Origin: Candidatus Nanoarchaeia archaeon
Lineage (GTDB): Archaea > Nanobdellota > Nanobdellia > Woesearchaeales > WJIZ01
Assembly (NCBI GenBank): GCA_028279765.1
Contig: JANQND010000009.1
Span: forward strand, 1 to 64,000
Reading direction: 5' to 3'
Length of the DNA stretch: 64,000 bases
Made by a program: the position numbers and the translations under genes. The notes under the pieces are model-generated. The model made no database searches, was not told the origin of the DNA, and saw only the letters and a list, made by a program, of their open reading frames with translations. Position 1 is the stretch's first letter. Each line of letters opens with the position of its first letter. Below are positions 1 to 64,000 of this stretch, in pieces.

Positions 1-912
1 GGAGGAGACTTGGCAGAGGTTGCCTCACAGATAAAAGCAAACTCGCCGACCCGGCTGGATATTCTCTTGAAGTTTGCAAAAACCATGACCAATATTGAAG
101 GTCTGGACGGAAAAATTCTCAATATCGACACGATACCGATAGATTATCCCGTAGCAAACCTTGAATACGTAAAGACAGTCTACTATCCCAGTATGAATAT
201 TATTGCCGTTACTTTTGAAAATATCGGGAATGTTCCTGTACAATTCTTCACCGCAGTAGAATTTTCCGAGAATGCGCTTACTGATGATAATATTCATGCA
301 GTCAACCCGGGCCAGAAAGCAACTATTCCCTACACTTTGGGACAAACCGCTCAGGATGTTTCAACTACGATCATTAACACGAGATTCGGAACCTCAATAC
401 CGTTCAAAAGAGCGCTACTGTCAGAGCAGGGAACGCCTATTCTCACCAAGAGTGCCCAGCAGGATGATCACCAGGAAAATACCACTTTCATACTGCAGCA
501 GGCTGTCTATGATGACACACAAGGCATACTCTCGCTGAGCATCACCAATCCGAATAAGTACTCACAGGTACTAAGAGCAGAGCTTCTCGTAGGAGAAGAG
601 AACATACTCTCGTCCCAAACACAAACCATCAATGCAGATAGCCAGGGGATACTCGAAATCCATACTCCTTACCTGACCGGAGAAGATTTTGCTGGCCAGT
701 CTTCTTATGTTATTGATATTTATCATGGAGAAAAGGATACGCTGAAAAAAACTCCAGTAGATGTAGAGATAGAGATTAGGAGGACAAACCCTATTGTAGG
801 GAATGTGATCCAATTTGCATCTGAAGGAGCTATCCTGCCATCGCTCATCCTCATAGCTGCAATAATTGCAATAATCATTATAAGGAAGCGCTCACAAAAA
901 GAGAAAAAGTGA
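1..912 (+). CDS. C-terminal part of a membrane-anchored surface protein (cut by window edge)
   Basis: The reading frame is open from base 1. A TTG at 10 has GGAGGAG only two bases ahead, too close for a normal ribosome site, and the protein from there lacks a signal peptide although its C terminus looks exported, so the gene probably begins upstream of the window. The visible 300 residues are beta-rich extracellular-type sequence (residues about 1-255), then one hydrophobic helix (about 274-292) and a basic tail ending RKRSQKEKK. This is the topology of an archaeal surface protein with an external body and a C-terminal anchor. It resembles the NEW3/CARDB-like ends of the 15.4 kb gene in style. 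Function unknown. Confidence 0.7.
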   Translation, partial: GGDLAEVASQIKANSPTRLDILLKFAKTMTNIEGLDGKILNIDTIPIDYPVANLEYVKTVYYPSMNIIAVTFENIGNVPVQFFTAVEFSENALTDDNIHAVNPGQKATIPYTLGQTAQDVSTTIINTRFGTSIPFKRALLSEQGTPILTKSAQQDDHQENTTFILQQAVYDDTQGILSLSITNPNKYSQVLRAELLVGEENILSSQTQTINADSQGILEIHTPYLTGEDFAGQSSYVIDIYHGEKDTLKKTPVDVEIEIRRTNPIVGNVIQFASEGAILPSLILIAAIIAIIIIRKRSQKEKK

Positions 913-1176
913 CGCGGCAGCTGCTCGCAGCTTCAGCTGGGTTTGATGCTCCGTGAAACATTTGATCAGTCATTTCTTAAATTACTTCATTTAATTTCGG
1001 ATAACTAATTTTTTTAATTATCCTAAAAAGAAAAAATAGTAAATCTTTTAAATGCTAAATCAGTAAAAAGAGTATTATTATCCGAGAATAAACAAGAGTA
1101 GATATTCTCTATAAGCACTGGTTAGTAACAGCATTTGCGCAACTTGCCAACAAGCGAAAAAAAGGGACGAGCATCA

Positions 1177-2391
1177 ATGAAAAGAAAGCGATTTAGAATC
1201 ATAGTTGCCTTCTGTCTCTCTATCTTTCTTCCTTTTGTTATTGCAATAAGTAATGCAGATCAGCAGGAAGTTTCTTCTCACTCCCAATCTGATGATCCGC
1301 AAACGCAAAGCGTATATACTGAGCTTGGTGATGACGGAGATGATGAGAATGAAGGTCTGCAGCTGGAGCTTAGCCTAAATCGGCCGTTTTCAGATATCGT
1401 TGAACTTGCTATTACTTCAACTGCTGACGCTGAGGTCTCGGTTTGTACTTCATGGAAGTTATCATCAGAGAAAGGAGAGAAGAGCCTTTGCAATGGCAAC
1501 GAGGCTTGCTGTAGCTTTCTTGAACTGGAGCAACTCTCAGAAAAGTGGGATGAATCACTTTATCTTAACAAAGGAAAGCACAATATCGGTCTGCAAAATA
1601 GAGTAACTGCCCAAGTAGTTTCCGCTGATTATCTGATTGATCAACACAATCCTTTTCTTGACATAGAATACAGTGAGCCGCAATCAATTGAATTTTCTTT
1701 TGAGGAATCCCCGGCAGATGATCAAAATTTGCCAGTAGGTGATTTATTGATTGAAGAGCACCCTTTGACTAATACAAGCAGTATTTACATTGAACTGGAC
1801 CCAATAGATATTGAGTTTGAAAAAGACATTACCCTGGAATTTTCCGGGTTAAAGCAGGGTGTTGCTTCACTCGATAAGCCGGTGCAATGGCACCAGCAGC
1901 TTACTCTTCACAACCTTGGCTCAGAGCAAAAAAAAGTACAAGTCAACCTTCTCTCATACAATCTGCCGGATAATTTTCCTTCAGGTTTCCTTCAGAGTGT
2001 AGAGTCATACAGTATTAGTAGCAGCGGGGAGCCCATCTCCCAGTCTCCAACGATAGTGCATAAAATAGAAGGCAGTCAGAACATTACTTTTGATATTACC
2101 TATGAAACACCCTCAATCCAGGTAAAAAAGAACTGCATCAAAAAGTCGCTGGAGTCACTCTTTTCTGAAGATGTCAGGATAATTCACTCAGAAATTCCCC
2201 TCTCCAAAGTAATTCAACAAGTCTGCACACTGACCATTTTTCATCAAGCTACACTTCCCTACGAAAACATTTCGCTCTCTCTTGGCGATATAAGCGCATC
2301 AGAGATTCATACTGCATATTATCTGGAAGGAAAAGAGTTTATTGAAGTGCAAAACAATACACTCGTTTTTCCTTCTCTATATGGGGAATAA
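1177..2391 (+). CDS. secreted protein of unknown function
   Basis: The ATG at 1177 is chosen over the upstream TTG (1135) because it begins a clean signal peptide: MKRKRFR followed by a hydrophobic stretch ending near ISNA. The 404-residue product is acidic after the signal (DDGDDENE), contains CNGNEACC, and has no C-terminal anchor. Around residues 245-265 it has KPVQWHQQLTLHN, matching in pattern the EPVRWVQRYNLT of the giant protein encoded next, so the two probably share a small beta domain. The gap to the next gene is 110 bp and contains a start-codon hairpin. Likely a companion of the giant surface protein; no enzymatic motif seen. Confidence 0.6.
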   Translation: MKRKRFRIIVAFCLSIFLPFVIAISNADQQEVSSHSQSDDPQTQSVYTELGDDGDDENEGLQLELSLNRPFSDIVELAITSTADAEVSVCTSWKLSSEKGEKSLCNGNEACCSFLELEQLSEKWDESLYLNKGKHNIGLQNRVTAQVVSADYLIDQHNPFLDIEYSEPQSIEFSFEESPADDQNLPVGDLLIEEHPLTNTSSIYIELDPIDIEFEKDITLEFSGLKQGVASLDKPVQWHQQLTLHNLGSEQKKVQVNLLSYNLPDNFPSGFLQSVESYSISSSGEPISQSPTIVHKIEGSQNITFDITYETPSIQVKKNCIKKSLESLFSEDVRIIHSEIPLSKVIQQVCTLTIFHQATLPYENISLSLGDISASEIHTAYYLEGKEFIEVQNNTLVFPSLYGE

Positions 2392-2466
2392 ACAAAGAAA
2401 TAACAAAGTAAGCAAAAAATTAGATCCTTTTCACAAGAACAAAAAGGAAAAAAACGCAATAAGGAG

Positions 2467-2504
2467 CATATTGCCGCAAGTGTGGTGAGCGGGAAAGCAA
2501 TATG
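2467..2504 (+). promoter_or_regulatory. hairpin that buries the start codon of the giant surface gene
   Basis: CATATTGC (2467-2474) is the exact complement of GCAATATG (2497-2504), and the last three bases are the ATG start codon. The inner CGC (2475-2477) also pairs with GCG (2489-2491), leaving a purine bulge GGAAA at 2492-2496 and a loop at 2478-2488. The stem would hide the start codon in the mRNA. Pairing is seen in the sequence; translational control is inference. Confidence 0.5.
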
Positions 2505-5500
2505 GGTGGAAGAGTAAAAAAGAACAAAAAAATACTCATTACTATAGTGTTAGCTTTCCTGACATTAGCTTTGCTGAGCAGCCCCTTCTTTGCCCAGCCT
2601 CTGCTTGCACACTTTGCGCTTGCAGAAATTCCTGCAAAAGACCCACTCCAGCTCATCATCCCGCAGCTCTCAGAAAATAACTTTGTTCTCAGTTATCATC
2701 CGCAAGCCACAATTCTCAACACTACCCCGATCAATTTCACCTTTAACGAGGCTGTGGTATGGAACGCCAGTATTGAGCACAAAGGAGAAGTGTCACATAT
2801 TATTTATCAGACTCCTCCTGTTTACAAAGAAGTAACCAAGCGCAACACGTCATCTCACTGGACTAAGAGTATAACTCTTTTCAGCTCATACGAAGATTTT
2901 TACGAAAACATACTGGTTGAGGAAGAGATTCCACATGCCCAGAATATTTCGATAAGTCCTCAGTTGCCTTTCAGTCTGACGAATCAAAGCACTATCCTGA
3001 TTACTCTGGATCATCTGATAGGGTCGCAAACCATTGCAATCAGTGGAATCCACCCACCGAAAAGCAAAGAAAGGCAGCTTATTCAACTACCGGCTAATAT
3101 TGGTGAGCCTGTGAGGTGGGTGCAACGATATAATCTGACGAAATCTGCAAAAAATACTTCCGTACTCTTGCCAAAAGGTGCTTTCAATATCTCTCTTCGA
3201 TCAGGCATCGAATCAATAAGGGGAGAGAAAAGCGAGGTCTTTCCCGAAGATAAGATAGTCATTGTCGAACAGGGGCAGGATCAAAATATTTCTTCAACAC
3301 TTAGCCAATACCAGAAAAAAATGAGCAGTATTCGGGAAGAGAGAAAAAAGAAGACAGAAGAGATAAGAAGCCAAAGACAAAATGAAAACCAAACAATAGT
3401 GCAGAAAGTAAGTTCATTTTTTAACAATCCGTTAAGTTCATCTGACTCTAACAATCCAGACTCTAATTCTCAAACGGCCTCGGACTTGAGCGCAGAGAAT
3501 CTATCAGATATTTCTCCACTGCAGCTAAAAGTGCCAGACAATCTGACAAACTATCAAATTGAATACTCTACTGAGGCACCACTGGTATCAGAGCACAATA
3601 TTAGTTCCCTGAAGAAACGAATTACGATCTCAAGTGATCTGCATTATCAGAATATTACTTCTTACACATTCATCCCTGAAAGTGATTCGAAACGAGTACA
3701 GCTGTTTTGGGTTACTAACGGAACACGAATACGAATGAATAACCTTATTCTCAATGATACCAATAACAATTCATTGATAGACCGGGTAGAGTGGATTACC
3801 CCGCATCTAAGCAACCAGACCTTTGAGATAGAAATCATGGTACTCAATATGCAATCATTCCCTACGGTTGGCGGAAAGTGGGACGTAGAGTTCGAAACAT
3901 CAGGAAGAGCAAATTTAACCATACAGGCAATCTCAGGAACAAGCTGGACAAATCAACACCCGCAAGACACCCAGAAGCCTGATCTGCAGTTCATTACGCT
4001 CAGTTGTAACGGAACAGTTCAAAACTACACCTGGATTAACGATACTCTATTCGTTGAAGAGTATTACTGCCCAGCGCAGAGTAAAGAATCTTCAGTCGTA
4101 TTAACAAGCGGAAAACACCACCTGGAGTTTGACTTTGGTGGAATTAAGGCATACGCAAATAACTTTGCAAGTGACACGACATACAATGTCAGTCAAATTT
4201 ACCAGCAAACAACCGGAGAAATCATTCCCGATGAAAATACTGCTGAGCCTATATCAATAAACCTCTCAGCAAGAACAGTAGTGGACCCAGGATTTACTCA
4301 TGAACAGATCGCAGAGCCTATCCATCTTACGGTCAATGAAACTGACCTTTACAAAATATCCTATAGCTGCGTATTTGAAGATCTCACCATAAATAACAGG
4401 CAGATCGTCACCTCCTGGGTAGAAATAAATAATGTCACAGAAATTAAGCCAAGCAGAACCTATTGTTATACCAGAGAAAACGGAGCCAATGAAGATCGAT
4501 GCTCTACAGGAGGAGTCTTCCTTGCAAGCCTGAATGCAGGAGACGTGCTTGATCTTAACGCCAGGGTCCAGCGCCAGCAAGCTTCAGGGACAACGGGAAC
4601 ACATGACGACTGCTGGCTCTATGCCCAAAGGGTAAAGAACAATGTTGCTCAGATCTACGACAGTAATGGGGGCCAGACCTTTACTGAGGCAGCAGATACA
4701 ACCATAAGTCTTGACGCACAAACGTTTGTAAATACGAATACCTTCGGAGCAGACCTCTCAAACTACTACATCAATGTCAGCAAAAACGGATGGTATAAAA
4801 TCTATTATCATGCATGTGTGGACAGCGGCCCGCAAAACAACCGGGCAACTCCTCAGACATATATTCGAAAATCAGGAGAAAAACTAACACCCTCTGACAC
4901 CTTTTCCTATACGAGAAACAACGGAGATGGGGAGTATAACTGCCAGCAAGGTTCTCTGCTCTATAATCTTTCTGCAGGAGACTACATTGACATCCGGCAG
5001 GGGAAAAATTCTACACAAACAACCAATGGCCAGAGTACTTTGCTTGCGAATACCAGCTGGCTTTTGATAGAAAGAATTCCCCACTCTAATGTTTTGATGG
5101 TCTACGATAACGGAACTCAGACCATAGCAAATAGTGCAGCAATGAGCTTTGAGAATACCTATTATCTGGGCACCTCTTATGAGCATGCACCAAGCTCTTC
5201 AATCATAGCTATCAATCAGTCGGGTCTTTATGAAGTTGCATACTCCTTGAGCTGGTACGATAACCATGCAGGCGGAAGAAGAATTGTGTGTACACATCTG
5301 GAAAGAAACAGTGTTACCGTGCGGCCTTCTCAGCAATGCGATTATACAAGGGGAACTGCTGGAAATGGCCTGAGCACCGTTGGCGGTAATCTCCTGGTAA
5401 ACGTAACCGGAAACGATACGCTGGAGCTGGTAACAACAAGATTCAATTCGAACACAAATACTCAGGAAAATGCGGTTTGGATATCCGTAGTCCCTGTCAG

Positions 5501-8500
5501 GCAGGAAAATACTGACTTCCCTCAATTCAGCAATCCTGAAGTGAATGATACTCTTTTAGGGCAAAACGAGTACGCACGATTCAATGTCACTGCTTTTGAT
5601 TCGACATACGAGCTTGCATTTGTTAATGCAACGATTGCTACATCTAATTACTCATTGACCAAAGCCTCAGGAAATTCTGATGAATGGTCTTACAACTGGC
5701 AATGCACCGCATCATCCAAAACAGTTAATCTTTCTTATCTTATTGCAGAAGATAATGCAGAGCCTACTACTATAAACGACACTCCTGTTTCAGGAATTAC
5801 TTTAGAGTGCGATGCAATTGCACCGCAAATTATCAATGCCAGCATCAATGCCAGCTCCTTGGTTCCGCTGAATACAGTAGTGAAAGTAAACGCATCGGTA
5901 ACTGATGCAGAATTAAATCTCAATCAGGTATACGTCACGGTCTTCCCTCCTGCAGAGGCAGCATATAACATTTCTGTCGCACAAAATGCAGATGAATTCT
6001 ATAACGGATCCGTCAATTTAACAAAGGGAGGCCAATGGATTTTCGAATTCCACGCAAATGATATAGTCGGAAACGATGCTACCGTCGCTCAGGCAAAGGA
6101 TCTGCTGCAAAATGCCTATATCGAGGTATCTTCCTCTGGAGACACTGACTTCCCCTACTTCGGAAACGCCCAGGTAAATGACACGTTGCTAGGCCAAAAC
6201 GAGATTGCCCGCTTCAGTATTGATGTCTTTGATGCTTCCTCAGGAATTGATTATGCCAATGCTACAATTGAAAGCACCATGAGAAATTTAATAGCAGGAT
6301 CAGGAAACCAATGGTACTACGATTATCAGTGCAGCTCTTCTAATACTGGTGTAAACTTCACTTATGCAGGAGCAAATGATACTGCAGGGAACTGGAATGA
6401 TACGCTCATTACAGGAGTAGGCCTGGAATGTGATGCATCTGCCCCAACGATCTCAAACGCACGAATAAACCACTCTTCCGAAGCACCTCTTAATAGCGTA
6501 GCTAAGGTCAATGCAACAATAACCGATACAGAAAACAATATTGCAAACGCATACCTGCAAATAGTGCCTCCCTTTACTGCAGCATTCAATGTTTCGCTTC
6601 AGCAAAGTGGAAGCGAGTTCTTCAATGAAACAATCCTGCTCAACGAATCAGGAAACTGGACTTTCACTTTCTTTGCTAACGACACCGCACAAAATGATGC
6701 GGCCTCGGTAATCGCTCAGGATCTATCAGGAAACTCCTACCTTGAAGTTGATGACCCACTCAATCCAAAGGTCATGGACACTGCTCCCTTTGCTGCAAGC
6801 ACTTACTTTGTCTCTCAAACGGTCCTCCTTCAGGCCAACGTGACAGATAATTTTGCAGTAAATTCTGTACAAGTAAATATCACCTTGCCAAACGGAACAA
6901 TCTCCCAGCTTACCTTAGCCAATGGAACAGGCAATTCCTATAACAATTCCTTTGTCCCGCTTTTGCCGGGAACTCACAATGTTACTTTCATAGCCCGCGA
7001 TCCCAGCGGAAACGAAAACGCCTCTGAGACCACGACCTTCATATCATTCGACCGCTCAGAAGACGTCTCGGTCATGCCACTCACCCAAACCAGCTATATC
7101 ATTGCCTGGGCAGACCTAAACAGAATCCTGCTGGAAAAACGGCACACAAACGGAACCATCCTTGTAAACCGAATAATAGTAGACGATACCGCAACAGACT
7201 TTTCGCGTGTAGATCTTACCCCGATTAGTGAAACACAATTCCTTCTTGGCTGGATAGACGGAGCAAGTGAACATGCTACCATCGCTCGCTATAATGCAAA
7301 TCTCGCTCTATTAAACGGGCCTACCGATATCGAAACCACGCTAAACAATGATCGTGTAGATATCTCGGTTGATGTTATGTCAGACACACTCTCAGCAGTA
7401 AGCTGGGTTGATGATGGGGAGAGTGACTACGACGTACGGCTATGGAACCATAACACCTGGCTAAGCGCAGGGTCAGAATATGCTGTCGATACAGCGCTCT
7501 CTGAGGATGCAACCAGGCAGAACCTTATCAGTACCGTGGCGCTCAATGAAACCAGGCTCTCGCATTTGTGGTTTGATGAGAACGGAGGACAGTCTGTTCG
7601 TATTGAAGTAACCGATGGAACCCAGACTATTAGCACCAACAATATTGTTATCAACACATCAAACGGAGCCCTCACTAAAGTAGGCTCTGCAGCACTCAGA
7701 AATATGCAGGTAGCATACTTATGGTTTAATGACCTTGGCGATGACATCTACATTGGAGTTGATGACTGGACAGGTGACATCAGGACAGTAGTGCAGGAAC
7801 CATACATCATTGACTCTAATCCGGGAGTCAGCAGGGGTGTATCTGTTGCTGAAGTAACCTCAGGAATCGAATCGCAATTTGTTGCCGCCTGGCACGATAA
7901 TAATGCAGGAAATATTCAGGCAGCAGTCTATAATGCATCAGGAGGGCAAGTTACCGCACCCTTTGAAATCACTGACCAGCCGCACGGAACCTATGGTTTG
8001 CTTGATGTCGCAAGCTCAGTCTCGCTGCGCAGTGTCCAGCTCTGCGAGAATACTTTTGTGATTGCCTACACGAATTCCTCAGAGGACCTGGAAACCAAAG
8101 GCTATAACACAGATGGGTCTCCCTGGAACGGAACATGTACTGACCTCTCACCGCCGCAGGTAACTCTTTTAGCACCAGCCGATGCAACAGCCGACACTTC
8201 TTTTAGTCCGGCAAATATCACCTTCAGCTGCCAGGCAACAGACGGATTCACGCTGCAAAATATTTCCTTATATATTACCAACAGCCAGAATACCTCTTTT
8301 GCACTCAACCAGACGAATACCACAAGTGCAAGTATCATTGCGGCAAACTGGACAGTCCCGCTCTACAACGGAAACTATACCTGGAACTGCCGGGCATACG
8401 ATTCCTCATCTAATCATGCTTGGGGCGCGCAAAACTACTCCCTTACCGTAGATTATGCAAACAGGCCTCCTTACTGGAGTAATAATCAGACAGGCATTGT

Positions 8501-11500
8501 TTCAGGTTACAGCGCCTCCCAGCAAAGCGCGTTCAACATTACCTGGCAGGATGAGTTTGCTGTAAGCTCGGTATTCTTTGAATCAAACTATTCGGGAACA
8601 AGCCAAAACTATACCATGACAAATCTTGCAGGAGATGTCTATGGCTACTCTTCGATCCTGCCTGCAGGATCATTCTATTGGAGATCGCACGCAAACGATT
8701 CACATAACGCCTTTAATGAAACCTATGACTGGAACTTCTCGATTTCAAAAGCCAGCACAGTCTTATCGCTCGCATCCAACGAAACCTTTACCGTACTCAA
8801 CCAAACCTCAACGAACGTCAGCTGCTCTGCAGATAACCCGGTAGTGAATATCAGCCTGTACCGTGACGACACCCTTCTGGGCACTGCTATAAACAACATA
8901 GTTAGCGATATCCAGACTTTCAACGTAGGCAGCTACAATTATGTATGCAATACTACCGGCAACCAAAACTATACTTCATCATCCTCGCTTGACACACTGG
9001 AAGTAACAGTAAAAAACATCTCGATCTGTTCGCTCTCCTTTGCACCGGCAGCCTCTTTAACGTACGGAAGTGAACTCAACGTAAGCTGCAACTGCACTAA
9101 CGATCAGGCAGCCTTTGCACTCTATCGAAACGGGACAAACATCACAAGCCAGATAGGGACAAACATCACCTTAGCAGCTGCGGATTATGCCTACGTTTGT
9201 AACGTAACAAGTACCGGTAACTGGACTGCAGGATCTAACAGCACGACAGTATCAATCGCAAAACAACCCTCAATCGTCAACCTCACGATAAATCAGTCTG
9301 ATGTCGATTTTGCCCAAGATATCACCTTTGATGCAAACCTCTCCTGCACACTCATCAATCCCTCGGGGTCAGAAACAATAGTGCTGGCACAGGGCGCAAG
9401 CATAATCAACAACGATACCTCGCCAGTATCCAATGTTTCATCATTTAGCTCCATAGCAACACATCTCATCAACTGTAGCTATGAAGGAAACCAAAACTAT
9501 ACTTCCATATTTGATGCATTATTTGTGAACGCAACAGACAACCTTGCACCGAATGTTTTTGACCTGCAGCCTGCTATAGGGTCGACATACCAGGTTTCTG
9601 AGACTATTGAAATTGCCGCAAATGTAACCGATAACTATATGGTTGACTCTGTCATGGCAAACATAACCTATCCTAACGGAACGACCGTCCAGCTGAATTT
9701 GACAAATGCATCAGTACGATTCAATACTTCATTCAAGCCGCTCCTGGCAGGCAACTATTCAGTGGTATTCATAGCCAACGATTCTGCTGCAAATAGCAAT
9801 CAATCAGCGCATACAGACTTTACAGCAACAGACATTTCAGAGGATGTTGCCATCGCCCCTCTTGATAATACCACTTTTGCGATCGCCTGGGTAAACACCA
9901 GGGAAATTCTGCTGGAACTCAGGCAGGTGAACGGAACAAGCCTGCGGCGTACGATTATTGATACAGACGGCGGTGATTTCTCGCGAATTGATCTTATAGC
10001 TGTCAATGCAACGCATGTGCTTGCAGCTTGGCTGGACGGAATCAATGAAGATCTTGAAATTGCGCTTTTCGATGATAATCTGAATATGCTGCAGGGTCCG
10101 CAGGCCATGGACACTCAATTGGGAAATACAGGAGGGGAAGATCGTGGTGATGTATCCGTGACTCTTCTTTCTGGGTCTATTGCAGGAATTGGCTGGGTAG
10201 ATGATGATGAGGGAGATTATGACTTCATCCTCTGGAACTATGTACTCTGGTCAAGCGCAGGATCTGAGTTAGGGATCGATACCGTGATGGCAGAAGATGC
10301 AACAAGGCAGAATTTCATCAGCAACGTCGCAATAAACGAGACACATATCTCACACATTTGGTTTGATGAAAATCCGCCCTGGACTATCTCCGCTGCCCTC
10401 TCTGACGGATCATCTATTCTGATGAGCCAGACGACATTGAACACCACCAACGGAGCAGTCTCTAAAGTAGGGTCAACCCAGCTCAGGGATAATAAAGTTG
10501 CCTACGCCTGGTTTGAAGATCTCAACAATGATATCTATATCGGCGTTGATAGGTTCATCAATCAGAGCAGAACGATCATCCGCGAACCATACATTATCGA
10601 CAGCAACGCGGGAACAAGCCAGGGCATCACCGTAGGAGAAATCAATCAGGGCAGCAGGTCATTATTTGCTGTTGCCTGGCATGATGCAGCATCAACGGAC
10701 ATTAAAGCGGCAGTATATGATGATGAAGGAAACGAGTATACTGCTCCCTTCGTAGTATCAGATGATCCGGACAATACGTATAGGTTAATGGATCTTGCCT
10801 CTGCTAACACCCTTCGAAACACAGGAACTTGCCAGGACCACTTCCTTATCGCGTTTACAAACTCATCCGACGTACTTGCAATCAAGGCGTATCAATCAAA
10901 TGGAAGCCGCTGGAACGGAACCTGTACGGATACGACAGCCGCGGATCTCATTATCACTAATATAACTTTCTCAGCATATGATTCTGAAGAAGGGCAAAAC
11001 ATAACCGCACACATTAACGTTTCCAATCAGGGAACAGACCAGTCACAACCAACAACACTTCAAATCAACTATTCTCTGTGGAATAGCACTTGGCTGCTTA
11101 ACGATTCAGCACAATTAGATCTTGTAAGCCTCGCAGTAAATCAGCATACCCTGGTCAATTATTCGTTCAGTGCATCACCGGGAACCTATCGCATACTCTC
11201 TCATGCAGATAATGGTAGCACTATTGCAGAGGAAAATGAAACAAACAATCTCTTTGCAGTAAACTACACCACATCAGCCTGGCAGACATTCTATGGATCA
11301 TACGATGACTACGACCTAGCATTGAGAGGATCACAGAACGATTCCTTTAAGCTCTGGGATGTTAATCCTCCTCTGGGAAATATCTATTATAGCGATGAAG
11401 ATGCATCATATAACCCCTCTGACCTGCAGCCACTCAATGGAACAAACGACTTGCAGCAGGCAGACAGCGTGCTGGGAATGACGTATTTTGATGATTCGCT

Positions 11501-11816
11501 GCAATCTTTATATGACAAAGATGCCAATGGAAGTCCCGACCAACAAGTTTCCATAGAGATCGCAGGATCAATAATCGCTCAGGTCCCGGTTATCAACTCT
11601 ACTAATTCCACCTCTTTCTTCACCGGCCTGCTATGGGATACAGCAGATGGTGGAGCTGAATACGGTGGTTCGCAGGACTTAGTCTTCGTTACCCGCATTA
11701 ACGCATCCCAAATTGGTGCTTATGGTCAATACGACTACGAAATCCGCCTCCCTTTCTCTTTGAAATCACTTACCGGTTCTATCGACCTGGTAAAGCGGAT
11801 CGATGAAGTAAAGTAA
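2502..11816 (+). CDS. giant multidomain secreted cell-surface protein, 3104 aa
   Basis: Basic N terminus (MGGRVKKNKK) and signal/TM helix at about 11-30; no C-terminal anchor. Modules in order: unknown N-terminal beta region with a PVRW motif (45-250); charged coiled coil and Ser/Asn-rich linker (260-330); beta domain (340-560); three tandem C1q/TNF-like jelly-roll repeats (about 575-1000), each with a Y-K/E-x-x-Y strand, Y-T-R and a late 'L..GD.l.l' strand; two Ig-like double repeats beginning DFPxFxNxxVNDTLLGQNE (1005-1420); then a unit of one Ig-like domain plus a roughly 365-residue propeller-like module (1425-1880), further Ig-like domains, and a second copy of that whole unit (2355-2810); a CARDB domain (about 2813-2925); and a 180-residue end. 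Asn-X-Ser/Thr sites are extremely dense, as in glycosylated archaeal surface proteins. Likely adhesion or cell-cell contact; inference only. Confidence 0.8.
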   Translation: MGGRVKKNKKILITIVLAFLTLALLSSPFFAQPLLAHFALAEIPAKDPLQLIIPQLSENNFVLSYHPQATILNTTPINFTFNEAVVWNASIEHKGEVSHIIYQTPPVYKEVTKRNTSSHWTKSITLFSSYEDFYENILVEEEIPHAQNISISPQLPFSLTNQSTILITLDHLIGSQTIAISGIHPPKSKERQLIQLPANIGEPVRWVQRYNLTKSAKNTSVLLPKGAFNISLRSGIESIRGEKSEVFPEDKIVIVEQGQDQNISSTLSQYQKKMSSIREERKKKTEEIRSQRQNENQTIVQKVSSFFNNPLSSSDSNNPDSNSQTASDLSAENLSDISPLQLKVPDNLTNYQIEYSTEAPLVSEHNISSLKKRITISSDLHYQNITSYTFIPESDSKRVQLFWVTNGTRIRMNNLILNDTNNNSLIDRVEWITPHLSNQTFEIEIMVLNMQSFPTVGGKWDVEFETSGRANLTIQAISGTSWTNQHPQDTQKPDLQFITLSCNGTVQNYTWINDTLFVEEYYCPAQSKESSVVLTSGKHHLEFDFGGIKAYANNFASDTTYNVSQIYQQTTGEIIPDENTAEPISINLSARTVVDPGFTHEQIAEPIHLTVNETDLYKISYSCVFEDLTINNRQIVTSWVEINNVTEIKPSRTYCYTRENGANEDRCSTGGVFLASLNAGDVLDLNARVQRQQASGTTGTHDDCWLYAQRVKNNVAQIYDSNGGQTFTEAADTTISLDAQTFVNTNTFGADLSNYYINVSKNGWYKIYYHACVDSGPQNNRATPQTYIRKSGEKLTPSDTFSYTRNNGDGEYNCQQGSLLYNLSAGDYIDIRQGKNSTQTTNGQSTLLANTSWLLIERIPHSNVLMVYDNGTQTIANSAAMSFENTYYLGTSYEHAPSSSIIAINQSGLYEVAYSLSWYDNHAGGRRIVCTHLERNSVTVRPSQQCDYTRGTAGNGLSTVGGNLLVNVTGNDTLELVTTRFNSNTNTQENAVWISVVPVRQENTDFPQFSNPEVNDTLLGQNEYARFNVTAFDSTYELAFVNATIATSNYSLTKASGNSDEWSYNWQCTASSKTVNLSYLIAEDNAEPTTINDTPVSGITLECDAIAPQIINASINASSLVPLNTVVKVNASVTDAELNLNQVYVTVFPPAEAAYNISVAQNADEFYNGSVNLTKGGQWIFEFHANDIVGNDATVAQAKDLLQNAYIEVSSSGDTDFPYFGNAQVNDTLLGQNEIARFSIDVFDASSGIDYANATIESTMRNLIAGSGNQWYYDYQCSSSNTGVNFTYAGANDTAGNWNDTLITGVGLECDASAPTISNARINHSSEAPLNSVAKVNATITDTENNIANAYLQIVPPFTAAFNVSLQQSGSEFFNETILLNESGNWTFTFFANDTAQNDAASVIAQDLSGNSYLEVDDPLNPKVMDTAPFAASTYFVSQTVLLQANVTDNFAVNSVQVNITLPNGTISQLTLANGTGNSYNNSFVPLLPGTHNVTFIARDPSGNENASETTTFISFDRSEDVSVMPLTQTSYIIAWADLNRILLEKRHTNGTILVNRIIVDDTATDFSRVDLTPISETQFLLGWIDGASEHATIARYNANLALLNGPTDIETTLNNDRVDISVDVMSDTLSAVSWVDDGESDYDVRLWNHNTWLSAGSEYAVDTALSEDATRQNLISTVALNETRLSHLWFDENGGQSVRIEVTDGTQTISTNNIVINTSNGALTKVGSAALRNMQVAYLWFNDLGDDIYIGVDDWTGDIRTVVQEPYIIDSNPGVSRGVSVAEVTSGIESQFVAAWHDNNAGNIQAAVYNASGGQVTAPFEITDQPHGTYGLLDVASSVSLRSVQLCENTFVIAYTNSSEDLETKGYNTDGSPWNGTCTDLSPPQVTLLAPADATADTSFSPANITFSCQATDGFTLQNISLYITNSQNTSFALNQTNTTSASIIAANWTVPLYNGNYTWNCRAYDSSSNHAWGAQNYSLTVDYANRPPYWSNNQTGIVSGYSASQQSAFNITWQDEFAVSSVFFESNYSGTSQNYTMTNLAGDVYGYSSILPAGSFYWRSHANDSHNAFNETYDWNFSISKASTVLSLASNETFTVLNQTSTNVSCSADNPVVNISLYRDDTLLGTAINNIVSDIQTFNVGSYNYVCNTTGNQNYTSSSSLDTLEVTVKNISICSLSFAPAASLTYGSELNVSCNCTNDQAAFALYRNGTNITSQIGTNITLAAADYAYVCNVTSTGNWTAGSNSTTVSIAKQPSIVNLTINQSDVDFAQDITFDANLSCTLINPSGSETIVLAQGASIINNDTSPVSNVSSFSSIATHLINCSYEGNQNYTSIFDALFVNATDNLAPNVFDLQPAIGSTYQVSETIEIAANVTDNYMVDSVMANITYPNGTTVQLNLTNASVRFNTSFKPLLAGNYSVVFIANDSAANSNQSAHTDFTATDISEDVAIAPLDNTTFAIAWVNTREILLELRQVNGTSLRRTIIDTDGGDFSRIDLIAVNATHVLAAWLDGINEDLEIALFDDNLNMLQGPQAMDTQLGNTGGEDRGDVSVTLLSGSIAGIGWVDDDEGDYDFILWNYVLWSSAGSELGIDTVMAEDATRQNFISNVAINETHISHIWFDENPPWTISAALSDGSSILMSQTTLNTTNGAVSKVGSTQLRDNKVAYAWFEDLNNDIYIGVDRFINQSRTIIREPYIIDSNAGTSQGITVGEINQGSRSLFAVAWHDAASTDIKAAVYDDEGNEYTAPFVVSDDPDNTYRLMDLASANTLRNTGTCQDHFLIAFTNSSDVLAIKAYQSNGSRWNGTCTDTTAADLIITNITFSAYDSEEGQNITAHINVSNQGTDQSQPTTLQINYSLWNSTWLLNDSAQLDLVSLAVNQHTLVNYSFSASPGTYRILSHADNGSTIAEENETNNLFAVNYTTSAWQTFYGSYDDYDLALRGSQNDSFKLWDVNPPLGNIYYSDEDASYNPSDLQPLNGTNDLQQADSVLGMTYFDDSLQSLYDKDANGSPDQQVSIEIAGSIIAQVPVINSTNSTSFFTGLLWDTADGGAEYGGSQDLVFVTRINASQIGAYGQYDYEIRLPFSLKSLTGSIDLVKRIDEVK
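6774..8140 (+). repeat. Ig + propeller-like coding repeat, copy 1
   Basis: This encodes residues about 1425-1880 of the giant protein: an Ig-like domain (NVTDNFAV...) then a module with SEDV, AWADLNRILLE, FSRVDL, GWIDG, WVDDGESDYD, SEDATRQN, HLWFDEN, REPYIIDSN-like and WHDN motifs, ending PWNGTCTD. The same order of motifs recurs at 9564-10930, so this is a large in-gene duplication that has diverged. Confidence 0.75.
9564..10930 (+). repeat. Ig + propeller-like coding repeat, copy 2
   Basis: This encodes residues about 2355-2810. It matches copy 1 motif by motif: NVTDNYMV, SEDVAIAPL, AWVNTREILLE, FSRIDL, AWLDG, WVDDDEGDYD, AEDATRQN, HIWFDEN, REPYIIDSN, AWHDA and WNGTCTD. Repeated short blades ending in small hydrophobic/Trp strands suggest a beta-propeller, but I cannot name the family. 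Confidence 0.75.
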
Positions 11817-11895
11817 GGCAGTGAAGTTCGTATAACCAGGGATAAAAACACGCTATTCAGTATATCTTTTCATATACTAGGGTAATAAAATCAAT

Positions 11896-11910
11896 ACATT
11901 TATAAACATA
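11896..11910 (+). promoter_or_regulatory. TATA box of the 12 kb surface gene
   Basis: ACATTTATAAACATA in an AT-rich gap ahead of the gene at 11970. It would place transcription start near 11930 and leave a leader of about 40 nt. A GAGAG stretch just before the ATG could act as ribosome site. This suggests that the downstream surface genes (11970-18256) form a separate transcription unit from the giant gene. Confidence 0.5.
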
Positions 11911-11969
11911 ATTTCTCATTTATCCTATAAACAGCCTTTCGGACAAACGAAAACGTAAATGAGAGAAAA

Positions 11970-13589
11970 ATGATACTAGGAAAGGTAATGGTCATAGTAG
12001 TTGCCTCAGTACTGCTAAGTATAGTTGCCTACGCAGATAACATTAGCATCCGATCGGGACATTCTTACTATGCCAAGCTGGAAGCTATATCGGAAACCCT
12101 TCACTGGGCAGGATTAATTGTGAATCACAATACCAATTCGCTCTCGGAGAGTACTTCCTGGTTTGCATCCATGACCCTCAATACCCCTGTTATTTCCTCT
12201 ACGCAGTTCGCAGGAGATAATCTCAAAGATGGCCAACACTACTATGCAGCAATGGTCTCTGACACCCTATCACTAAGCTTAATCAAAAACGTAAGCTCCA
12301 CAGATTTAGAAGAATCAAACATGTTTGATCAGGGAAACTTCTCCACCTTCTACCCAAGCTACTCCTTAATGAAAGATAGCCCCAACGGAACATTTTGCTG
12401 CAGCACAGAACAGATTACTATCAGTGGAACAAATTTTACGGCATTCAAAATAACACAACAATCAAACGTCGAATACTATCTTCTCAAGTATGGGGAGGGC
12501 ACGGGAACTCCCTTGTTTATCGTCCCTATCAAAGATGCAACGTGCTATAACAGCACTGCCTGTGTATCCCAGTTTCTTCTTCCGATCAGCGATGAATCCT
12601 ATTATTTCTATGCCTTGAGTGCATTCCCCTCTTACCAGTACACAGTATATGTAGATGGTGCGCAAACCAGCACGATTTCTCAGACTGCCCTGCCCTATAA
12701 TGTAACGATTGATGTGGTTAATGCAGTAACATCTCAGCCTGCTCCAAATGTCTCTATTGTTGTTGGGGAGGATGACGGGCAGAATCTCTTTATACCATAT
12801 CGCCTCTCAGGATATATCTCAGAATCTTACTCTGTTGGGCTCACTGACGGTAGCGGAAGAGAAACCTTTCTTGTCGCACCTACGGTCTATCCAAGCATTA
12901 CTAACTACAGCCTTTACGTCGGTGTTATCAACAACGGTATCATCGGCAGCAAGCAGGAAATCACTATTACACAAAAGGACTCATTAGTGCAGCAAAGCAA
13001 GCCACTCACACCTTCATCTCTTTTTGACAATGCAAAAGTTTCAGTCAATGCGATGAACCAGATAAATAGTTTCCTTTTCCAGTGGTCAAGCCAGCTTCTG
13101 CAGGCCAAAAAATTTACTGTCGTATATGAACTGAACTCAAACAGTTTTACGGTAGTCGACCACGTATCCGGCGGCTCCAACATGACCTTGAAGACCGGTG
13201 CACCAAATGTGGTAACTCTCAGTGTAACCAGCGGCGGAATTCCTCAATCTGGCTATAACGGAAGAATAAAAGAACAGGGGGGATACCTGATTATGAACCC
13301 CTACACCGCATCATCCCCCTTTACTGCAAAAACACGGGTAGGGCGCCAGCTAGTGCCTACATTAACGGAATTCATAGTTACGCCAACCAGTCTGGGAACC
13401 ATCCAGCCAAACATTACCTTCGAAGTAGTCGATAGCACCGGAAGCACTGTTGACACCCTGACAGCATACATAGACCCCAGCCTGAACATCGTATCAGGGG
13501 GAGCATTTTACAATAATGATTTGCTCAAAACAGTCGTCAATGCAATGAACTCCGTTCTTAGTTCATTGTATTATTCGCTGAATAACTAG
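11970..13589 (+). CDS. secreted protein, possible S-layer or surface component
   Basis: 539 residues. A signal peptide (MILGKVMVIVVASVLLSIVAYA) leads to a mature start near DNISIRSGHSYY. The body is beta-rich, with several N-glycosylation sequons, few cysteines (for example FCCS near 150 and CYNSTAC near 195), an Ig-like/peptidase-regulatory-like middle (NVTIDVVNAVTSQPAPNVSI) and a C-terminal part ending SSLYYSLNN with no membrane anchor. The ending VVNAMNSVLSSLYYSLNN resembles that of the next protein (VMDLVYQTFSNFLQTLLS): an amphipathic C-terminal helix in both. It has its own TATA box. Family not recognised; the pair may be co-exported surface subunits. Confidence 0.6.
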   Translation: MILGKVMVIVVASVLLSIVAYADNISIRSGHSYYAKLEAISETLHWAGLIVNHNTNSLSESTSWFASMTLNTPVISSTQFAGDNLKDGQHYYAAMVSDTLSLSLIKNVSSTDLEESNMFDQGNFSTFYPSYSLMKDSPNGTFCCSTEQITISGTNFTAFKITQQSNVEYYLLKYGEGTGTPLFIVPIKDATCYNSTACVSQFLLPISDESYYFYALSAFPSYQYTVYVDGAQTSTISQTALPYNVTIDVVNAVTSQPAPNVSIVVGEDDGQNLFIPYRLSGYISESYSVGLTDGSGRETFLVAPTVYPSITNYSLYVGVINNGIIGSKQEITITQKDSLVQQSKPLTPSSLFDNAKVSVNAMNQINSFLFQWSSQLLQAKKFTVVYELNSNSFTVVDHVSGGSNMTLKTGAPNVVTLSVTSGGIPQSGYNGRIKEQGGYLIMNPYTASSPFTAKTRVGRQLVPTLTEFIVTPTSLGTIQPNITFEVVDSTGSTVDTLTAYIDPSLNIVSGGAFYNNDLLKTVVNAMNSVLSSLYYSLNN

Positions 13590-13621
13590 CCCCAAAAAAC
13601 GATAAAAAAGAAACGGAAAAG

Positions 13622-15406
13622 ATGAAAAAAATCAAAACGAAAAAAGCCAAACTATCGCTCCTCACATTCGTTGCGCTATTAGCAGGTATTTTCATTACTA
13701 TCATTCCTCACGCATACGCACCGTCGGCACAATTTACTAACGATCAGGATATGTACTTTACGGGATCAAGCTCTGATCCGGGAACAGTGTATCAGGATGC
13801 AATTGACGGAAACCAGGATATAGGAATTCAGCTCTGTGATGTTGGTCAGCGTTATGTCGGGGCATTCTATGCACTTAATGCAGGAGGATCATGGGTATAT
13901 GAGCTCGTTTCATACAACTCTTTCAGTAATGCACTCGCACTGACAGATAGCGATGTGGGAGGAGGCTGCTATGAGGTAACTGAAGGCTTTCTTACCATCT
14001 CACCCTCAGAACTCACAACACCTGACCCAGATATTAGAAAAGCAGCCTTCCCTGGAAAAGTATACATCGGCTATGCAACCAGTGCAAACCCCGGAACAGT
14101 CTCAGATTTTGTATTTGGCGGCAGCAACGCCCAGTTGCTGGGCGACTACTCTTTTACCAGAAGTTTCGATGAATCAACAAGGCAGGTAACCATTCAAACT
14201 CCAACGATCAGCTTTCAAACTTCATCCGGTTCCTTTGCAAAAACAGCCTCAGACTCTGATTTTGGTATCTCCGGAGACCGCAGGCTGGTCATCGGTTTTT
14301 GCGATGATACTGATGGCCTCTCGTGCAATGCCGGAAGCGTATTCTCCTCCTCCTCCTTCCCTGCTATTTTTAATACAGGACTCACGGCAGGCCAGGTCAA
14401 CGATCAGAATACCTATACAAAATACGTAGTCATCAATGGACTGGGAAAACAAATGTGCATAGGATCGAATCTAAAGACCAGTATCAGCAGTGTAAATCCA
14501 AGTCCGGTATACTATAGTCAGAATTTAGTTATTAATTATACTATCACCAATCCACTTGACACCCCTGACGAAAACGAGGGGGGAAACGTCGGTGTTACCT
14601 CCTCCTTTGATGTGAGGGTGACGATCTATAACTCCAGCCAAAGCAGCCAGATTGTCTATTCCTCAACTGAAACCGTAACCGACGACGTCGCCTCTTCAGG
14701 GTCAGTCTCCAAAAGCATTACCTGGCCTGCCAACGCTCCAAGCGGATCATACACCGCGAAAATTGAAGTGGACGTCAATTCGGATATCACGGAATGCAAC
14801 GAGGCTGACAATAGCGACACAGAAAATTTCCAGTTGCTTCCGGTAACCATCCCCGAAGTCTATATTGACGGAACACAGACAGACTTTTTTGCGTATCCAA
14901 ACGCACCGTACAACCTCTCATTTCATTTCAAAAATTCAGACAATCAGACGTTGAGGAATGCGAATATCACGCTAATTGAGCAGAACGGCTTAGTAATCTC
15001 TGCACCTACGCAGATCTATAATCGCAGCACTGGTGTAGCATCAACAGAAAAGGATGGAATTAAGGCACAAACACGAATTGACTTCCAGACAGATTATTCT
15101 GGAAACTCTTCATTCACCTTTATCCCTACCTACAATAAGCTGTATTCCCCGCAATATAATTACACTGAACTTGCAGATTATATCGGGTCGTACTCTCTTT
15201 ACTTTCAGGGGGTAGATGAATCCGGCTCAAATCTTGCTTTCATTGAAAACGGGGTGCTGACAACTATATACGAACTCAACATTACCAATACCAGTTATTC
15301 TGGAAGCTTTGCCGGAAAAGGCATTGCTAACGAGCAAATGGTCTCGCAGGTGATGGACCTAGTCTATCAGACATTCTCCAACTTCCTGCAGACCCTGCTC
15401 TCCTGA
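13622..15406 (+). CDS. secreted protein with CARDB-type domain
   Basis: 594 residues, 32 bp after the preceding gene. Signal peptide: a Lys-rich start (MKKIKTKKAK) then a hydrophobic core ending near HAYA. A middle region (about residues 285-405) reads as a CARDB-type cell-adhesion domain: alternating strands, 'YTITNP', 'SGSYTAKIEVDVNSDITECNEADN', the last part being the typical CARDB end. Before it lies a 250-residue beta domain with conserved Cys pairs; after it an Ig-like part and an amphipathic C-terminal helix. No membrane anchor. Probably an extracellular structural or adhesive protein co-transcribed with its neighbours. Confidence 0.65.
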   Translation: MKKIKTKKAKLSLLTFVALLAGIFITIIPHAYAPSAQFTNDQDMYFTGSSSDPGTVYQDAIDGNQDIGIQLCDVGQRYVGAFYALNAGGSWVYELVSYNSFSNALALTDSDVGGGCYEVTEGFLTISPSELTTPDPDIRKAAFPGKVYIGYATSANPGTVSDFVFGGSNAQLLGDYSFTRSFDESTRQVTIQTPTISFQTSSGSFAKTASDSDFGISGDRRLVIGFCDDTDGLSCNAGSVFSSSSFPAIFNTGLTAGQVNDQNTYTKYVVINGLGKQMCIGSNLKTSISSVNPSPVYYSQNLVINYTITNPLDTPDENEGGNVGVTSSFDVRVTIYNSSQSSQIVYSSTETVTDDVASSGSVSKSITWPANAPSGSYTAKIEVDVNSDITECNEADNSDTENFQLLPVTIPEVYIDGTQTDFFAYPNAPYNLSFHFKNSDNQTLRNANITLIEQNGLVISAPTQIYNRSTGVASTEKDGIKAQTRIDFQTDYSGNSSFTFIPTYNKLYSPQYNYTELADYIGSYSLYFQGVDESGSNLAFIENGVLTTIYELNITNTSYSGSFAGKGIANEQMVSQVMDLVYQTFSNFLQTLLS

Positions 15407-15428
15407 TCGTATAGAAAGGCATAGAATC

Positions 15429-17882
15429 ATGAAAAAAAGAATAGTGCGGGTGGTCTTGCTTATGGTAGTATTTCTTGCTCTGCTCGTTCAGGCTCATGCA
15501 CTTATCAATGCATCCCTGCTCTCCTATAACAACTCTGAGATTGACTATCTGCGCTATGACCGTTCCGATTCTTATGACCAGGGGCTGCGCTATGGAAGCG
15601 ACTCCTATATGGATCATACAAGAACCAACCCGGATGCATTTTTGTATCTTTGCCATCCTAATCTTTCAGTTGGTCACAAAGCTGATCTTGCCTACACGAG
15701 CTTTAGTGGCAACCTAACACAAAGCCTTCTTCAGTTCCTGCCACAGATTCATCAGGTACAGTCAGAAAGTGATCCTAATGGAACCTATTATTGTACGACT
15801 ATTGATGTTGATCTATCAAGCAGTAAGTCTCTTTTTCCGGGTCTCATCCAACCCCTGTTTTGGCAGGGTAACATTTCCTACTCCTCATTCCCCTACCTCT
15901 CGCAGCGGTTAAACGGGTCTTATGATATCGGCATAACTATTGAAGGCCCTCCCAAAACATTCTATCTCTCTGCATCTACGGTCTATGATGAGAATGAGCA
16001 GGAAATTAGTAAAAGTGCACCCCAGCTGCTCTTCTCGATAGTCAACGGGTCGAACCATTCCATTATGGAAAAAAGGGTTTCTCCTCGGGAGCAGTTGGCA
16101 TACTCCGGCCAGATTCTGGGCGGAGAAAAGGTCTACGTAAACGGTATGCTTTCCTTAGAAATTCAGACCGTCCAGCCTTGCAGTGAAATCAATGAATCAG
16201 GATACTATATTCTCAATGCCAGCCTCTATAACCACAGTCAGAGCTGTTTTACGCTCAATAACACCCAGGATATCTCCATCAATTTTGGAGATGAGCTTAT
16301 TGATGGAGATGACAGCCTCAACGGAAGTAAGCAGGAAGGGGTGTGCTCAATCACCATTGAAAACTCAAAGAATATAACCCTAGAAAACCTGCAGACCCAG
16401 CAATTCTATAATGGCTTATGCATAACAAACAGCACCGTCAATTTATTCGGAATAGGGTCTGTAGAAAACATTAATGGTGCGCAGATCAGTAGTAGTGTAG
16501 TGACTATCTCAAATGTTCTCTTCAGAAACAACAATACTGATATCAGCGCTACTAACAGCTCAAGAGTTACATTAGTAAATGTAAGTGTAGACACTGCGCA
16601 GATCAGCTCGGAGTTTACAGATTCATCAATTAAAGGAATTTCGGCCCCTCCAAACCCCCCCTCTTCTTCTCTATCAGATATTAACCAATGGATAGAGTAC
16701 ACCAGCACGGGAAACGAGTCATGGGCGCAAATAAGCTTTCACTATCCGAAAGACATTCCAAATAATGTCATTGCCGACAACATCTCTATCTACAAATACA
16801 ATGGGACGTATGAGCGATACAACCAGTCTCTCATCAATGAAACAGACAATTCAACATACCAGGTAGAGCAGCAAGACTGGATAAATGGCAACTGGACTCA
16901 GCTCTACACCATTATTTCCCCATCAGATAGCCTGATTATCGGGCCAAACATTTCTTCATTTTCTGTCTTTGCTCCTTTTGGCTTTGAAGGAGATCCCGAA
17001 CCGGAGCCGGACCCTACTCCTGAGCCGGTGTCTGTAAGTTCTCCTAGCGCAGGATCAGGCGGAGGAGGTGGGGCCACCCCGTCGAGAATAGGCCAAAAAG
17101 AGCTGCCAAGATTCGCTGAAGCAGTGGAACTGGAACTGAGCCTGCCTGACAATATTACTCTTATGCAGGGAGAAGCAGGAGAAGTAGTTTTCAATCTCAG
17201 CAATAAAGGTGAGGTTAACGCGTTCAATATAACGGTATCCCCACGGGTTCTCCGTGGATGGGACTCAACCAATGCATCAATAGCATCCCTGCTTGCCCTG
17301 AATTCAACGACAGGAACCTTTCAGATTGCACCTTATGAAAAAGCCTTGGCCCAAACCTACTATATTCCTGTATTTGTTGATATTAAAATAGCTGAAGAAC
17401 AAGTTAGGGCAATAACTCAGGTTATGAAAGTAATTGTTATTCCCAGGGGAACACTCAAGAGAATAAAAGTAATCGAGTACCCTCCGGTTATTGAAATGGA
17501 GCCCTTTTCTACCCAAACAGTATCTTTCCTGGTTGATAATATCGGCGATCTTGATCTGAAGAATGTTACTATTCAGCATGATCCCAGTGAGTGCTTAACC
17601 AATATCACCGGCTCAAACAGCATTCAAAGAGGAGAGACAAAATCATTTCTCTACACCTTTACGGTAACAGATAAAGGCGTTTGTGACTATAATATCAAGA
17701 TGTATGAAGAGGGAGAGCTGGTTGGATTTGTTCCGGTGACTTTCGTGATTGAGGAGCCTGTCCTTTGGCAGAAGGAAATAGTACGTTATTCCATTCTCCT
17801 GATTATTGTGGCCTTATGGACAGTATTAACGGTGTACATCCTGAGAAGGAAAAAAGCAAAATTCGAAGAAGAGGATCAATAG
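15429..17882 (+). CDS. membrane-anchored surface protein with beta-helix-like and PGF-pre-PGF-like regions
   Basis: 817 residues. Signal peptide ends near QAHA; a hydrophobic helix (about 785-806) is followed by a basic tail RRKKAKFEEEDQ, so this is an external protein with a C-terminal anchor. Residues about 310-400 show short repeated strands with Asn ladders (SITIENSKNITLENL), as in right-handed beta-helices. Residues about 420-520 (WIEYTSTGNE...ISSFSVFAPFG) look like the domain that precedes PGF anchors in archaeal proteins. A Pro/Glu and Gly-rich linker (about 525-560) follows, then two NEW3-like beta domains. It ends just before the next gene and shares its transcript. Confidence 0.65.
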   Translation: MKKRIVRVVLLMVVFLALLVQAHALINASLLSYNNSEIDYLRYDRSDSYDQGLRYGSDSYMDHTRTNPDAFLYLCHPNLSVGHKADLAYTSFSGNLTQSLLQFLPQIHQVQSESDPNGTYYCTTIDVDLSSSKSLFPGLIQPLFWQGNISYSSFPYLSQRLNGSYDIGITIEGPPKTFYLSASTVYDENEQEISKSAPQLLFSIVNGSNHSIMEKRVSPREQLAYSGQILGGEKVYVNGMLSLEIQTVQPCSEINESGYYILNASLYNHSQSCFTLNNTQDISINFGDELIDGDDSLNGSKQEGVCSITIENSKNITLENLQTQQFYNGLCITNSTVNLFGIGSVENINGAQISSSVVTISNVLFRNNNTDISATNSSRVTLVNVSVDTAQISSEFTDSSIKGISAPPNPPSSSLSDINQWIEYTSTGNESWAQISFHYPKDIPNNVIADNISIYKYNGTYERYNQSLINETDNSTYQVEQQDWINGNWTQLYTIISPSDSLIIGPNISSFSVFAPFGFEGDPEPEPDPTPEPVSVSSPSAGSGGGGGATPSRIGQKELPRFAEAVELELSLPDNITLMQGEAGEVVFNLSNKGEVNAFNITVSPRVLRGWDSTNASIASLLALNSTTGTFQIAPYEKALAQTYYIPVFVDIKIAEEQVRAITQVMKVIVIPRGTLKRIKVIEYPPVIEMEPFSTQTVSFLVDNIGDLDLKNVTIQHDPSECLTNITGSNSIQRGETKSFLYTFTVTDKGVCDYNIKMYEEGELVGFVPVTFVIEEPVLWQKEIVRYSILLIIVALWTVLTVYILRRKKAKFEEEDQ

Positions 17883-17887
17883 GTCAA

Positions 17888-18256
17888 ATGGAAATACCTA
17901 AATCAGTAAAGGGACTAATGAAGAAGAAGAAAAAAAAGAAAGAGGAAAAGCCGGGATCGTTATTTGATGATGTTATTGACGATATTGACCCTGATCCTGA
18001 GCAGGGTTCCTCTTCCTCCTCTTCCGATTCTGGGTCTTTTTACAATACAGAGGAGAAAAAAGTATCCGTCTCAAAGGACTCATTTTACTCTTCGGAAAAC
18101 AGCGATGACGATACTGATGAAAAGAAAAAGGAACAGGCAAAGAAAAGAAAGTTCGTCGGCAGGTTTGAATGGTGGGAATACGCCATAATAGCAGTTGAAA
18201 TCGGCCTTATCATCTACACCACTTTAGTTTTTTTCGGAGCAGTTCCTTTGTTCTGA
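17888..18256 (+). CDS. small acidic/basic C-terminally anchored protein
   Basis: 122 residues from the ATG at 17888, five bases after the stop of the surface protein; GAGGATC about 15 bases earlier, inside that gene's end, may serve as ribosome site. A longer frame from 17765 would overlap the upstream gene by over 100 bases and is not preferred. Composition: Lys-run MKKKKKKKEEK, Asp/Glu and Ser-rich low-complexity middle, second basic patch, then a single hydrophobic helix (about 97-117, EYAIIAVEIGLIIYTTLVFF) at the C terminus. The hydrophilic part is probably cytoplasmic. No family recognised; the operon position suggests service to the surface proteins. Confidence 0.6.
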   Translation: MEIPKSVKGLMKKKKKKKEEKPGSLFDDVIDDIDPDPEQGSSSSSSDSGSFYNTEEKKVSVSKDSFYSSENSDDDTDEKKKEQAKKRKFVGRFEWWEYAIIAVEIGLIIYTTLVFFGAVPLF

Positions 18257-18321
18257 AAATCATAAATCAATGCCAGGAAAATCAGCTAGGGGACAAAGGG
18301 AAAGACCGGGGTCGGGTCATT

Positions 18322-18753
18322 TCATTTCTCTGACGGAAGCATCTTCAGGACAAGCTTCAGCTTTCGTTTAATATCAACCCGCTCAAAATCACTGAGCGAC
18401 TCGTCACGATAAGAAATCAGGATCATAGTATCAAAAAAGTCAATCAGGGCATAGCGGAGCTTCTCCTCAATATCCAAGCGATCCTTAAGCTTGTTAACAA
18501 TTTCCGAGTAGGATTTCACATCAAGCTTGAACTGGTTTTTCACTCTTCTAAAAAGCTTGTTGGCAACATGGTGTACATCATGCCCGCCGTCTTTTGCAGA
18601 AAAAATATCAGTAATTTCACTTTGAATATTAATCTCTGAAAGGCTCTTGTTCATATTATGGGAAATCAGGCCCATTCTTTTATAGAAAAACCAGAGTATA
18701 ATGCTATTTACCACCGCTATAATAAATGCAATGCTTCCAATAACACTTTCCAA
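18322..18753 (-). CDS. N-terminally anchored membrane protein with helical cytoplasmic domain
   Basis: 143 residues starting with TTG at 18753, preceded by GGTGG (18762-18766). One hydrophobic helix at about 5-24 (SIAFIIAVVNSIILWFFY), then a soluble helical domain rich in Lys, Asp and Leu. No catalytic motif and no recognised family. The gene is downstream of the MoxR/DUF58/VWA operon on the same strand but has its own TATA box (18835-18846), so it may be separately controlled. Its leader holds an inverted repeat, GATAGTT (18787-18793) with AACTATC (18806-18812). Confidence 0.55.
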   Translation of the reverse strand: MESVIGSIAFIIAVVNSIILWFFYKRMGLISHNMNKSLSEINIQSEITDIFSAKDGGHDVHHVANKLFRRVKNQFKLDVKSYSEIVNKLKDRLDIEEKLRYALIDFFDTMILISYRDESLSDFERVDIKRKLKLVLKMLPSEK

Positions 18754-18786
18754 CGTCTACCACCTTTTTTTAACTGCATGAGTCAA

Positions 18787-18846
18787 GATAGTTAGCTAGA
18801 GTACCAACTATCTCTATCTATCAACAAGAAAACGGTTTTATAAATC
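18787..18846 (-). promoter_or_regulatory. promoter and leader hairpin of the 18.3 kb membrane protein
   Basis: On the minus strand GATTTATAAAACC (about 18834-18846) is a good TATA box. About 30 bases downstream is a 7-bp perfect stem, GATAGTT / AACTATC, with a 12-base loop (18787-18812), in the untranslated leader. The stem could be a regulator site or an RNA hairpin; nothing decides between them. Confidence 0.4.
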
Positions 18847-18859
18847 TTTCTAAACAGGA

Positions 18860-19813
18860 TTAGAGTGCGCCGAACCGCGAATAAATAACCAATTCAGAGA
18901 TGGAAAGCAGCGCAATCAGCAGCACGATATAATACGTAGTATTCAGCTTCACATGAATGGTCTCTAAAGTCGCCTGTTGAAACGAAGAGCGAAGCTCATC
19001 AATAGAGGAAATTTTGTAGGCCTTTCCGTCAGTGCTGTTTGAGAGTTCTTCCAGCTTTGTGAAATTAAGCTCAAGGGTTTGATAGAAATCCCTGAATTCC
19101 TCATCAATTACTCTATTTTCACTCTCCCTGCTTCCAATACCAAAAATGTCAATTTGAACACCAAGGCTATTTGCCCTGGCAATAGTCAGTTTCTCGACAT
19201 CATCCGCTCCGTCTGTAAACAGCAGTACAGTACGATTCAGATCACTGCGCTCGAGCTGGTCGAGAGCAGTGTTCAGGGCAAAATCAAGATTGGTTCCACT
19301 CTCTGCATAGTCTATGCTGATCTCTTCTATCTCATCCTGGATAGTCAACTTATCATGACTGAGTGGGAGGGAAGATGTTACTGTGCTTGTAAAAGCAATA
19401 AAACCAACTCTGGTACTGTTAGGCAATGCTCTAAGCCATTCTCTGGAAATAGTCTTTGCAGCCGTAAGCCTGTTGGGATTAAAATCTGTCTTCGACATGC
19501 TTGATGAAGAGTCAATGAGCAGCACATAGTCTCGATCGCTTGAAAGCTGTTGCTTTCTAAGTTCTATAGACTCTGTTGCGGTAAGAAACAAGAGGCACAC
19601 TATGCCTACTTTAATGACAAGTATGAGTGGGCTGGGTGAAAATCGCTTGAAGCCATGCACACGCTCAAGCGTCTTGATATTCCCAAACAAAGTAGCCCTT
19701 CTTCTGCGCATTCTTGCCATAAAATAATAGGCAAACACGGTAAGGCCGATGAGCAATAACAGCAGGAGCGAACTTCTCAATGGGTTGTTGAACTGCACGA
19801 TATACGAGAACAA
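18860..19813 (-). CDS. VWA-domain membrane protein (BatA-like)
   Basis: 317 residues. Two N-terminal helices (about 15-33 and 62-80), a von Willebrand A domain (about 95-275) and a C-terminal helix (about 292-312). The metal-site motif DSSSS is at 101-105, with the later Thr and Asp positions in SGTNLD and LLFTDGADD. This is the BatA/aerotolerance layout found with MoxR ATPases and DUF58 proteins. It follows the DUF58 gene by 8 bp on the same strand, so the three genes form one operon. MoxR-VWA systems act as chaperones that insert cofactors or remodel protein complexes; the client here is unknown. Confidence 0.85.
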   Translation of the reverse strand: MFSYIVQFNNPLRSSLLLLLLIGLTVFAYYFMARMRRRRATLFGNIKTLERVHGFKRFSPSPLILVIKVGIVCLLFLTATESIELRKQQLSSDRDYVLLIDSSSSMSKTDFNPNRLTAAKTISREWLRALPNSTRVGFIAFTSTVTSSLPLSHDKLTIQDEIEEISIDYAESGTNLDFALNTALDQLERSDLNRTVLLFTDGADDVEKLTIARANSLGVQIDIFGIGSRESENRVIDEEFRDFYQTLELNFTKLEELSNSTDGKAYKISSIDELRSSFQQATLETIHVKLNTTYYIVLLIALLSISELVIYSRFGAL

Positions 19814-19821
19814 GGTGAAGT

Positions 19822-20730
19822 TTACGATATGATCACCTCTTCTGAGCCAAGGGCCTTGATGAATTCTTTTCCGAAATCCTCGCCCGGCTTAATCATAAAA
19901 AAAAGCTGATTATACTGTCTGAATGACTCCCTTATTTTCTGTATCTGCCTTTTGTTGAGAAGTTCATACTCCTCGCGTATCCTCTCAAAATCAGTAAGGT
20001 ACAACTCTTCATTTTCCAGCCCTTTCAAATACATCCGGCCTACATGAGCAGGAATGCTGATATCAAGAGGGTCTCGCAGCATAATGCCGTACACCTTGGA
20101 AAAATGAGAGGAGAGCTCGGGCAAAAAACTCTCTACATCAGTATCAATGAAGTCCGAGACAATAAAAATAATGGAATTCTCATCATAATTTCGAAGAAGA
20201 TCCATGGTCATCTTATTCCAGTCTTTTTTCCCTCCATAATTCTTCTTGTCAGTGAGGTGTGACATCTGCTTATAAAATTCAGGACTGGGGTCTGTAACGA
20301 TCTGGGCTCTCTCAGAATGCATGCAAATTGCTACATCATCCCCGGCATCAATGGCAGCATACATTAATACCCCGGCAATCATCGCAGCAAACTCATTCTT
20401 TGTAGATTTTGTAGTGCCAAGAAGCATCGTATCGGAGACATCGACAGCAACGACAATATCGAAATGCCGCTCTTCCTTGAATGTGCGCAGGTACAAAACT
20501 CCGGTACGGGCATTTTTTTTCCAGTCTATTCGGCGCGGATCTGCTCCGGGATAATACTCACGGATACGGTCAAATTCAAGTCCCTTACCGGAAACTAACT
20601 GGTAATAAATAAGGTTAAGCCGAAAGTATTCTTTTAACCACATAGAATTGACGATTGTCTCATGTACCAAGGTACTAAAATCATGCATATTAACAACAAT
20701 ATCTTCAGAAACCGAAGCCTTCTTTTTCAT
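19822..20730 (-). CDS. DUF58 family protein
   Basis: 302 residues from the ATG at 20730, chosen because GGAGGGAGAGG lies just ahead of it; the longer frame from 20763 would overlap the MoxR stop. The DUF58 signature is clear: REYYPGADPRRIDWKKNARTG at about 60-80, followed by a VWA-like fold with VDVSDTM (110-116) and a later IFIVSDFIDTD. It is the middle gene of a MoxR-DUF58-VWA operon and probably works as adaptor or substrate-binding partner of the ATPase. It lacks membrane helices, unlike the VWA partner. Confidence 0.85.
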   Translation of the reverse strand: MKKKASVSEDIVVNMHDFSTLVHETIVNSMWLKEYFRLNLIYYQLVSGKGLEFDRIREYYPGADPRRIDWKKNARTGVLYLRTFKEERHFDIVVAVDVSDTMLLGTTKSTKNEFAAMIAGVLMYAAIDAGDDVAICMHSERAQIVTDPSPEFYKQMSHLTDKKNYGGKKDWNKMTMDLLRNYDENSIIFIVSDFIDTDVESFLPELSSHFSKVYGIMLRDPLDISIPAHVGRMYLKGLENEELYLTDFERIREEYELLNKRQIQKIRESFRQYNQLFFMIKPGEDFGKEFIKALGSEEVIIS

Positions 20731-20752
20731 CTTCAAGCTCCCTCTCCCTCCA

Positions 20753-22351
20753 TCAAAGCGCATTAATTTTAGTGAGAATCTCTTCTACAACTTTATCCGA
20801 GGAGATATTATGTGCCTTGCCCTTAAAATTAAGTGAGACGCGGTGGCGCAGAATGGAAGGTGCAATAGCAGCGACATCCTCAGGCATAACATAATTTCTT
20901 CCCTGGGTGATTGCCTGAGCCTTTGCAGCAATTCCAAGGTAGATAGTTGCTCTCGGCCCGGCACCATACTCTACAAATTGATATCCTTCAATGCCCTTGT
21001 TTATTCCTCGAGTAGCCTCAATAATATCAAGGATATATTCACGTATACGATCAGAAATATAAACTTCTTTTACCAGTTTTTGCAATTCGATAAGCCCCTT
21101 CTTACCGATGACGGGCCTTATCTTATCCTTCAATTTTCCCTTTGTAGTAGCATTCTCAGTGATAATGATTTTCTCATGCCTGCGCTCAGGATACTTGAGA
21201 TCTACCTTAAACATGAACCGATCGAGTACGGCTTCAGGAAGAGCGTAGGTCCCTTTATTTTCAAGGGGGTTTTGGGTAGCAAGAACAAGAAATGGCCGGT
21301 CAAGGATGAATTCTTCCACATCAATATTTATCTTCTTTTCCTGCATTGCTTCCATGAGGGCAGCGTGCGTCTTTGGCGGAGCCCGGTTGATCTCATCGGC
21401 AAGCACAAAATTAGCGAAAATAGGCCCTTTTATAGTAACGAATGTCGAGTTCTTGGGATTGTAGATTTGTCCACCGATAACATCAGTAGGTAGGAGGTCA
21501 GGAAGGAACTGAATCCGGCTAAACGTAGTATCTGAGAATACCGCGCGCAGCACCTCGACCAGCAGGGACTTTGCAAGACCGGGAACTCCTTCAAGGAGGC
21601 AGTGCGCATCACACATCAGTGCAAGAAGTACCTTATCAACCACATCTTCCTGGCCGATAAATACCTTGTTCACCTCTTTCTTAATGTCTGAGATTACCTT
21701 TGCATAGCGCTGGGCATCTGCTTCTGTTACCGAGCTGTTCTGTCCGTTGAGGCTGCCAAGATTTATTTTTCCTTTTTCTTCCGCTGCTTTTCTCTCTTCG
21801 GCTGCCGGATCTTCTTTCTCCTCCCCGGAATCCTCTGCTGGCGCAAAAGGTGATTGAGAGGGTGAACCCAACTCACTATCAAGCATCTCTGAATCAAGGC
21901 TGCTCAAACCACCTTCAACAAAAGTGTTGTTCTCATCAGTACTGCTAGCATCAACTTCACCACCGGTCTGAACTGAAGCCTTAGGCACTGCAGTATCACC
22001 TGAAGAAGAAACGATCTCGCTTTGTTTATCATCAACAGATACACTCCCTTCGCTGCCTTGTTCACCTCCTGCTTCTTTCGTGAACGTATATGCTTCAAGG
22101 GCTGCAATAAGCGCATCCTTCGTATCAAATTTCATGGCAAACTGGCCAAGAATAGGGTTTTGAAGCGAAGTAGCGATCCAGGTAGCAAAATCATGCTTAT
22201 GTGAAGAGACAAAAGAATGAAAGGTATGTTCATCAAGGCTTCTGAGCTTACTGATCAACGAAGAAAGAGAAGTAACCTTTTCACCATCATGAAAAATAAA
22301 TGGTTCGCTCGAAGACTGCAGCGATTGATTGCCCATATCATCAGATATCAT
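20753..22351 (-). CDS. MoxR-family AAA+ ATPase with N-terminal helical extension
   Basis: 532 residues, long for a MoxR protein (usually about 320). The ATPase core occupies about 210-532: Walker A GVPGLAKS (255-262), Walker B VLADEINRAPPKTHAALMEAM (from 316), sensor LATQNP, and the C-terminal lid RHRVSLNFKG. Residues 30-90 form an extra helical domain (FHSFVSSHKHDFATWIATSL) resembling the small 'H...DFa.WI' domain (DUF5752-like) seen in other archaeal proteins; residues 95-200 are an acidic, Ser-rich linker. It heads the operon with the DUF58 gene overlapping its stop. The extension may recruit the complex to a partner; that is inference. Confidence 0.85.
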   Translation of the reverse strand: MISDDMGNQSLQSSSEPFIFHDGEKVTSLSSLISKLRSLDEHTFHSFVSSHKHDFATWIATSLQNPILGQFAMKFDTKDALIAALEAYTFTKEAGGEQGSEGSVSVDDKQSEIVSSSGDTAVPKASVQTGGEVDASSTDENNTFVEGGLSSLDSEMLDSELGSPSQSPFAPAEDSGEEKEDPAAEERKAAEEKGKINLGSLNGQNSSVTEADAQRYAKVISDIKKEVNKVFIGQEDVVDKVLLALMCDAHCLLEGVPGLAKSLLVEVLRAVFSDTTFSRIQFLPDLLPTDVIGGQIYNPKNSTFVTIKGPIFANFVLADEINRAPPKTHAALMEAMQEKKINIDVEEFILDRPFLVLATQNPLENKGTYALPEAVLDRFMFKVDLKYPERRHEKIIITENATTKGKLKDKIRPVIGKKGLIELQKLVKEVYISDRIREYILDIIEATRGINKGIEGYQFVEYGAGPRATIYLGIAAKAQAITQGRNYVMPEDVAAIAPSILRHRVSLNFKGKAHNISSDKVVEEILTKINAL

Positions 22352-22591
22352 TGTCTAGTTTATACCACCTATTTTTTGAAAGAGAGGGATAAATATCTCA
22401 AGATAAGGATAAAACAGAATGTTGAGCTTTTTAAGTCTTTCTTTTTCAAATCAAGGCACATTGCAGTAGCGGTAACGGAGTAGGAAGAGTAGGGAACACC
22501 TGAAGTAATTACGAGTTAATCACGAGTATTACCGTACTTTCTGATTACAGACATCAAAAAGTATTTATTCATAGGAGTCTTTAGGGGTTAT

Positions 22592-23770
22592 ATGCGAGCT
22601 GAGAAAAAATTTGATCCTCTGGACAAGAAGCAGGCATTGCATCTCAAAGCAAAGAGCATCGAGAAAGACTTTTTCGGATCATCACCTGCGCCATTTATTG
22701 GAAGATTTGGGTATCCGCAGGTAAATGTAGGATTGCTTGCACCGCCTCAGCTCAAAGAGAACACCTGGGAGTATGATGCGCCGAGGCACTGGGCAAAACA
22801 AAATTATTCTATCTCCAGGGTAGTTGAGTTGAGGTCTGAGCTAATCAATTCACGTACAAAATCCCATGTAAGAGCGCAGGAAAAGATACTTGATATAGCA
22901 AAGCAGGTAGGGATGGCATCAAGGTCAGTAGACCTTGAGATTCACTTGAAAGGCAAGCCACGGTTCAGGCTTAATACGGATATGTATGCTGCACCAAGAG
23001 GGCCGAACGCCGAGTTGCAGAAAGCGCAGATTACCTCTAACCCAAAAATTCATACCAAAGTAGACAAAGTAGTGGATGATACCGATCTCAAAGCAGCAGA
23101 TGCAATCAACTATCTTTATCGGAATCATTTTGATGAAAACGACCTCTCCAAACTCTTATCTGTCGGAACACTTGGACTGAAAAAAAACCGAAAGTTGGTT
23201 CCAACCAGATGGAGTATCACAGCAGCAGATGATACGATTGGAAAGGCCCTCATCTCAAAAATTAAGGATTTCCCGGAATCCGGCTATGAATTATACCAGG
23301 GAAGCTACCTTGGGAACCATTATTTCATCTTATTATTTCCTGACTCCTGGCAATATGAATTGTTTGAAACCTACGTCGGAGAAGAAAAAAGGAATCTTAA
23401 ATATATGTCCGATTACGAATCCTTCAAGGGAAGGAAAGATTACGCACAAAGTACTGCCGGAGGATATTACACCGTAAGGCTGGCAATAGCAGAGCACCTT
23501 CAGAAAATGAAAAGGCAGGCATCAGTTCTTGCTATTCGAATTATAACACCTGAATACAGCACTCCATTAGGCGTTTGGGTCACCAGAGAGGCAGTTCGTG
23601 GCGCTATGAAAAATAAGCCCCTGACCTTCTCTGACAGGGAACTGATGGTCAAATACACTCTTTCATTGATTCAAAAGAAGTTTGGTGCAGCGGTTAATGG
23701 GATGATCAGCCAAAGTATATTGCTCAAAGAGCTCTCCACGCAGCGAAAACTCTCTCAGTTTATGGCTTGA
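22592..23770 (+). CDS. nreA: NreA-type DNA repair protein with PCNA-binding tail
   Basis: 392 residues, with AGGGGTT ahead of the ATG. The protein matches the archaeal Nre family (two conserved Nre domains): an N-terminal part with FIGRFGYPQVNVGLLAPP and the conserved SRVVELRSELINSRTKSHV, and a C-terminal part with LGNHYFILLFPDSWQYELFE and the 'P.GVWVTREAVR' block. The last residues, QRKLSQFM, fit a PIP box (Q-x-x-L-x-x-F-M), which in Haloferax NreA mediates contact with the PCNA clamp and is needed after DNA damage. No N-terminal zinc-finger cysteines are seen. Transcribed alone, divergent from the MoxR operon. Confidence 0.85.
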   Translation: MRAEKKFDPLDKKQALHLKAKSIEKDFFGSSPAPFIGRFGYPQVNVGLLAPPQLKENTWEYDAPRHWAKQNYSISRVVELRSELINSRTKSHVRAQEKILDIAKQVGMASRSVDLEIHLKGKPRFRLNTDMYAAPRGPNAELQKAQITSNPKIHTKVDKVVDDTDLKAADAINYLYRNHFDENDLSKLLSVGTLGLKKNRKLVPTRWSITAADDTIGKALISKIKDFPESGYELYQGSYLGNHYFILLFPDSWQYELFETYVGEEKRNLKYMSDYESFKGRKDYAQSTAGGYYTVRLAIAEHLQKMKRQASVLAIRIITPEYSTPLGVWVTREAVRGAMKNKPLTFSDRELMVKYTLSLIQKKFGAAVNGMISQSILLKELSTQRKLSQFMA

Positions 23771-23867
23771 AATAACTTGCCGGGAACTTGCAAGGAAAAT
23801 TCAGAAAAAAAATTTAGAAAAACTATAAAAAATAGTAATCAGCTGCAGATAGGAAAAGCAAACAAAA

Positions 23868-24590
23868 ATGACTTTTAAAACTTCTTTGAAAAAGCTTGAG
23901 CAGGAGATGAAACATGTAGATCAGGAATCCTTTACAGTAAAGCCCACGGTTACTGACTTCAGGCAAAAGAAAAAATTATATCACTTCAACTCCTTTCTCT
24001 CAGCAGCAAGGCAGCTCATCGATACCGATGTTGAGCATCTTAAAAAGGACAATCTCTCGCTGATGCATCAACTCAAAGCGCAACTTAGCGCCTTCAGGGA
24101 TAAGCTCAATAATCAGGATATGGAAGGAATGAAAAAAACCCTTGCACAATTAATCGTACTTGAAAACAAAATAATCTACCCTACCTCTGAAGGAAAGATA
24201 AGTTTCAGGCTGCCGTCTCTTCCGGCAGAAATAAGAGAGGAGATGAACATTGATCTGAGAGAATTGCAGAAGTGTTTTCAAACAGAATGCTATCGGGCAG
24301 CAGTTATCCTCTGTGGGAGGCTTCTGGAGACTGCCCTGCACAGAAAATATTATGAAGTTACCAAAAATGACTTATTAGAAAAAAGCCCGGGCATCGGGCT
24401 TGGAAATCTGGTAGCAAAACTGCATGACAAAAATATTCTGCTGGATCCTGCCATCAAGCAGCAGATTCATCTCATAAACCAGGTTCGTATTTATTCAGTT
24501 CATAAAAAACAGCACACCTTCTCACCAAACAAGGACCAAACACATGCGATCATACTCTACACGCTGGACATCATAAGAAACCTATTTTGA
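23868..24590 (+). CDS. helical protein with DUF4145-like C-terminal domain
   Basis: 240 residues. The N-terminal two fifths are charged and helical, likely coiled coil. The C-terminal half (about 128-240) has the pattern ELQKCFQTECYRAAVILCGRLLETALHRKYY ... INQVRIYSVHKK ... ILYTLDIIRNLF, similar to DUF4145 domains (acidic-helix, 'aavilcgrlLE', then 'iR...vH'), which often accompany defence or nuclease genes. A TATA-like ACTATAAAAAAT lies at 23822-23833. The 3' end overlaps the convergent TPR gene by 9 bp. Role unknown. Confidence 0.55.
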   Translation: MTFKTSLKKLEQEMKHVDQESFTVKPTVTDFRQKKKLYHFNSFLSAARQLIDTDVEHLKKDNLSLMHQLKAQLSAFRDKLNNQDMEGMKKTLAQLIVLENKIIYPTSEGKISFRLPSLPAEIREEMNIDLRELQKCFQTECYRAAVILCGRLLETALHRKYYEVTKNDLLEKSPGIGLGNLVAKLHDKNILLDPAIKQQIHLINQVRIYSVHKKQHTFSPNKDQTHAIILYTLDIIRNLF

Positions 24591-25103
24591 CATTGTTGAG
24601 GTTTTAATACTCTCAAACAAAGTGCTATTCTCATAATTCTCCCTTTTTTTACATTTTTTGTAGCTTTTCTTTGCATCTCCTTCCCGCCCAAGTAATTCCA
24701 TCATATATCCCCGATAATACCACAAATCGCTCTCCTGCGGTTCGGCGAGCAGCCCTCTCTCAAAACACTTCACCGCCTTTTGCAGCAGGTTCTTCTTTCC
24801 GAAAAGAGAAAGCAAAAAATCCCTCACGACATTTTTCTCATAAAAAAAATACAGGGTTTTGCCCATGTCAAGATAGATTTTGGTATCATTCGGACGAAAC
24901 CGGATAGCAAGCTCGAATTCTTCCATACTGGGTCGCAATTTCACAAGCCGTGCAAAACACAGGGCACGATAATGGTGCACAATGCTCTCCTCATAATTCC
25001 CAATGTTTTTAACGTCGATCAGGGAGAACACCTTGAGCGCACTCTTATAACGCTTATCAATATAGAGCGTTTTTCCTTTTGAGAAGAGTGCAGCTTCCTT
25101 CAT
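24582..25103 (-). CDS. TPR-repeat protein
   Basis: 173 residues from the ATG at 25103, ten bases after the MgtC stop; a longer frame to 25208 would overlap the MgtC gene by almost 100 bp. Tetratricopeptide-like helix pairs are visible: KSALKVFSLIDV, YRALCFARLVKLRPSMEEFELAIRFRPND, KAVKCFERGLLAEPQESDLWYYRGYMMELLG. The spacing of Tyr, Ala and Pro fits TPRs used for protein contacts. It probably shares a transcript with the MgtC-family gene upstream. The partner is unknown. Confidence 0.7.
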   Translation of the reverse strand: MKEAALFSKGKTLYIDKRYKSALKVFSLIDVKNIGNYEESIVHHYRALCFARLVKLRPSMEEFELAIRFRPNDTKIYLDMGKTLYFFYEKNVVRDFLLSLFGKKNLLQKAVKCFERGLLAEPQESDLWYYRGYMMELLGREGDAKKSYKKCKKRENYENSTLFESIKTSTMSK

Positions 25104-25113
25104 AAAAAGCCCA

Positions 25114-25539
25114 TTACGCTTTTCTCTTTTTAACTTTTGCCTCAACTGGATCATCAGCCTTTCTTTTAATAAGAAGAAGGTAGATAACCAGCGAGAATAC
25201 CATTGCAAGCAGATATTCTCCTATCCCGATAGAAAGGCCGACAATGGCCATGCCCCAGATAGTAGCTGCAGTAGTAATCCCCATGATGCTCCTTCCATGA
25301 GCAATAATTGATCCTGCCCCTAAAAAGCCGATGCCGGTGACCACACCTGCAAACATTCTGTCAACCGAATCGGGGAAATGAGTGCCTGCGATAATCACAA
25401 CCAGTGCTGAGCCGCCGCATACCATGGAGAGGGTTCTCATCCCCACTTGTTTGCCGGATAATTCCCGCTCAATGCCAACAATTGAGGCAACACCAATGGC
25501 GAGCAATAACCGTGCAATGTCAAGAAGCATGATTTCCAT
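25114..25539 (-). CDS. MgtC/SapB family membrane protein
   Basis: 141 residues. Four to five membrane helices with the MgtC core: ASIVGIERELSGKQVGMRT (about 18-36), where R-E-x3-K/H-x-A/V-G-x-R-T is the family mark, and the later GIGFLGAGSIIAHG (about 71-84) and ITTAATIW. In bacteria MgtC modulates P-type ATPase activity and growth in low magnesium; the role in archaea is not defined. A basic, soluble C-terminal tail (VKKRKA) is present. The TPR gene follows by 10 bp. Confidence 0.85.
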   Translation of the reverse strand: MEIMLLDIARLLLAIGVASIVGIERELSGKQVGMRTLSMVCGGSALVVIIAGTHFPDSVDRMFAGVVTGIGFLGAGSIIAHGRSIMGITTAATIWGMAIVGLSIGIGEYLLAMVFSLVIYLLLIKRKADDPVEAKVKKRKA

Positions 25540-25584
25540 ACCAGAACTATAGGCTTAACTATTTATAAACTTATCTCAATTTTC

Positions 25585-28122
25585 TTATGAGTCTTTTTTA
25601 GATCTTTTTCTGATCTCTTCAAGCTCTTTCTTGAAGCGGGAAAGAGTATTAAGAACATGTTCCCTCTGGGTCTTCAGAATCTCTGCAGTTTTTGCAAGGG
25701 CATCTCCCTCAAACGCCTTTAATACGCTAAGTTCCAGCTCCTTGGCATCAATCTCCTTTTTTTTCTTTACCGCTTTCTTAGCTTTCTTCCATTTTAAGAA
25801 GAGTTCTTCTGCGCGTAGGGGAACATACTCAATTCCAACCCCGAGCAGTGCGGAAGCCTCCCGCAAGATATCCGATACGTCTTCTCCCCTTTTCTTTGCC
25901 GCATTTCCAGCCGTAAAAGTAATTCTCACAACCCCATCCTGAATCTTGCTTGCCTTGATGATTTTTACTTCGCCAACTTCCCCTGTTCTGTTAAGGTGGG
26001 TTCCGCCGCATGCCTCAACATCAATGCCCTCAACATCTACGATGCGAATCTGCTTTCCGGGCACTGCTCCTCCCTGATAAAGCCGCATACCATACTTTTT
26101 TTCCGCATCACTGCGGGGAAGGAAAAACTTGTTGATGGGAATATCATCGCGCACGATCTCATTAACACGCTCCTCGATTTTTTTTAAGTCCTCTTCAGAG
26201 ATATTCTCATAATGAGTCACATCTAAATGCGCCTTATCGCGAGCCTTCTTTGCTCCAGACTGGTTGATATGGTTTCCCAAAATTTCTTTTGCAGCAGCAT
26301 TAACGATATGCGTAGCACTATGATGCTGGGCAAGCTGCCTGCGATGTTCCTCATCTACAGAAATAGTCACTAAGTCGCCCTCTTTGAAGGCAGGGACGTC
26401 CTGCAGGCGATGCACGATGATCGCGCCCTGCTTAAATATTTCTGCAGTCTTCTGTCCCTGCAGCTCTGCCAGGTCATGTAATTGTCCTCCTGATGTCGGG
26501 TATGCAACACTGCGATCAACAATGACATCATTTCCAATAATCTTCAAAACCCTTGCCTGGTTTTCCAATTGTAGATAATCATCAAAATATAACGCATCAG
26601 TTTCCGCTATCCCACTAAGGTCCAGTTTCTCTTCTTTTGTCGTTGCATGCGCCTGCTCCTGCTGCTCGTGTCGCTCTGCAACCTTAGCGTAAAAATTATC
26701 AGGGATTTCAATCTGCTGCCCCTGCTTTGCTGCCTCTTCCCTGATAAGCTCAGGTGAAATTCCATTGGAATCGTATAATTCGACAAGTTGATCTTCCGCA
26801 ATAGTCTTCCCCACGAGCTTTCCCACAATCTTGGATGTCTTAATTTTTGTTGCCTCGTACTTTTTCTTCTCCACATCCAGAATCTTCTTCACGTTTTCAA
26901 GATTCTCATTGAGTTCAGGGAAAAGAGGTTTCAAATACTCAGCATGCCATGAGCAAAGGTCATTCATTTCGACGTTCCAGTCGTACTTATCGATGAAGCT
27001 GAGAGCACGCCGAAGAATTACCCGCAAGTTATACCCACCGCCTACATTTGAAGGAAGAGCGCCATCACTAAGAGCAACAAGCAGGGAACGCGAATGCTCA
27101 GCAACAGAAAACAGTGCAGATTGAGGTACCACGATGCTGCGAAGCTCAGTCTTATCGACAGAGAGCCTGTCAGCAACATCCTGCCACACAGTATCAATAT
27201 TCTCTACCTCATCAACATTGAGATACGAAGAATACGGTAAGAACCGTGACATTAAATCACTTTGAGTCTTAATTCCGGTAAGCTCGAACATTTTTTTGCA
27301 AACCGTAGGAAAGGTAGTCTCATAAGAGGTAGCACTTCCTTTGGTGAACCAGGCATTACGCTCATGCCCCATGCCCATATCAAGCACCTTTAAGGGAAGC
27401 TCCTTATTTCCCGAGGGGGTTTGCTCATACATCATGTACACCTGATTGCCCAGCTCTAATCCCCTGCTGAAAAACTCCATACAGGGTCCAAAATTTCCAC
27501 CGCCGGCCCAGGCATCTTCATGGTAGGTAATCTCTTCCTTTGCAAGCCCCAGTCCTTTATGGCACCAGTTATGAATATCAGTGAAGTACTTTTTTTGCGA
27601 CCACTTCTCTTTACTATCAAACGCATGCTGCCCGATCATCACGAATCCGGTATAGTGCGATCCGGTAATCCCTACATTATCAATATCATTGAACCTCAGG
27701 GAAAATTGCGGAACAACCAAGGGGTTTGCAGGCGGCTCCACTTCTCCGGAAACAACAAACGGCTGAAAATCATAAATCGATGCCTGAACGAAATCAGTAT
27801 CATCCCTCCAGCGGGCCACAACCGGGTAACGGGGAATAGGAGTATAGCCCCATTTCGTAAATAATCTGGAAAATTCTTTCCATAGTTCAATATAATCCAT
27901 TTCTTTGGAAGCAGGAGATTTTCCGAAGAACTGAAAGCCTCCCGCGCAGGATGGGTCACCACAGTGGTCCTGATCCTCCTTTGCGGTCCAAAAGAAAGTG
28001 CCGCAGCTACATTGTTTTCTTATATACCCTTCTTCTTTGAGTACATCAACAGCGTAATATTTCTCATAATGTTTGGATGCTTCCTGCTTGAATTGTTTCT
28101 TGATTTCCTTATCCCCTGCCAT
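25585..28122 (-). CDS. alaS: alanyl-tRNA synthetase, archaeal type
   Basis: 845 residues, close to the archaeal AlaRS length. The N terminus carries an archaeal zinc-binding cluster (CSCG ... HCGDPSC, about 38-59) before the class II core (motif 2 near VPQFSLRFNDIDNVG; MEFFSRGLELGNQVYM). The editing domain has HHSATH (about 598-603) and the second metal site CGGTH (about 703-707). A lysine-rich C-terminal coiled domain follows (about 770-845). It attaches alanine to tRNA-Ala and clears mischarged serine. Lone gene, with gaps on both sides; the stop is 46 bp from the MgtC start. Confidence 0.97.
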   Translation of the reverse strand: MAGDKEIKKQFKQEASKHYEKYYAVDVLKEEGYIRKQCSCGTFFWTAKEDQDHCGDPSCAGGFQFFGKSPASKEMDYIELWKEFSRLFTKWGYTPIPRYPVVARWRDDTDFVQASIYDFQPFVVSGEVEPPANPLVVPQFSLRFNDIDNVGITGSHYTGFVMIGQHAFDSKEKWSQKKYFTDIHNWCHKGLGLAKEEITYHEDAWAGGGNFGPCMEFFSRGLELGNQVYMMYEQTPSGNKELPLKVLDMGMGHERNAWFTKGSATSYETTFPTVCKKMFELTGIKTQSDLMSRFLPYSSYLNVDEVENIDTVWQDVADRLSVDKTELRSIVVPQSALFSVAEHSRSLLVALSDGALPSNVGGGYNLRVILRRALSFIDKYDWNVEMNDLCSWHAEYLKPLFPELNENLENVKKILDVEKKKYEATKIKTSKIVGKLVGKTIAEDQLVELYDSNGISPELIREEAAKQGQQIEIPDNFYAKVAERHEQQEQAHATTKEEKLDLSGIAETDALYFDDYLQLENQARVLKIIGNDVIVDRSVAYPTSGGQLHDLAELQGQKTAEIFKQGAIIVHRLQDVPAFKEGDLVTISVDEEHRRQLAQHHSATHIVNAAAKEILGNHINQSGAKKARDKAHLDVTHYENISEEDLKKIEERVNEIVRDDIPINKFFLPRSDAEKKYGMRLYQGGAVPGKQIRIVDVEGIDVEACGGTHLNRTGEVGEVKIIKASKIQDGVVRITFTAGNAAKKRGEDVSDILREASALLGVGIEYVPLRAEELFLKWKKAKKAVKKKKEIDAKELELSVLKAFEGDALAKTAEILKTQREHVLNTLSRFKKELEEIRKRSKKDS

Positions 28123-28200
28123 ATCAGCCTAGAACCTGCTTCTTATTATTAAATATGTCGGAAATAGCGGAATTCAGGCAAGAGAAGAGATTTATTCTCT

Positions 28201-28332
28201 CTAGAACTCTTTTATTTTTTTATCTTTTACTTTTTTCTCAGCAATAGGAATATCAGAGTCTGGGTTAACTTCAGCAATTTCATCAAAGAGTTCCTCAAGC
28301 TTCTTTTTCGTTTTCTCAGAGTTATTGATCAT
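28201..28332 (-). CDS. small charged protein, 43 aa
   Basis: An ATG at 28332 opens 43 codons ending with TAG at 28201-28203, in an otherwise gene-free 346-bp gap. The product is MINNSEKTKKKLEELFDEIA followed by a proline/acidic stretch and a lysine-rich end (KVKDKKIKEF): a short amphipathic helix plus charged tail. AT-rich sequence with TATA-like stretches lies just upstream on the minus strand (28345-28362). No homologue recognised. It could be a small DNA- or ribosome-associated protein, or chance; coding preference (K/E-rich, no rare codons) favours a real gene. Confidence 0.45.
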   Translation of the reverse strand: MINNSEKTKKKLEELFDEIAEVNPDSDIPIAEKKVKDKKIKEF

Positions 28333-28468
28333 ACATTTACTATATTTTCAAATTATATTAATTTTTCTAAAGAACTCTTACTTTTTCGCTCTTTTGTTGT
28401 ATGAAGTATAGTTCTTTCTACTGGACAATGCAAAACTATAAAAACGATAGAATAGGTTGAAGAATTAG

Positions 28469-28780
28469 ATGGTTGACAAACTGGATCAGGAATTTGAATG
28501 GTTACTATACACAGAATCTAAAAATCTGCAAACTATTCGTCAGATAGAGAATCTGATACAAACTGGCAAGATCGATGAGGCAAATAAGCTTATAGAAGAG
28601 CTTTATACTAAGTCTAGAAAACAAGCTTTTCTTACAGAGCAATTAGCAAGTGAAGTTAAGACTGTTAAGAAAGAAAATTTTGATATAAGGAAGCATTTAG
28701 AAGCATATGTTGAAAACGCTCGAAATAGGCTGGATCAAGCATTATCATATTCAAAGAAAAAAGATAAACCAGTTGCCTAA
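28469..28780 (+). CDS. small coiled-coil protein
   Basis: 103 residues. A TATA box (ACTATAAAAACG, 28434-28445) sits about 25-30 bases before the ATG, so the mRNA is probably leaderless. The protein is almost all helical with heptad-like spacing (WLLYTESKNLQTIRQIENLIQ, ANKLIEELY, EQLASEVKTVKKEN) and a lysine tail. No family recognised. Divergent from the 43-aa gene. A structural or adaptor role is possible. Confidence 0.6.
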   Translation: MVDKLDQEFEWLLYTESKNLQTIRQIENLIQTGKIDEANKLIEELYTKSRKQAFLTEQLASEVKTVKKENFDIRKHLEAYVENARNRLDQALSYSKKKDKPVA

Positions 28781-28926
28781 TGTAATACCTGATTATACTT
28801 CTCGATCCCTTCAAATTACAGTTATAAAAAATAGAGTTATTTATCTTACCGTTAATGGTAATATTTTATCGACTGAAAATCGATGATATATACTCTATAT
28901 ATACTATAAGCCAAAAGTATTTAACT

Positions 28927-28955
28927 TCCCCTCACTCAGGTAAATCTGGAGGGGA
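28927..28955 (+). promoter_or_regulatory. hairpin hiding a Shine-Dalgarno site
   Basis: TCCCCTC (28927-28933) is the exact complement of GAGGGGA (28949-28955), with a 15-base loop. The right arm contains the strong ribosome site GGAGGGG that precedes the ATG at 28960. A TATA-like run TATATATACTATAAG lies about 30-50 bases before the hairpin, so the hairpin would be at or near the 5' end of the mRNA. This is the layout of an RNA thermometer or other translational switch; the trigger is unknown. Confidence 0.5.
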
Positions 28956-28959
28956 TAAC

Positions 28960-29124
28960 ATGCTAGAAACAAAACCATACGCAAGCGAGCCGCCACAACT
29001 CAAAGCAGTAATAGCGCAGAGTGAAGAGACACTCTACAATTATTTAGAGAAGCTCCCTTCAAGGAGTGTGGTCTTTGATTCTGCAGATCTCAACCAATCG
29101 TCAATCCGAAGAATGATGTGGTAG
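28960..29124 (+). CDS. small protein, 54 aa
   Basis: The ATG at 28960 is chosen because a very strong ribosome site (GGAGGGG, 28948-28954) stands six bases before it; the longer frame from 28855 runs through the promoter. The product begins MLETKPYASEPPQLKAVIAQ and ends SSIRRMMW; predicted helix 15-35. No signal peptide, no known motif. The strong TATA region and ribosome site, with the hairpin covering the latter, suggest a highly expressed but translationally regulated product. Confidence 0.6.
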   Translation: MLETKPYASEPPQLKAVIAQSEETLYNYLEKLPSRSVVFDSADLNQSSIRRMMW

Positions 29125-29147
29125 CCCGTAAGAGCATTTGCTGCATT

Positions 29148-29681
29148 TTAGTTGCCGCAGCGCATCTCCTCTATTTCTTTTTGCAGTTTTTTTGCCCTAA
29201 GAACATACTGCTCTCCAAGCTCCCTTCGAAATCTCTCTACCACTGCTTCAAATGGCTTTTCCTCATGCCCGAATATGAGATTATCTGCATGAGCAATGAT
29301 TTTTTCTTCTCTGGTCTCGGGAACAAAGTCTTGATGGGGAAGAGGCAAATCCTGCTCTATGATATCTTTTTTTCTGATTCCTACTCCTATGTGCCGCTCA
29401 GCAATGCGCGCGATAGCCTCATCAACGCCTTCCTCTCTGAGAATCTGCCCGCCGATTATTCCATGCCGTACTCTCTCTTTTCCTTTAAGCTCAGCAAATC
29501 TCCCAATATCATGAAGCAAACTCCCTATGGCAATGACTTCCATATCAACACCTTTGCATTCAGCTGCAATACGAACAGCTACTCTCTGAACTGCCTGAAC
29601 ATGCGCTAGCACATACTGAAATGATTTAGGTGATGAAGAATGCTTTTCCAGAAGATTGATAGCTTCCTGCTCTGTGATCAT
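29148..29681 (-). CDS. HD-domain metal-dependent phosphohydrolase
   Basis: 177 residues from the ATG at 29681; the frame extends upstream to 29825 but that part lacks HD-family character. The HD motif is intact: HVQAVQRVAVRIA, then LLHDIGRF (H-D pair near 59-60), H-x-x-x-G in RHGIIGG, H in ERHIGVG, and D in AHADNLIF. Such enzymes split phosphate esters of nucleotides or related molecules; the specific substrate cannot be told. Lone gene, convergent with the 54-aa gene and divergent from the pilin-like operon. Confidence 0.85.
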   Translation of the reverse strand: MITEQEAINLLEKHSSSPKSFQYVLAHVQAVQRVAVRIAAECKGVDMEVIAIGSLLHDIGRFAELKGKERVRHGIIGGQILREEGVDEAIARIAERHIGVGIRKKDIIEQDLPLPHQDFVPETREEKIIAHADNLIFGHEEKPFEAVVERFRRELGEQYVLRAKKLQKEIEEMRCGN

Positions 29682-29851
29682 AAAGCCAAACAACAAGCGA
29701 GAGGATAAAAACGTTTCGATTAAGCACGGCTCTGTTGAGAATCTTGTTAGCAGCCTAAGGTAAAATCCTATTTGAAGAAAAGACCTGCAATGCACGTAAT
29801 GCAAAAACTTATTATAGGGAAGCACTCAAAAAATAAAAAAAGAGGGTGGGA

Positions 29852-30418
29852 ATGAAGAAATCGCAAGTTGCAATGGAATTTCTTTTGACGTATGGCTGGG
29901 CAATAGCCATCGTGGTTGTTGTTTTTGCTTCTCTCTTTTATTTTGGTCTGCTGGATGCGCCAAAAGCCTCGCCCACATACTGCCGGCTTCCTGCTGGGCT
30001 AACCTGCCTGGACCATCGCTACGAGAGCGGCAAATTTACTTTTTTTATGAAGAACAATCTCGGAAATTCCATCATTGTTGAGCGGATAGAATCTGCCACC
30101 TGCGATACAAACAGGCCATACGAAATACTTGACAATCATCAGGCCTTTGCAGTAACACTGAACTGCATAGAATTCAGCGGAGACATTGATGTACACTATA
30201 GAAGCATGGAGACAGGTTTAGCTCATACGGGGAAAGGGGAGAGTGGAGTAAAAAAATCAGACGTAGGATCCAATGATCCTCCTATAAGTCCAACAACACA
30301 TCAAAACTATTGCAAGAATGCGAACAACAATGGGCTTTGTGATATTCTGGGGGCATTTACTTCTCAGGGCGACTACAAAGACCGCTGCTGTGGAGAGTGG
30401 GGATTATGCTGCACATAG
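29852..30418 (+). CDS. pilin-like protein with class III signal peptide and Cys-rich end
   Basis: 188 residues from the ATG at 29852, with GAGGGTGGG just ahead. The N terminus MKKSQVAMEFLLTYGWAIAI is a class III (archaellin/type IV pilin) signal, normally cut by an FlaK/PibD-like peptidase before the hydrophobic helix that builds the filament. The external domain contains paired cysteines. The last 36 residues hold a motif C-x8-C-x15-CC-x5-CC (from YCKNANNNGLC to GLCC). The neighbouring lipoprotein ends with the same pattern. First gene of a probable three-gene operon. Confidence 0.8.
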   Translation: MKKSQVAMEFLLTYGWAIAIVVVVFASLFYFGLLDAPKASPTYCRLPAGLTCLDHRYESGKFTFFMKNNLGNSIIVERIESATCDTNRPYEILDNHQAFAVTLNCIEFSGDIDVHYRSMETGLAHTGKGESGVKKSDVGSNDPPISPTTHQNYCKNANNNGLCDILGAFTSQGDYKDRCCGEWGLCCT

Positions 30419-30456
30419 AAAATTTTTTATATCGGATAGAGAAGGAAATAGTACAT

Positions 30457-30693
30457 ATGAAAAAGAGGGCAATTCTTTTTTGCGTGTTTCTTATCCTTTT
30501 ACTTTTTACAGGCTGTTCCAGAAAGGAAGTGTCTTTGTCAACTTCACAAGTTCTCTCTGAACTAAAGGAGACTTCATGCAATACAGCTGACAGGGCAGGT
30601 ACTTGTTTTACGAGGCTTCCTGAACTGGGAATAATCTCGCCCGCTGAATGCTGTGAACAATTGGGGAAATGCTGCCAAAATGAGAATAACTAA
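30457..30693 (+). CDS. small Cys-rich lipoprotein
   Basis: 78 residues from the ATG at 30457 (AGAAGGAAA ahead). Signal peptide MKKRAILFCVFLILLLFTGC with lipobox LFTGC; the mature protein would begin at Cys20 with a lipid anchor. It ends with C-x8-C-x14-CC-x5-CC (SCNTADRAGTC ... ECCEQLGKCC), the same six-Cys layout as the pilin-like protein 39 bp upstream. Its 3' end overlaps the start of the next gene by 14 bp, so translation is probably coupled. Confidence 0.75.
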   Translation: MKKRAILFCVFLILLLFTGCSRKEVSLSTSQVLSELKETSCNTADRAGTCFTRLPELGIISPAECCEQLGKCCQNENN

Positions 30694-31840
30694 AAAAATC
30701 TTTCCGGGAGTGATAGCAATGGTCGCGATACTTCTCTCGCCCATTGCGCTGGCAGCCTGCCCGCCGGGCCTGGGAAGTGATACTGCAGCACTCAATGCAA
30801 TAAAATTATTAGTGGGCCCTATTCTGAATTATGAAGGAGACGAAATACCAGGTATCGATAGTGTGCTTCCGGGAATACTTGATTTTACCGAGATTTATCT
30901 TTCATCGCAAGACTGGTCATCAGTCTGCAATGGAAAAGGAAGAAGGACAGGATTGAATCTGGACGAAATTGTCCAGGGCTCACAGAACTTCACTAATGCC
31001 TTAAATAGTTCTCCTGTCTATTGTGGTTCTGTACCAAGCTATACCTGCAACCCCGCTAATATTCCTCAATACTGCAACAATGGAACTTTTGAAAGCAACT
31101 GCCAGATATGCGGTTGTATCCAGGGAGCAACTTGTCTTGGAAACAATACCTGCGATACTTCTGTTACCTGCAGTGAAGGTGATGCTGGAGTAGATTATGG
31201 AGTACAAAGCACAACTACACGAATTAATGCAACAGGCCAGCTCGATCTCACAGATTTTTGCTCTGATGGCACCACTCTGCAAGAATATTACTGTACGCCA
31301 CAAAAAACCATCGGTCTTGATAATACTACCTGCCCGGGAGGCTGTAGTAGTGGAGCATGCCAGCCGGTAGTGCCTTTTTGCTCTGATAGCGATGGAGGAA
31401 TAGTTCAAAATACCTCAGGATTTGTTAATTCTTCAGGCGGAACATTCTCTGATGCCTGCTTTGGAAATCCCTCACCCGGCCTGCCTAGTTATTGTAGCAG
31501 TAATCCCTCACAGGAAATCTTCTGCGACCTTGCACCACAACTCACTGAGTTCTATTGTGTGGGGAACTCTCCATCCAATCAGACCATCGCCTGTAACTGC
31601 CTCAATGGAGAATGCATTCAGGCAACAAGTTGCTCTGACACTGACGGAGGCTCAGTCTCTCTCGTGGCAGGAAACGTAAGCTACAACTACTGGGCGGACA
31701 GCGCATGGCACAACGAAGTGTATTCTGATTATTGCGTGAATTCCACAAGGCAGGTAGAGTGGTCTTGCATAGGAGGAAACACATTATCTTATGCAATAAC
31801 AGATGATTGCAATTGTGTTGATGGAGAAGCATGTATTTAG
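30680..31840 (+). CDS. secreted cysteine-rich repeat protein
   Basis: 386 residues from the ATG at 30680, overlapping the lipoprotein gene. A signal peptide (MRITKKIFPGVIAMVAILLS...) ends near ALAA. After a 110-residue N-terminal domain come three cysteine-rich repeats of about 75 residues that begin C-S-x-x-D-x-G (CSEGDAGV, CSDSDGGI, CSDTDGGS), continue to x-E-x-x-C and end with a C-x-C / GxC group (CNCLNGEC). The same repeat family occurs three times in the 32.7 kb gene. The repeats are probably disulfide-bonded surface modules. No anchor visible; may pair with the pilin-like protein. Confidence 0.7.
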   Translation: MRITKKIFPGVIAMVAILLSPIALAACPPGLGSDTAALNAIKLLVGPILNYEGDEIPGIDSVLPGILDFTEIYLSSQDWSSVCNGKGRRTGLNLDEIVQGSQNFTNALNSSPVYCGSVPSYTCNPANIPQYCNNGTFESNCQICGCIQGATCLGNNTCDTSVTCSEGDAGVDYGVQSTTTRINATGQLDLTDFCSDGTTLQEYYCTPQKTIGLDNTTCPGGCSSGACQPVVPFCSDSDGGIVQNTSGFVNSSGGTFSDACFGNPSPGLPSYCSSNPSQEIFCDLAPQLTEFYCVGNSPSNQTIACNCLNGECIQATSCSDTDGGSVSLVAGNVSYNYWADSAWHNEVYSDYCVNSTRQVEWSCIGGNTLSYAITDDCNCVDGEACI

Positions 31841-31902
31841 GTATTATTTAGTATTTTTCCACTTCTTTCTTATTCACAGGAGCAGAGATATTCTTGACCT
31901 AT

Positions 31903-31933
31903 GGCAAGGTTCCTTATCAGAGAACTTCTTGCC
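31903..31933. promoter_or_regulatory. inverted repeat in the 31.8-32.1 kb gap
   Basis: GGCAAGGTTC is followed at short distance by GAACTTCTTGCC: a 6-bp plus 4-bp stem with a 2-base bulge. It lies 60-90 bases after the stop of the Cys-rich gene and may be its transcript end. The rest of this roughly 300-bp gap holds a 15-bp motif described separately and a TATA box for the next gene, but no coding frame of note. Confidence 0.35.
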
Positions 31934-31965
31934 TTTTCATAATTGCTTATTTTTGGTAATAAGGC

Positions 31966-31980
31966 GCTATTGAACGTTTT
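31966..31980. promoter_or_regulatory. candidate operator, copy 1 (GCTATTGAACGTTTT)
   Basis: This 15-bp sequence, with the palindromic core AACGTT, is repeated exactly at 32504-32518. The copies flank the membrane-tethered winged-helix gene, one upstream of it and one upstream of the next surface-protein gene. That placement suggests binding sites for the regulator. Confidence 0.4.
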
Positions 31981-32111
31981 AATGTCAAATAAAGGAGACA
32001 TAGCATCCTATTAGGGAAAAGAAAGACACTTCTTGATAAATAAAATTAAGTAAGATTCCAGGTTACAAAAACCACTATGAAAACAACCATGAATGGAAAT
32101 TTTGAATGAGA

Positions 32112-32124
32112 ATACATATAAGTA
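32112..32124 (+). promoter_or_regulatory. TATA box of the tethered regulator
   Basis: ATACATATAAGTA lies about 25-30 bases before the ATG at 32145. No ribosome site is seen, which fits a leaderless mRNA. Confidence 0.45.
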
Positions 32125-32144
32125 CAACAAAGAACCACTAAACA

Positions 32145-32504
32145 ATGATAAAGGAAACAATTCAACTGCTGATAACATTTTACCTTGAATCAGATGCTAT
32201 TCACTATCTTCTCTACTTTATTATTTTGCTCTTAATACTACTTATTTCACTGATGATAGTCCTCTATCTTAAAATGAGAAGGCAAAAGAGCAAGGAGAAG
32301 CTGCGAAAACACTTAACAGAGCAGGAGGAAATAATTTTCAATATCCTGGAACAAAAAAACGGCAGTTGTTACCAATCCACTCTCTCATTCATATCAAAAA
32401 TCCCAAAATCAAGCCTTTCGGGTATTCTCGATGAGCTTGAGAGAAGGAATATTATTAAGCGAGAGAAAAAAGGGAACAAAAAGATTATTTCCATTAAATA
32501 CTAG
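32145..32504 (+). CDS. membrane-tethered winged-helix regulator
   Basis: 119 residues. A hydrophobic helix (about 20-42, HYLLYFIILLLILLISLMIVLYL) anchors a cytoplasmic winged-helix domain (about 55-119): HLTEQEEIIFNILEQKNGSCYQSTLSFISKIPKSSLSGILDELERRNIIKREKKGNKKIISI, typical of MarR/IclR-like readers. Membrane-bound regulators of this form are common in archaea and can link envelope state to gene expression. The exact 15-bp repeats on both sides of the gene are likely targets, so it may control itself and the surface-protein gene downstream. Confidence 0.75.
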   Translation: MIKETIQLLITFYLESDAIHYLLYFIILLLILLISLMIVLYLKMRRQKSKEKLRKHLTEQEEIIFNILEQKNGSCYQSTLSFISKIPKSSLSGILDELERRNIIKREKKGNKKIISIKY

Positions 32505-32518
32505 CTATTGAACGTTTT
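32504..32518. promoter_or_regulatory. candidate operator, copy 2 (GCTATTGAACGTTTT)
   Basis: Exact second copy of the 15-bp motif at 31966-31980, about 195 bp before the ATG of the 1217-residue surface protein and immediately after the regulator stop. A chance exact 15-mer repeat this close together is improbable. Confidence 0.4.
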
Positions 32519-32713
32519 CCTATGGTTTAAAGGAATTATAAGCCTGCAAAAGGAAAAAAACGAGAGCAACTAAAAAAAAAGAATTAAGTAGGGGAGGGCT
32601 CTCCAAATGACTGTCAAAGAGTTAAGATTGAGTACATGTGACTGAAATTCAGACTATAGTAAGCTAATTGTAGGAACATACGATAACAATAAGAACAGGG
32701 GGAGAAACAAAAA

Positions 32714-35700
32714 ATGAAGAAAAGTGTTATTACAGTTTTTTTGTGTTTTATGTGCAGCGCGTTTTCGGTGCTTGCGGTATCACAGCTTAGCGCTTCACCG
32801 CAAACAATCAATGTGGGAGAAGAAATAAGCATTTCGCTTATCCCGGGAGATCAGGGAGCCTCAGGATATATGTATTTGTACGGTCCATCAGATGCGTTTA
32901 TAGATTATTACCAGATTGGCTGTGCCTCATCAAGATGTACTGAACCAGTGGACCTCACCATTACTGTTGACCCTTCCTGGGCTAATGGTGAATACTCTCT
33001 TAAAGTATACGATTATGACTCACGCCAGCTTATCTCTTCACCTTTTCAGGTGACCGGATCCACTGCGGTTTTTGAGCCCACTGGAGTCTCCTTAACAACA
33101 AGCCAGCTCTCCGCAGGAGACAGGTTGCACTTCAGTCTTTCTGCAGGAAGCCTTGGCTTCTATCGATATGCCTTTGTCTATACAGCAGACAATCAGTATA
33201 AGCAGTACATTCCTTTGGAGTGTGGTGAGAATTCATACAAATGTATGGGAGATCTAAGTGCATTGTATATCCTTCCTGATACGTTAGAGCCCGGAAATTA
33301 CCAGCTTCGTGTTTACGATTTCTCCACTTCATCCTTTGTTGCACAGGATTTTGAAATTGTACAGCAGCAGCTATCCACTTTCCATCATAGTGGCCCTCAT
33401 GAGCTTTTCACATGCTCCAAGCTAAACGAATCAAATACCGTGTATGAGCTTAAAGCAAATCTTACTCATGCAGGAAAGTGTATGCGCATCACTGCAGACA
33501 ACGTTGTTTTGGATTGTAAGGGCAACAGTATTGCAACGACATCCACTGGACAAAATTCAATCGCAATTCAATCCACAGGAAGAAATGCAACGATCGAAAA
33601 CTGTAACCTTGTGGGACCTCAAAGCGGAACCTATGGTCAGTCTTCTGGAATTTATTTGACAAACCTGCTGCATAGTGACAGCCTAATTCGGTATAATACC
33701 ATCACCGGTTATGGAATGGGCATGGATGTGCGATCAGGTCATAATCTTATCCACGGTAATTCTCTATGGGATAACATCAAGGCAGTTCATTTGATGAGTT
33801 CATCCAGAGCGATTAATAATATCGTTCGAAACAATAATGTATATGATAACACCCGTGGACAGGGCTGGGGCCTTGCAATCTGGAGAGGATCCGAGAACAA
33901 ATTTATTGACAACGACGTTACCGGTAATCGATATGGTATAGTCCTTAAGTTTACGGAGAATACCAGTCTGATCTGTGGTGACATCTCAGGAAATTTCAGA
34001 AATGATACTTATCTCTATTCAGGGTCAGGTATAAATAAGAATGTGGTTTCCGCAGGCATTGATCATGAAAGGAGTTTCATTGGCTCTGGTGCAGAATTCA
34101 CTGATGTAGATACTTCAAGTTACTGTGGTGGGGCAGGAAACAGTTATGTCTATACCTTTGCCTGCCCGGCGTTTGATGAGACAGAATATTCTTTCACAGA
34201 AACATTTTGCGAATATGGTTGTCTGGATGGCGCCTGCCTTCCCCCGAACTCATGCACTGATTCAGATGGAGGAGTAGATCTTCTTACACCTGGCTTTGTA
34301 ACACAGGTCAACATAAACGGAACACAGAACTTTACTGACAGCTGCGGTCCTTTAAACTACTTGACAGAGTACTACTGCATAAGCAACACTTCGTCTGCTT
34401 TTTCACATTCTGCCCACTGCAGTCATGGTTGTCATGAAGGTGCTTGTCTCCCATCACCTGTGTGTACTGATACGGACGGTGGCATAAATCAGAACGTCAG
34501 TGGAGTTATCACCGTTGACAATGGCACAGGAACAAATTACACATCAGTGGACACTTGTTTTGGGTCAACACTTCTCGAGAACTACTGTCATAATAATACC
34601 TATGCACAAACAACACAGATTACATGTGAGCAAGGGTGCCAATTTGGCGTCTGCCTTAACAACCCAACGTGTACAGATTCTGATGGTGGTATTAACGAAG
34701 ATGTTTTTGGAACGGTGACATTGGACACTGGAACAGGGGCTGTTCATCAGGCAAACGATACATGCATTTCTTCCCTGCTAATCCGGGAGTACTCCTGCTC
34801 TATTAGCCAAACCATTGTCTCGATGACAACTACTTGCCAGAACGGCTGTCAGGGCGGCGTTTGCCTTCCTCCGCCAGAACCAGAAGGTGACCAATTCCAG
34901 TTCACCTCTGTCTGGGACAAGCTAAACCTGTATCAGACCACGGGAAGTATTCAGTCAACGTTGTCTGGCACTGAGTTGTCTACACTGGAATCCGGGACCT
35001 TTGATGCACAAACCCCAGTTCCCTACACTCATTCACTCATTCCCCCTAATTTCAGTCAGGTGGTTTGGGGTCAGGATGATGAGATTAGCGACAACCCACA
35101 GTTGATGTTAAAAGTACCGAACGGTGGACGCATATACTATAACCTTGACTTCTTGCCATCTTCCGCCACAAGTAGAATCAACAACTCTCGTTTAGTTGAT
35201 TTCGAGGGTAAAACGATAAATATCTTAGGTTCAGAATTCACCATTATCAGTGCCATCCAGAATGGCAGCGGTATGGATCTTCACCTACAAAGTGGCAGTG
35301 ATTTCATCAGGCTCAATGGTGACAGCACAAAAGTATATATCGACCACCCATTTGATCCCATTGATGATGCTGCAGTGTGGTTCAGCTCCGCTACCTCTGG
35401 CAACAGTTTGCAATGGTATCGCCTTACTTTGATTCTTAACCAGCCAACTGACTTTTTCGTCACTGAGGGGTCCAATCTAACAGAAGCCGCAAGAGCAGAA
35501 GACGAGTTCGACTACGAGAGATTCCTCAACACCTTCGGTTTTAATCTGTGGTATACTGGCTTGACTCCGGTTCAGGACGAAGAGGTAAGGGTCATACGGG
35601 ACACTAACTCCTCGCTTGAGATTCTTTTCACTAATAAGAATGGTGTTGATTATCTCTTCCCTGCACTGTATTGGGATCAGTATGAGTTCGACCTCAATTT

Positions 35701-36367
35701 CGGCAAATATCCTAACAAGGACTTGAACACCAAAGAAGGGTCAAGGGTTTGCGATGAGAGTTACTTCATCGTTGAGAACGATAATACTTCCCGTGTTCTT
35801 CAGGTAAAAAACATCAGGAACACTACCAACGAATCGTATGTTGAGGTTAAGGATCTTGGCACTGGTGGTTCGACACAGTATGACTTTGGGCTTGACGGAG
35901 TTGCTGATCTTAACATGGATGGTTACACCTATCAGCTCAAGCACGCTCCTTACGACTGTGTAGATGCCATTGAGACTACAGATGATGCTGACGGTGAGGC
36001 AAACCTCTGGACACAATATGGTCTTGAGGTGAGTATCATCAATCGCTCGCTCTCAAACTACAATTGTAGCATTGGTTTCAGAGAACCTCAGCAGGAATTT
36101 AGTGGAGAAGATAGTTATTGCTTCAGCCTCAATCGATTTCCTGGTACGCTGTTCCTTGACTTCCAGGGTGTTGTTCGAGAAACTCCGGACTTTGAGTTAT
36201 CTATGATTACTTTGGACTCGGACCCTAACACCTTGCAAGGGTATACGAAGTATGGTGCCTTCTTAGAGCATAAAAAGTATGGCTCTAATGCATTAACGCT
36301 CACCATGCCTTCCGAGGAGCGTGAAGCCTTAGTCTATGCAACCTCAAATCAGGGAGCTGAAAGCTAA
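32714..36367 (+). CDS. large secreted protein: Ig-like pair, NosD-type beta-helix, CxDSDGG repeats
   Basis: 1217 residues with GGGGGAG ahead of the ATG. Signal peptide ends near SVLA. Two related beta domains (about 25-120 and 125-225) each end in a 'ANGEYSLKVYDY / EPGNYQLRVYDF' strand. A right-handed parallel beta-helix of NosD type follows (about 230-460: NVVLDCKGNSI, ATIENCNL, NTITGYGMGMDVRSGHNLIHGNSL). Three Cys-rich repeats start at about 513, 582 and 652 (CTDSDGG, CTDTDGG, CTDSDGG) and end GCxxGxCLP. The last 480 residues form an unrecognised extracellular domain. No anchor seen. Base composition of the C-terminal third is somewhat less AT-biased at codon ends than the rest. Confidence 0.75.
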   Translation: MKKSVITVFLCFMCSAFSVLAVSQLSASPQTINVGEEISISLIPGDQGASGYMYLYGPSDAFIDYYQIGCASSRCTEPVDLTITVDPSWANGEYSLKVYDYDSRQLISSPFQVTGSTAVFEPTGVSLTTSQLSAGDRLHFSLSAGSLGFYRYAFVYTADNQYKQYIPLECGENSYKCMGDLSALYILPDTLEPGNYQLRVYDFSTSSFVAQDFEIVQQQLSTFHHSGPHELFTCSKLNESNTVYELKANLTHAGKCMRITADNVVLDCKGNSIATTSTGQNSIAIQSTGRNATIENCNLVGPQSGTYGQSSGIYLTNLLHSDSLIRYNTITGYGMGMDVRSGHNLIHGNSLWDNIKAVHLMSSSRAINNIVRNNNVYDNTRGQGWGLAIWRGSENKFIDNDVTGNRYGIVLKFTENTSLICGDISGNFRNDTYLYSGSGINKNVVSAGIDHERSFIGSGAEFTDVDTSSYCGGAGNSYVYTFACPAFDETEYSFTETFCEYGCLDGACLPPNSCTDSDGGVDLLTPGFVTQVNINGTQNFTDSCGPLNYLTEYYCISNTSSAFSHSAHCSHGCHEGACLPSPVCTDTDGGINQNVSGVITVDNGTGTNYTSVDTCFGSTLLENYCHNNTYAQTTQITCEQGCQFGVCLNNPTCTDSDGGINEDVFGTVTLDTGTGAVHQANDTCISSLLIREYSCSISQTIVSMTTTCQNGCQGGVCLPPPEPEGDQFQFTSVWDKLNLYQTTGSIQSTLSGTELSTLESGTFDAQTPVPYTHSLIPPNFSQVVWGQDDEISDNPQLMLKVPNGGRIYYNLDFLPSSATSRINNSRLVDFEGKTINILGSEFTIISAIQNGSGMDLHLQSGSDFIRLNGDSTKVYIDHPFDPIDDAAVWFSSATSGNSLQWYRLTLILNQPTDFFVTEGSNLTEAARAEDEFDYERFLNTFGFNLWYTGLTPVQDEEVRVIRDTNSSLEILFTNKNGVDYLFPALYWDQYEFDLNFGKYPNKDLNTKEGSRVCDESYFIVENDNTSRVLQVKNIRNTTNESYVEVKDLGTGGSTQYDFGLDGVADLNMDGYTYQLKHAPYDCVDAIETTDDADGEANLWTQYGLEVSIINRSLSNYNCSIGFREPQQEFSGEDSYCFSLNRFPGTLFLDFQGVVRETPDFELSMITLDSDPNTLQGYTKYGAFLEHKKYGSNALTLTMPSEEREALVYATSNQGAES

Positions 36368-36377
36368 GCGATAACCT

Positions 36378-36401
36378 ATTTTTTTTCTTTTTTCCCCTTT
36401 T
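36378..36401 (+). terminator. poly-T terminator after the 32.7 kb gene
   Basis: About ten bases after the stop codon the plus strand runs almost entirely in T with single C interruptions, which suits archaeal intrinsic termination. Confidence 0.5.
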
Positions 36402-36500
36402 TCTATTTCTTTCTTTTGACATATTTTTACAATCCCTGGGTCAATAAGAGAAGTAATAAATCTAGTTCAATTGCATACTAATTACTAATAAACGAATAAG

Positions 36501-36526
36501 GAAAAAAGGGCAAGCAAAGCTTGCCC
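36501..36526 (-). terminator. hairpin plus T-run terminator on the minus strand
   Basis: GGGCAAGC (36508-36515) and GCTTGCCC (36519-36526) form a perfect 8-bp stem with an AAA loop. Read on the minus strand it is followed by TTTTTTC, a hairpin/T-run like bacterial rho-independent sites. It lies about 100 bases after the stop of the 36.6 kb gene and after the larger stem-loop at 36567-36621. Confidence 0.45.
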
Positions 36527-36566
36527 ATTCACCTCAATTTCCCATGCGAGTGAAAAATGAGTAGGA

Positions 36567-36621
36567 AGGCTCCCGGCCGAGGTTTGTGGGGGGTGGTTTA
36601 GAAATCGCGGAGCGGGAGCCT
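36567..36621 (-). ncRNA. candidate structured RNA with 9-bp closing stem
   Basis: AGGCTCCCG (36567-36575) pairs exactly with CGGGAGCCT (36613-36621). The stretch between is unusually G-rich on the plus strand (GGGGGG at 36588-36593) for this AT-rich genome. It starts eight bases after the stop of the minus-strand gene and ends about 60 bases before a hairpin/T-run terminator on that strand. It may be a 3'-UTR structure or a separate small RNA. No known RNA family was recognised and no tRNA features are present. Confidence 0.35.
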
Positions 36622-36628
36622 ATGAATG

Positions 36629-37039
36629 TTATTTTTTGATATGTAATGGTGGTTTCTTCAGTTCAGAGAGCCACATTAGCCCAATTCGAATTAATTCTCT
36701 GTTCAAATCATCACTGAGTTTGTAGGTTTTTTTATAGAGGTCGTAATCAATAATTCCCATGCTTTTCATCGGAGTTAAGATACGATCGTAAAATTGTCGC
36801 TTGTTATAGCTTACCTTTACTTTCTTTCCTTTGTATGGTGCTTCTTGAATAATATTGGTGATGAGTGTCCCCTCGTGCAGGGCAGTGGCAAACATGCTCA
36901 TCTCGGTCTTGCCGATCTCAGCATTGTTTTCCTTCATGTGTTCAACAAGCAGCTTTGCAACAATGATTTGCTGTTTTGTTGCAAAGACGATTTCATATAT
37001 ATCCTCGGGTAAATTAAACCGATCAAACAAAATAACCAT
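36629..37039 (-). CDS. winged-helix-like protein of unknown function
   Basis: 136 residues. Helical throughout with a possible winged-helix C-terminal half: KVKVSYNKRQFYDRILTPMKSMGIIDYDLYKKTYKLSDDLNRELIRIGLMWLSELKK, with a wing-like 'YKKTYKLS'. The N-terminal part contains EIVFATKQQIIVAKLLVEHM. Upstream are two exact direct repeats (AACTAGTATAT) plus an inverted variant, one of them overlapping its TATA box, so autoregulation is likely. No match to a named regulator; lone gene. Confidence 0.55.
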   Translation of the reverse strand: MVILFDRFNLPEDIYEIVFATKQQIIVAKLLVEHMKENNAEIGKTEMSMFATALHEGTLITNIIQEAPYKGKKVKVSYNKRQFYDRILTPMKSMGIIDYDLYKKTYKLSDDLNRELIRIGLMWLSELKKPPLHIKK

Positions 37040-37058
37040 AATACCATTTATAGAAGCA

Positions 37059-37114
37059 AACTAGTATATAAATATTTCTATTTGTCAACTAGTATATTAA
37101 AATGTATATTAGTT
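37059..37114. promoter_or_regulatory. operator array over the promoter of the 36.6 kb gene
   Basis: AACTAGTATAT occurs at 37059-37069 and 37087-37097 (28 bp apart), and an inverted variant ATATTAGTT at 37106-37114. On the minus strand the first copy overlaps ATATTTATATAC, the probable TATA box. Binding of a protein to the repeats would block the promoter. Confidence 0.45.
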
Positions 37115-37241
37115 ATTTTAAATATGGGCTCAATCTATGCTATAGCAATTCAAAAAATATTTTTCTGAGACTAATAATAAAGATAGGCTTTCAATAGAAT
37201 GGATTGAATTGTGTTTCTTCTGACCTACTGTAGAAAACGAT

Positions 37242-37254
37242 TTGTTTATAAATT
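37242..37254 (+). promoter_or_regulatory. TATA box of the DUF1697 gene
   Basis: GTTTATAAATTTT ends about 23 bases before the ATG at 37277, the spacing of a leaderless archaeal mRNA. Confidence 0.5.
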
Positions 37255-37276
37255 TTAATTTATTGAGAATTTAATT

Positions 37277-37822
37277 ATGAAATGTATTGCATTGCTAAGA
37301 GGTATAAATGTCGGAGGAAAAAGGAAAGTTGAGATGAAGAGACTGAGAAACCTTTTCAAATCCTTAGGGTATGCAAGCGTTGTAACATATTTAAATTCCG
37401 GAAACGTGATATTCGAATCAGATACAAAACAGGAAATATTACAAAAAGAGATTCCAGAAAGACTAAAGAAGGAATTTGGTTTTGAAATTCAAACACTTGT
37501 TAAAACTGAAAAAGAAATAAAAAAGATTACGAATACTATTCCAAAAGAATGGAAAAATGATTCTGAACAAAAGACAGATGTCGCATATTTATTTTCTGAA
37601 ATTGACTCAAAGAAAACAATTGATGAGCTTCCGATAAAAAAAGAATTTATTGATATTAGATATGTCAAGGGCGCAATTATCTGGAACGTAAAGAAAAAAG
37701 AATATAATAAAAGTCATCTAAATAAAATAATTAGCCTAAAGCAATACCAGCTTATGACAGTAAGGAATGTAAATACAGCCAGGTTTTTGGCGGAAATAAG
37801 TGAATTGACAGGAAAATCTTAA
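37277..37822 (+). CDS. DUF1697 family protein
   Basis: 181 residues. The family start is unmistakable: MKCIALLRGINVGGKRKVEMKRLRNL, then VVTYLNSGNVIFES (about 36-49), and the end 'MTVRNVNTARFLAEISEL' matches the 'TvRNwnTv.kLa.ml' block. DUF1697 proteins are mostly bacterial and of unknown function. This gene and the following DUF2200 gene are more A-rich than the neighbourhood (many AAA and ATA codons), which fits transfer from a bacterial donor. The DUF2200 gene begins 16 bp downstream. Confidence 0.9.
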   Translation: MKCIALLRGINVGGKRKVEMKRLRNLFKSLGYASVVTYLNSGNVIFESDTKQEILQKEIPERLKKEFGFEIQTLVKTEKEIKKITNTIPKEWKNDSEQKTDVAYLFSEIDSKKTIDELPIKKEFIDIRYVKGAIIWNVKKKEYNKSHLNKIISLKQYQLMTVRNVNTARFLAEISELTGKS

Positions 37823-37838
37823 AGGAGTAAAAATAATT

Positions 37839-38204
37839 ATGAAAACAACACCCGAGCACGATGAGAGAATAGCAAGCATGACATTTGCGTCAGTATACCC
37901 ACACTACTTAACAAAAGTAGAAAAGAAAGGAAGAACAAAAAAAGAACTACATCAAGTAATAGAGTGGTTAACTGCCTTCGATGAAAAAAAGCTACAAGAA
38001 CTCATTGATGAAGAAGTAACTTTTCAAACATTCTTCCAGAAAGCAAAAGTAAATCCAAATGCTCATCAAATTAAAGGTGTAATATGCGGATATCGCGTAG
38101 AAGAAATCGAAAATCCATTAACTCAACAAGTAAGGTATCTGGACAAACTTGTTGACGAGTTGGCAAAAGGAAAAGCGATGGATAAAGTTTTGCGAAAACA
38201 ATAG
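37839..38204 (+). CDS. DUF2200 family protein
   Basis: 121 residues with AAAGGAG before the ATG. The pattern HDERIASMTFASVYPHYLTKVEKKGRTKKELHQVIEWLTAFDE and the later IKGVICGYRVEEIENPLTQQVRYLDKLVDELAKGK are hallmarks of DUF2200, a small, mainly bacterial family of unknown function. It is in one transcript with DUF1697. The two families meet in several bacterial genomes, so the pair may have moved together. Confidence 0.9.
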   Translation: MKTTPEHDERIASMTFASVYPHYLTKVEKKGRTKKELHQVIEWLTAFDEKKLQELIDEEVTFQTFFQKAKVNPNAHQIKGVICGYRVEEIENPLTQQVRYLDKLVDELAKGKAMDKVLRKQ

Positions 38205-38224
38205 CTTTGTGGGCAATAGTTACA

Positions 38225-40126
38225 TCAGAGACGTTCTTCTACTTCGTTTGCAACTTCTCCTCTCCCAAAAAACTTCTCAATCCTCTCTTTATACATTCTG
38301 GTCATTTTAATGTCCCAATCTGAGGGAAAACATTTGGTGTAATTCTCCCAGCTGTACCTGGCGTCCATGAAGATGATTGCACCCCGGTCATGCTCTGAGC
38401 GAATACATCTTCCTGCATTTTGAAGCGTTCGGGTAATTGCAGGATAAATATACCCGTAATTCATTCCTTCACCAAACTTGTCGTCATAATACTCAATGAC
38501 ATCTTTGGTAATTAAATCAGGCTTGGTGAGCGGAACACCAACGACAACAACACACTTCAATAAGTCTCCCGGAAGGTCAATCCCCTCACCGAAGCTTCCC
38601 TGTGCAACGCCAAGCATAACCGCACCAGAATGCTGATAACTCTTAAATTTCTCCAGTGACTGCGCCCGCTCTTCCTTACTGATGCCTGACATCTCCAAAA
38701 AGATTGTTTTAGAGATAAGCTTTTCACAATATCGGTGAACCTGATTTCGCAGCTCATAGCTGGGGAAAAAAACAAGGGAATTGCCAGGAACAGCATTAAC
38801 AATGTCTGAAACGATTGCTGCGATGCGCTGATATTGTTCCGGGCTTCTTGCAGTATATTTCGTAGTTACTTCATCAATAACTAAGCTTAATCGATTATGC
38901 CTGCTGAAGGGATTTGAATATTCCTTGATGGAATAATGCCGAAACCCTAAAAGGTCAGCATACATTTGGGGTGGATTCAGGGTACCGGACATAAGAATAG
39001 TTGATGAACTATTATTGATGACCTCCTGAGCAACTAAGCTTGGATCAAGGCAAGTATACATGAGTCGCACATCTTTTCCAGTTTTTGTTGGCTTAAAGGT
39101 AACACTTCTGCAGTACCCCCGATCAGGTCCGCGCCACAGCTCCAGAAAAGCACTAACAGAACCGATAAAGCTTTGTCCTATCTCCTCACGCACTACCTTT
39201 GCCTGACTCTCGAACTCCTCAATGGATAGTTCATAGCCGATCTCACTGTCAATCTTTTTTTCAAACTCTCTTCTCAGTACATACTCTTCATTGTTTTCAT
39301 CGGTAAGTTCCGATCCTAGCTCAATGACCACCTGCTCAATGTACCCAAGCTTTTTTTGTGTTTCCTCCAGTCCATACTTTTTTGCTTCCTGAATCGCTCG
39401 CTGAATAATGAACAGAGAGAGAACACTTGACTGCATGTCCCTGCATCGTGCGGGAAGGTTATGCCCTTCATCAATAATGATGATACTCTTCTCGATCGAC
39501 TTATTTGATCTTCTAAAAAAGCTTTCGCGGATTTTTTCATTGAACAGGTAATTATAATCAGCTATCACAATATGAGCCTCAGCGGCTAGCATACTGGCAA
39601 CCTCGTACGGGCACAATTTTTTCTCTCGACAGGTAGAGTTGATTTCCTCAGTACTGAGCGGCATTCGCTCTTTGAGATCAAAGAGAACTTTGCTGGCAAC
39701 TATACTTGGCTTTCCATTGCTTCTGGTATTAGAATAAAAATCGCACATATTATCTTCGCGCAGTGATTTACAGTACTCATAGAAAGCGCCTGTCGGCATG
39801 GACTCAGCGCCCGGTTGGCTGCACATCCATTTCTTGGCGATAATATCGCAGCAAACAATTTTCGTATTGAAAGCTTCCATGATGTCTTTCACAGTCTTAA
39901 CTGCCAGCAGATGCTGAGTATTACGGGAAGTAAGAAAAAAAACAGTTTTGTCGTTTGCAAGGGCTTCCTTTAATGCAGGGCCGAGAGCAGCAACCGTTTT
40001 CCCAAGGCCGGTAGGTGCATGTACCAGCAAATTTTTCTCACTAGTAATTGCTTCCTGCACGTCGGCTATGAGCTTATGCTGCTCACTACGAATATTCTCA
40101 TATGGAAATAATATCTCTTCTTGCAT
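38225..40126 (-). CDS. XPD/Rad3-like Fe-S DNA helicase
   Basis: 633 residues with AAAGG just before the ATG. Superfamily 2 helicase of the XPD/DinG branch: Walker A APTGLGKT (37-44), DEGH box (219-222), motifs V/VI near LGVAQGSFGEGIDLPG and NAGRCIRSEHDRG. Four cysteines between motifs Ia and II (102, 119, 128, 172) are in the right order for the 4Fe-4S cluster of XPD. It unwinds DNA 5' to 3' and is thought to act in repair; archaeal XPD lacks the TFIIH partners. Lone gene, convergent with the DUF2200 gene. Confidence 0.9.
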   Translation of the reverse strand: MQEEILFPYENIRSEQHKLIADVQEAITSEKNLLVHAPTGLGKTVAALGPALKEALANDKTVFFLTSRNTQHLLAVKTVKDIMEAFNTKIVCCDIIAKKWMCSQPGAESMPTGAFYEYCKSLREDNMCDFYSNTRSNGKPSIVASKVLFDLKERMPLSTEEINSTCREKKLCPYEVASMLAAEAHIVIADYNYLFNEKIRESFFRRSNKSIEKSIIIIDEGHNLPARCRDMQSSVLSLFIIQRAIQEAKKYGLEETQKKLGYIEQVVIELGSELTDENNEEYVLRREFEKKIDSEIGYELSIEEFESQAKVVREEIGQSFIGSVSAFLELWRGPDRGYCRSVTFKPTKTGKDVRLMYTCLDPSLVAQEVINNSSSTILMSGTLNPPQMYADLLGFRHYSIKEYSNPFSRHNRLSLVIDEVTTKYTARSPEQYQRIAAIVSDIVNAVPGNSLVFFPSYELRNQVHRYCEKLISKTIFLEMSGISKEERAQSLEKFKSYQHSGAVMLGVAQGSFGEGIDLPGDLLKCVVVVGVPLTKPDLITKDVIEYYDDKFGEGMNYGYIYPAITRTLQNAGRCIRSEHDRGAIIFMDARYSWENYTKCFPSDWDIKMTRMYKERIEKFFGRGEVANEVEERL

Positions 40127-40331
40127 CCTTTAGCTCTTCAAGCACTACCCAGGAAATTCAGGATATGGTTATGATCTTGTCTTGACTGCTCTTCCCCCAA
40201 CAGTTTTTCAAGACACCTGATTTATATACTTTTTGTGGAGAACACCCTGCCAAAAAAAAACATTTAAAAATACCTGCGTAAACCTATAATTCAGTACATA
40301 TATAATAAAAGCTATAGTTTGGGGGATGAAT

Positions 40332-40601
40332 ATGGACAACAAAGAAATCTTTAATATCTTCTTTCGTGAAAAGCCGGCAATGATGCTGGTTCAGTTACTA
40401 AACTCGGATGTAGACGTTTACGCATCATCACTTGCCAAGCGCATTGATTGTACATACTCTCATGTTATGAAAATCCTGCAGGAAATGGAAAAATCTAACC
40501 TCGTCAATTTTGAGAAAACAGGAAGGCTTAAGCTTCTCACACTCACCAAAAAAGGTCAGGAGATAGCACAGAGTATTGATAAGATCCGAATAACTATTTA
40601 G
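40332..40601 (+). CDS. small winged-helix transcription regulator
   Basis: 89 residues. GGGGG (40321-40325) is six bases before the ATG at 40332, which is preferred over the ATG at 40326 that abuts it. The protein is a compact winged helix: LVQLLNSDVDVYASSLAKRIDCTYSHVMKILQEMEKSNLVNFEKTGRLKLLTLTKKGQEIAQSI, like MarR or archaeal Sso7c4-type regulators. The promoter contains TTTAAAAATA and TATATATAATAAAAGC stretches. Divergent from the helicase gene and convergent with the uppS operon. Confidence 0.8.
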   Translation: MDNKEIFNIFFREKPAMMLVQLLNSDVDVYASSLAKRIDCTYSHVMKILQEMEKSNLVNFEKTGRLKLLTLTKKGQEIAQSIDKIRITI

Positions 40602-40663
40602 CTTCTTTTTTCTCTTTCTTTTCCGGTTCCATTCTCCTCCAAAAAAGTAATCTTTGATCAATG

Positions 40664-41608
40664 CTAATCAACATGGTCTTCAACGCTCATTTTTTCTAGA
40701 ATATGTTTTGCATGATCAATGAAGGACTCCTCATTACTCGTTGGGATCCAATGCAGCCCTTGCTCATTCTTCTTTGAATGCTTCGCGGACTCATACGTTT
40801 GCATCATTCTTGCCATCAGCTCATTAATTTCCTGCTCTTCTTTGTCATGAACATGGAGACTTATAGAGCATATCTGTGGTGTACTGCGGGTAAGCATCAA
40901 CACATGTTTATTCTTTCGCTTTGACAAGTATGATCCTAATGCGGGAGTGGTATACGTAGGTATCTTGTCCTTGGTATTGACAATGATATACTGTTCTGAG
41001 TGTACGGTCAGTTTAGTATGCATATTATCCTCAAGCCAGGCAACAGCTCGCTCTGCTTTCGAGGAGTATTCAGCATAAGATCGCTGCAAGCTCTGCATCA
41101 TATGAGGATCCCCCATCAAAGCACCAAATCCAATGGAAAAAAGACTCATTTTACAGCATGCAGAGAGCATCTTTCGAAATGACTGAATCTCTTCACTTTG
41201 CTCATCAGCAGGAAGCAAAAGAAAGTGAACCTTCTGCAGCAGGGCATCATGTGGCGTGCTATTTTCAGCTATGGCTCTGATCGCATCCAGTGATCCTTGG
41301 TGATCAAAAAAGAAAGTAGTTTCCTTTTGCAAGCTCTCTTGCAGTGCTGTGAACTTCTCTGAGGGAGAATCAATACACAGGAAAAGGGAGTCATCCTTTT
41401 TGCTGGCGTTTTCTATTAACTCCTTGGTTATCAACGGTACGGAGTTTATGGAAAAGGAAATCTGCTTGCTGAGCAAGCGCATTGAGACACCAGCTGAGAT
41501 AATGAGGGAGTCAACAGAACCTGAGCACAGTATTTTTACCTGCTCATTTTTGTTAAGTTTGCTTAATCTATTAAGCAACTCTGCTGCATGCTCTCTGCGC
41601 TCGCTCAT
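40664..41608 (-). CDS. DHH-phosphoesterase-like protein with lost catalytic motif (tentative)
   Basis: 314 residues; its ATG overlaps the uppS stop (ATGA), so the two are co-translated. Overall order (N-terminal alpha/beta with VKILCSGSVDSLIISAGVSMRLL, middle helices, C-terminal 'SYLSKRKNKHVLMLTRSTPQICSISLHV' resembling DHHA1) suggests the RecJ/GAN/Cdc45 superfamily. However the usual DxDG is replaced by SVDS, the next acidic motif by LCIDS, and no DHH is seen; the nearest sequence is FFFDHQ. It would therefore be non-catalytic, as Cdc45 is. The family assignment is weak and should be tested by structure prediction. Confidence 0.4.
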   Translation of the reverse strand: MSERREHAAELLNRLSKLNKNEQVKILCSGSVDSLIISAGVSMRLLSKQISFSINSVPLITKELIENASKKDDSLFLCIDSPSEKFTALQESLQKETTFFFDHQGSLDAIRAIAENSTPHDALLQKVHFLLLPADEQSEEIQSFRKMLSACCKMSLFSIGFGALMGDPHMMQSLQRSYAEYSSKAERAVAWLEDNMHTKLTVHSEQYIIVNTKDKIPTYTTPALGSYLSKRKNKHVLMLTRSTPQICSISLHVHDKEEQEINELMARMMQTYESAKHSKKNEQGLHWIPTSNEESFIDHAKHILEKMSVEDHVD

Positions 41609-42288
41609 TTTCCATATCGCCTGGCTCTTGCCTTGAATTCGCCTAGAGCATCCAAAAGGTCTTTCTTTGTGAACTCAGGCCATAGGGTATCAGTAAAATA
41701 CCACTCAGAATAATAGGATTGCCAGATGAGAAAATTACTTACTCTCTTCTCTCCCCCGGGTCTTATAATCAGATCAGGCTCATCGGCCAAATAAAGATTC
41801 TTTGTTATGAGCTCTTCATCAATACTTTCCTTGTCAAGGTTTCCCTGCTCTATCTGCAAGACTATACGCTTCACTGCATCAACAATCTCTGCTCTCCCTC
41901 CATACCCCATAGCAAAATTCACCGTATACTTCTTATGATCCTTGGTCTTGTCCATTATATCCTGCATCAATGTCAGAACTTTCTTTGGAAAGAACTCAAG
42001 CCTGCCGATGAATCGAATCCTCACTCCTTTTTTTTTCAGCTCGCTAATATCAACCTTCTTTCTGAAACTGGTAATAAAAAGATCAAATAACGTATCAACT
42101 TCCTTTTTAGTACGGTTGAAATTCTCAAGGGAGAAAGTGTATAGGGTAAGCTCATCAATAGATAGCTCTTCGGCCCATTTCAACAGCTCAGCTACTTTAT
42201 CCGCACCAAACCTATGCCCTTCCCAGGGTTTAAGCCTTTTTTGCTTCGCATAGCGTCTGTTTCCGTCGAGAATGATACCGATATGCAT
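41605..42288 (-). CDS. uppS: cis-prenyltransferase (undecaprenyl diphosphate synthase family)
   Basis: 227 residues. MHIGIILDGNRRYAKQ has the IspU-type D-G-N catalytic start; further motifs are HRFGADKV, TLYTFSLENFNRT, FAMGYGGRAEI and DLIIRPGGEKRVSNFLIWQSYYSEWYFTDTLWPEF (the R-x-G-G-E / SNFL substrate block). It makes the long cis-polyprenyl diphosphate that becomes the dolichol-type carrier for N-glycosylation, fitting the many glycosylation sites in this window's surface proteins. The next gene overlaps by 4 bp. Confidence 0.95.
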   Translation of the reverse strand: MHIGIILDGNRRYAKQKRLKPWEGHRFGADKVAELLKWAEELSIDELTLYTFSLENFNRTKKEVDTLFDLFITSFRKKVDISELKKKGVRIRFIGRLEFFPKKVLTLMQDIMDKTKDHKKYTVNFAMGYGGRAEIVDAVKRIVLQIEQGNLDKESIDEELITKNLYLADEPDLIIRPGGEKRVSNFLIWQSYYSEWYFTDTLWPEFTKKDLLDALGEFKARARRYGK

Positions 42289-42371
42289 AAGAACCCCTAA
42301 AATAATCAGTCTAGGATGTTTATATAGTTTGTGAAATAGTTCTCCTGCCTATATATAATATAGCATATTTA

Positions 42372-42902
42372 TCATACCTTCTCAAAATATCCAACAAACA
42401 CTTCTCTTGGAACGACTAGCCCTGCTTCAAGAAAATACCTCGCAAGCCGAATTCCTCTCTCCCGTTCATCCTCCTGAGCCATGCTCTTAAATGTTAAGAG
42501 ACGGTGCAGAGTATACCTGCAGAAAAATCCCTCATTCAGTTCAATGACAATGCGTGTCATTTCATCCTGGCTGTTGACAAATTTTCCTCTCTTCATATCA
42601 AAAACAAAGGAATCCTTGATCATTTTGCCGCTCTGTTCTTCAAAGCCGAGCCGAAAGAGCTCGAAACGAACCAGGTCCTTCACAATAGTTTTCTTATCAG
42701 AGCCAAGGTAGTCCTGAAGGTCAGTATTTTCCACGAAGCTCAGAAATTCGGCATCCCTGACCTTCTCAAGATGCACAACTCTTCCCAGGTACTGAACTAC
42801 TTTCTGCCGCGTCCCCCTTGCTCCTCTCCTCTTCCAGCGGTTTTCCACAAGATACGCATACCGATAAGACTTGACGCTCTTTACCCTGATGAAGCTCATA
42901 CC
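42372..42902 (-). CDS. hypothetical protein with a transposase-like N-terminal segment
   Basis: 176 residues from the ATG at 42902; an upstream extension is hydrophobic and unlikely. The start MSFIRVKSVKSYRYAYLVEN, followed by RWKRRGARGTRQKVVQYLGR, copies the pattern 'RvK.vkG.kY.Yl.e..R..GkvRQK.v.YLG' seen at the beginning of IS1634-type transposases, but no catalytic DDE core follows; the remaining 120 residues are helical and different. Similar stand-alone proteins exist in archaea and may be nucleic-acid binding. It is a lone gene, not obviously broken. Confidence 0.5.
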   Translation of the reverse strand, partial: GMSFIRVKSVKSYRYAYLVENRWKRRGARGTRQKVVQYLGRVVHLEKVRDAEFLSFVENTDLQDYLGSDKKTIVKDLVRFELFRLGFEEQSGKMIKDSFVFDMKRGKFVNSQDEMTRIVIELNEGFFCRYTLHRLLTFKSMAQEDERERGIRLARYFLEAGLVVPREVFVGYFEKV

Positions 42903-43003
42903 AAAAGTTAGGCACCAGGAGTTTATAAAACTTATCACCATCAATAACTTCCAAATCGCAAAAATTCACAAGAAATAGGAGATATATCTTTTCCTATACT
43001 GCC

Positions 43004-43597
43004 CTACATAATCTGAATAATTTCACCCTTTGGGGAGCTCTCAGCAAATACCTGGCTTTGGAACACATAGACTCGGGTCTTATTAAAATCAAGCCAGTCA
43101 TCAGGACTCAGGCTTGCTTTCAGGCAGGCTTGTTCAAGAAATGTTCTGTTATCCCAGTGGTTCTCTGTGGCAACCTGGGGCAGGAGAAGGCCACTCTGGA
43201 AAGTGCCAACAATAAGAAGGCCATCCTTGCCGATCGTGATTTTGTTCAGATAGTCCTCGGGGTTTCTCACATCAATGCGTTTAGGTTTAGTAAGCACGCT
43301 TATTTCAACAGTTACGGAGTCCACATTACTTTTTTCTATTGGAGGAAATCGGGGATCGTTGAATGCTGCAGCCCTGGCTGCAGAAATAGTAGTCTCATAC
43401 AGGGGTGTAGCTGGCTGGGCAAACCCTATACATCCGCGAAGTTGTCCTTGAGAATGCAAGGTAACAAAACAGCCCTGCGTTTCAGAAAAAAGCTGCTTGG
43501 TCTTATTATCTGTCCTTAATTTCAAAAGAGAAAAATGAGATTCAATTGCCTTTCTTGCAAGAGATACCAACGCTGCCCCTTGCTCAAGGCTCAGCAT
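43004..43597 (-). CDS. AMMECR1-domain protein
   Basis: 197 residues; the ATG follows the rpoL stop by two bases, so both share an mRNA. The conserved core is visible: GCFVTLHSQGQLRGCIGFAQPATPLYETTISAARAAAFNDPRFPPI (about 47-92; the LRGCIG hexapeptide is the family mark), then VEISVLTKP and GLLLPQVATENHWDNRTFLEQACLKA. The fold is found from archaea to human AMMECR1; its biochemical role is not known, and a link to RNA or protein modification is only suggested by gene neighbours. Confidence 0.93.
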   Translation of the reverse strand: MLSLEQGAALVSLARKAIESHFSLLKLRTDNKTKQLFSETQGCFVTLHSQGQLRGCIGFAQPATPLYETTISAARAAAFNDPRFPPIEKSNVDSVTVEISVLTKPKRIDVRNPEDYLNKITIGKDGLLIVGTFQSGLLLPQVATENHWDNRTFLEQACLKASLSPDDWLDFNKTRVYVFQSQVFAESSPKGEIIQIM

Positions 43598-43599
43598 GT

Positions 43600-43875
43600 T
43601 TACTTGACCTCTTTCTTTATGCTCTCAGAAAATTTGTCAAATTCTTTCTTTAGTTTTTGGCAGGCACTTGAAACAGCTTTTCTTGGGTCTTCGCCATCAG
43701 TTTCCACAACAAACTCAGGCTCTCCAACAAGCGGATGCTTAATGCTGTAGCCGGCAACTTTCGTGTGTTTGTCCTTCCACAATTCTTTTTTTAGAATATT
43801 GCAAACGGTATGTGATGACCCTTTTAGTTCAAATTCCAGCTTTCCTTTCTTTTCTTCCTTTACGATTAGTTCCAT
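43600..43875 (-). CDS. rpoL: DNA-directed RNA polymerase subunit L (Rpo11)
   Basis: 91 residues. LKGSSHTVCNILKKELWKDKHTKVAGYSIKHPLVGEPEFVVETDG is the classic Rpb11/RpoL core that dimerises with RpoD and nucleates assembly of the polymerase. GGTGG precedes the ATG; on the minus strand CGTTTTTAAAGAAAC (43916-43930) is a likely TATA box. The tail is lysine-rich. Followed directly by the AMMECR1 gene. Confidence 0.95.
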   Translation of the reverse strand: MELIVKEEKKGKLEFELKGSSHTVCNILKKELWKDKHTKVAGYSIKHPLVGEPEFVVETDGEDPRKAVSSACQKLKKEFDKFSESIKKEVK

Positions 43876-43983
43876 TATGTACCACCATTAATTTAACAGG
43901 AATCGGATGTCAAAGTTTCTTTAAAAACGTTTGCTTTTACATAAGAGGTAATGAAAAAAGTGCAATAAAAAACAGGATTTTTC

Positions 43984-44056
43984 ATTCCCAGGATATTCCC
44001 ATTTTTCATTCCCAAGCCGGTTTCTCGACGAGAAAATAGTCTCATTCACATTCCCA
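43984..44056. repeat. cluster of four ATTCCCA motifs upstream of rpoL
   Basis: ATTCCCA occurs at 43984-43990, 43995-44001, 44008-44014 and 44050-44056, between the end of the methyltransferase gene and the rpoL promoter. The same heptamer recurs four times at 45325-45420 before the 45.5 kb regulator. Possibly sites for that regulator; in these AT-rich gaps some copies may be chance. Confidence 0.35.
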
Positions 44057-44075
44057 CAGAATTCAAGCAAGAAAT

Positions 44076-44702
44076 TCAACGCTCAAAAACAAAGCAGCTA
44101 ACTTCAATGTATTCTTTCTCTTTTGTATGATGCTTCATGGTATTTCTCAGCAAATAATTAAAAGAAAACTGCTCACTAATATTCTGTTTATTAGCCTGCG
44201 CAAGGCTTATAATATAATCATTTGTGCTTGATTTATGAAATGAATATGTCACTTTTGTAATCGAAAAAGCCTTCTTCAGAAACCCCTTGTCTGCATGCTT
44301 TTTTTTCGTGCCAAACGGTGGGTTCATGATCACGGTATCTACTCTTTGATCAACACTCGCAACATCTTTTTCAAGAAATTCTACTTGTCCTAGGCCACTA
44401 CGCTCACTTTGCAATTTCTGGATGTTTTCCCTGCAAATTTGCAGTGCTTTATCATCATTATCAACAAACAGCACTGACTTAGCCCCAAGTAATAGCGCTC
44501 CAATTCCCAATACTCCTGTCCCACATCCCAGATCTGCAATTACTTTCTCCTCAATATGGCCATTAAAGTAAGCCTTCCAAAGCACCTCTGCTGCAATACC
44601 GGAAGGGGTAACATATTGCTCACTGCTCACTTTTGCATTTTTGAAGTTGAGAGCCTTGCTAAGCGTGACTTCCAGGTCTTTTTTTGATCGCACATGTATC
44701 AT
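44076..44702 (-). CDS. METTL5-like rRNA adenine N6-methyltransferase
   Basis: 208 residues from the ATG at 44702. The region SSEQYVTPSGIAAEVLWKAYF precedes the S-adenosylmethionine site DLGCGTG (57-63), and the catalytic NPPF is at 127-130 (VIMNPPFG). The order and short length agree with the METTL5 family, which methylates an adenine of small-subunit rRNA. Archaeal members are common near translation genes; here rpoL and AMMECR1 are downstream on the same strand. No partner (TRMT112-like) gene is seen nearby. Confidence 0.8.
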   Translation of the reverse strand: MIHVRSKKDLEVTLSKALNFKNAKVSSEQYVTPSGIAAEVLWKAYFNGHIEEKVIADLGCGTGVLGIGALLLGAKSVLFVDNDDKALQICRENIQKLQSERSGLGQVEFLEKDVASVDQRVDTVIMNPPFGTKKKHADKGFLKKAFSITKVTYSFHKSSTNDYIISLAQANKQNISEQFSFNYLLRNTMKHHTKEKEYIEVSCFVFER

Positions 44703-44843
44703 TATTTTCTCACTTTGAACCTTTGATCTTTTCTCTAGGTAAAGATTAAGAAGCAAGTACTCTTTTTAATCCTACCGTATCAGCCAGAACATCAAATTAA
44801 CCTCCAATAGTATCTCTCCTTTCTCTGAACCTCCCTCTCTGAA

Positions 44844-45084
44844 CACTCACTTTCCCTCTATAACTCTCTTGACTTAGCTGTTTTATCGTCTAAGAAAAGG
44901 AATAATCAGTCATTTTTAGTAGGTATGCTCATTTACAGTAAAAAACCCTTGCTTTCTCGTACAATTTAGATCATTTTCTCCTCTATTGAGCACTCACTTT
45001 TCCTCTATAAATTGCTATTTAGGCTAGAAATCTCTCTTTTTAGGGCTTTTCACCTAGCTTTTCTCGTCGATAAACACTCACTTT
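44844..45084 (+). repeat. CACTCACTTT motif cluster, left
   Basis: Exact CACTCACTTT at 44844-44853, 44991-45000 and 45075-45084, all on the plus strand; the first two are followed by (T)CCTCTATAA, which looks like a TATA box. Related copies occur at 49.4-49.9 kb (for example 49505-49514). They frame the accessory genes between 45.4 and 49.4 kb. Confidence 0.45.
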
Positions 45085-45324
45085 GCAGGAATTCTGCCAA
45101 GTATGCTTGATTTTGTTCTCCTTCTTTCTCCGGAAAGCGTGTATTTTTCAAAAATAAGTCTCTCTTTGCTGCTTCCTTTTCTAAGATTTCACTCTCTTCT
45201 CTATTTCATAAAATACCCTGATTGTTTTCAGTCCCTTTTCTCTTTTTTTGATTTTGTATTCTATCTGGTTTCTCTTAGATTTTTTCAAAACCTTATAGTC
45301 TCATTCTCATTCTCATTCTCTCAA

Positions 45325-45420
45325 ATTCCCATATATTCCTGAGATTGACTCATAGTATTCCCAATTTTATTTATTTTATCCTCTAATATATATTCCCAAA
45401 ATAGTCTTATAATATTCCCA
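45325..45420. repeat. cluster of four ATTCCCA motifs upstream of the 45.5 kb regulator
   Basis: ATTCCCA at 45325-45331, 45357-45363, 45392-45398 and 45414-45420, followed by the variant GTCCCA at 45426-45431, which is the left arm of the operator palindrome. The spacing (about 32, 35 and 22 bp) suggests regularly placed protein sites. Confidence 0.4.
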
Positions 45421-45422
45421 TT

Positions 45423-45462
45423 ATAGTCCCAAAAATCAATAGATTTAAATATTTGGGACTAT
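45423..45462. promoter_or_regulatory. operator palindrome around the TATA box of the 45.5 kb gene
   Basis: ATAGTCCCAAA (45423-45433) is the exact complement of TTTGGGACTAT (45452-45462); pairing extends to 14 bp with one mismatch. The stretch between the arms, with TTTAAATATT at about 45444-45453, is the likely TATA box, and the ATG at 45473 is at the leaderless start position. A protein bound here would block transcription; the product of the gene itself is the natural candidate. Confidence 0.55.
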
Positions 45463-45472
45463 CAAAACTGCT

Positions 45473-46273
45473 ATGGTCTTCTTTAGCAAAAAAGCAAAGC
45501 AGCTAAATCAAAAGATTAATGCCATGCACCAGTCAATCCGCGACTCCTTCTCCAAAGTGAGGGGTGATATGGACGCAACGCACGCCTGGCTTAACCATTA
45601 TCACCAGCAAGGACAGTATCTGGAGTCCCAAATCCAGGCACTACATCAGCATCATACCTCTCAATCTCAGACAAGTGAGTACTCAACACAATCCATGCAG
45701 CATACTCTCGCAGAACATACCCGCATGATAAAGGAGCTCACAGGCGTGAGTACCAAACTTGCTCAGGATCTTGTTAATCTCCATACCAGTCACAATTTTT
45801 CGTCAAGGGATGAAGTTAATTTCCATATTGAAAAAATATCTATAGAAGTGCAGCGAATTGATCAGAAAATTCAGGAATTGTCTCACATGAAGGCATCCAT
45901 TGAAGCAGTGAAGAACCAGCTCAATGTGCACATCACCTCCACTCCTGATTACTCTTCCGTCGAGAACAGAATCAACCAAATCCAGGAGAAGCTCAATCAG
46001 CTTGTTCTCAAGAAATCTCCCAAGCAAAAACTCATCCAGAAAGTAGTGAAGAAGAATCATGAATACGTGCGTATCATGGTCCTTAATTATATCCGAAAAT
46101 ACGAAAAAATCTCCGCTTATCAGTTGCGCGAGATTGTCGTGGAAGAACAAAATCTGACTTCTAAGAGCACCTTTTATCGCATCCTTGAAGAAATCGAGCA
46201 GTCAGGCGAAGTAACTACAGTAAAACAAGGAAAAGAAAAGCATTATTTAGCTAACATCAAGAGGACTGCTTAG
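45473..46273 (+). CDS. coiled-coil protein with C-terminal winged-helix domain
   Basis: 266 residues. About 1-180 is long coiled coil, rich in Gln, His and Glu (YHQQGQYLESQIQALHQHHTSQS, SIEAVKNQLNV, RINQIQEKLNQL). A basic stretch (KKSPKQKLIQKVVKKNHEYV) leads to a winged helix at about 200-262: VLNYIRKYEKISAYQLREIVVEEQNLTSKSTFYRILEEIEQSGEVTTVKQGKEKHYL. Coiled coil for oligomerisation plus DNA-binding end suggests a multivalent regulator or nucleoid protein. The operator and ATTCCCA cluster just upstream fit autoregulation. The following gene has the same general design. Confidence 0.65.
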   Translation: MVFFSKKAKQLNQKINAMHQSIRDSFSKVRGDMDATHAWLNHYHQQGQYLESQIQALHQHHTSQSQTSEYSTQSMQHTLAEHTRMIKELTGVSTKLAQDLVNLHTSHNFSSRDEVNFHIEKISIEVQRIDQKIQELSHMKASIEAVKNQLNVHITSTPDYSSVENRINQIQEKLNQLVLKKSPKQKLIQKVVKKNHEYVRIMVLNYIRKYEKISAYQLREIVVEEQNLTSKSTFYRILEEIEQSGEVTTVKQGKEKHYLANIKRTA

Positions 46274-46348
46274 CCCTCCATATTGGTATACTTTTTCTTG
46301 ATATTTTTAATTTTTATCGACGATGATTCGGGAAATATCCAAAAGAAA

Positions 46349-46362
46349 AGGTTTTTAAACCT
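46349..46362. promoter_or_regulatory. palindromic TATA region of the 46.4 kb gene
   Basis: AGGTTT and AAACCT (46349-46354 and 46357-46362) are perfect arms with TT between; the centre TTTTTAAA is the TATA box, about 30 bases before the ATG at 46392. This may double as a regulator site. Confidence 0.4.
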
Positions 46363-46391
46363 GCCAATTCCAAAAATGAAAGTTGGGGACA

Positions 46392-46913
46392 ATGGAAGAA
46401 CAGAATCACAGTGATATTCGATTTGCAGTCAAGATGCTCTTCGATGAAATCAAGGAAGAGCTTGACGAGCATCTCATTTCGATCAATCATAACACGAATG
46501 AAATTTCTTCAAATTACGAATACTTATGCGAGTTGGATTTCAAAATCAACAAGCTCTCGGAGCGCATTGACAACTTGCAGCTCTTCCTCGAAAAAAATGC
46601 TGGCTTTACCGTGGAAAAGAAGCCGAAATATGACCCAAAACCGCTGTCAAACAATGAGCAGGATGTGTTCCTGGTTCTCTACACTCTCGAGGAAAAAAAG
46701 GGAGCGGTATCTTACAATGAGATTTCCCGCAGAACAGGTTTGTCAGAAGATCTGATCTCGAGCTATATCACCAGAATGATTGAAAAAAACGTCCCAATCA
46801 TTAAACGTTATGTCAATAACCAGCCACTTTTGCGTCTGGATCCACAATTTAAGCGGCTGCAGGCAAAAGAGAATATTCTGCGCCTAAATCAGCGCACCAT
46901 TGCATCATACTAG
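46392..46913 (+). CDS. winged-helix protein with N-terminal helical segment
   Basis: 173 residues from the ATG at 46392 (GGGGAC ahead); a TTG nine bases earlier is less likely. Helical N-terminal half (DIRFAVKMLFDEIKEELDEHLISINHNTNEISSNYEYLCELDFKINKLSERIDNLQLFLEKN), then a winged-helix (about 87-150): KPLSNNEQDVFLVLYTLEEKKGAVSYNEISRRTGLSEDLISSYITRMIEKNVPIIKRYVNN. Similar layout to the gene before it, so the two are probably distant paralogues that form a regulatory pair. The targets are unknown. Confidence 0.65.
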   Translation: MEEQNHSDIRFAVKMLFDEIKEELDEHLISINHNTNEISSNYEYLCELDFKINKLSERIDNLQLFLEKNAGFTVEKKPKYDPKPLSNNEQDVFLVLYTLEEKKGAVSYNEISRRTGLSEDLISSYITRMIEKNVPIIKRYVNNQPLLRLDPQFKRLQAKENILRLNQRTIASY

Positions 46914-46927
46914 CTGCGATTTTGTTC

Positions 46928-46936
46928 TTTTTTTTT
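46928..46936 (+). terminator. T-run terminator
   Basis: Nine consecutive T 15 bases after the stop of the 46.4 kb gene. Confidence 0.45.
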
Positions 46937-47004
46937 GTACAAAAAGATATTAACCTCTGATTTTTGATTATAGTTTTTAGTCAAAAATTCCCTAACTGCT
47001 GTGA

Positions 47005-47540
47005 TTACAGGGAATCTGCAGGAGATTGAACACCTTTCAGCCTTTTTATTCGAAATTTCTTGTATCTTTCAAGGCAAGTGCTCCAGTTTGGTCCACGTCG
47101 GAAAATGAATAGTGGTAAGTCTTCTCCTGGAAGGCCAGTGGAACTTATCGATAAGACCCACAGAACCGTATCTTCAATTTCAAGAAATTCAATCACTTTG
47201 TGTGTGCTACATGAACAGCATTCCACGACGATAGTCTCTTTAGATTCATTAGTTGCAAAGGCATCAGCTCTTCTTCCCTGAAATGGTCTTTCGAAAAATA
47301 TCTCTTGAAATCCTCTATTTTCAAGTTCACTTGCTGCGATAAGCTTGTAGTAAGATTGAGGGCCTGGGACTGATTCCAGTTCTTTTCTGCTGAATTCTGA
47401 GTTGGGTATAAATTTAACGTCGTAAACGATACTTTTTCCTCAATGAAAAATGCCACAATTTCAGCAGATTGAGGATCTGAGTATCGAGAATCTCCTTGCT
47501 CAAAAACGTCTTCGACAAACTGAACTATTTCCTTATTCAT
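47005..47540 (-). pseudogene. frameshifted nuclease-like gene downstream of the integrase
   Basis: Two minus-strand frames cover one protein. The first runs from the ATG at 47540 (overlapping the integrase end) through DPQSAEIVAFFIEEK; the second continues SIVYDVKFIPN ... SYYKLIAASELENRGFQEIF ... GRRADAFATNESKETIVVEC ... to a stop at 47005-47007. They join if one A is added in the A5 run at 47433-47437 (minus strand GGAAAAAG), giving a product of about 178 residues. The segment with R-x-D then V-V-E-C is reminiscent of a PD-(D/E)XK nuclease core, with Cys in place of the usual Lys. Either a broken gene, an assembly error in the homopolymer, or programmed -1 slippage. The first half's out-of-frame tail is not protein-like. 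Confidence 0.6.
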
Positions 47541-48195
47541 CTCGTTCCCTCTCAGATGAAAAGGAAGTCAGTTTTGCGTTTCCTTTTTCTGCAGGTTTCT
47601 TCTGGAACTGAGCAGTAAGTTTCTCATCATAAAGTTGCTGAGTATCGTCGACGGAAGGTACACCATACATCTGAAGCGTAGTTCTGGCATCTGCATGGCC
47701 AACCATCTTTTGAACCATGTTAAACGGGATTCCTTCTGCAAGGCTAAGCCTAGAGAAGCTATGTCGGAAAATATGCGGATTAAGGTTTTTGACTTTAGGA
47801 TTAGGATTGCTGATACCTGCGCGAGCAGCACAATTTGCAACGATCCTGTTGACTTGGCTTAGGGATAAGGGGTTTGCGCTTCTTTTGTTACTTTGTATCA
47901 GGAAACCTTGTTTTCTGCCGTCTAAGTAGAATCTGATGGTTTGGAGGGTATCCTCATCAATAGGGACTGTTCTCGACTTAGGATCTTTGGGGTTTCCTCC
48001 TTTTCCTTTGGCTATAAAAAGCCGTTTTCGTTCATAATCTACATCGCGAATTCGCAGGTGAACCAGCTCAAATCTACGCATCCCTGTTCTTGCAAGAATC
48101 TTCAGCACAACACTTTCTTTGAGATTTTTGGCAGATGCGATGATGCGATTGATTTCATTCCAATTCAGGTAGTGCTCATTGAATTTCTTTGCCAT
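47533..48195 (-). CDS. tyrosine recombinase/integrase (catalytic domain only)
   Basis: 220 residues from the ATG at 48195. All catalytic residues are present: Arg40 in ARTGMR, the lysine strand near KGKGG, H-x-x-R at 141-144 (HIFRHSF), GH at 166-167 and Tyr177 (QMYG). The N-terminal SAM-like DNA-binding domain is short or absent, as in small archaeal Xer-like integrases. The nuclease-like gene follows with an 8-bp overlap. No tRNA gene is seen nearby that would be the target. Could be the recombinase of a decayed mobile element or a resident XerA; the unusual neighbour favours the first. Confidence 0.85.
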   Translation of the reverse strand: MAKKFNEHYLNWNEINRIIASAKNLKESVVLKILARTGMRRFELVHLRIRDVDYERKRLFIAKGKGGNPKDPKSRTVPIDEDTLQTIRFYLDGRKQGFLIQSNKRSANPLSLSQVNRIVANCAARAGISNPNPKVKNLNPHIFRHSFSRLSLAEGIPFNMVQKMVGHADARTTLQMYGVPSVDDTQQLYDEKLTAQFQKKPAEKGNAKLTSFSSERERDE

Positions 48196-48450
48196 GGTTT
48201 TTCCATACAAAAAAAGCAATACTTGGTTTTAAATGTTGCGTTTTTGGGAAAAATAGGCAGAAAAATGCAACAAAAGTAGGAAAAGTGTTGCGTTTTAAAG
48301 GTATTTAGTTGAGAAACGCAGCATTTCCTCAAAAAAGCCTTAGGTAAATTGAGCAAATCTAGTGTTGCCTTTGTTTTGCCTCAAACATCAAAAAATTAAT
48401 AAACTTTGAAAATCTTGAAATAGCACTTTTTACTATTCCGGGGTGGAAAA

Positions 48451-48864
48451 ATGATAAAGTGGTCAAAGCTTATTGGAGCGGGTATTGCCGTATCGGTTAT
48501 TCGCTATGTGTTCTCATCGACGATAGGGTATCAAACGCAGGGCCTGTATGACCCGATTTCCGGGCTTTGGAGGGCTATGATGACTCCAGCCTGGGTTCAG
48601 AACGTCATTTTAGCGCACGTGATTATCGCATTTTTAACAGTTTTTGCCTATGCCTTGGTACACACAGGCCTTGGAAAAAAGGCCGAAATCGGCAAAAAAG
48701 GGGCCAAATTTGCGATGGTAGTATGGATTCTCAGTGATATCCCCGGATCCCTTTTGACTTTCGTGTTCATGCCTGTTTCTTTCACTCTGGTGATGGTGTG
48801 GATAGCATCTGGTCTGGTGCTCAGCCTGATCAACGGGCAGGTTATAGCCAGAATATACAAATAA
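48451..48864 (+). CDS. four-helix membrane protein
   Basis: 137 residues with GGGGTGG before the ATG. Four hydrophobic stretches (about 6-24, 48-68, 84-106, 109-130) with short loops (GYQTQGLYDPISGLWR, HTGLGKKAEIGKKGAKF). No signal for a known transporter. Similar small four-helix proteins of unknown function are common. Single gene; the next gene is convergent. Confidence 0.55.
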   Translation: MIKWSKLIGAGIAVSVIRYVFSSTIGYQTQGLYDPISGLWRAMMTPAWVQNVILAHVIIAFLTVFAYALVHTGLGKKAEIGKKGAKFAMVVWILSDIPGSLLTFVFMPVSFTLVMVWIASGLVLSLINGQVIARIYK

Positions 48865-48885
48865 TTTAATTTTTGATTATATTTT

Positions 48886-49320
48886 TTAATTTTTTTCATT
48901 AATTCTCTTGATAAGCATTTCTGCATCTTCAAACACGCGAAAGAGAAAAACCTTGCTTTTCTTCATCTCTTTAGCCTGTTTGCGCTGCAAGGTGGAAGGG
49001 TTGCTAATGCCCATTTTAACGATCGCAAAGTAGCTTTTTTCCCCATCCAAACAAAAGAAATCTAAAGCGATTTTATCCATTTTTTTGAGCTCTTTTTGCT
49101 GAGTTTTTTTTAAATAATCGGTATGTATTTGATCTAAAATTGAGAAATGGCGATTAATTTTTGTAGTGATTATTCCTTTTTCCTTACAATGCTTTTTGAA
49201 GATCATCTCCGCATAAAACCCCCTATGTTTAGACGATAAAATAGAATAATCGTTCTTTCTGATCCAGTCCTGGTAGGTTGGTTCAATGATCTTTTTAACA
49301 ATTTTCGATCGCATAGCCAA
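48886..49320 (-). CDS. PD-(D/E)XK-like nuclease, possibly inactive
   Basis: 144 residues. It starts with a basic helical part (MAMRSKIVKKIIEP) and contains GFYAEMIFKKHCKEKGI, LDFFCLDGEKSYFAIVKMGISNPSTLQRKQAKEMKKSKVFLFRVFEDAE. In the Hjc/VRR-like fold the order is E...D-x(8-12)-(E)-x-K...Q; here the Asp and the Lys are present but the Glu before Lys is replaced (AIVK), so cleavage activity is doubtful. It lies beside the integrase/nuclease-like pair. The assignment is tentative. Confidence 0.4.
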   Translation of the reverse strand: MAMRSKIVKKIIEPTYQDWIRKNDYSILSSKHRGFYAEMIFKKHCKEKGIITTKINRHFSILDQIHTDYLKKTQQKELKKMDKIALDFFCLDGEKSYFAIVKMGISNPSTLQRKQAKEMKKSKVFLFRVFEDAEMLIKRINEKN

Positions 49321-49925
49321 AAAAAATTAATATCGATATTAATATTTAACTGTAGTTTAATATCTTTTTCGATAAATATATATTGTAGACTATATTTATT
49401 ATTTTTCAATATTGTTAATATTTCTAAAGGTTTTGATTCTTTGCCGCAAAAGTGAGCGTTAAGATATGGGTATTTGCATGGGTTGAAGCAGATTCCTTCA
49501 TGAACACTCACTTTTTGATACTTACTATATTGAAATTAAATAATTTTGATACTTCCAATTAATCCAATAGCTAGCAGAAAAGGGTAGTCGAAAGAAAGCG
49601 CTTGGCCCCCCTTATTTTAGGCAGAAATCCCCTTCTCCGGCAGGTTCAACTGCCACAGGCAGCAAAAGTGAGTACATGAGGGAGGGTCTATAATCAATAG
49701 GGCATGCATTATACAGGTCTCACTTTTTAACTCTGTTAGGCACCAGGTGTTGGCAGCAAAAAGTGCCCTTTTAAACCTCAATTTTGCAGTATTCTGGCGA
49801 TCTAAGCATTATGGAATGGTAATAGAGCTAATTTTCCTGCCAAAAAAACTCAAAAAGTGATAGTTGGACTTACTTTTCCTTAAAATCCAAATATATTTAT
49901 ACCTGAAAATCTAAAATTCAGTAAA
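49321..49925. other. gene-free region with repeated CTCACTTTT-type motifs
   Basis: About 600 bp with no gene I can support. The left third is AT-rich. Motif copies (CTCACTTTT or its complement AAAAGTGAG, with variants) lie near 49448, 49505, 49672, 49714, 49757, 49854 and 49870. A short hairpin GGCAG-6-CTGCC is at 49640-49655, and TTTTGATACTT occurs twice (about 49513 and 49545). The right end carries the TATA box of the KaiC gene. Confidence 0.5.
49890..49902 (+). promoter_or_regulatory. TATA box of the KaiC-like gene
   Basis: AATATATTTATAC, about 25-35 bases before the ATG at 49926, with no ribosome site: probably leaderless. Confidence 0.5.
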
Positions 49926-50741
49926 ATGGCAGAACAACTTATCGCATCACCCGGACAAATCAAAAGAATCCCCTTGGACATTGCAGGGCTTGATGAGAAT
50001 CTGGAGGGTGGAATTCCGCTCGGATCGACCATACTGGTTGCCGGCTCTGCAGGAACCATGAAATCTTCTGTGTGCTTCAACACAATCTACAACGAGGCAA
50101 GCAGGGGGAAAAATGTTCTCTATGTGACACTTGAGCAATCATATACTTCTCTTCTCAACCAGATGATTAATATGGGCTATGACTTTCAAAAAGTTGATGT
50201 AACGATCATAGGATCAGATCCTTCCATCATCAAGAAGAAAATAAGTGAGATCAACAAATCAAAAAGAGGCCATCTCATCCTCTCTGACCTTGGCTCCCTT
50301 CGAACGACACTGCGATCTAAAGCGAACCCCACAGAAGACTGGTGGAACATCATCTCTAAAATTGTGCAAACACTGGCAAAGGAAGCAAACGTCGAGATGG
50401 CAGTGCTTGATTCTCTTAATTCGCTTTACGTCCTCTCCGATTTCAAAAACCCACGCAACAAAATTTTTCATATTTACAGCTTTTTTAAGCAGCTGGACAT
50501 GACGACGCTTTTCATCTCAGAGATGCCCAAAGACGGGAGTAAATACGGTGAATATGAAATCGAGGATTTTCTTGCCGACGGCGTCATCAATATACAGCTT
50601 GTCGAGCGCAACAGAAAAGTCACCCGTGAGATTAATATTCCAAAAATGAGAGGAACCAATGTCAATGTTGATGTCTTCACATTGGAATATTCTAAGGGAG
50701 GGTTTAAGGCACTGTACGGAGGTAAGATGCCTCTCCTATAA
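49926..50741 (+). CDS. KaiC-like RecA-fold ATPase
   Basis: 271 residues, a single KaiC domain. Starts with IPLDIAGLDENLEGGIPLGSTILVAGSAGTMKSS: the KaiC lead-in and Walker A (39-48); the metal-side aspartate is in MAVLDSLNSLY, and a Glu pair follows Walker A in YVTLEQSY. The family is frequent in archaea as stand-alone ATPases regulating transcription or motility. It is followed 5 bp later by a 35-residue coiled-coil protein that is probably its partner. Confidence 0.85.
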   Translation: MAEQLIASPGQIKRIPLDIAGLDENLEGGIPLGSTILVAGSAGTMKSSVCFNTIYNEASRGKNVLYVTLEQSYTSLLNQMINMGYDFQKVDVTIIGSDPSIIKKKISEINKSKRGHLILSDLGSLRTTLRSKANPTEDWWNIISKIVQTLAKEANVEMAVLDSLNSLYVLSDFKNPRNKIFHIYSFFKQLDMTTLFISEMPKDGSKYGEYEIEDFLADGVINIQLVERNRKVTREINIPKMRGTNVNVDVFTLEYSKGGFKALYGGKMPLL

Positions 50742-50746
50742 TTATC

Positions 50747-50854
50747 ATGGCTATCGACGAACATGCATTTCATGAAGAAATGAAAGTCATTAAGAAAGAG
50801 CTAACTGACATTGCAAAAAGAGTAAATAAGATTGATGATGAGTTAGAGCATTAA
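50747..50854 (+). CDS. small helical protein paired with KaiC-like ATPase
   Basis: 35 residues: MAIDEHAFHEEMKVIKKELT then DIAKRVNKIDDELEH. A single amphipathic helix with heptad spacing, starting five bases after the KaiC stop. Its stop codon overlaps that of the convergent PAC2 gene (shared TTAA). The tight spacing suggests co-translation and a partner role. Confidence 0.55.
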   Translation: MAIDEHAFHEEMKVIKKELTDIAKRVNKIDDELEH

Positions 50855-51558
50855 CCTACATAACTCATTCTCTTTTGCTCGCTTAGTTCTGCTGTCTGCG
50901 TACTTTTCTTCATGAGTGTTTGCAGTTTTTGCTCAAATCCTTCTGCCTGCTTGAGAAGGGGATTATAGTCCACTTTCAGGCCAAGATATTTATCCAGTCC
51001 CTCGATAACCTTTGCCGCTGCTTTGCTATCAGGGAATGCAGAATGGGTCTCACAAAAGATACAGGATAAAGGGAATTTTTTTGACTTCACCAGAAGAGCG
51101 CCCGTAACACCGATAATGATTCCTTCCTTTAGGGGTTCGATACCTGCCCTCTTCATTTTTTCTAGTTTTCTTTTATCAGTTGAATACGCAAAGGTATGAA
51201 ATTCCTGGGGATTTTCTCCTGCAACTCCTTCCAAACTAATGATCTCTTTTGCCTGCAATTTTGTTGAAAGCTCTAATACGAAATCAGCGATCTTCCACTC
51301 TAAGCCCTGAGTCGGGCTTACGGCATGAACAATGACCAGATTATACTCCTTATTATAGAAAATTCCGAACGGATCAACCATCTGGTTTTTATGGACAGCA
51401 ACCATCGCAGGCATTTCCTCAAGGATAATCCTTCCAATCTGCTCAACTTTCAAATGGTCAATAAGAAATTCCAACGCAACCGAGCCAACAAATCCAAATC
51501 CCGGAAAGCCCTGGATAATGGTCGGGCTTTTTGGTTTTTTATGAAGAACAATTTGCAC
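50851..51558 (-). CDS. PAC2-family (proteasome assembly chaperone-like) protein
   Basis: 235 residues. The family start is clear: PTIIQGFPGFGFVGSVALEFLIDHL (G-F-P-G-x-G-x-V-G), followed by HKNQMVDPFGIFYNKEYNLVIVHA, 'SLEGVAGE', 'GVTGALL' and the C-terminal conserved CIFCETHSAFPDSKAAAKVIEGLDKYLGL. PAC2-type proteins bind proteasome subunits in eukaryotes; archaeal copies are common but their role is not proven. Ends in a short coiled tail. Lone gene, convergent with the KaiC unit. Confidence 0.9.
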   Translation of the reverse strand: MQIVLHKKPKSPTIIQGFPGFGFVGSVALEFLIDHLKVEQIGRIILEEMPAMVAVHKNQMVDPFGIFYNKEYNLVIVHAVSPTQGLEWKIADFVLELSTKLQAKEIISLEGVAGENPQEFHTFAYSTDKRKLEKMKRAGIEPLKEGIIIGVTGALLVKSKKFPLSCIFCETHSAFPDSKAAAKVIEGLDKYLGLKVDYNPLLKQAEGFEQKLQTLMKKSTQTAELSEQKRMSYVG

Positions 51559-51608
51559 ACTGACACCTCTTTTTTATTCTGAATCTTGACGTTTTTAAAC
51601 CTTTGTAA

Positions 51609-52073
51609 TTATGCAGCTTTTCTTCCTGCCATTTCCTGGGCTTCTTTTTTTTCTTTTTCGAGCTTTTCTTTTTCTTTGCGAATCTGGTCCAGCTTGATTG
51701 TTCCTTTTCTTTTTGTTTTACTCTTCTCTGATTTTACAAAACCTTTCAGACGTTTTGCTGTGCGATAGATATAATGCTCCTTACGAATGCCCTCTTTTTT
51801 ACCATTGATGATATCATCCACAATCTTTTCCATCTCCTGCATCTTCTCGAAACTCCCTCTGTTTCTCGCCGTATCTGACTGCAGTTTCCTTAGGATGCTG
51901 ATATCCAGCTTCTGCATTAGCGCTTCAAGGGCTTCCAATTCTGATACAATCTGCTCATCTGTTTCCACGCTCCCCGGCTGCGCAGAAAGAACCTTACCGT
52001 ACGCGTTTCGTAATCGCTCATACATTCGGTCTAATAATTCTCTTGGACTCAGTACCGTATCGACGCGTGCCAT
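51609..52073 (-). CDS. helical, lysine-rich protein
   Basis: 154 residues. Predicted helices throughout; a central LEALEALMQKLDISILRKLQSDTA and a coiled-coil, very charged C-terminal end (LDQIRKEKEKLEKEKKEAQEMAGRKAA). No motif recognised. It lies 44 bp after the stop of the 52.1 kb membrane protein on the same strand and may be the third gene of that operon. Confidence 0.5.
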   Translation of the reverse strand: MARVDTVLSPRELLDRMYERLRNAYGKVLSAQPGSVETDEQIVSELEALEALMQKLDISILRKLQSDTARNRGSFEKMQEMEKIVDDIINGKKEGIRKEHYIYRTAKRLKGFVKSEKSKTKRKGTIKLDQIRKEKEKLEKEKKEAQEMAGRKAA

Positions 52074-52116
52074 GGTGATTTTTTATGTTGTTGATATAAA
52101 AAGGTTGTGGAACAGG

Positions 52117-53715
52117 TTAGATTTTTGCTTCTTTACTATTCTCATATGCCCAATTCTTTATTATCTGTTTTTCTTTCTCCCTGACATCTTTATCTTTACG
52201 ATCCAACGACTTAAGGTTGTCATGCAATTCTTTCGCTTTTTCTCTAATATATTCAATATCAGTTTCAACTCCGGATAGCGCTTTTATGTTCGGGAAGAAA
52301 TCGCTTCCTATTTTTTGATACCTGTTTTGTTCCATAAATTTCAAGCTTTTCCATAAATCACGCAGCAGTTTCTCTTCCTCAGTTAAGGCCACTTTTTCCT
52401 TTTTCTCTTGCTTGGCCATCTCATCCGTGTCTTTTCTTTTCTTTTTTTCTTGCTTTTCTTGGTTTTTAAGAGCACTTAAGACTTGTTCAATTTGTTTTAC
52501 ATCTTTTATGGATTTATCAACCGTTACGCCGTCACCATTCTTTTTTGCCTCTTTAACTTTCTTCATAACAATTTTTTCTTGCTGTTTCATATCATCAATT
52601 TCTCTATCCAGGTCATGAATCTTCTCTTTCTCGACTTCTTCTTCTTTTTTGTCATTTTGAATTTCTGCATCAACTACCTTTTTTCCTTGCTGAACTAACT
52701 GTAGTAAACGAGCAGTCAAGTTTTCAAGTAGTTCTCCTACTTGTTGTAATCTCTGTTCATATTGCTCTATATACTCTTTTGCTTTAGCTGAGTCCTTGAA
52801 TTGGCCATTTTCATAGGCTTGCCTGAATACAGCAAAACGCTTTAGGAGGTTTGCAAATTGGATTGCATAGTTCTCTTTTAAATCTCTTAGAATTTTTTTA
52901 CGCTCTTTCTCTTCATCTAATAAGCCCGCATCAAGCGAGTCTTGTTTTCCGATAAGATAGTTTTGTATTTCATCCAGTTTCTCCAGATGCTCAAGCACTT
53001 TCCTCTCATCATTAATCTCTGCTACTTCAAATTTATTCAAATCATTTATTTTCTCCTCCCCTTTCTTCGGATTATAGATCCCACCTTTCCCAGGCCCCTT
53101 GATCGTATCACCAATCTCTTCAAAGAACATGATAATTCCCATGAACAATAAAATGATAGCAGCAATTTCCATCCAACGGCCAAGCTCTCCATAGATGCCG
53201 GTTCCAAGGGTAGCCTCGGCAAGAGCAACAGAGAAAAAGGTAATCAAGATAGCAACGCCAATATAGACTAACCCTTTTGCCCATCCGTGCATCTTACCAT
53301 TCTCACCATTTCCAAACAGTTTTTTGTTCAAGAACCATACTAAGAGCAGTGGTAGAACAATGATAAGAATAGAAATCAGAATAGCATACAGCTCAAAGAT
53401 AACAATAATGAATGCATTGGGAATAAGCAGAACTCCGGCAAGCGACATAATAAGGGATATGGCGATCACTACATTGTTCTCACCAGAAAACGCTTTCTTC
53501 AGTGCACTATACATTACGGCAAATACGGCAATCCACAATAAGAATTTAAAGAATGCAATAGCGAATAATTCATCTCCCTGCACTCCCTCTGGAAGTGCTT
53601 CAAAGAGGAACACAAAGAAGTTTTCGATAGGTTCAGGGATGAAGTCTGCAGCATACGTTGCCGTACTCAGAAGAATAAGGACACCTAGCAATGTGGGGAG
53701 TATATTCCTCTTCAT
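52117..53715 (-). CDS. signal-peptide multi-TM protein with long cytoplasmic coiled coil (paralogue A)
   Basis: 532 residues from the ATG at 53715, which overlaps the stop of the winged-helix gene (ATGA). Signal-like start (MKRNILPTLLGVLILLSTATYA), then four or five helices (about 45-65, 78-98, 101-125, 145-165, 180-200) and from about 210 on a soluble, extremely charged coiled coil (KIHDLDREIDDMKQQEKIVMKKVKEAK). The N-terminal 200 residues align with those of the 55.7 kb gene: KFLLWIAVFAVMYSALKKAF / KALLWVMIFAVFFAALKRTF, then SLIMSLAGVLLIPN / AFIASLIGVAFIPE and VLPLLLVWF / VLPVYFIVK. Function unknown; probably an envelope or sensory scaffold. Confidence 0.65.
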   Translation of the reverse strand: MKRNILPTLLGVLILLSTATYAADFIPEPIENFFVFLFEALPEGVQGDELFAIAFFKFLLWIAVFAVMYSALKKAFSGENNVVIAISLIMSLAGVLLIPNAFIIVIFELYAILISILIIVLPLLLVWFLNKKLFGNGENGKMHGWAKGLVYIGVAILITFFSVALAEATLGTGIYGELGRWMEIAAIILLFMGIIMFFEEIGDTIKGPGKGGIYNPKKGEEKINDLNKFEVAEINDERKVLEHLEKLDEIQNYLIGKQDSLDAGLLDEEKERKKILRDLKENYAIQFANLLKRFAVFRQAYENGQFKDSAKAKEYIEQYEQRLQQVGELLENLTARLLQLVQQGKKVVDAEIQNDKKEEEVEKEKIHDLDREIDDMKQQEKIVMKKVKEAKKNGDGVTVDKSIKDVKQIEQVLSALKNQEKQEKKKRKDTDEMAKQEKKEKVALTEEEKLLRDLWKSLKFMEQNRYQKIGSDFFPNIKALSGVETDIEYIREKAKELHDNLKSLDRKDKDVREKEKQIIKNWAYENSKEAKI

Positions 53716-53966
53716 GGTTTCATCCTCGCAAAGCATTCCTGAGGAGACCGCAGCCGATACACACGCATACGGGTATCGCGCTCATCAAGTGTGACGCTAA
53801 TCCATCCTGCTTTTCTCAAATCGGAGAAGAAAACATTGATGCCTGAGCCAGATTTGAGGACAGTTTCTGCCTGCTTGAAGGTGAACTCTCGCTCGCCAAA
53901 CGTATTCCAAAGAAGGGCATATCTACTTTGAATCCATTTTGGCAAAGGTTTAGTATTTATAGGCAT
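53712..53966 (-). CDS. winged-helix regulator of operon A
   Basis: 84 residues: WIQSRYALLWNTFGEREFTFKQAETVLKSGSGINVFFSDLRKAGWISVTLDERDTRMRVYRLRSP, a small winged-helix domain with a clear helix-turn-helix (FKQAETVL ... NVFFSDLRKAGW) and a wing (VTLDERDTRMRVY). It overlaps the following membrane-protein gene by ATGA, so both are made together. Three palindromic sites stand immediately upstream (53976-54093) and are its probable operators. Confidence 0.7.
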   Translation of the reverse strand: MPINTKPLPKWIQSRYALLWNTFGEREFTFKQAETVLKSGSGINVFFSDLRKAGWISVTLDERDTRMRVYRLRSPQECFARMKP

Positions 53967-53975
53967 TTTAGATAA

Positions 53976-54093
53976 CTAAGTAAATAACTTAGATAGTAAG
54001 TATTTAAAGGTTTTCAATTAGGGAATAAAAGACTATTGGATAAGTAAATAGCTTAAATAATAAGTCTAATGAATAAATAAGTGAAAAGCTTAT
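53976..54093. promoter_or_regulatory. operator array between divergent promoters
   Basis: Three related palindromes: CTAAGTAAATAACTTAG (53976-53992), ATAAGTAAATAGCTTAA (54040-54056) and ATAAGTGAAAAGCTTAT (54077-54093). Centres are 64 and 37 bp apart. A fourth, weaker copy follows near 54097. The common form is (A/C)TAAGT-x5-(A/G)CTTA. They lie between the winged-helix gene and the divergent membrane-protein gene at 54166, so a bound regulator could control both directions. Confidence 0.55.
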
Positions 54094-54165
54094 TTAATAA
54101 GTAAATAATTATTTAATTGTTTTGAGGAGGAAACATTTAAATAAAAACATAGCAGAAAACAGCAT

Positions 54166-54507
54166 ATGAAAATCATGATTACCTTCTTGTCCGCTCTCAT
54201 AGTTTTTTTTGGTATTATTCCTTTCTTTGCAGAGGATGCCATTCTCCCAACTTCTGGATTCCTGTACCCGATTTACTTGATAGTGCTCGGCATCATCATT
54301 ATTGGCCTGGGCATTCTTAACAGCCTGCTCATTGGATTTGAGCGGCTCTTTGTCTATTTGCAGGGCGGCTTATTGATTGTTGTTGGGCTTCTCTTTTTTG
54401 TTCCTACGGTACTTTCCTGGTTTCCCCGGGAAGGCCCGATGTATGCAGGAGCAGTTCTCATTCTCGGGGGAATCGGATTATTGTATGGCTTGCTCGGCAT
54501 GAGTTAA
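54166..54507 (+). CDS. small membrane protein, four helices
   Basis: 113 residues: hydrophobic stretches at about 3-20, 32-54, 63-83 and 90-110 with a short polar loop (FPREGP). No family recognised. Its promoter shares the operator array with the winged-helix gene. Followed by two more plus-strand genes (44-aa and 296-aa), which may be in the same unit. Confidence 0.6.
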   Translation: MKIMITFLSALIVFFGIIPFFAEDAILPTSGFLYPIYLIVLGIIIIGLGILNSLLIGFERLFVYLQGGLLIVVGLLFFVPTVLSWFPREGPMYAGAVLILGGIGLLYGLLGMS

Positions 54508-54583
54508 TACAGTGCCACTGTATAATAGAAAACTTTATATAAACTCCAAAGGGAGAGAGTAGTACAAAAATCAGGTGATACTC

Positions 54584-54718
54584 ATGAAAAAAAAAGGCTT
54601 TATCATGCATCCCGGCAGCTGGATTGTCGGTGCATTTATCGTAGGATTCATTGTTGCAGTGTTGATCGCACGCGGAGTTATTCCCGTCGCACTGCCCATT
54701 TGTCCGACCGGAGGATGA
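54584..54718 (+). CDS. single-helix membrane protein, 44 aa
   Basis: ATG at 54584 with AGGTGA five bases ahead; stop TGA at 54716-54718. MKKKGFIMHPGSWIVGAFIV opens the protein, the helix runs to about residue 30, and it ends PVALPICPTGG. The stop region (GGAGGATGA, 54710-54718) is also the ribosome site of the next gene, evidence of an operon. A TATA box (CTTTATATAAAC) is at about 54533-54544. Too small for automatic gene calling. Confidence 0.65.
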   Translation: MKKKGFIMHPGSWIVGAFIVGFIVAVLIARGVIPVALPICPTGG

Positions 54719-54724
54719 GAATAA

Positions 54725-55615
54725 TTGGCATTGAATATAGATGGATGGTTTTCAAAACATATTAACTATTTGCAGCTAAGCGCTCAGACAGAAACATACT
54801 CTTTTAGGGATTTATGTAGAAGTTCGAGCAAGGCCCTGCACAACCAGGATTTGTTTTCTAAGGCAGAAAAGGAGATAGAGGCAATTCACAAGCACTATCA
54901 GGAAAAATTAAAAGATCATCTCATTAAAGATGAATCAATAGCTATAGAGGCTGTTGCAAAAGTCCTTGAAGAAACAAACCATATTGGAGTTGTCATAGTC
55001 GGAATTTTCCACCTTACCTTCAAAATGATTTATGAGTTAATTATGAAGGACAATCAAATAGAGCAGCAAGTACCTAATATCAGGCTATTTAAGGAAAGAG
55101 CACGTAAAGAGTTTGATGAAATAAGAGGTCTTGCTGCGGATCTCGGGGTTCAATTAAGAGCAATAGCTCGCAAGCAGGAAATTGCCGGATGGCTCCAGGC
55201 GAAAAGCACTATCATTGCGAACGCCGCTCATAGAGAAAACTATCCCCTTCGAGATATGTATAGGAGGGCACTAGCTCTGCTAAAAGACGAAAAAGATATC
55301 AATAAGTTTATGTCTGAATTCAACGAAGGATTGAAAAAGCACATTCTTGATAAAGTGAATGAAGGAGAGTCTGGCGCACTAGAAGTTCTGCCTCAAATGA
55401 TTGAGGAACTACACCATATTGGAATAGACACAGTTCTTATGTTTCATTTCACAACCAAGAATCTTGAAACACTCATTAAAGAAGATGACCATTTCAAAGC
55501 AAAAATACCTGAACTAGATCGGTTTCAGAGGAAATTTATGCAGGAGCTGGAAGGAACACTCAAACTGGCTAGTGATTTAGGCAACAGGCTGCAGTCAGTT
55601 GCAACAAGCGGATAA
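54725..55615 (+). CDS. helical protein with two tandem homologous halves
   Basis: 296 residues starting with TTG at 54725; GGAGGATGA ends six bases earlier, which supports this start. Residues about 10-148 and 151-292 are repeats of one helical domain: TETYSFRDLCRSSSKAL... / RENYPLRDMYRRALALL..., IAIEAVAKVLEETNHIGVVIVGIFHLTFK / GALEVLPQMIEELHHIGIDTVLMFHFTTK, LFKERARKEFDEIRGLAADLGVQLRAIA / RFQRKFMQELEGTLKLASDLGNRLQSVA. No motif known to me. The duplication and nearby membrane proteins suggest a scaffold or sensor; function unknown. Confidence 0.65.
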   Translation: MALNIDGWFSKHINYLQLSAQTETYSFRDLCRSSSKALHNQDLFSKAEKEIEAIHKHYQEKLKDHLIKDESIAIEAVAKVLEETNHIGVVIVGIFHLTFKMIYELIMKDNQIEQQVPNIRLFKERARKEFDEIRGLAADLGVQLRAIARKQEIAGWLQAKSTIIANAAHRENYPLRDMYRRALALLKDEKDINKFMSEFNEGLKKHILDKVNEGESGALEVLPQMIEELHHIGIDTVLMFHFTTKNLETLIKEDDHFKAKIPELDRFQRKFMQELEGTLKLASDLGNRLQSVATSG

Positions 55616-55718
55616 TCCTTTTTTCTAAAATTTACAGTTTCTTGTTCGATGAATCATTAAGTCAGCTTGAGCTTGTTATCACTCTCTACAGTGCTTCTTT
55701 GAAACCTACTCCTTTACT

Positions 55719-58172
55719 TCATCTCCTTCTATTCCGTACGCGTTGTTTCTCAATGATAAAGGCAATATGGTAGAACTTCTCGTTGAGTGTTTCTATTTTA
55801 GTCAGTAATTGCTCATACGTCCAATCCTGGCTGATGGTATTTGTTTTCCCTTTGGCAATTTTCTCACAAATCTTCCGAAGATCATTGTAATCTTGCTGTA
55901 AGTCTTTAAAAGGCTTGAAATTAAGTTCATTTCGTTTATCTTGTACTTCCTCTGAAAAACTATCACTCTTGAACTTCACTCGAAGGTTTTTTACTCTACT
56001 CCTTTTCCTGATTTGATTATACGTCTGAGAAAGTACATTGATTGCCTCTACTAATGCAAGTCGAGCCCCTTCATCAGACCAATCAATAGTCATGTTCTTT
56101 TTCTGCCCGAGTTTGTTCTTTAGTTGGGAAAGTCTTGAACTGCCTCCTTTAAGATTCGCTAAATCAAACCTCCTTTCTCTTGCAAATAATTGTTTAATCT
56201 TTTCGGCAATCTCTAAAGCAGTGTCTTTTGCAGACGGCTTGCACATTTCTTTGAATAGCCATTTCATTGCCTCATGCCCTGCTGCGAAATTCTGATATCC
56301 TCTATACCATCTAATGAGTAATCTTCTGTTACTATTATCTATAATTTTTGTGAGCTTTTTGTCTTGGGCTATTCCTCGAACAAATTCAGGGGTCATAACA
56401 GTATTCTTTTGGATATATGGCTGCAAAATCCCGCGTATTAGACTCTCTGAAGGGGTCCAAATTCTAATAAGCTCTGCATATGAATTTCTGCATGATCCAT
56501 AGACTTCAAAGACGTTCATTCCAATGAGACTTCTTCCCATATAGGGATTCACTGGGTCCCAGGATTTTTTGGTAACCTTAACATTGCTTGCACGGTTTTT
56601 CAACTCTTCCAAACGATAAATATGCATTACTCTCTCGTGCATTTGATGAATGGCAACAGGCAAGCTTTCATACCTTATGGTATGTCTATTTGAATCTGGA
56701 GAAAGCAATTTGCCGACCATATCATAGAAGCCACCAGGAATTTCAAGCTTTACACTCAGCCTCGGAATAGGACAGCCATGAATTTTTTGTTTTGTTGATG
56801 TAGGCTGAGACTCTTTCTTTTTTTGTGCTGTCTCCTCACCATGAGGAACAGTACTCTGAGAAGCAGGTACAGGGGTATGTTGAATCGGTCGGCCACCTCT
56901 ATCCAGCCCAGTCGTTCTTACGTAGAAAACAAATTGATTCTCCCTATAATCGCCATTAGGAAGTTGAACCATTTCACACTCAAATGTGATATGGCCAGAA
57001 GTGGAAAATCTTGACTGATCTGGAGTTCGCCTTAATTTAGTAAACTCAAATCTTGGGTCTTTGAGACTAGCAGTGGCAATAGATCCGGGTGGCATTTCAA
57101 AGGAGGTAGCAGCATTTGGGTTGAAAATAGTCCATGATCGCAGAGATCCACCAATATACATTTCAACTTCCACCATAAACAGTTCATGCATATCAAAATA
57201 ATTTGATTCAGGATCTTTTTCAAATCGGACAATAAAGGGAATATTTCTAGTTTGAGGTGCAGGAGCAACTCTGGCATTAGCTGGGTCGGTTACAGCTGTC
57301 TGCACAGCCGGTGCATCACTTGTGGGTGTCTGCGCTGCAGGAGCAGTTTCTGCTGTGCTCTGTCTTTGTTGATTTGGCTGTTCAGGCTGCTGAGTAGCTG
57401 CTCCCTCTGTCGGAGCAGCTGCCTGCGACTGATCTCTTAGTGGGGGAACTCTCCTTTGCCGTGTTTGCTGCGGTTGCAGGCGAGGGCTTCTGTTCCATCG
57501 AAACTCTCTTGGTGATCTCTCCTGAACTCCCGAGTCAGATGAAGAGCTGTCTGAGCTGGAACTACTTTCTCCCCCGCCATTTCCCCAGCTCAGGTTAGTC
57601 AAAAAACAAATCAGAGCTAAAAAGAACAAGATAACTGCAGCAACACTGCTCCAGGTCCCTACATCACTATACAGGTCAGCTGAAACTGCTGATGATTCAC
57701 CAATATTAATGAACAATCCACTAAGTAGCAAAAGCAAAACAGCTCCTGCGAGCATCAGTAAGCATCTCCAGTTTCCCTTGGGAAGGCCTCCTCGAAGCTT
57801 AACAATGAAGTAAACAGGAAGCACAACCACCAGCGCAATCGTAAGCAAGCTATAGGCACTAAATACAAGTAAAACAATATTCTCAGGAATAAAGGCAACA
57901 CCGATTAATGATGCAATGAATGCGATCGCAACAGAGATATTTTTATGCGATGCAAAAGTTCTCTTGAGCGCAGCAAAGAAAACCGCAAAGATCATAACCC
58001 ACAGAAGTGCTTTCAAATACCAAAGAATTGAGCTGCCTGCTGCCAGAGGAGAGACGCCACCAAAGATGAATGATAATACATTCTTTACACCATCAGGCAC
58101 AATCTCTGATGCAGCAAGAGTGGAGGGAATAGCAAGAAGCATACTTGTTCCAAGCAAAAGCTCTTTTTTCAT
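55719..58172 (-). CDS. signal-peptide multi-TM protein with large cytoplasmic part (paralogue B)
   Basis: 817 residues; ATG overlaps the stop of the upstream winged-helix gene (ATGA), the same arrangement as for paralogue A. Signal peptide ending near TLAA, then helices at about 50-70, 78-98, 102-123, 135-155 and 175-197. A Ser/Gln/Pro/Ala-rich linker (about 205-310) leads to a beta-rich domain (about 315-435: VRFEKDPESNYFDMHELFMVEVEMY...) and a basic helical C-terminal part ending RNRRR. The membrane part is homologous to paralogue A; the tails differ. It looks like a shared membrane anchor fitted with different cytoplasmic effectors. Function unknown. Confidence 0.65.
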   Translation of the reverse strand: MKKELLLGTSMLLAIPSTLAASEIVPDGVKNVLSFIFGGVSPLAAGSSILWYLKALLWVMIFAVFFAALKRTFASHKNISVAIAFIASLIGVAFIPENIVLLVFSAYSLLTIALVVVLPVYFIVKLRGGLPKGNWRCLLMLAGAVLLLLLSGLFINIGESSAVSADLYSDVGTWSSVAAVILFFLALICFLTNLSWGNGGGESSSSSDSSSSDSGVQERSPREFRWNRSPRLQPQQTRQRRVPPLRDQSQAAAPTEGAATQQPEQPNQQRQSTAETAPAAQTPTSDAPAVQTAVTDPANARVAPAPQTRNIPFIVRFEKDPESNYFDMHELFMVEVEMYIGGSLRSWTIFNPNAATSFEMPPGSIATASLKDPRFEFTKLRRTPDQSRFSTSGHITFECEMVQLPNGDYRENQFVFYVRTTGLDRGGRPIQHTPVPASQSTVPHGEETAQKKKESQPTSTKQKIHGCPIPRLSVKLEIPGGFYDMVGKLLSPDSNRHTIRYESLPVAIHQMHERVMHIYRLEELKNRASNVKVTKKSWDPVNPYMGRSLIGMNVFEVYGSCRNSYAELIRIWTPSESLIRGILQPYIQKNTVMTPEFVRGIAQDKKLTKIIDNSNRRLLIRWYRGYQNFAAGHEAMKWLFKEMCKPSAKDTALEIAEKIKQLFARERRFDLANLKGGSSRLSQLKNKLGQKKNMTIDWSDEGARLALVEAINVLSQTYNQIRKRSRVKNLRVKFKSDSFSEEVQDKRNELNFKPFKDLQQDYNDLRKICEKIAKGKTNTISQDWTYEQLLTKIETLNEKFYHIAFIIEKQRVRNRRR

Positions 58173-58420
58173 GTCAGTATCTCCAGTAGTTGTTGAATAA
58201 GTAAAGGATTTGAGAGCGAATAGAACACCATCTGTCCTTCTTTTCTTTTTTTTGCAATACCTGCAAACTCTAACCTGCGCAGGGCAAGCGAAGTATTCGG
58301 TTGTGATTTTTTTACCATATGAGCAATCTGCAGAACCGATAGCTCTCCTTCGAGTAATCGGGAAATAATCTTCAAACGGGTCTCATCTGCACAAGCCTTG
58401 AGAAATTCTACTCTGTTCAC
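58169..58420 (-). CDS. ArsR-type winged-helix regulator of operon B
   Basis: 83 residues, GTG start at 58420. FLKACADETRLKIISRLLEGELSVLQIAHMVKKSQPNTSLALRRLEFAGIAKKRKEGQMVFYSLSNPLL is a standard ArsR/SmtB fold; the metal-binding Cys pair (ELCVCDL) is absent (ELSVLQI), so it senses something else or nothing. It overlaps the membrane-protein gene by ATGA. A perfect 16-bp palindrome precedes its TATA box. Confidence 0.85.
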   Translation of the reverse strand: MNRVEFLKACADETRLKIISRLLEGELSVLQIAHMVKKSQPNTSLALRRLEFAGIAKKRKEGQMVFYSLSNPLLIQQLLEILT

Positions 58421-58440
58421 AGCGAAACTTTACTTTAATT

Positions 58441-58472
58441 CTTTATAAATTTATTGATATAAATATTTATAT
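58441..58472 (-). promoter_or_regulatory. TATA box and palindromic operator of operon B
   Basis: Minus-strand AATTTATAAAG (58441-58451) is the TATA box, and directly upstream ATATAAATATTTATAT (58457-58472) is a perfect 16-bp palindrome. The layout suits an ArsR-type repressor or activator site, although AT-only palindromes can be chance. Confidence 0.45.
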
Positions 58473-58502
58473 GTACAAATATAATGAGATCAAAAAAAAA
58501 GC

Positions 58503-58760
58503 TTATTCCAGGCTCACTTCACAACCAAGGCTCTGCCCTGGCATACCTTTCTCAAAAATAGCCCGAACAGCACCAGAATTCCCATGAACAGAAGAAACCT
58601 TACCAGTAATAGCATTTCCCTTGGTATTTTTCCAGCTAATACTTTTACCTACCAAAGAAGCAGCCTTTTCCTTATCAGAAACACCTTCGACAGAAATAAC
58701 CATCTGGTTACTGTATTGAGTATGTCGACCGCCTCTAAAGTTCACAATAGTTCCTTTCAT
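58503..58760 (-). CDS. rpl35ae: ribosomal protein eL33 (L35Ae)
   Basis: 85 residues. The core fits L35Ae: MKGTIVNFRGGRHTQYSNQM, SLVGKSISWKNTKGNAITGKVSSVHGNSGAVRAIFEKGMPGQSLGCEVSLE, especially HGNSGAVRA.F..GMPGQ.LG. It is a beta-barrel component of the large subunit found in archaea and eukaryotes; many DPANN lineages have it. A TATA box (GCTTTTTAAAGCG, about 58781-58793) lies about 20-30 bases before the ATG. Confidence 0.92.
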   Translation of the reverse strand: MKGTIVNFRGGRHTQYSNQMVISVEGVSDKEKAASLVGKSISWKNTKGNAITGKVSSVHGNSGAVRAIFEKGMPGQSLGCEVSLE

Positions 58761-58802
58761 AAGAAATCGAAAGTCTAAAACGCTTTAAAAAGCTTACTAT
58801 TA

Positions 58803-59369
58803 CTATTTGCCCTGTTCTTCTTGCTCTTCTAGACGCAGTGCAACATCCCATGATTTTTCTATACCCACAATATGATTTCCTAATGACCTGAATATTTCTT
58901 TTACTCTCTTTGCAATTTTCTTGCTGGTACCTTCTACCTTATCTAATTCAACAACATGTGTCTTCAAATTATTAACACTTCTTTCCAATAGTTGTGCTCG
59001 ATTATGACACTTCCCTTCCTCATGACCAATTTCAGTTTTTCTTTCTTGTATTTCTCTCATGCTCTCGTATAACTCCGCTCTTCGCTGCGAAACTGTTCCT
59101 CCACCTTCTTTGAACTGCTGTTGTATATCTTTTATCTGTTCATTAGTATCAATAATATGCTGGGCAATAGTGCTTAAGTCTTTCATCTGCGGCCATATCT
59201 TCTCCATAAGATCACGGATGATGTCAAGTCTTTTTTCCTCTACATCAGTATTTTTCTTAATTCTATTCAAACTATCAATCATTCTTCGAAGTTCAGTTTC
59301 TGACAACCGAATAGTCTTCTCTTCTTTTTTGAGAGTTTGATCAGTTTGTTTTGTTGCTTCTTTAGCCAT
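58803..59369 (-). CDS. coiled-coil protein, paralogue of the 59.4 kb gene
   Basis: 188 residues, overlapping its upstream neighbour by 8 bp. Nearly all helix: a charged start, 'RLDIIRDLMEKIWPQMKDLSTIAQHIIDTNEQIKDIQQQFKEG', 'LLERSVNNLKTHVVELDKVEGTSKKIAKRVKEIFRSLGNHIVGIEKSWDVALRLEEQEEQ'. Its last 50 residues match the neighbouring protein (VVEL...TS[KQ]K[IM]A ... EK...W[DN]V.L[RK]LE). No family recognised. No membrane segment; possible filament or adaptor. Confidence 0.6.
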   Translation of the reverse strand: MAKEATKQTDQTLKKEEKTIRLSETELRRMIDSLNRIKKNTDVEEKRLDIIRDLMEKIWPQMKDLSTIAQHIIDTNEQIKDIQQQFKEGGGTVSQRRAELYESMREIQERKTEIGHEEGKCHNRAQLLERSVNNLKTHVVELDKVEGTSKKIAKRVKEIFRSLGNHIVGIEKSWDVALRLEEQEEQGK

Positions 59370-59937
59370 TTTCCAGCTTTAGTTCTACATTCCAGGCACG
59401 GGTGACTTTCTCAAGATCCTCACTATCTCTATGAAGCTCTTTCCAAAGAATTCGTATCTCATGGGCCATTTTTTGTGAAGTGCTTTCTCTTTGTTCTAAT
59501 TCCTCAACCACTCCCTTTAAATCTACGATTTCTCCCTCAATCTGTCTTGCTAACTTACTACCTTCCTCTTCTTCTTTTTTAAGTACTTTCAGCTCTGGTT
59601 CTAGTTTAGCCAAACTTTTGATTAGCAAATCCTGTGCCTTAGCCATATTTTTTTTGCCAGTGTCATATACTTTCAAGTGACCCTCGATCTTTTTCTGGTC
59701 TTCCAGCGCATTAGCCGTTGGAACCTCAAGGTCTCGAAGTCCCTCAAAAATAGACTTCAGGAGTTTCTCAGCCTGAACAAGTAGCTTCTCTTCTTCTTTT
59801 GTTATTTCCTTTGCTGGAAGCCAGTCATTCCATAGTTTCGTAAAATCCTTGGATACCTTGTCCCGTAGATAGGGAAATTTGGACTTCTTTTTATCAAAGA
59901 GTCTTTGAAACCATCCAAAAGCGAATTTACGAGCCAT
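59362..59937 (-). CDS. coiled-coil protein, first of the tandem pair
   Basis: 191 residues with GAGAGG before the ATG and TTTATAAAG at about 59982-59990 as TATA box. Basic N terminus (MARKFAFGWFQRLFDKKKSKFPYLRDK), then long helices (LVQAEKLLKSIFEGLRDLEV, LLIKSLAKLEPELKVLKKEEEEG) and the shared C-terminal motif VVEELEQRESTSQKMAHEIRILWKELHR...TRAWNVELKLENG. Tandem duplication with the next gene is clear at the C terminus but the N termini differ. Function unknown. Confidence 0.6.
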   Translation of the reverse strand: MARKFAFGWFQRLFDKKKSKFPYLRDKVSKDFTKLWNDWLPAKEITKEEEKLLVQAEKLLKSIFEGLRDLEVPTANALEDQKKIEGHLKVYDTGKKNMAKAQDLLIKSLAKLEPELKVLKKEEEEGSKLARQIEGEIVDLKGVVEELEQRESTSQKMAHEIRILWKELHRDSEDLEKVTRAWNVELKLENG

Positions 59938-60006
59938 TTAGGAGTACCTCTCGAACATGATAACAGTTTTTTGATACACTTCTTTATAAATTTTACTTAA
60001 TTAGCT

Positions 60007-61242
60007 TTATAACAAGAAAAACAAAATCACCGGCAGCAATAAACACCCCATATTATGGCTTCTTTTCACATTGAGCAAAGCGGGCATCATGCCGATAAAA
60101 GTCGAAACAATCAACACCAAAAACCCCATCCAGCCTGTCAAGACAAAAACCAGTACAGAAACAAAGGCAATAATCCCCATAACGAGTCCTTTATAGTGGA
60201 CCTTTCCAATAACTTTAGAAAACCCTTTTCCTATTGAAAGAGCCAAAAACGCAGCAATACAGCCCGCAATCAACGCACAGAAAATAAAAATCAACAGCTC
60301 TGTATATGTAATACTCTCCACAAGCTCCATCACCGCAACGATTGCTCCATTGCGTGCTTTCTGTAGAGAATAAAACGTCGCAAGGGAAAACGCAAAGTTT
60401 ACCGTATTAATGCCACCCACAAGTATCAGGAAAGCATGCATACCGATACTGCGCCCAACTAAAAGCATTCCAATGATACTGGCCTGCGCAGCACCGAGGC
60501 CGGGAAACAATCCTGTCAACGAACCTGAAAACACACCGGCAATAATCGCCTTAAACGTCTTCACCTTTCCTACTGTAACAGTAGAGGTAATCTCCTGCTT
60601 AGGAATAGAAACACTGTCGCCTAAAGATAATAACAACGTACTAATTCCGAACAATCCCGAAAGCATGGGAAACAACGGCTGTGACAGATTAGGCATATTC
60701 AATACTAATAAGCCCAGCACCCCCGCCTGCACAAAAATGTAAAATCCGATAAACTTCTTCTTCACCCCTCTCTCTAAAAGAATCATACCGATCACAACTA
60801 ATAATAAGAGATACCCCATATACGGCTGAATAAATGAATAGACTAGGGGCAGAAAAGGAATAAAAAATGGAATAATTACTAAAGTAACCAGCAAACAAAG
60901 AAAACTGCCCATCACAGTTAATCGAACAGCCTCAAATCCTTTCCCTTCTAATAACATCCTGTGCCCGGGCAAAACCGAAAGTACCATATCAGGATCAGGC
61001 GCCCCTAAAAAAATCGATGGAATCGAATCAAGAAACGTATGTGTAAGAGCCAAGCTAATAATAAACACCGCCAAAACTAAAGGAGTAGTATAAGATAATA
61101 AAACAGAAGACAATGCTATCAATAATATAGATACCAGGTTCACATGGATTCCAGGGATAAGGCCGGTGATGATTCCGAATAAACAGCCAAGCAATAAAGC
61201 AATAATAATCTCTACAAACATACTGAAAGGGATTCTATACAT
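60007..61242 (-). CDS. TctA-type membrane permease (PF01970-like)
   Basis: 411 residues from the ATG at 61242; a TATA box (AGTATTTAAACATG, about 61270-61283) fits this start better than an upstream GTG. About 10-12 helices. Two inverted-repeat signature loops: GIITGLIPGIHVNLVSILLIA (near 25) and GSLTGLFPGLGAAQASIIGMLL (near 245). These are marks of the tripartite tricarboxylate transporter large permease TctA; archaeal members lack the binding protein and the small subunit, and no such genes are found here. Substrate unknown. Divergent from the lipoprotein gene. Confidence 0.85.
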   Translation of the reverse strand: MYRIPFSMFVEIIIALLLGCLFGIITGLIPGIHVNLVSILLIALSSVLLSYTTPLVLAVFIISLALTHTFLDSIPSIFLGAPDPDMVLSVLPGHRMLLEGKGFEAVRLTVMGSFLCLLVTLVIIPFFIPFLPLVYSFIQPYMGYLLLLVVIGMILLERGVKKKFIGFYIFVQAGVLGLLVLNMPNLSQPLFPMLSGLFGISTLLLSLGDSVSIPKQEITSTVTVGKVKTFKAIIAGVFSGSLTGLFPGLGAAQASIIGMLLVGRSIGMHAFLILVGGINTVNFAFSLATFYSLQKARNGAIVAVMELVESITYTELLIFIFCALIAGCIAAFLALSIGKGFSKVIGKVHYKGLVMGIIAFVSVLVFVLTGWMGFLVLIVSTFIGMMPALLNVKRSHNMGCLLLPVILFFLL

Positions 61243-61329
61243 ATTTAAGAATATCACGCCCAAAGACCCTACATGTTTAAATACTCTCCTCTATCCACTT
61301 TAAAAAATAGAATGTAGGGGGTAAACACC

Positions 61330-61887
61330 ATGAAAATACAACTATTAGTCTGTGTACTGGCACTTTCTCTTCTGGTTCTCGGCTGTACTCAGGATAACCA
61401 GCTACCTGAGCAGGTAGAAGATCAGCCTAAGCAGGATGCGCCAGTAGAGGCGGAACCAGCGAATACCGATACACAAAAGGAAATCGCTATCGACACTAAT
61501 GACAATGGCAAAGCCGACGTAAAAGTAGAGCAGAAAGAAGACACTACTGAAGTCACAATTGACTTCGATGATGTGCAGCCTGAAGAAGCAAAGTCTGCTC
61601 CGAGTGAAGCATTCTGCGTACCTGGAGAGACATATAAGCATGCAGGAGAAGAAGGAGACGTTGACTCGGAAATCATTGGCCTGGAGCAATATAAAGGCAA
61701 GGAGTTCTGCAAAGCACGATCAACAACTAGTATTGAAACTCCTGCAGGCATGATCAATACGGATAGTACATACTATTTTGACCAAGAGAACAAGGAATTA
61801 TGGGTCATTGCAGAAGTCAGCAGTGCACTCATGCCTGAGCCACAGGTAACAGAGATTCATCTTGTGGATGGAGAAATAGTAAGTTAA
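61330..61887 (+). CDS. lipoprotein with acidic linker
   Basis: 185 residues with GGGGGT before the ATG. Signal MKIQLLVCVLALSLLVLGC with lipobox LVLGC; the mature protein starts at Cys19. Then an acidic, Gln/Glu/Pro-rich linker (about 22-90) and a small C-terminal domain with two cysteines (FCVPGETY, FCKARSTTSIETPAGMI). The last bases overlap the convergent pyrophosphatase gene by 4 bp. No family recognised. Confidence 0.75.
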   Translation: MKIQLLVCVLALSLLVLGCTQDNQLPEQVEDQPKQDAPVEAEPANTDTQKEIAIDTNDNGKADVKVEQKEDTTEVTIDFDDVQPEEAKSAPSEAFCVPGETYKHAGEEGDVDSEIIGLEQYKGKEFCKARSTTSIETPAGMINTDSTYYFDQENKELWVIAEVSSALMPEPQVTEIHLVDGEIVS

Positions 61888-62438
61888 CTATTCTCTTCTT
61901 TCTTTTTTTTCTTATATTCTTTCTTATAGAGCTCAATACCATGCTTAATATCCTTATACGCATCAGAGCGGCCGAGAATCTTATACACTTTGGTCTTCTT
62001 CCCCTGTAATTCCTTGTAGGTTTCCAGAAAATGGCGAAGCTCAGCCAGGTAATGCTGAGGGATTTCTTTCAATGAATCCCACTCTCCGAACCGTGGATCA
62101 GTCGAATGTACCGCAATGATCTTATCATCACGCTCTTCATTGTCAATCATGCGAATAACTCCGATCACCTTCACATCACAGATCGTTAAAGGATACGTTG
62201 GAGTATGCGTGAGCACAAAAATATCAAGCGGATCTCCGTCCTCCCACAGCGTCTGAGGGATAAAACCATAATCTCCCGGGTAGAGAACAGCAGAATACAT
62301 GAACCGATCCATCTTCAGAAGGCCGGTTTCTTTATCTAACTCATACTTAATCTTGCTGTCTTTAGGAATTTCAATAACTGCGTTTACCTTTTCCGGGATT
62401 TTCTTTCCCGGACTAATATCATGCCAAGGGTGTACCAT
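61884..62438 (-). CDS. ppa: inorganic pyrophosphatase
   Basis: 184 residues. Standard family I enzyme: KYELDKETGLLKMDRFMYSAVLYPGDYGFIPQT (about 30-62) and the signature DGDPLDIFVL (D-x-D-x-x-D metal site, about 67-76), then VIGVIRMIDNEERDDKIIAV and a lysine-rich end. It splits pyrophosphate, driving nucleotide and tRNA charging reactions. Lone gene. Confidence 0.96.
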   Translation of the reverse strand: MVHPWHDISPGKKIPEKVNAVIEIPKDSKIKYELDKETGLLKMDRFMYSAVLYPGDYGFIPQTLWEDGDPLDIFVLTHTPTYPLTICDVKVIGVIRMIDNEERDDKIIAVHSTDPRFGEWDSLKEIPQHYLAELRHFLETYKELQGKKTKVYKILGRSDAYKDIKHGIELYKKEYKKKKKEENS

Positions 62439-62506
62439 AAGAAAAAGAATTTTTAACCCCTTTATATAACCTACTGAATTGGGCTGTTTTTATGTTTGGA
62501 AATTGA

Positions 62507-62640
62507 TGCAACAATAACGACGGCAGACGCTCAAGCGTTGCTTGAGCTATGACTTACCCCGGCTGGGGCTGAATTTGCTTTAGCAAATTCAACTTCACTT
62601 CAGAGAAGTTGCCCCCAGTCATCTGCGTCATTGTTGTGAA
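62507..62640. repeat. multi-hairpin intergenic element 1
   Basis: The ends pair: CAACAAT (62509-62515) with ATTGTTG (62630-62636), continued by ACG/CGT and CAGA/TCTG. Inside are perfect hairpins: GCTCAAGC/GCTTGAGC (62529-62547, loop GTT), CCCC/GGGG (62557-62568), GAATTTGC/GCAAATTC (62571-62590, loop TTTA), CAACTTC/GAAGTTG (62590-62611), plus ATGACT (62549-62554)/AGTCAT (62617-62622) closing three of them. Terminal bases match those of the element at 63.05 kb in the opposite orientation. It lies wholly between two minus-strand genes. No protein is encoded. Confidence 0.6.
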
Positions 62641-62657
62641 ATTTTTCATATCAGAAT

Positions 62658-62999
62658 TCACTGTATCACTCGTATCCTATGTGCAATAATCTCCATCTCG
62701 CCCTTGTACTCTTCTCCTTTACCTATCACTTCCACCTGCTCCCCTTCAAACACGGAAATATTCTCAAACACAATCACATCAATAGAGCTTGGCTGCTGAA
62801 CACTAATAAATGTGACATTCTCAAGTGCAGTCACCCGAACAACCTCACCTTTTATCTTCACCATCTCCTGCATGCGCTCAGCATTGATTTTCTCAATGGT
62901 TTGCTCATCATACTCCAGGCGCTCAGAGAGAAAAAATAACCCCAATAACCCTACAAGAGAGAGTAAAAACGTAACCAAAAGGAGAATTTTTTCATTCAT
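62658..62999 (-). CDS. membrane-anchored OB-fold-like protein
   Basis: 113 residues. N-terminal helix (about 5-24), then a 75-residue beta domain: MVKIKGEVVRVTALENVTFISVQQPSSIDVIVFENISVFEGEQVEVIGKGEEYKGEMEIIAHRIRVI. The pattern G-x-V-x2-V and 'v.V.G....y.g..eiia..i' fits the OB-fold tRNA-anticodon/RPA-like group. Positioned between the two multi-hairpin elements. Function unknown. Confidence 0.65.
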   Translation of the reverse strand: MNEKILLLVTFLLSLVGLLGLFFLSERLEYDEQTIEKINAERMQEMVKIKGEVVRVTALENVTFISVQQPSSIDVIVFENISVFEGEQVEVIGKGEEYKGEMEIIAHRIRVIQ

Positions 63000-63049
63000 A
63001 AAAGAAGAAATGTTATCTGGTTTAAAGGTTTTATGAGGGTTTCAAGAAG

Positions 63050-63246
63050 TAAGGTGGCAACAACAGCGCAAATGGACGAATACTTGCAGTCCAAAGTTTT
63101 GCAAAGCAAAACTGATTTCATGGAAATCAAAGATACATAGAAACAAAGTTTCTTGTATCTCTTAGAAATTTCTAATTTCAAAGAGATTTCCAGGATCCCA
63201 AAAATCTCAGATTTTTGAGGATGCCTGCCGTTGTTGTTGCCACCAA
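63050..63246. repeat. multi-hairpin intergenic element 2
   Basis: GGTGGCAACAACA (63053-63065) is the exact complement of TGTTGTTGCCACC (63232-63244). Inside: AGTTTTGC/GCAAAACT (63095-63113, loop AAA), TGGAAATC (63121-63128)/GATTTCCA (63185-63192), AGATACA + GAAAC / GTTTC + TGTATCT (63131-63160, loop AAA), palindrome TTAGAAATTTCTAA (63162-63175), CAAAAATCT/AGATTTTTG (63199-63217). Both ends resemble those of the element at 62.5 kb, which reads in the opposite direction. A 90-codon minus-strand frame here is a by-product. Confidence 0.6.
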
Positions 63247-63312
63247 ACGTACTTTCTTCTATCAATACCTCTCATTTTATCTCCCTAAACCTTCTAAATC
63301 CTTCAACACAAA

Positions 63313-63322
63313 CATTTAAAAA
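63313..63322 (+). promoter_or_regulatory. TATA box of lonB
   Basis: CATTTAAAAA about 25-30 bases before the ATG, with only short CTCCTCCTG-rich sequence between and no ribosome site; fits a leaderless mRNA. Confidence 0.5.
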
Positions 63323-63344
63323 CCGCCTAACTCTTCTCCTCCTG

Positions 63345-64000
63345 ATGGCCAAAGCACTCAAATACAAGACCACCGCGGACATTAAAGTCTCCAAAAAAAT
63401 TGTGGATCAGGTTATTGGCCAGGAGGCTGCAGTCAATGTTATTAAAAAAGCAGCAAAGCAGCGAAGGCATGTCTTTCTTATTGGAGAGCCAGGAACCGGT
63501 AAATCCATGCTGGGCCTGGCATTAGCCGAGCTATTACCAAAAGAGAAGCTGGTTGATATTCTTTCTTTTCATAATCCCAATGATGAAAACTCACCATTGA
63601 TTAGAACGGTTCCCGCAAGCCAGGGAAGAAAACTGGTTGCACAGTCAAAAATGCAGTCGACCTCTGCATTCAAAAACCAGAGTATTCTTTTATTCGTTCT
63701 TGTTATCGTCTCCATGATCACACCATGGTGGGCGCGATCACATTACAAGTCAGATATTATGTTTACAGCATTTTTTCTGGGAGGAATGATCTTTCTTGCT
63801 TCCTTCATCCTGTTCCTTAACTTAGGAAAACGAATGGGCAGCCAGCAGGTAAAGGCACCGAAAATCATCGTGGATAATTTCAACAAAAAGCAAGTGCCCT
63901 TTTTTGATGCAACCGGCTCACATGCAGGAGCATTACTCGGTGATGTGCTCCATGATCCATTCCAGTCCGGAGGGCTGGGAACACCTGCCCATGAGAGAGT
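63345..64000 (+). CDS. lonB: ATP-dependent LonB-type membrane protease, N-terminal part (cut by window edge)
   Basis: 218 codons are visible from the ATG at 63345. ADIKVSKKIVDQVIGQEAAVNVIKKAAKQRRHVFLIGEPGTGKSMLG holds Walker A (about 46-53), and FHNPNDENSPLIRTVPASQGRKLV is typical of archaeal LonB. Two membrane helices (about 114-130 and 140-162), the insertion unique to LonB, come next, then FFDATGSHAGALLGDVLHDPFQSGGLGTPAHER, which leads into Walker B in LonB. This is the membrane-bound quality-control protease of archaea. The protease domain (Ser-Lys dyad) lies beyond the window. Confidence 0.96.
   Translation, partial: MAKALKYKTTADIKVSKKIVDQVIGQEAAVNVIKKAAKQRRHVFLIGEPGTGKSMLGLALAELLPKEKLVDILSFHNPNDENSPLIRTVPASQGRKLVAQSKMQSTSAFKNQSILLFVLVIVSMITPWWARSHYKSDIMFTAFFLGGMIFLASFILFLNLGKRMGSQQVKAPKIIVDNFNKKQVPFFDATGSHAGALLGDVLHDPFQSGGLGTPAHER

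Follow-up and report, generated by a model that had tools for sequence, protein, structure and literature searches.

A dispersed family of modular, structured intergenic elements with a bulged three-way-junction core in Woesearchaeales genomes

Two multi-hairpin elements near the end of the window, the 64,000-nucleotide stretch analyzed here (contig C8:1-64000 of a 1.50-Mb genome in 31 contigs, 90% complete), belong to a large family of structured repeats that occupies at least 46 distinct places in its own genome and is spread across the order Woesearchaeales. The copies are dispersed, intergenic, and modular; their fold is kept over their sequence, syntenic sites show both gain and loss of copies, and in at least one relative they have multiplied recently. 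With confidence that is about evenly balanced, we read them as non-autonomous mobile elements, short and similar to REP and MITE elements, that form a large and old family in Woesearchaeota and would act as folded single-stranded DNA.

Both elements described in the original prediction are present close to where it had placed them (Table 1), and their ends are complementary as claimed, those of element 2 over 16 nt at 94%. The end strings quoted at the time match the minus strand for element 1 but the plus strand for element 2; because the strings come from opposite strands, the two elements are mutually inverted, with element 1 reading in the plus and element 2 in the minus direction. Their ends are similar and their internal hairpins differ, as had been noted. 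In element 1, the outer stem CAACAAT..ATTGTTG is followed by a bulge, a GAC/GTC stem, a bulged G, a GCAGA/TCTGC stem, and a multi-hairpin interior. Compared with 200 dinucleotide shuffles, folding on the two strands reached z = -5.2/-5.7 for element 1 and z = -9.7/-10.8 for element 2, and in neither case did a shuffle fold as well. Element 1 is flanked by genes for an inorganic pyrophosphatase and a small OB-fold protein. Element 2 is flanked by the same small gene and, downstream, by a gene for an AAA+ ATPase with a segment that looks transmembrane; judged from its sequence, this ATPase is probably LonB. The product of the small gene has a hydrophobic stretch at its N-terminus, and its OB-fold match is weak.

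Table 1. Positions of the two elements, their parts, and the intervening gene in the window.
Feature	Position	Strand	Remarks
Element 1, subfamily B copy	62508..62637	+	covariance model R1 match C8:62507-62642
Element 1 outer 5' arm CAACAATAACGAC	62509..62521	+	
Element 1 hairpin 1, GCTCAAGC/GCTTGAGC	62529..62547	+	
Element 1 second arm, conserved ACCCCGG..GGGG module	62549..62622	+	holds hairpins 62570-62591 and 62592-62609
Element 1 conserved 3' end CTGCGTCATTGTTG	62623..62636	+	
Small gene between elements 1 and 2, 113 aa	62658..62999	-	OB-fold PF01336, E 2.5e-4, under the family gathering score
Element 2, a copy of subfamily A bearing additional hairpin modules	63053..63244	-	
Element 2 outer 5' arm GGTGGCAACAACAACG	63229..63244	-	
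Element 2 conserved GGCAGG motif, spanning the 3-bp stem, the AG bulge, and the first part of the inner stem	63224..63229	-	
Element 2 module M1 hairpin CATCCTCAAAAATC..GATTTTTGGGATCC	63193..63223	-	common to other copies and other genomes
Element 2 three-hairpin module	63121..63192	-	occupies the GAAAATC/GATTTTC hairpin loop of shorter copies
Element 2 core hairpin 1, AGTTTTGC/GCAAAACT	63095..63113	-	
Element 2 core hairpin 2, TGGACTGCAAGTATTCGTCCA	63073..63093	-	
Element 2 conserved 3' end TTTGCGCTGTTGTTGCCACC	63053..63072	-	

The copies in the genome were located by BLAST searches with both elements as queries, by two end patterns, and by the covariance model R1. Two subfamilies were defined by their ends: subfamily A (GGCAGGC..TTTGCGCC), which includes element 2, and subfamily B (GACGGCAGACG..TCTGCGTC), which includes element 1. 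R1, built on subfamily A alone, also picks up B copies, among them element 1 (E 0.027). The smallest copies, of about 85 nt, form a three-way junction with two hairpins. The outer stem of this minimal core has about 12 pairs or more and varies in sequence from site to site; the 5' arm carries an asymmetric bulge of about 3-4 nt, and inward follow a 3-bp stem (GGC/GCC or GAC/GTC), a bulge of 1-2 nt (AG or G), and a 5-bp inner stem. In a covariation count made on 21 minimal subfamily A copies, 93% of cells were paired, 23 of 36 pairs showed changes on both sides, and 93 double-change cells were observed against 29 expected (reached by 0 of 500 shuffles), a count that related rows inflate and whose compensatory pattern may be mimicked by template switching at palindromes; the orthologous pairs described below are therefore the stronger evidence for kept pairing. 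Sliding the partner columns by 1-3 positions lowered pairing to 35-48%. Changes on both sides affect 8 of 12 pairs in the outer stem, and copies with a wholly different outer-stem sequence (on C23 and at C1:30298) still pair.

The differing internal hairpins of unchanged form are modular growth on this fixed core. In element 2, the junction of a minimal A core has received about 110 nt, namely M1 and a hairpin with a hairpin-bearing loop. The M1 block (CATCCTCAAAAATC..GATTTTTGGGATCC) is present in at least seven other copies in the same genome, and M1-like blocks occur alone in genomes from other families of the order; a second module, GTCAGAGC..GCTCTGAGCATGC, was found repeatedly among subfamily A copies. 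In genome G018, related hairpin modules (L049, L052, and L054) are seemingly read through open frames, and one of them adjoins a short repeat of the coding start and resembles palindromes inserted in genes. An M1-like hairpin element in another genome (L050, G001 C44) lies immediately after an apparent tRNA gene.

Every copy examined in the window's own genome is intergenic. Gene contexts for 41 placed copies comprise 22 tandem (15 in one orientation and 7 in the other), 10 divergent, 6 convergent, and 3 unresolved arrangements. Frequent positions are a few to 30 nt past stop codons (many at 2-32 nt) and 50-80 nt ahead of start codons, which is where room exists beside promoters. One copy, seemingly within a 538-codon frame, actually lies upstream of the likely start of the gene, which in our own reading of its sequence is likely adenylosuccinate lyase-like. 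The copies have diverged from one another and thus give no sign of recent activity in this genome; neither conserved flanks, a promoter, or a tail around them nor a fixed terminal repeat outside the hairpin was found. One A copy (L057, C10:13743-13870) is nested in the remnant of another, with tandem 3' ends TGCGCCAATGTTGTTGCCTGCGTTCGCCGTCTGCGCCATTGTTG. Large multi-hairpin elements of a third, related group, on C17 (L034:280-500), C30 (L035:1280-1500), and C4 (L032:1380-1640), read TGACGGCTGTCGG..CCGACCAGCGTCA on the reverse complement, with GGGG..CCCC cores and GAACTTCGC hairpins, and are apparently a subfamily C.

That the two elements represent a family, as originally predicted, is borne out by the copies in their own genome and by the spread of matches across the order: rather than an absence of further copies and of compensatory changes, dozens of copies with strong compensatory change were found. 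Of 193 genomes sampled from the order, R1 matched 33, each with between 1 and more than 20 copies; in a phylum-wide sample of 371 genomes, which itself includes this order, every one of the 25 positives was again a member of it. Copy number among relatives ranges from 0 to more than 40. The exact B pattern was found on 16 contigs in a search of about 85,000 species genomes; 15 of these contigs belong to Woesearchaeota, Nanoarchaeota, or Nanoarchaeia, and one is labelled Thioploca. The latter, a 4.2-kb contig labelled Thioploca sp. with a B copy (L136, JAAUSR010000169.1), is probably a misbinned Woesearchaeota contig. The exact A pattern gave no match in GTDB genomes, a search from which the own genome or near records may be excluded. 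The IMG/VR, phage, plasmid, and viral collections yielded no meaningful match, the sole weak one being 44 bases in a Klebsiella phage, and nothing in Rfam reached the gathering score, with chance-level matches only at E up to 10.

In the window's own genome, subfamily A copies have a preferred direction relative to replication. GC and AT skew are opposite in sign over most of the stretches of this genome on which they were measured, as expected from replication and not from gene direction, and the leading strand was taken from the skew (GC minus AT); on the plus strand of the window, GC skew is negative throughout. Of 27 subfamily A copies, 25 point along the inferred leading strand. Their orientation agrees with the majority gene strand in 15 of the 27, and gene direction does not explain it. 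With nine A copies added, agreement with the leading strand is 32 of 36 (p = 1.9e-6); for subfamily B it is 7 of 10. On this reading, the A strand would lie on the lagging-strand template and be transiently single-stranded. G021 (7/20) and G187/G169 (11/18), in which skews are weak or gene-driven, did not show the bias, and the polarity is thus a property of the own genome until complete genomes are tested.

Evidence for mobility comes from relatives. In G146, five near-identical copies occupy five sites (91-100% identity over 119-164 bp), and in the best-kept of them the shared sequence extends past the stem to form repeats of about 160 bp ending GGGCAGTATT..AATACTGCCC. No target-site duplication was visible by eye around the five, and no closely related empty site was found. 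Together with a copy from G004 (L081), these copies (L106-L110) represent a sub-type that crosses families, with a AAAAATAAT outer stem and the flanks TTGTCGA / TCTCCTT; it sits in larger inverted repeats of differing sequence.

Turnover at fixed sites was followed in G187 and G169, two species of one genus in which most coding DNA is about 75-88% identical. The element was kept at four of seven syntenic sites examined and was missing from three. Three kept elements were measured, with identities of 93, 74, and 70%; their 60-nt flanks were 36-53% identical in five of six cases and 85% in the sixth, and those of the 93%-identical element were 43-50%. In two of the three orthologous pairs, hairpin arms have been swapped for different arms that still pair. 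Retention and loss at syntenic sites, together with the identity of the elements relative to their flanks, indicate that copies come and go and that the remaining ones are constrained. Another short structured repeat, GGGCTACATTGGCTTCGCCCTAG / TCCGGACCTAG, lies near syntenic sites in the same two genomes (L150:1600-1660 with L186, and L153:1610-1640 with L167) and differs in length between them.

The suggestion that the elements are miniature transposable elements or transposition sites is supported by their dispersal, syntenic gain and loss, nested copies, and the five near-identical copies in one relative; on the other side, neither target-site duplications nor an autonomous partner were found, and the outer stem is not a fixed terminal inverted repeat. 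The search for an autonomous copy or dedicated transposase found none, and the unpaired 3' ends found by pattern resembled chance matches. PF01797 (Y1) has no match in the own genome, which is 90% complete, though copy number is highest there. Across the order it is present in 67 of 193 genomes, 22 of the 33 element-positive ones and 45 of the 160 others, counts uncorrected for relatedness. IS200/IS605-type transposases act on the lagging-strand template (PMC6006769), and, being enriched with the elements while undetected in the own genome, they are a lead only.

Among known systems, the elements resemble REP sequences, repetitive extragenic palindromes that are served by REP-associated tyrosine transposases (RAYTs) and carry a GTAG (or CGTC) tag at one end (PMC3733652), in being dispersed, intergenic, palindromic, and imperfectly paired, and in the notion of non-autonomous mobile DNA acting on a single strand. 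They are longer (85-190 nt versus 20-40 nt) and form a three-way junction where REPs form a single hairpin; GTAG was found near the ends of 1 of 40 copies, CGTC occurs only within the subfamily B stem, and the REP Y1 tyrosine transposase, of the IS200/IS605 kind, has no match in the own genome. Membership in the REP/RAYT system was rejected, since the tag, the transposase, and the short single palindrome are all missing. With MITEs they share short length, lack of coding capacity, complementary ends, multiple copies, variable position, and gain and loss. MITE ends, however, are a fixed recognition sequence, whereas the woesearchaeal ends co-vary around a conserved internal fold and no target-site duplication was seen. 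The BOX-type repeats of pneumococci are likewise modular and intergenic, with a variable number of internal structured units; compared by description only, they belong to another domain of life, and the woesearchaeal core differs in its bulged stem and three-way junction. Rickettsia palindromic elements and other palindromes are inserted in genes, to which, again by description only, the G018 modules apparently read through frames are similar and the intergenic family of the own genome is not.

Several other explanations bear on the same observations. A structured non-coding or cis-acting RNA family, with one strand transcribed and a functional three-way junction, had been among the original suggestions and is unlikely. 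Strong covariation would fit it, as would the conservation of orthologous elements beside mostly diverged flanks and the common flanks beside the stem in the G146 copies. Pairing, however, is nearly all Watson-Crick, and helix mismatches are G-T in 16 cases versus A-C in 15, a balance that favors no RNA strand; isolated mismatches in the own genome are similarly without a clear strand (G-T 4, A-C 7). In other genomes, isolated mismatches are A-C in 15 cases and G-T in none in the orientation used here, which would give G-U pairs if the opposite strand were the RNA, although much of this excess is one shared position and not independent. Copies also occur in all gene contexts and both orientations, those in the own genome have no conserved promoter or tail, and no Rfam match was obtained; a small RNA gene with its own promoter was rejected because the own-genome copies are without conserved flanks. 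Quite unlikely is a host DNA site for replication, segregation, or nucleoid organization, with a fixed replication polarity, kept by selection and spread as a by-product. Polarity in the 32 of 36 subfamily A copies and retention under constraint at orthologous sites argue for it, but relatives range from no copies to more than 40, so that the site would not be essential, the polarity was not seen in the other genomes tested, and a short protein site needs no long modular interior. An RNA or a host DNA site would explain constraint at fixed sites better than a mobile single strand does.

We consider it improbable that the elements are conventional MITEs of a DDE transposon, bounded by terminal inverted repeats and carrying the hairpin core only as cargo. 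This reading would accommodate the approximately 160-bp repeats that enclose the G146 copies and the different outer inverted repeat around the G004 copy; it is contradicted by own-genome copies without a fixed terminal repeat outside the hairpin, by an outer stem that varies through paired changes, and by the lack of any visible target-site duplication. A bidirectional transcription terminator or mRNA-end stabilizer is very improbable: in some genomes the 5' arm of the stem is rich in A and the 3' arm in T on either strand, and many copies closely follow a stop codon, but divergent genes flank 10 of the 38 resolved copies, own-genome stems end mostly in GCC and not in a T-run, and elaborate junctions are not needed to terminate. 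Solitary integron attC-like sites, as one form of the recombination sites first proposed, are extremely improbable. The attC sites of archaeal integrons (PMC9668308) are also folded single-strand hairpins with extra-helical bases and a variable terminal structure, and a bulged hairpin with replication polarity would suit such a site; yet RYYYAAC..GTTRRRY cores occur in 0 of 37 copies, which largely refutes this reading, and there are no R/L cores, cassettes, or arrays, the copies being single, scattered, and in both orientations.

Under the favored explanation, that of mobile elements acting as folded single strands, the working form would be one DNA strand folded into a three-way junction, in which the outer stem with its bulge, the 3-bp stem, the 1-2 nt bulge, and the inner stem would lead to two or more hairpins. 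The fold would form while the strand is exposed as lagging-strand template, and a putative enzyme acting in trans would recognize the bulged stem and move the element. Unpaired copies would leave the mobile pool or be corrected, so that the arms co-vary while the sequence of the outer stem and hairpins drifts; extra hairpin modules would enter the junction and the hairpin loops, leaving the core intact. Against this explanation, the 93% identity at a fixed site beside 43-50% in its flanks suggests a local function, which a purely selfish element would not need. A more specific form of this proposal is put forward tentatively, as possible but not probable: order-wide archaeal elements whose bulged three-way junction forms on the lagging-template strand, is moved or used by an enzyme that differs from the known machinery of REPs, MITEs, and integrons, and can grow by uptake of hairpin modules into the junction and loops. 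Dispersed structured intergenic repeats are a known kind of element; new, as far as tested, are this architecture, its occurrence in this host group, and its modularity.

In bacteria, dispersed structured repeats are a familiar feature; for Woesearchaeota, a major group of archaea that are tiny and for the most part uncultured, the literature searched described none, and it held nothing relevant on such a family in DPANN. The family offers hundreds of natural variants of one fold in dozens of genomes, so that sequence alone suffices to test its pairing rules, polarity, and turnover. If the elements do act as single-stranded DNA, a new enzyme that handles folded DNA awaits discovery; if they are RNA, Rfam misses a large RNA family. 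In either case, they could mark the direction of replication and changes in gene order in these genomes.
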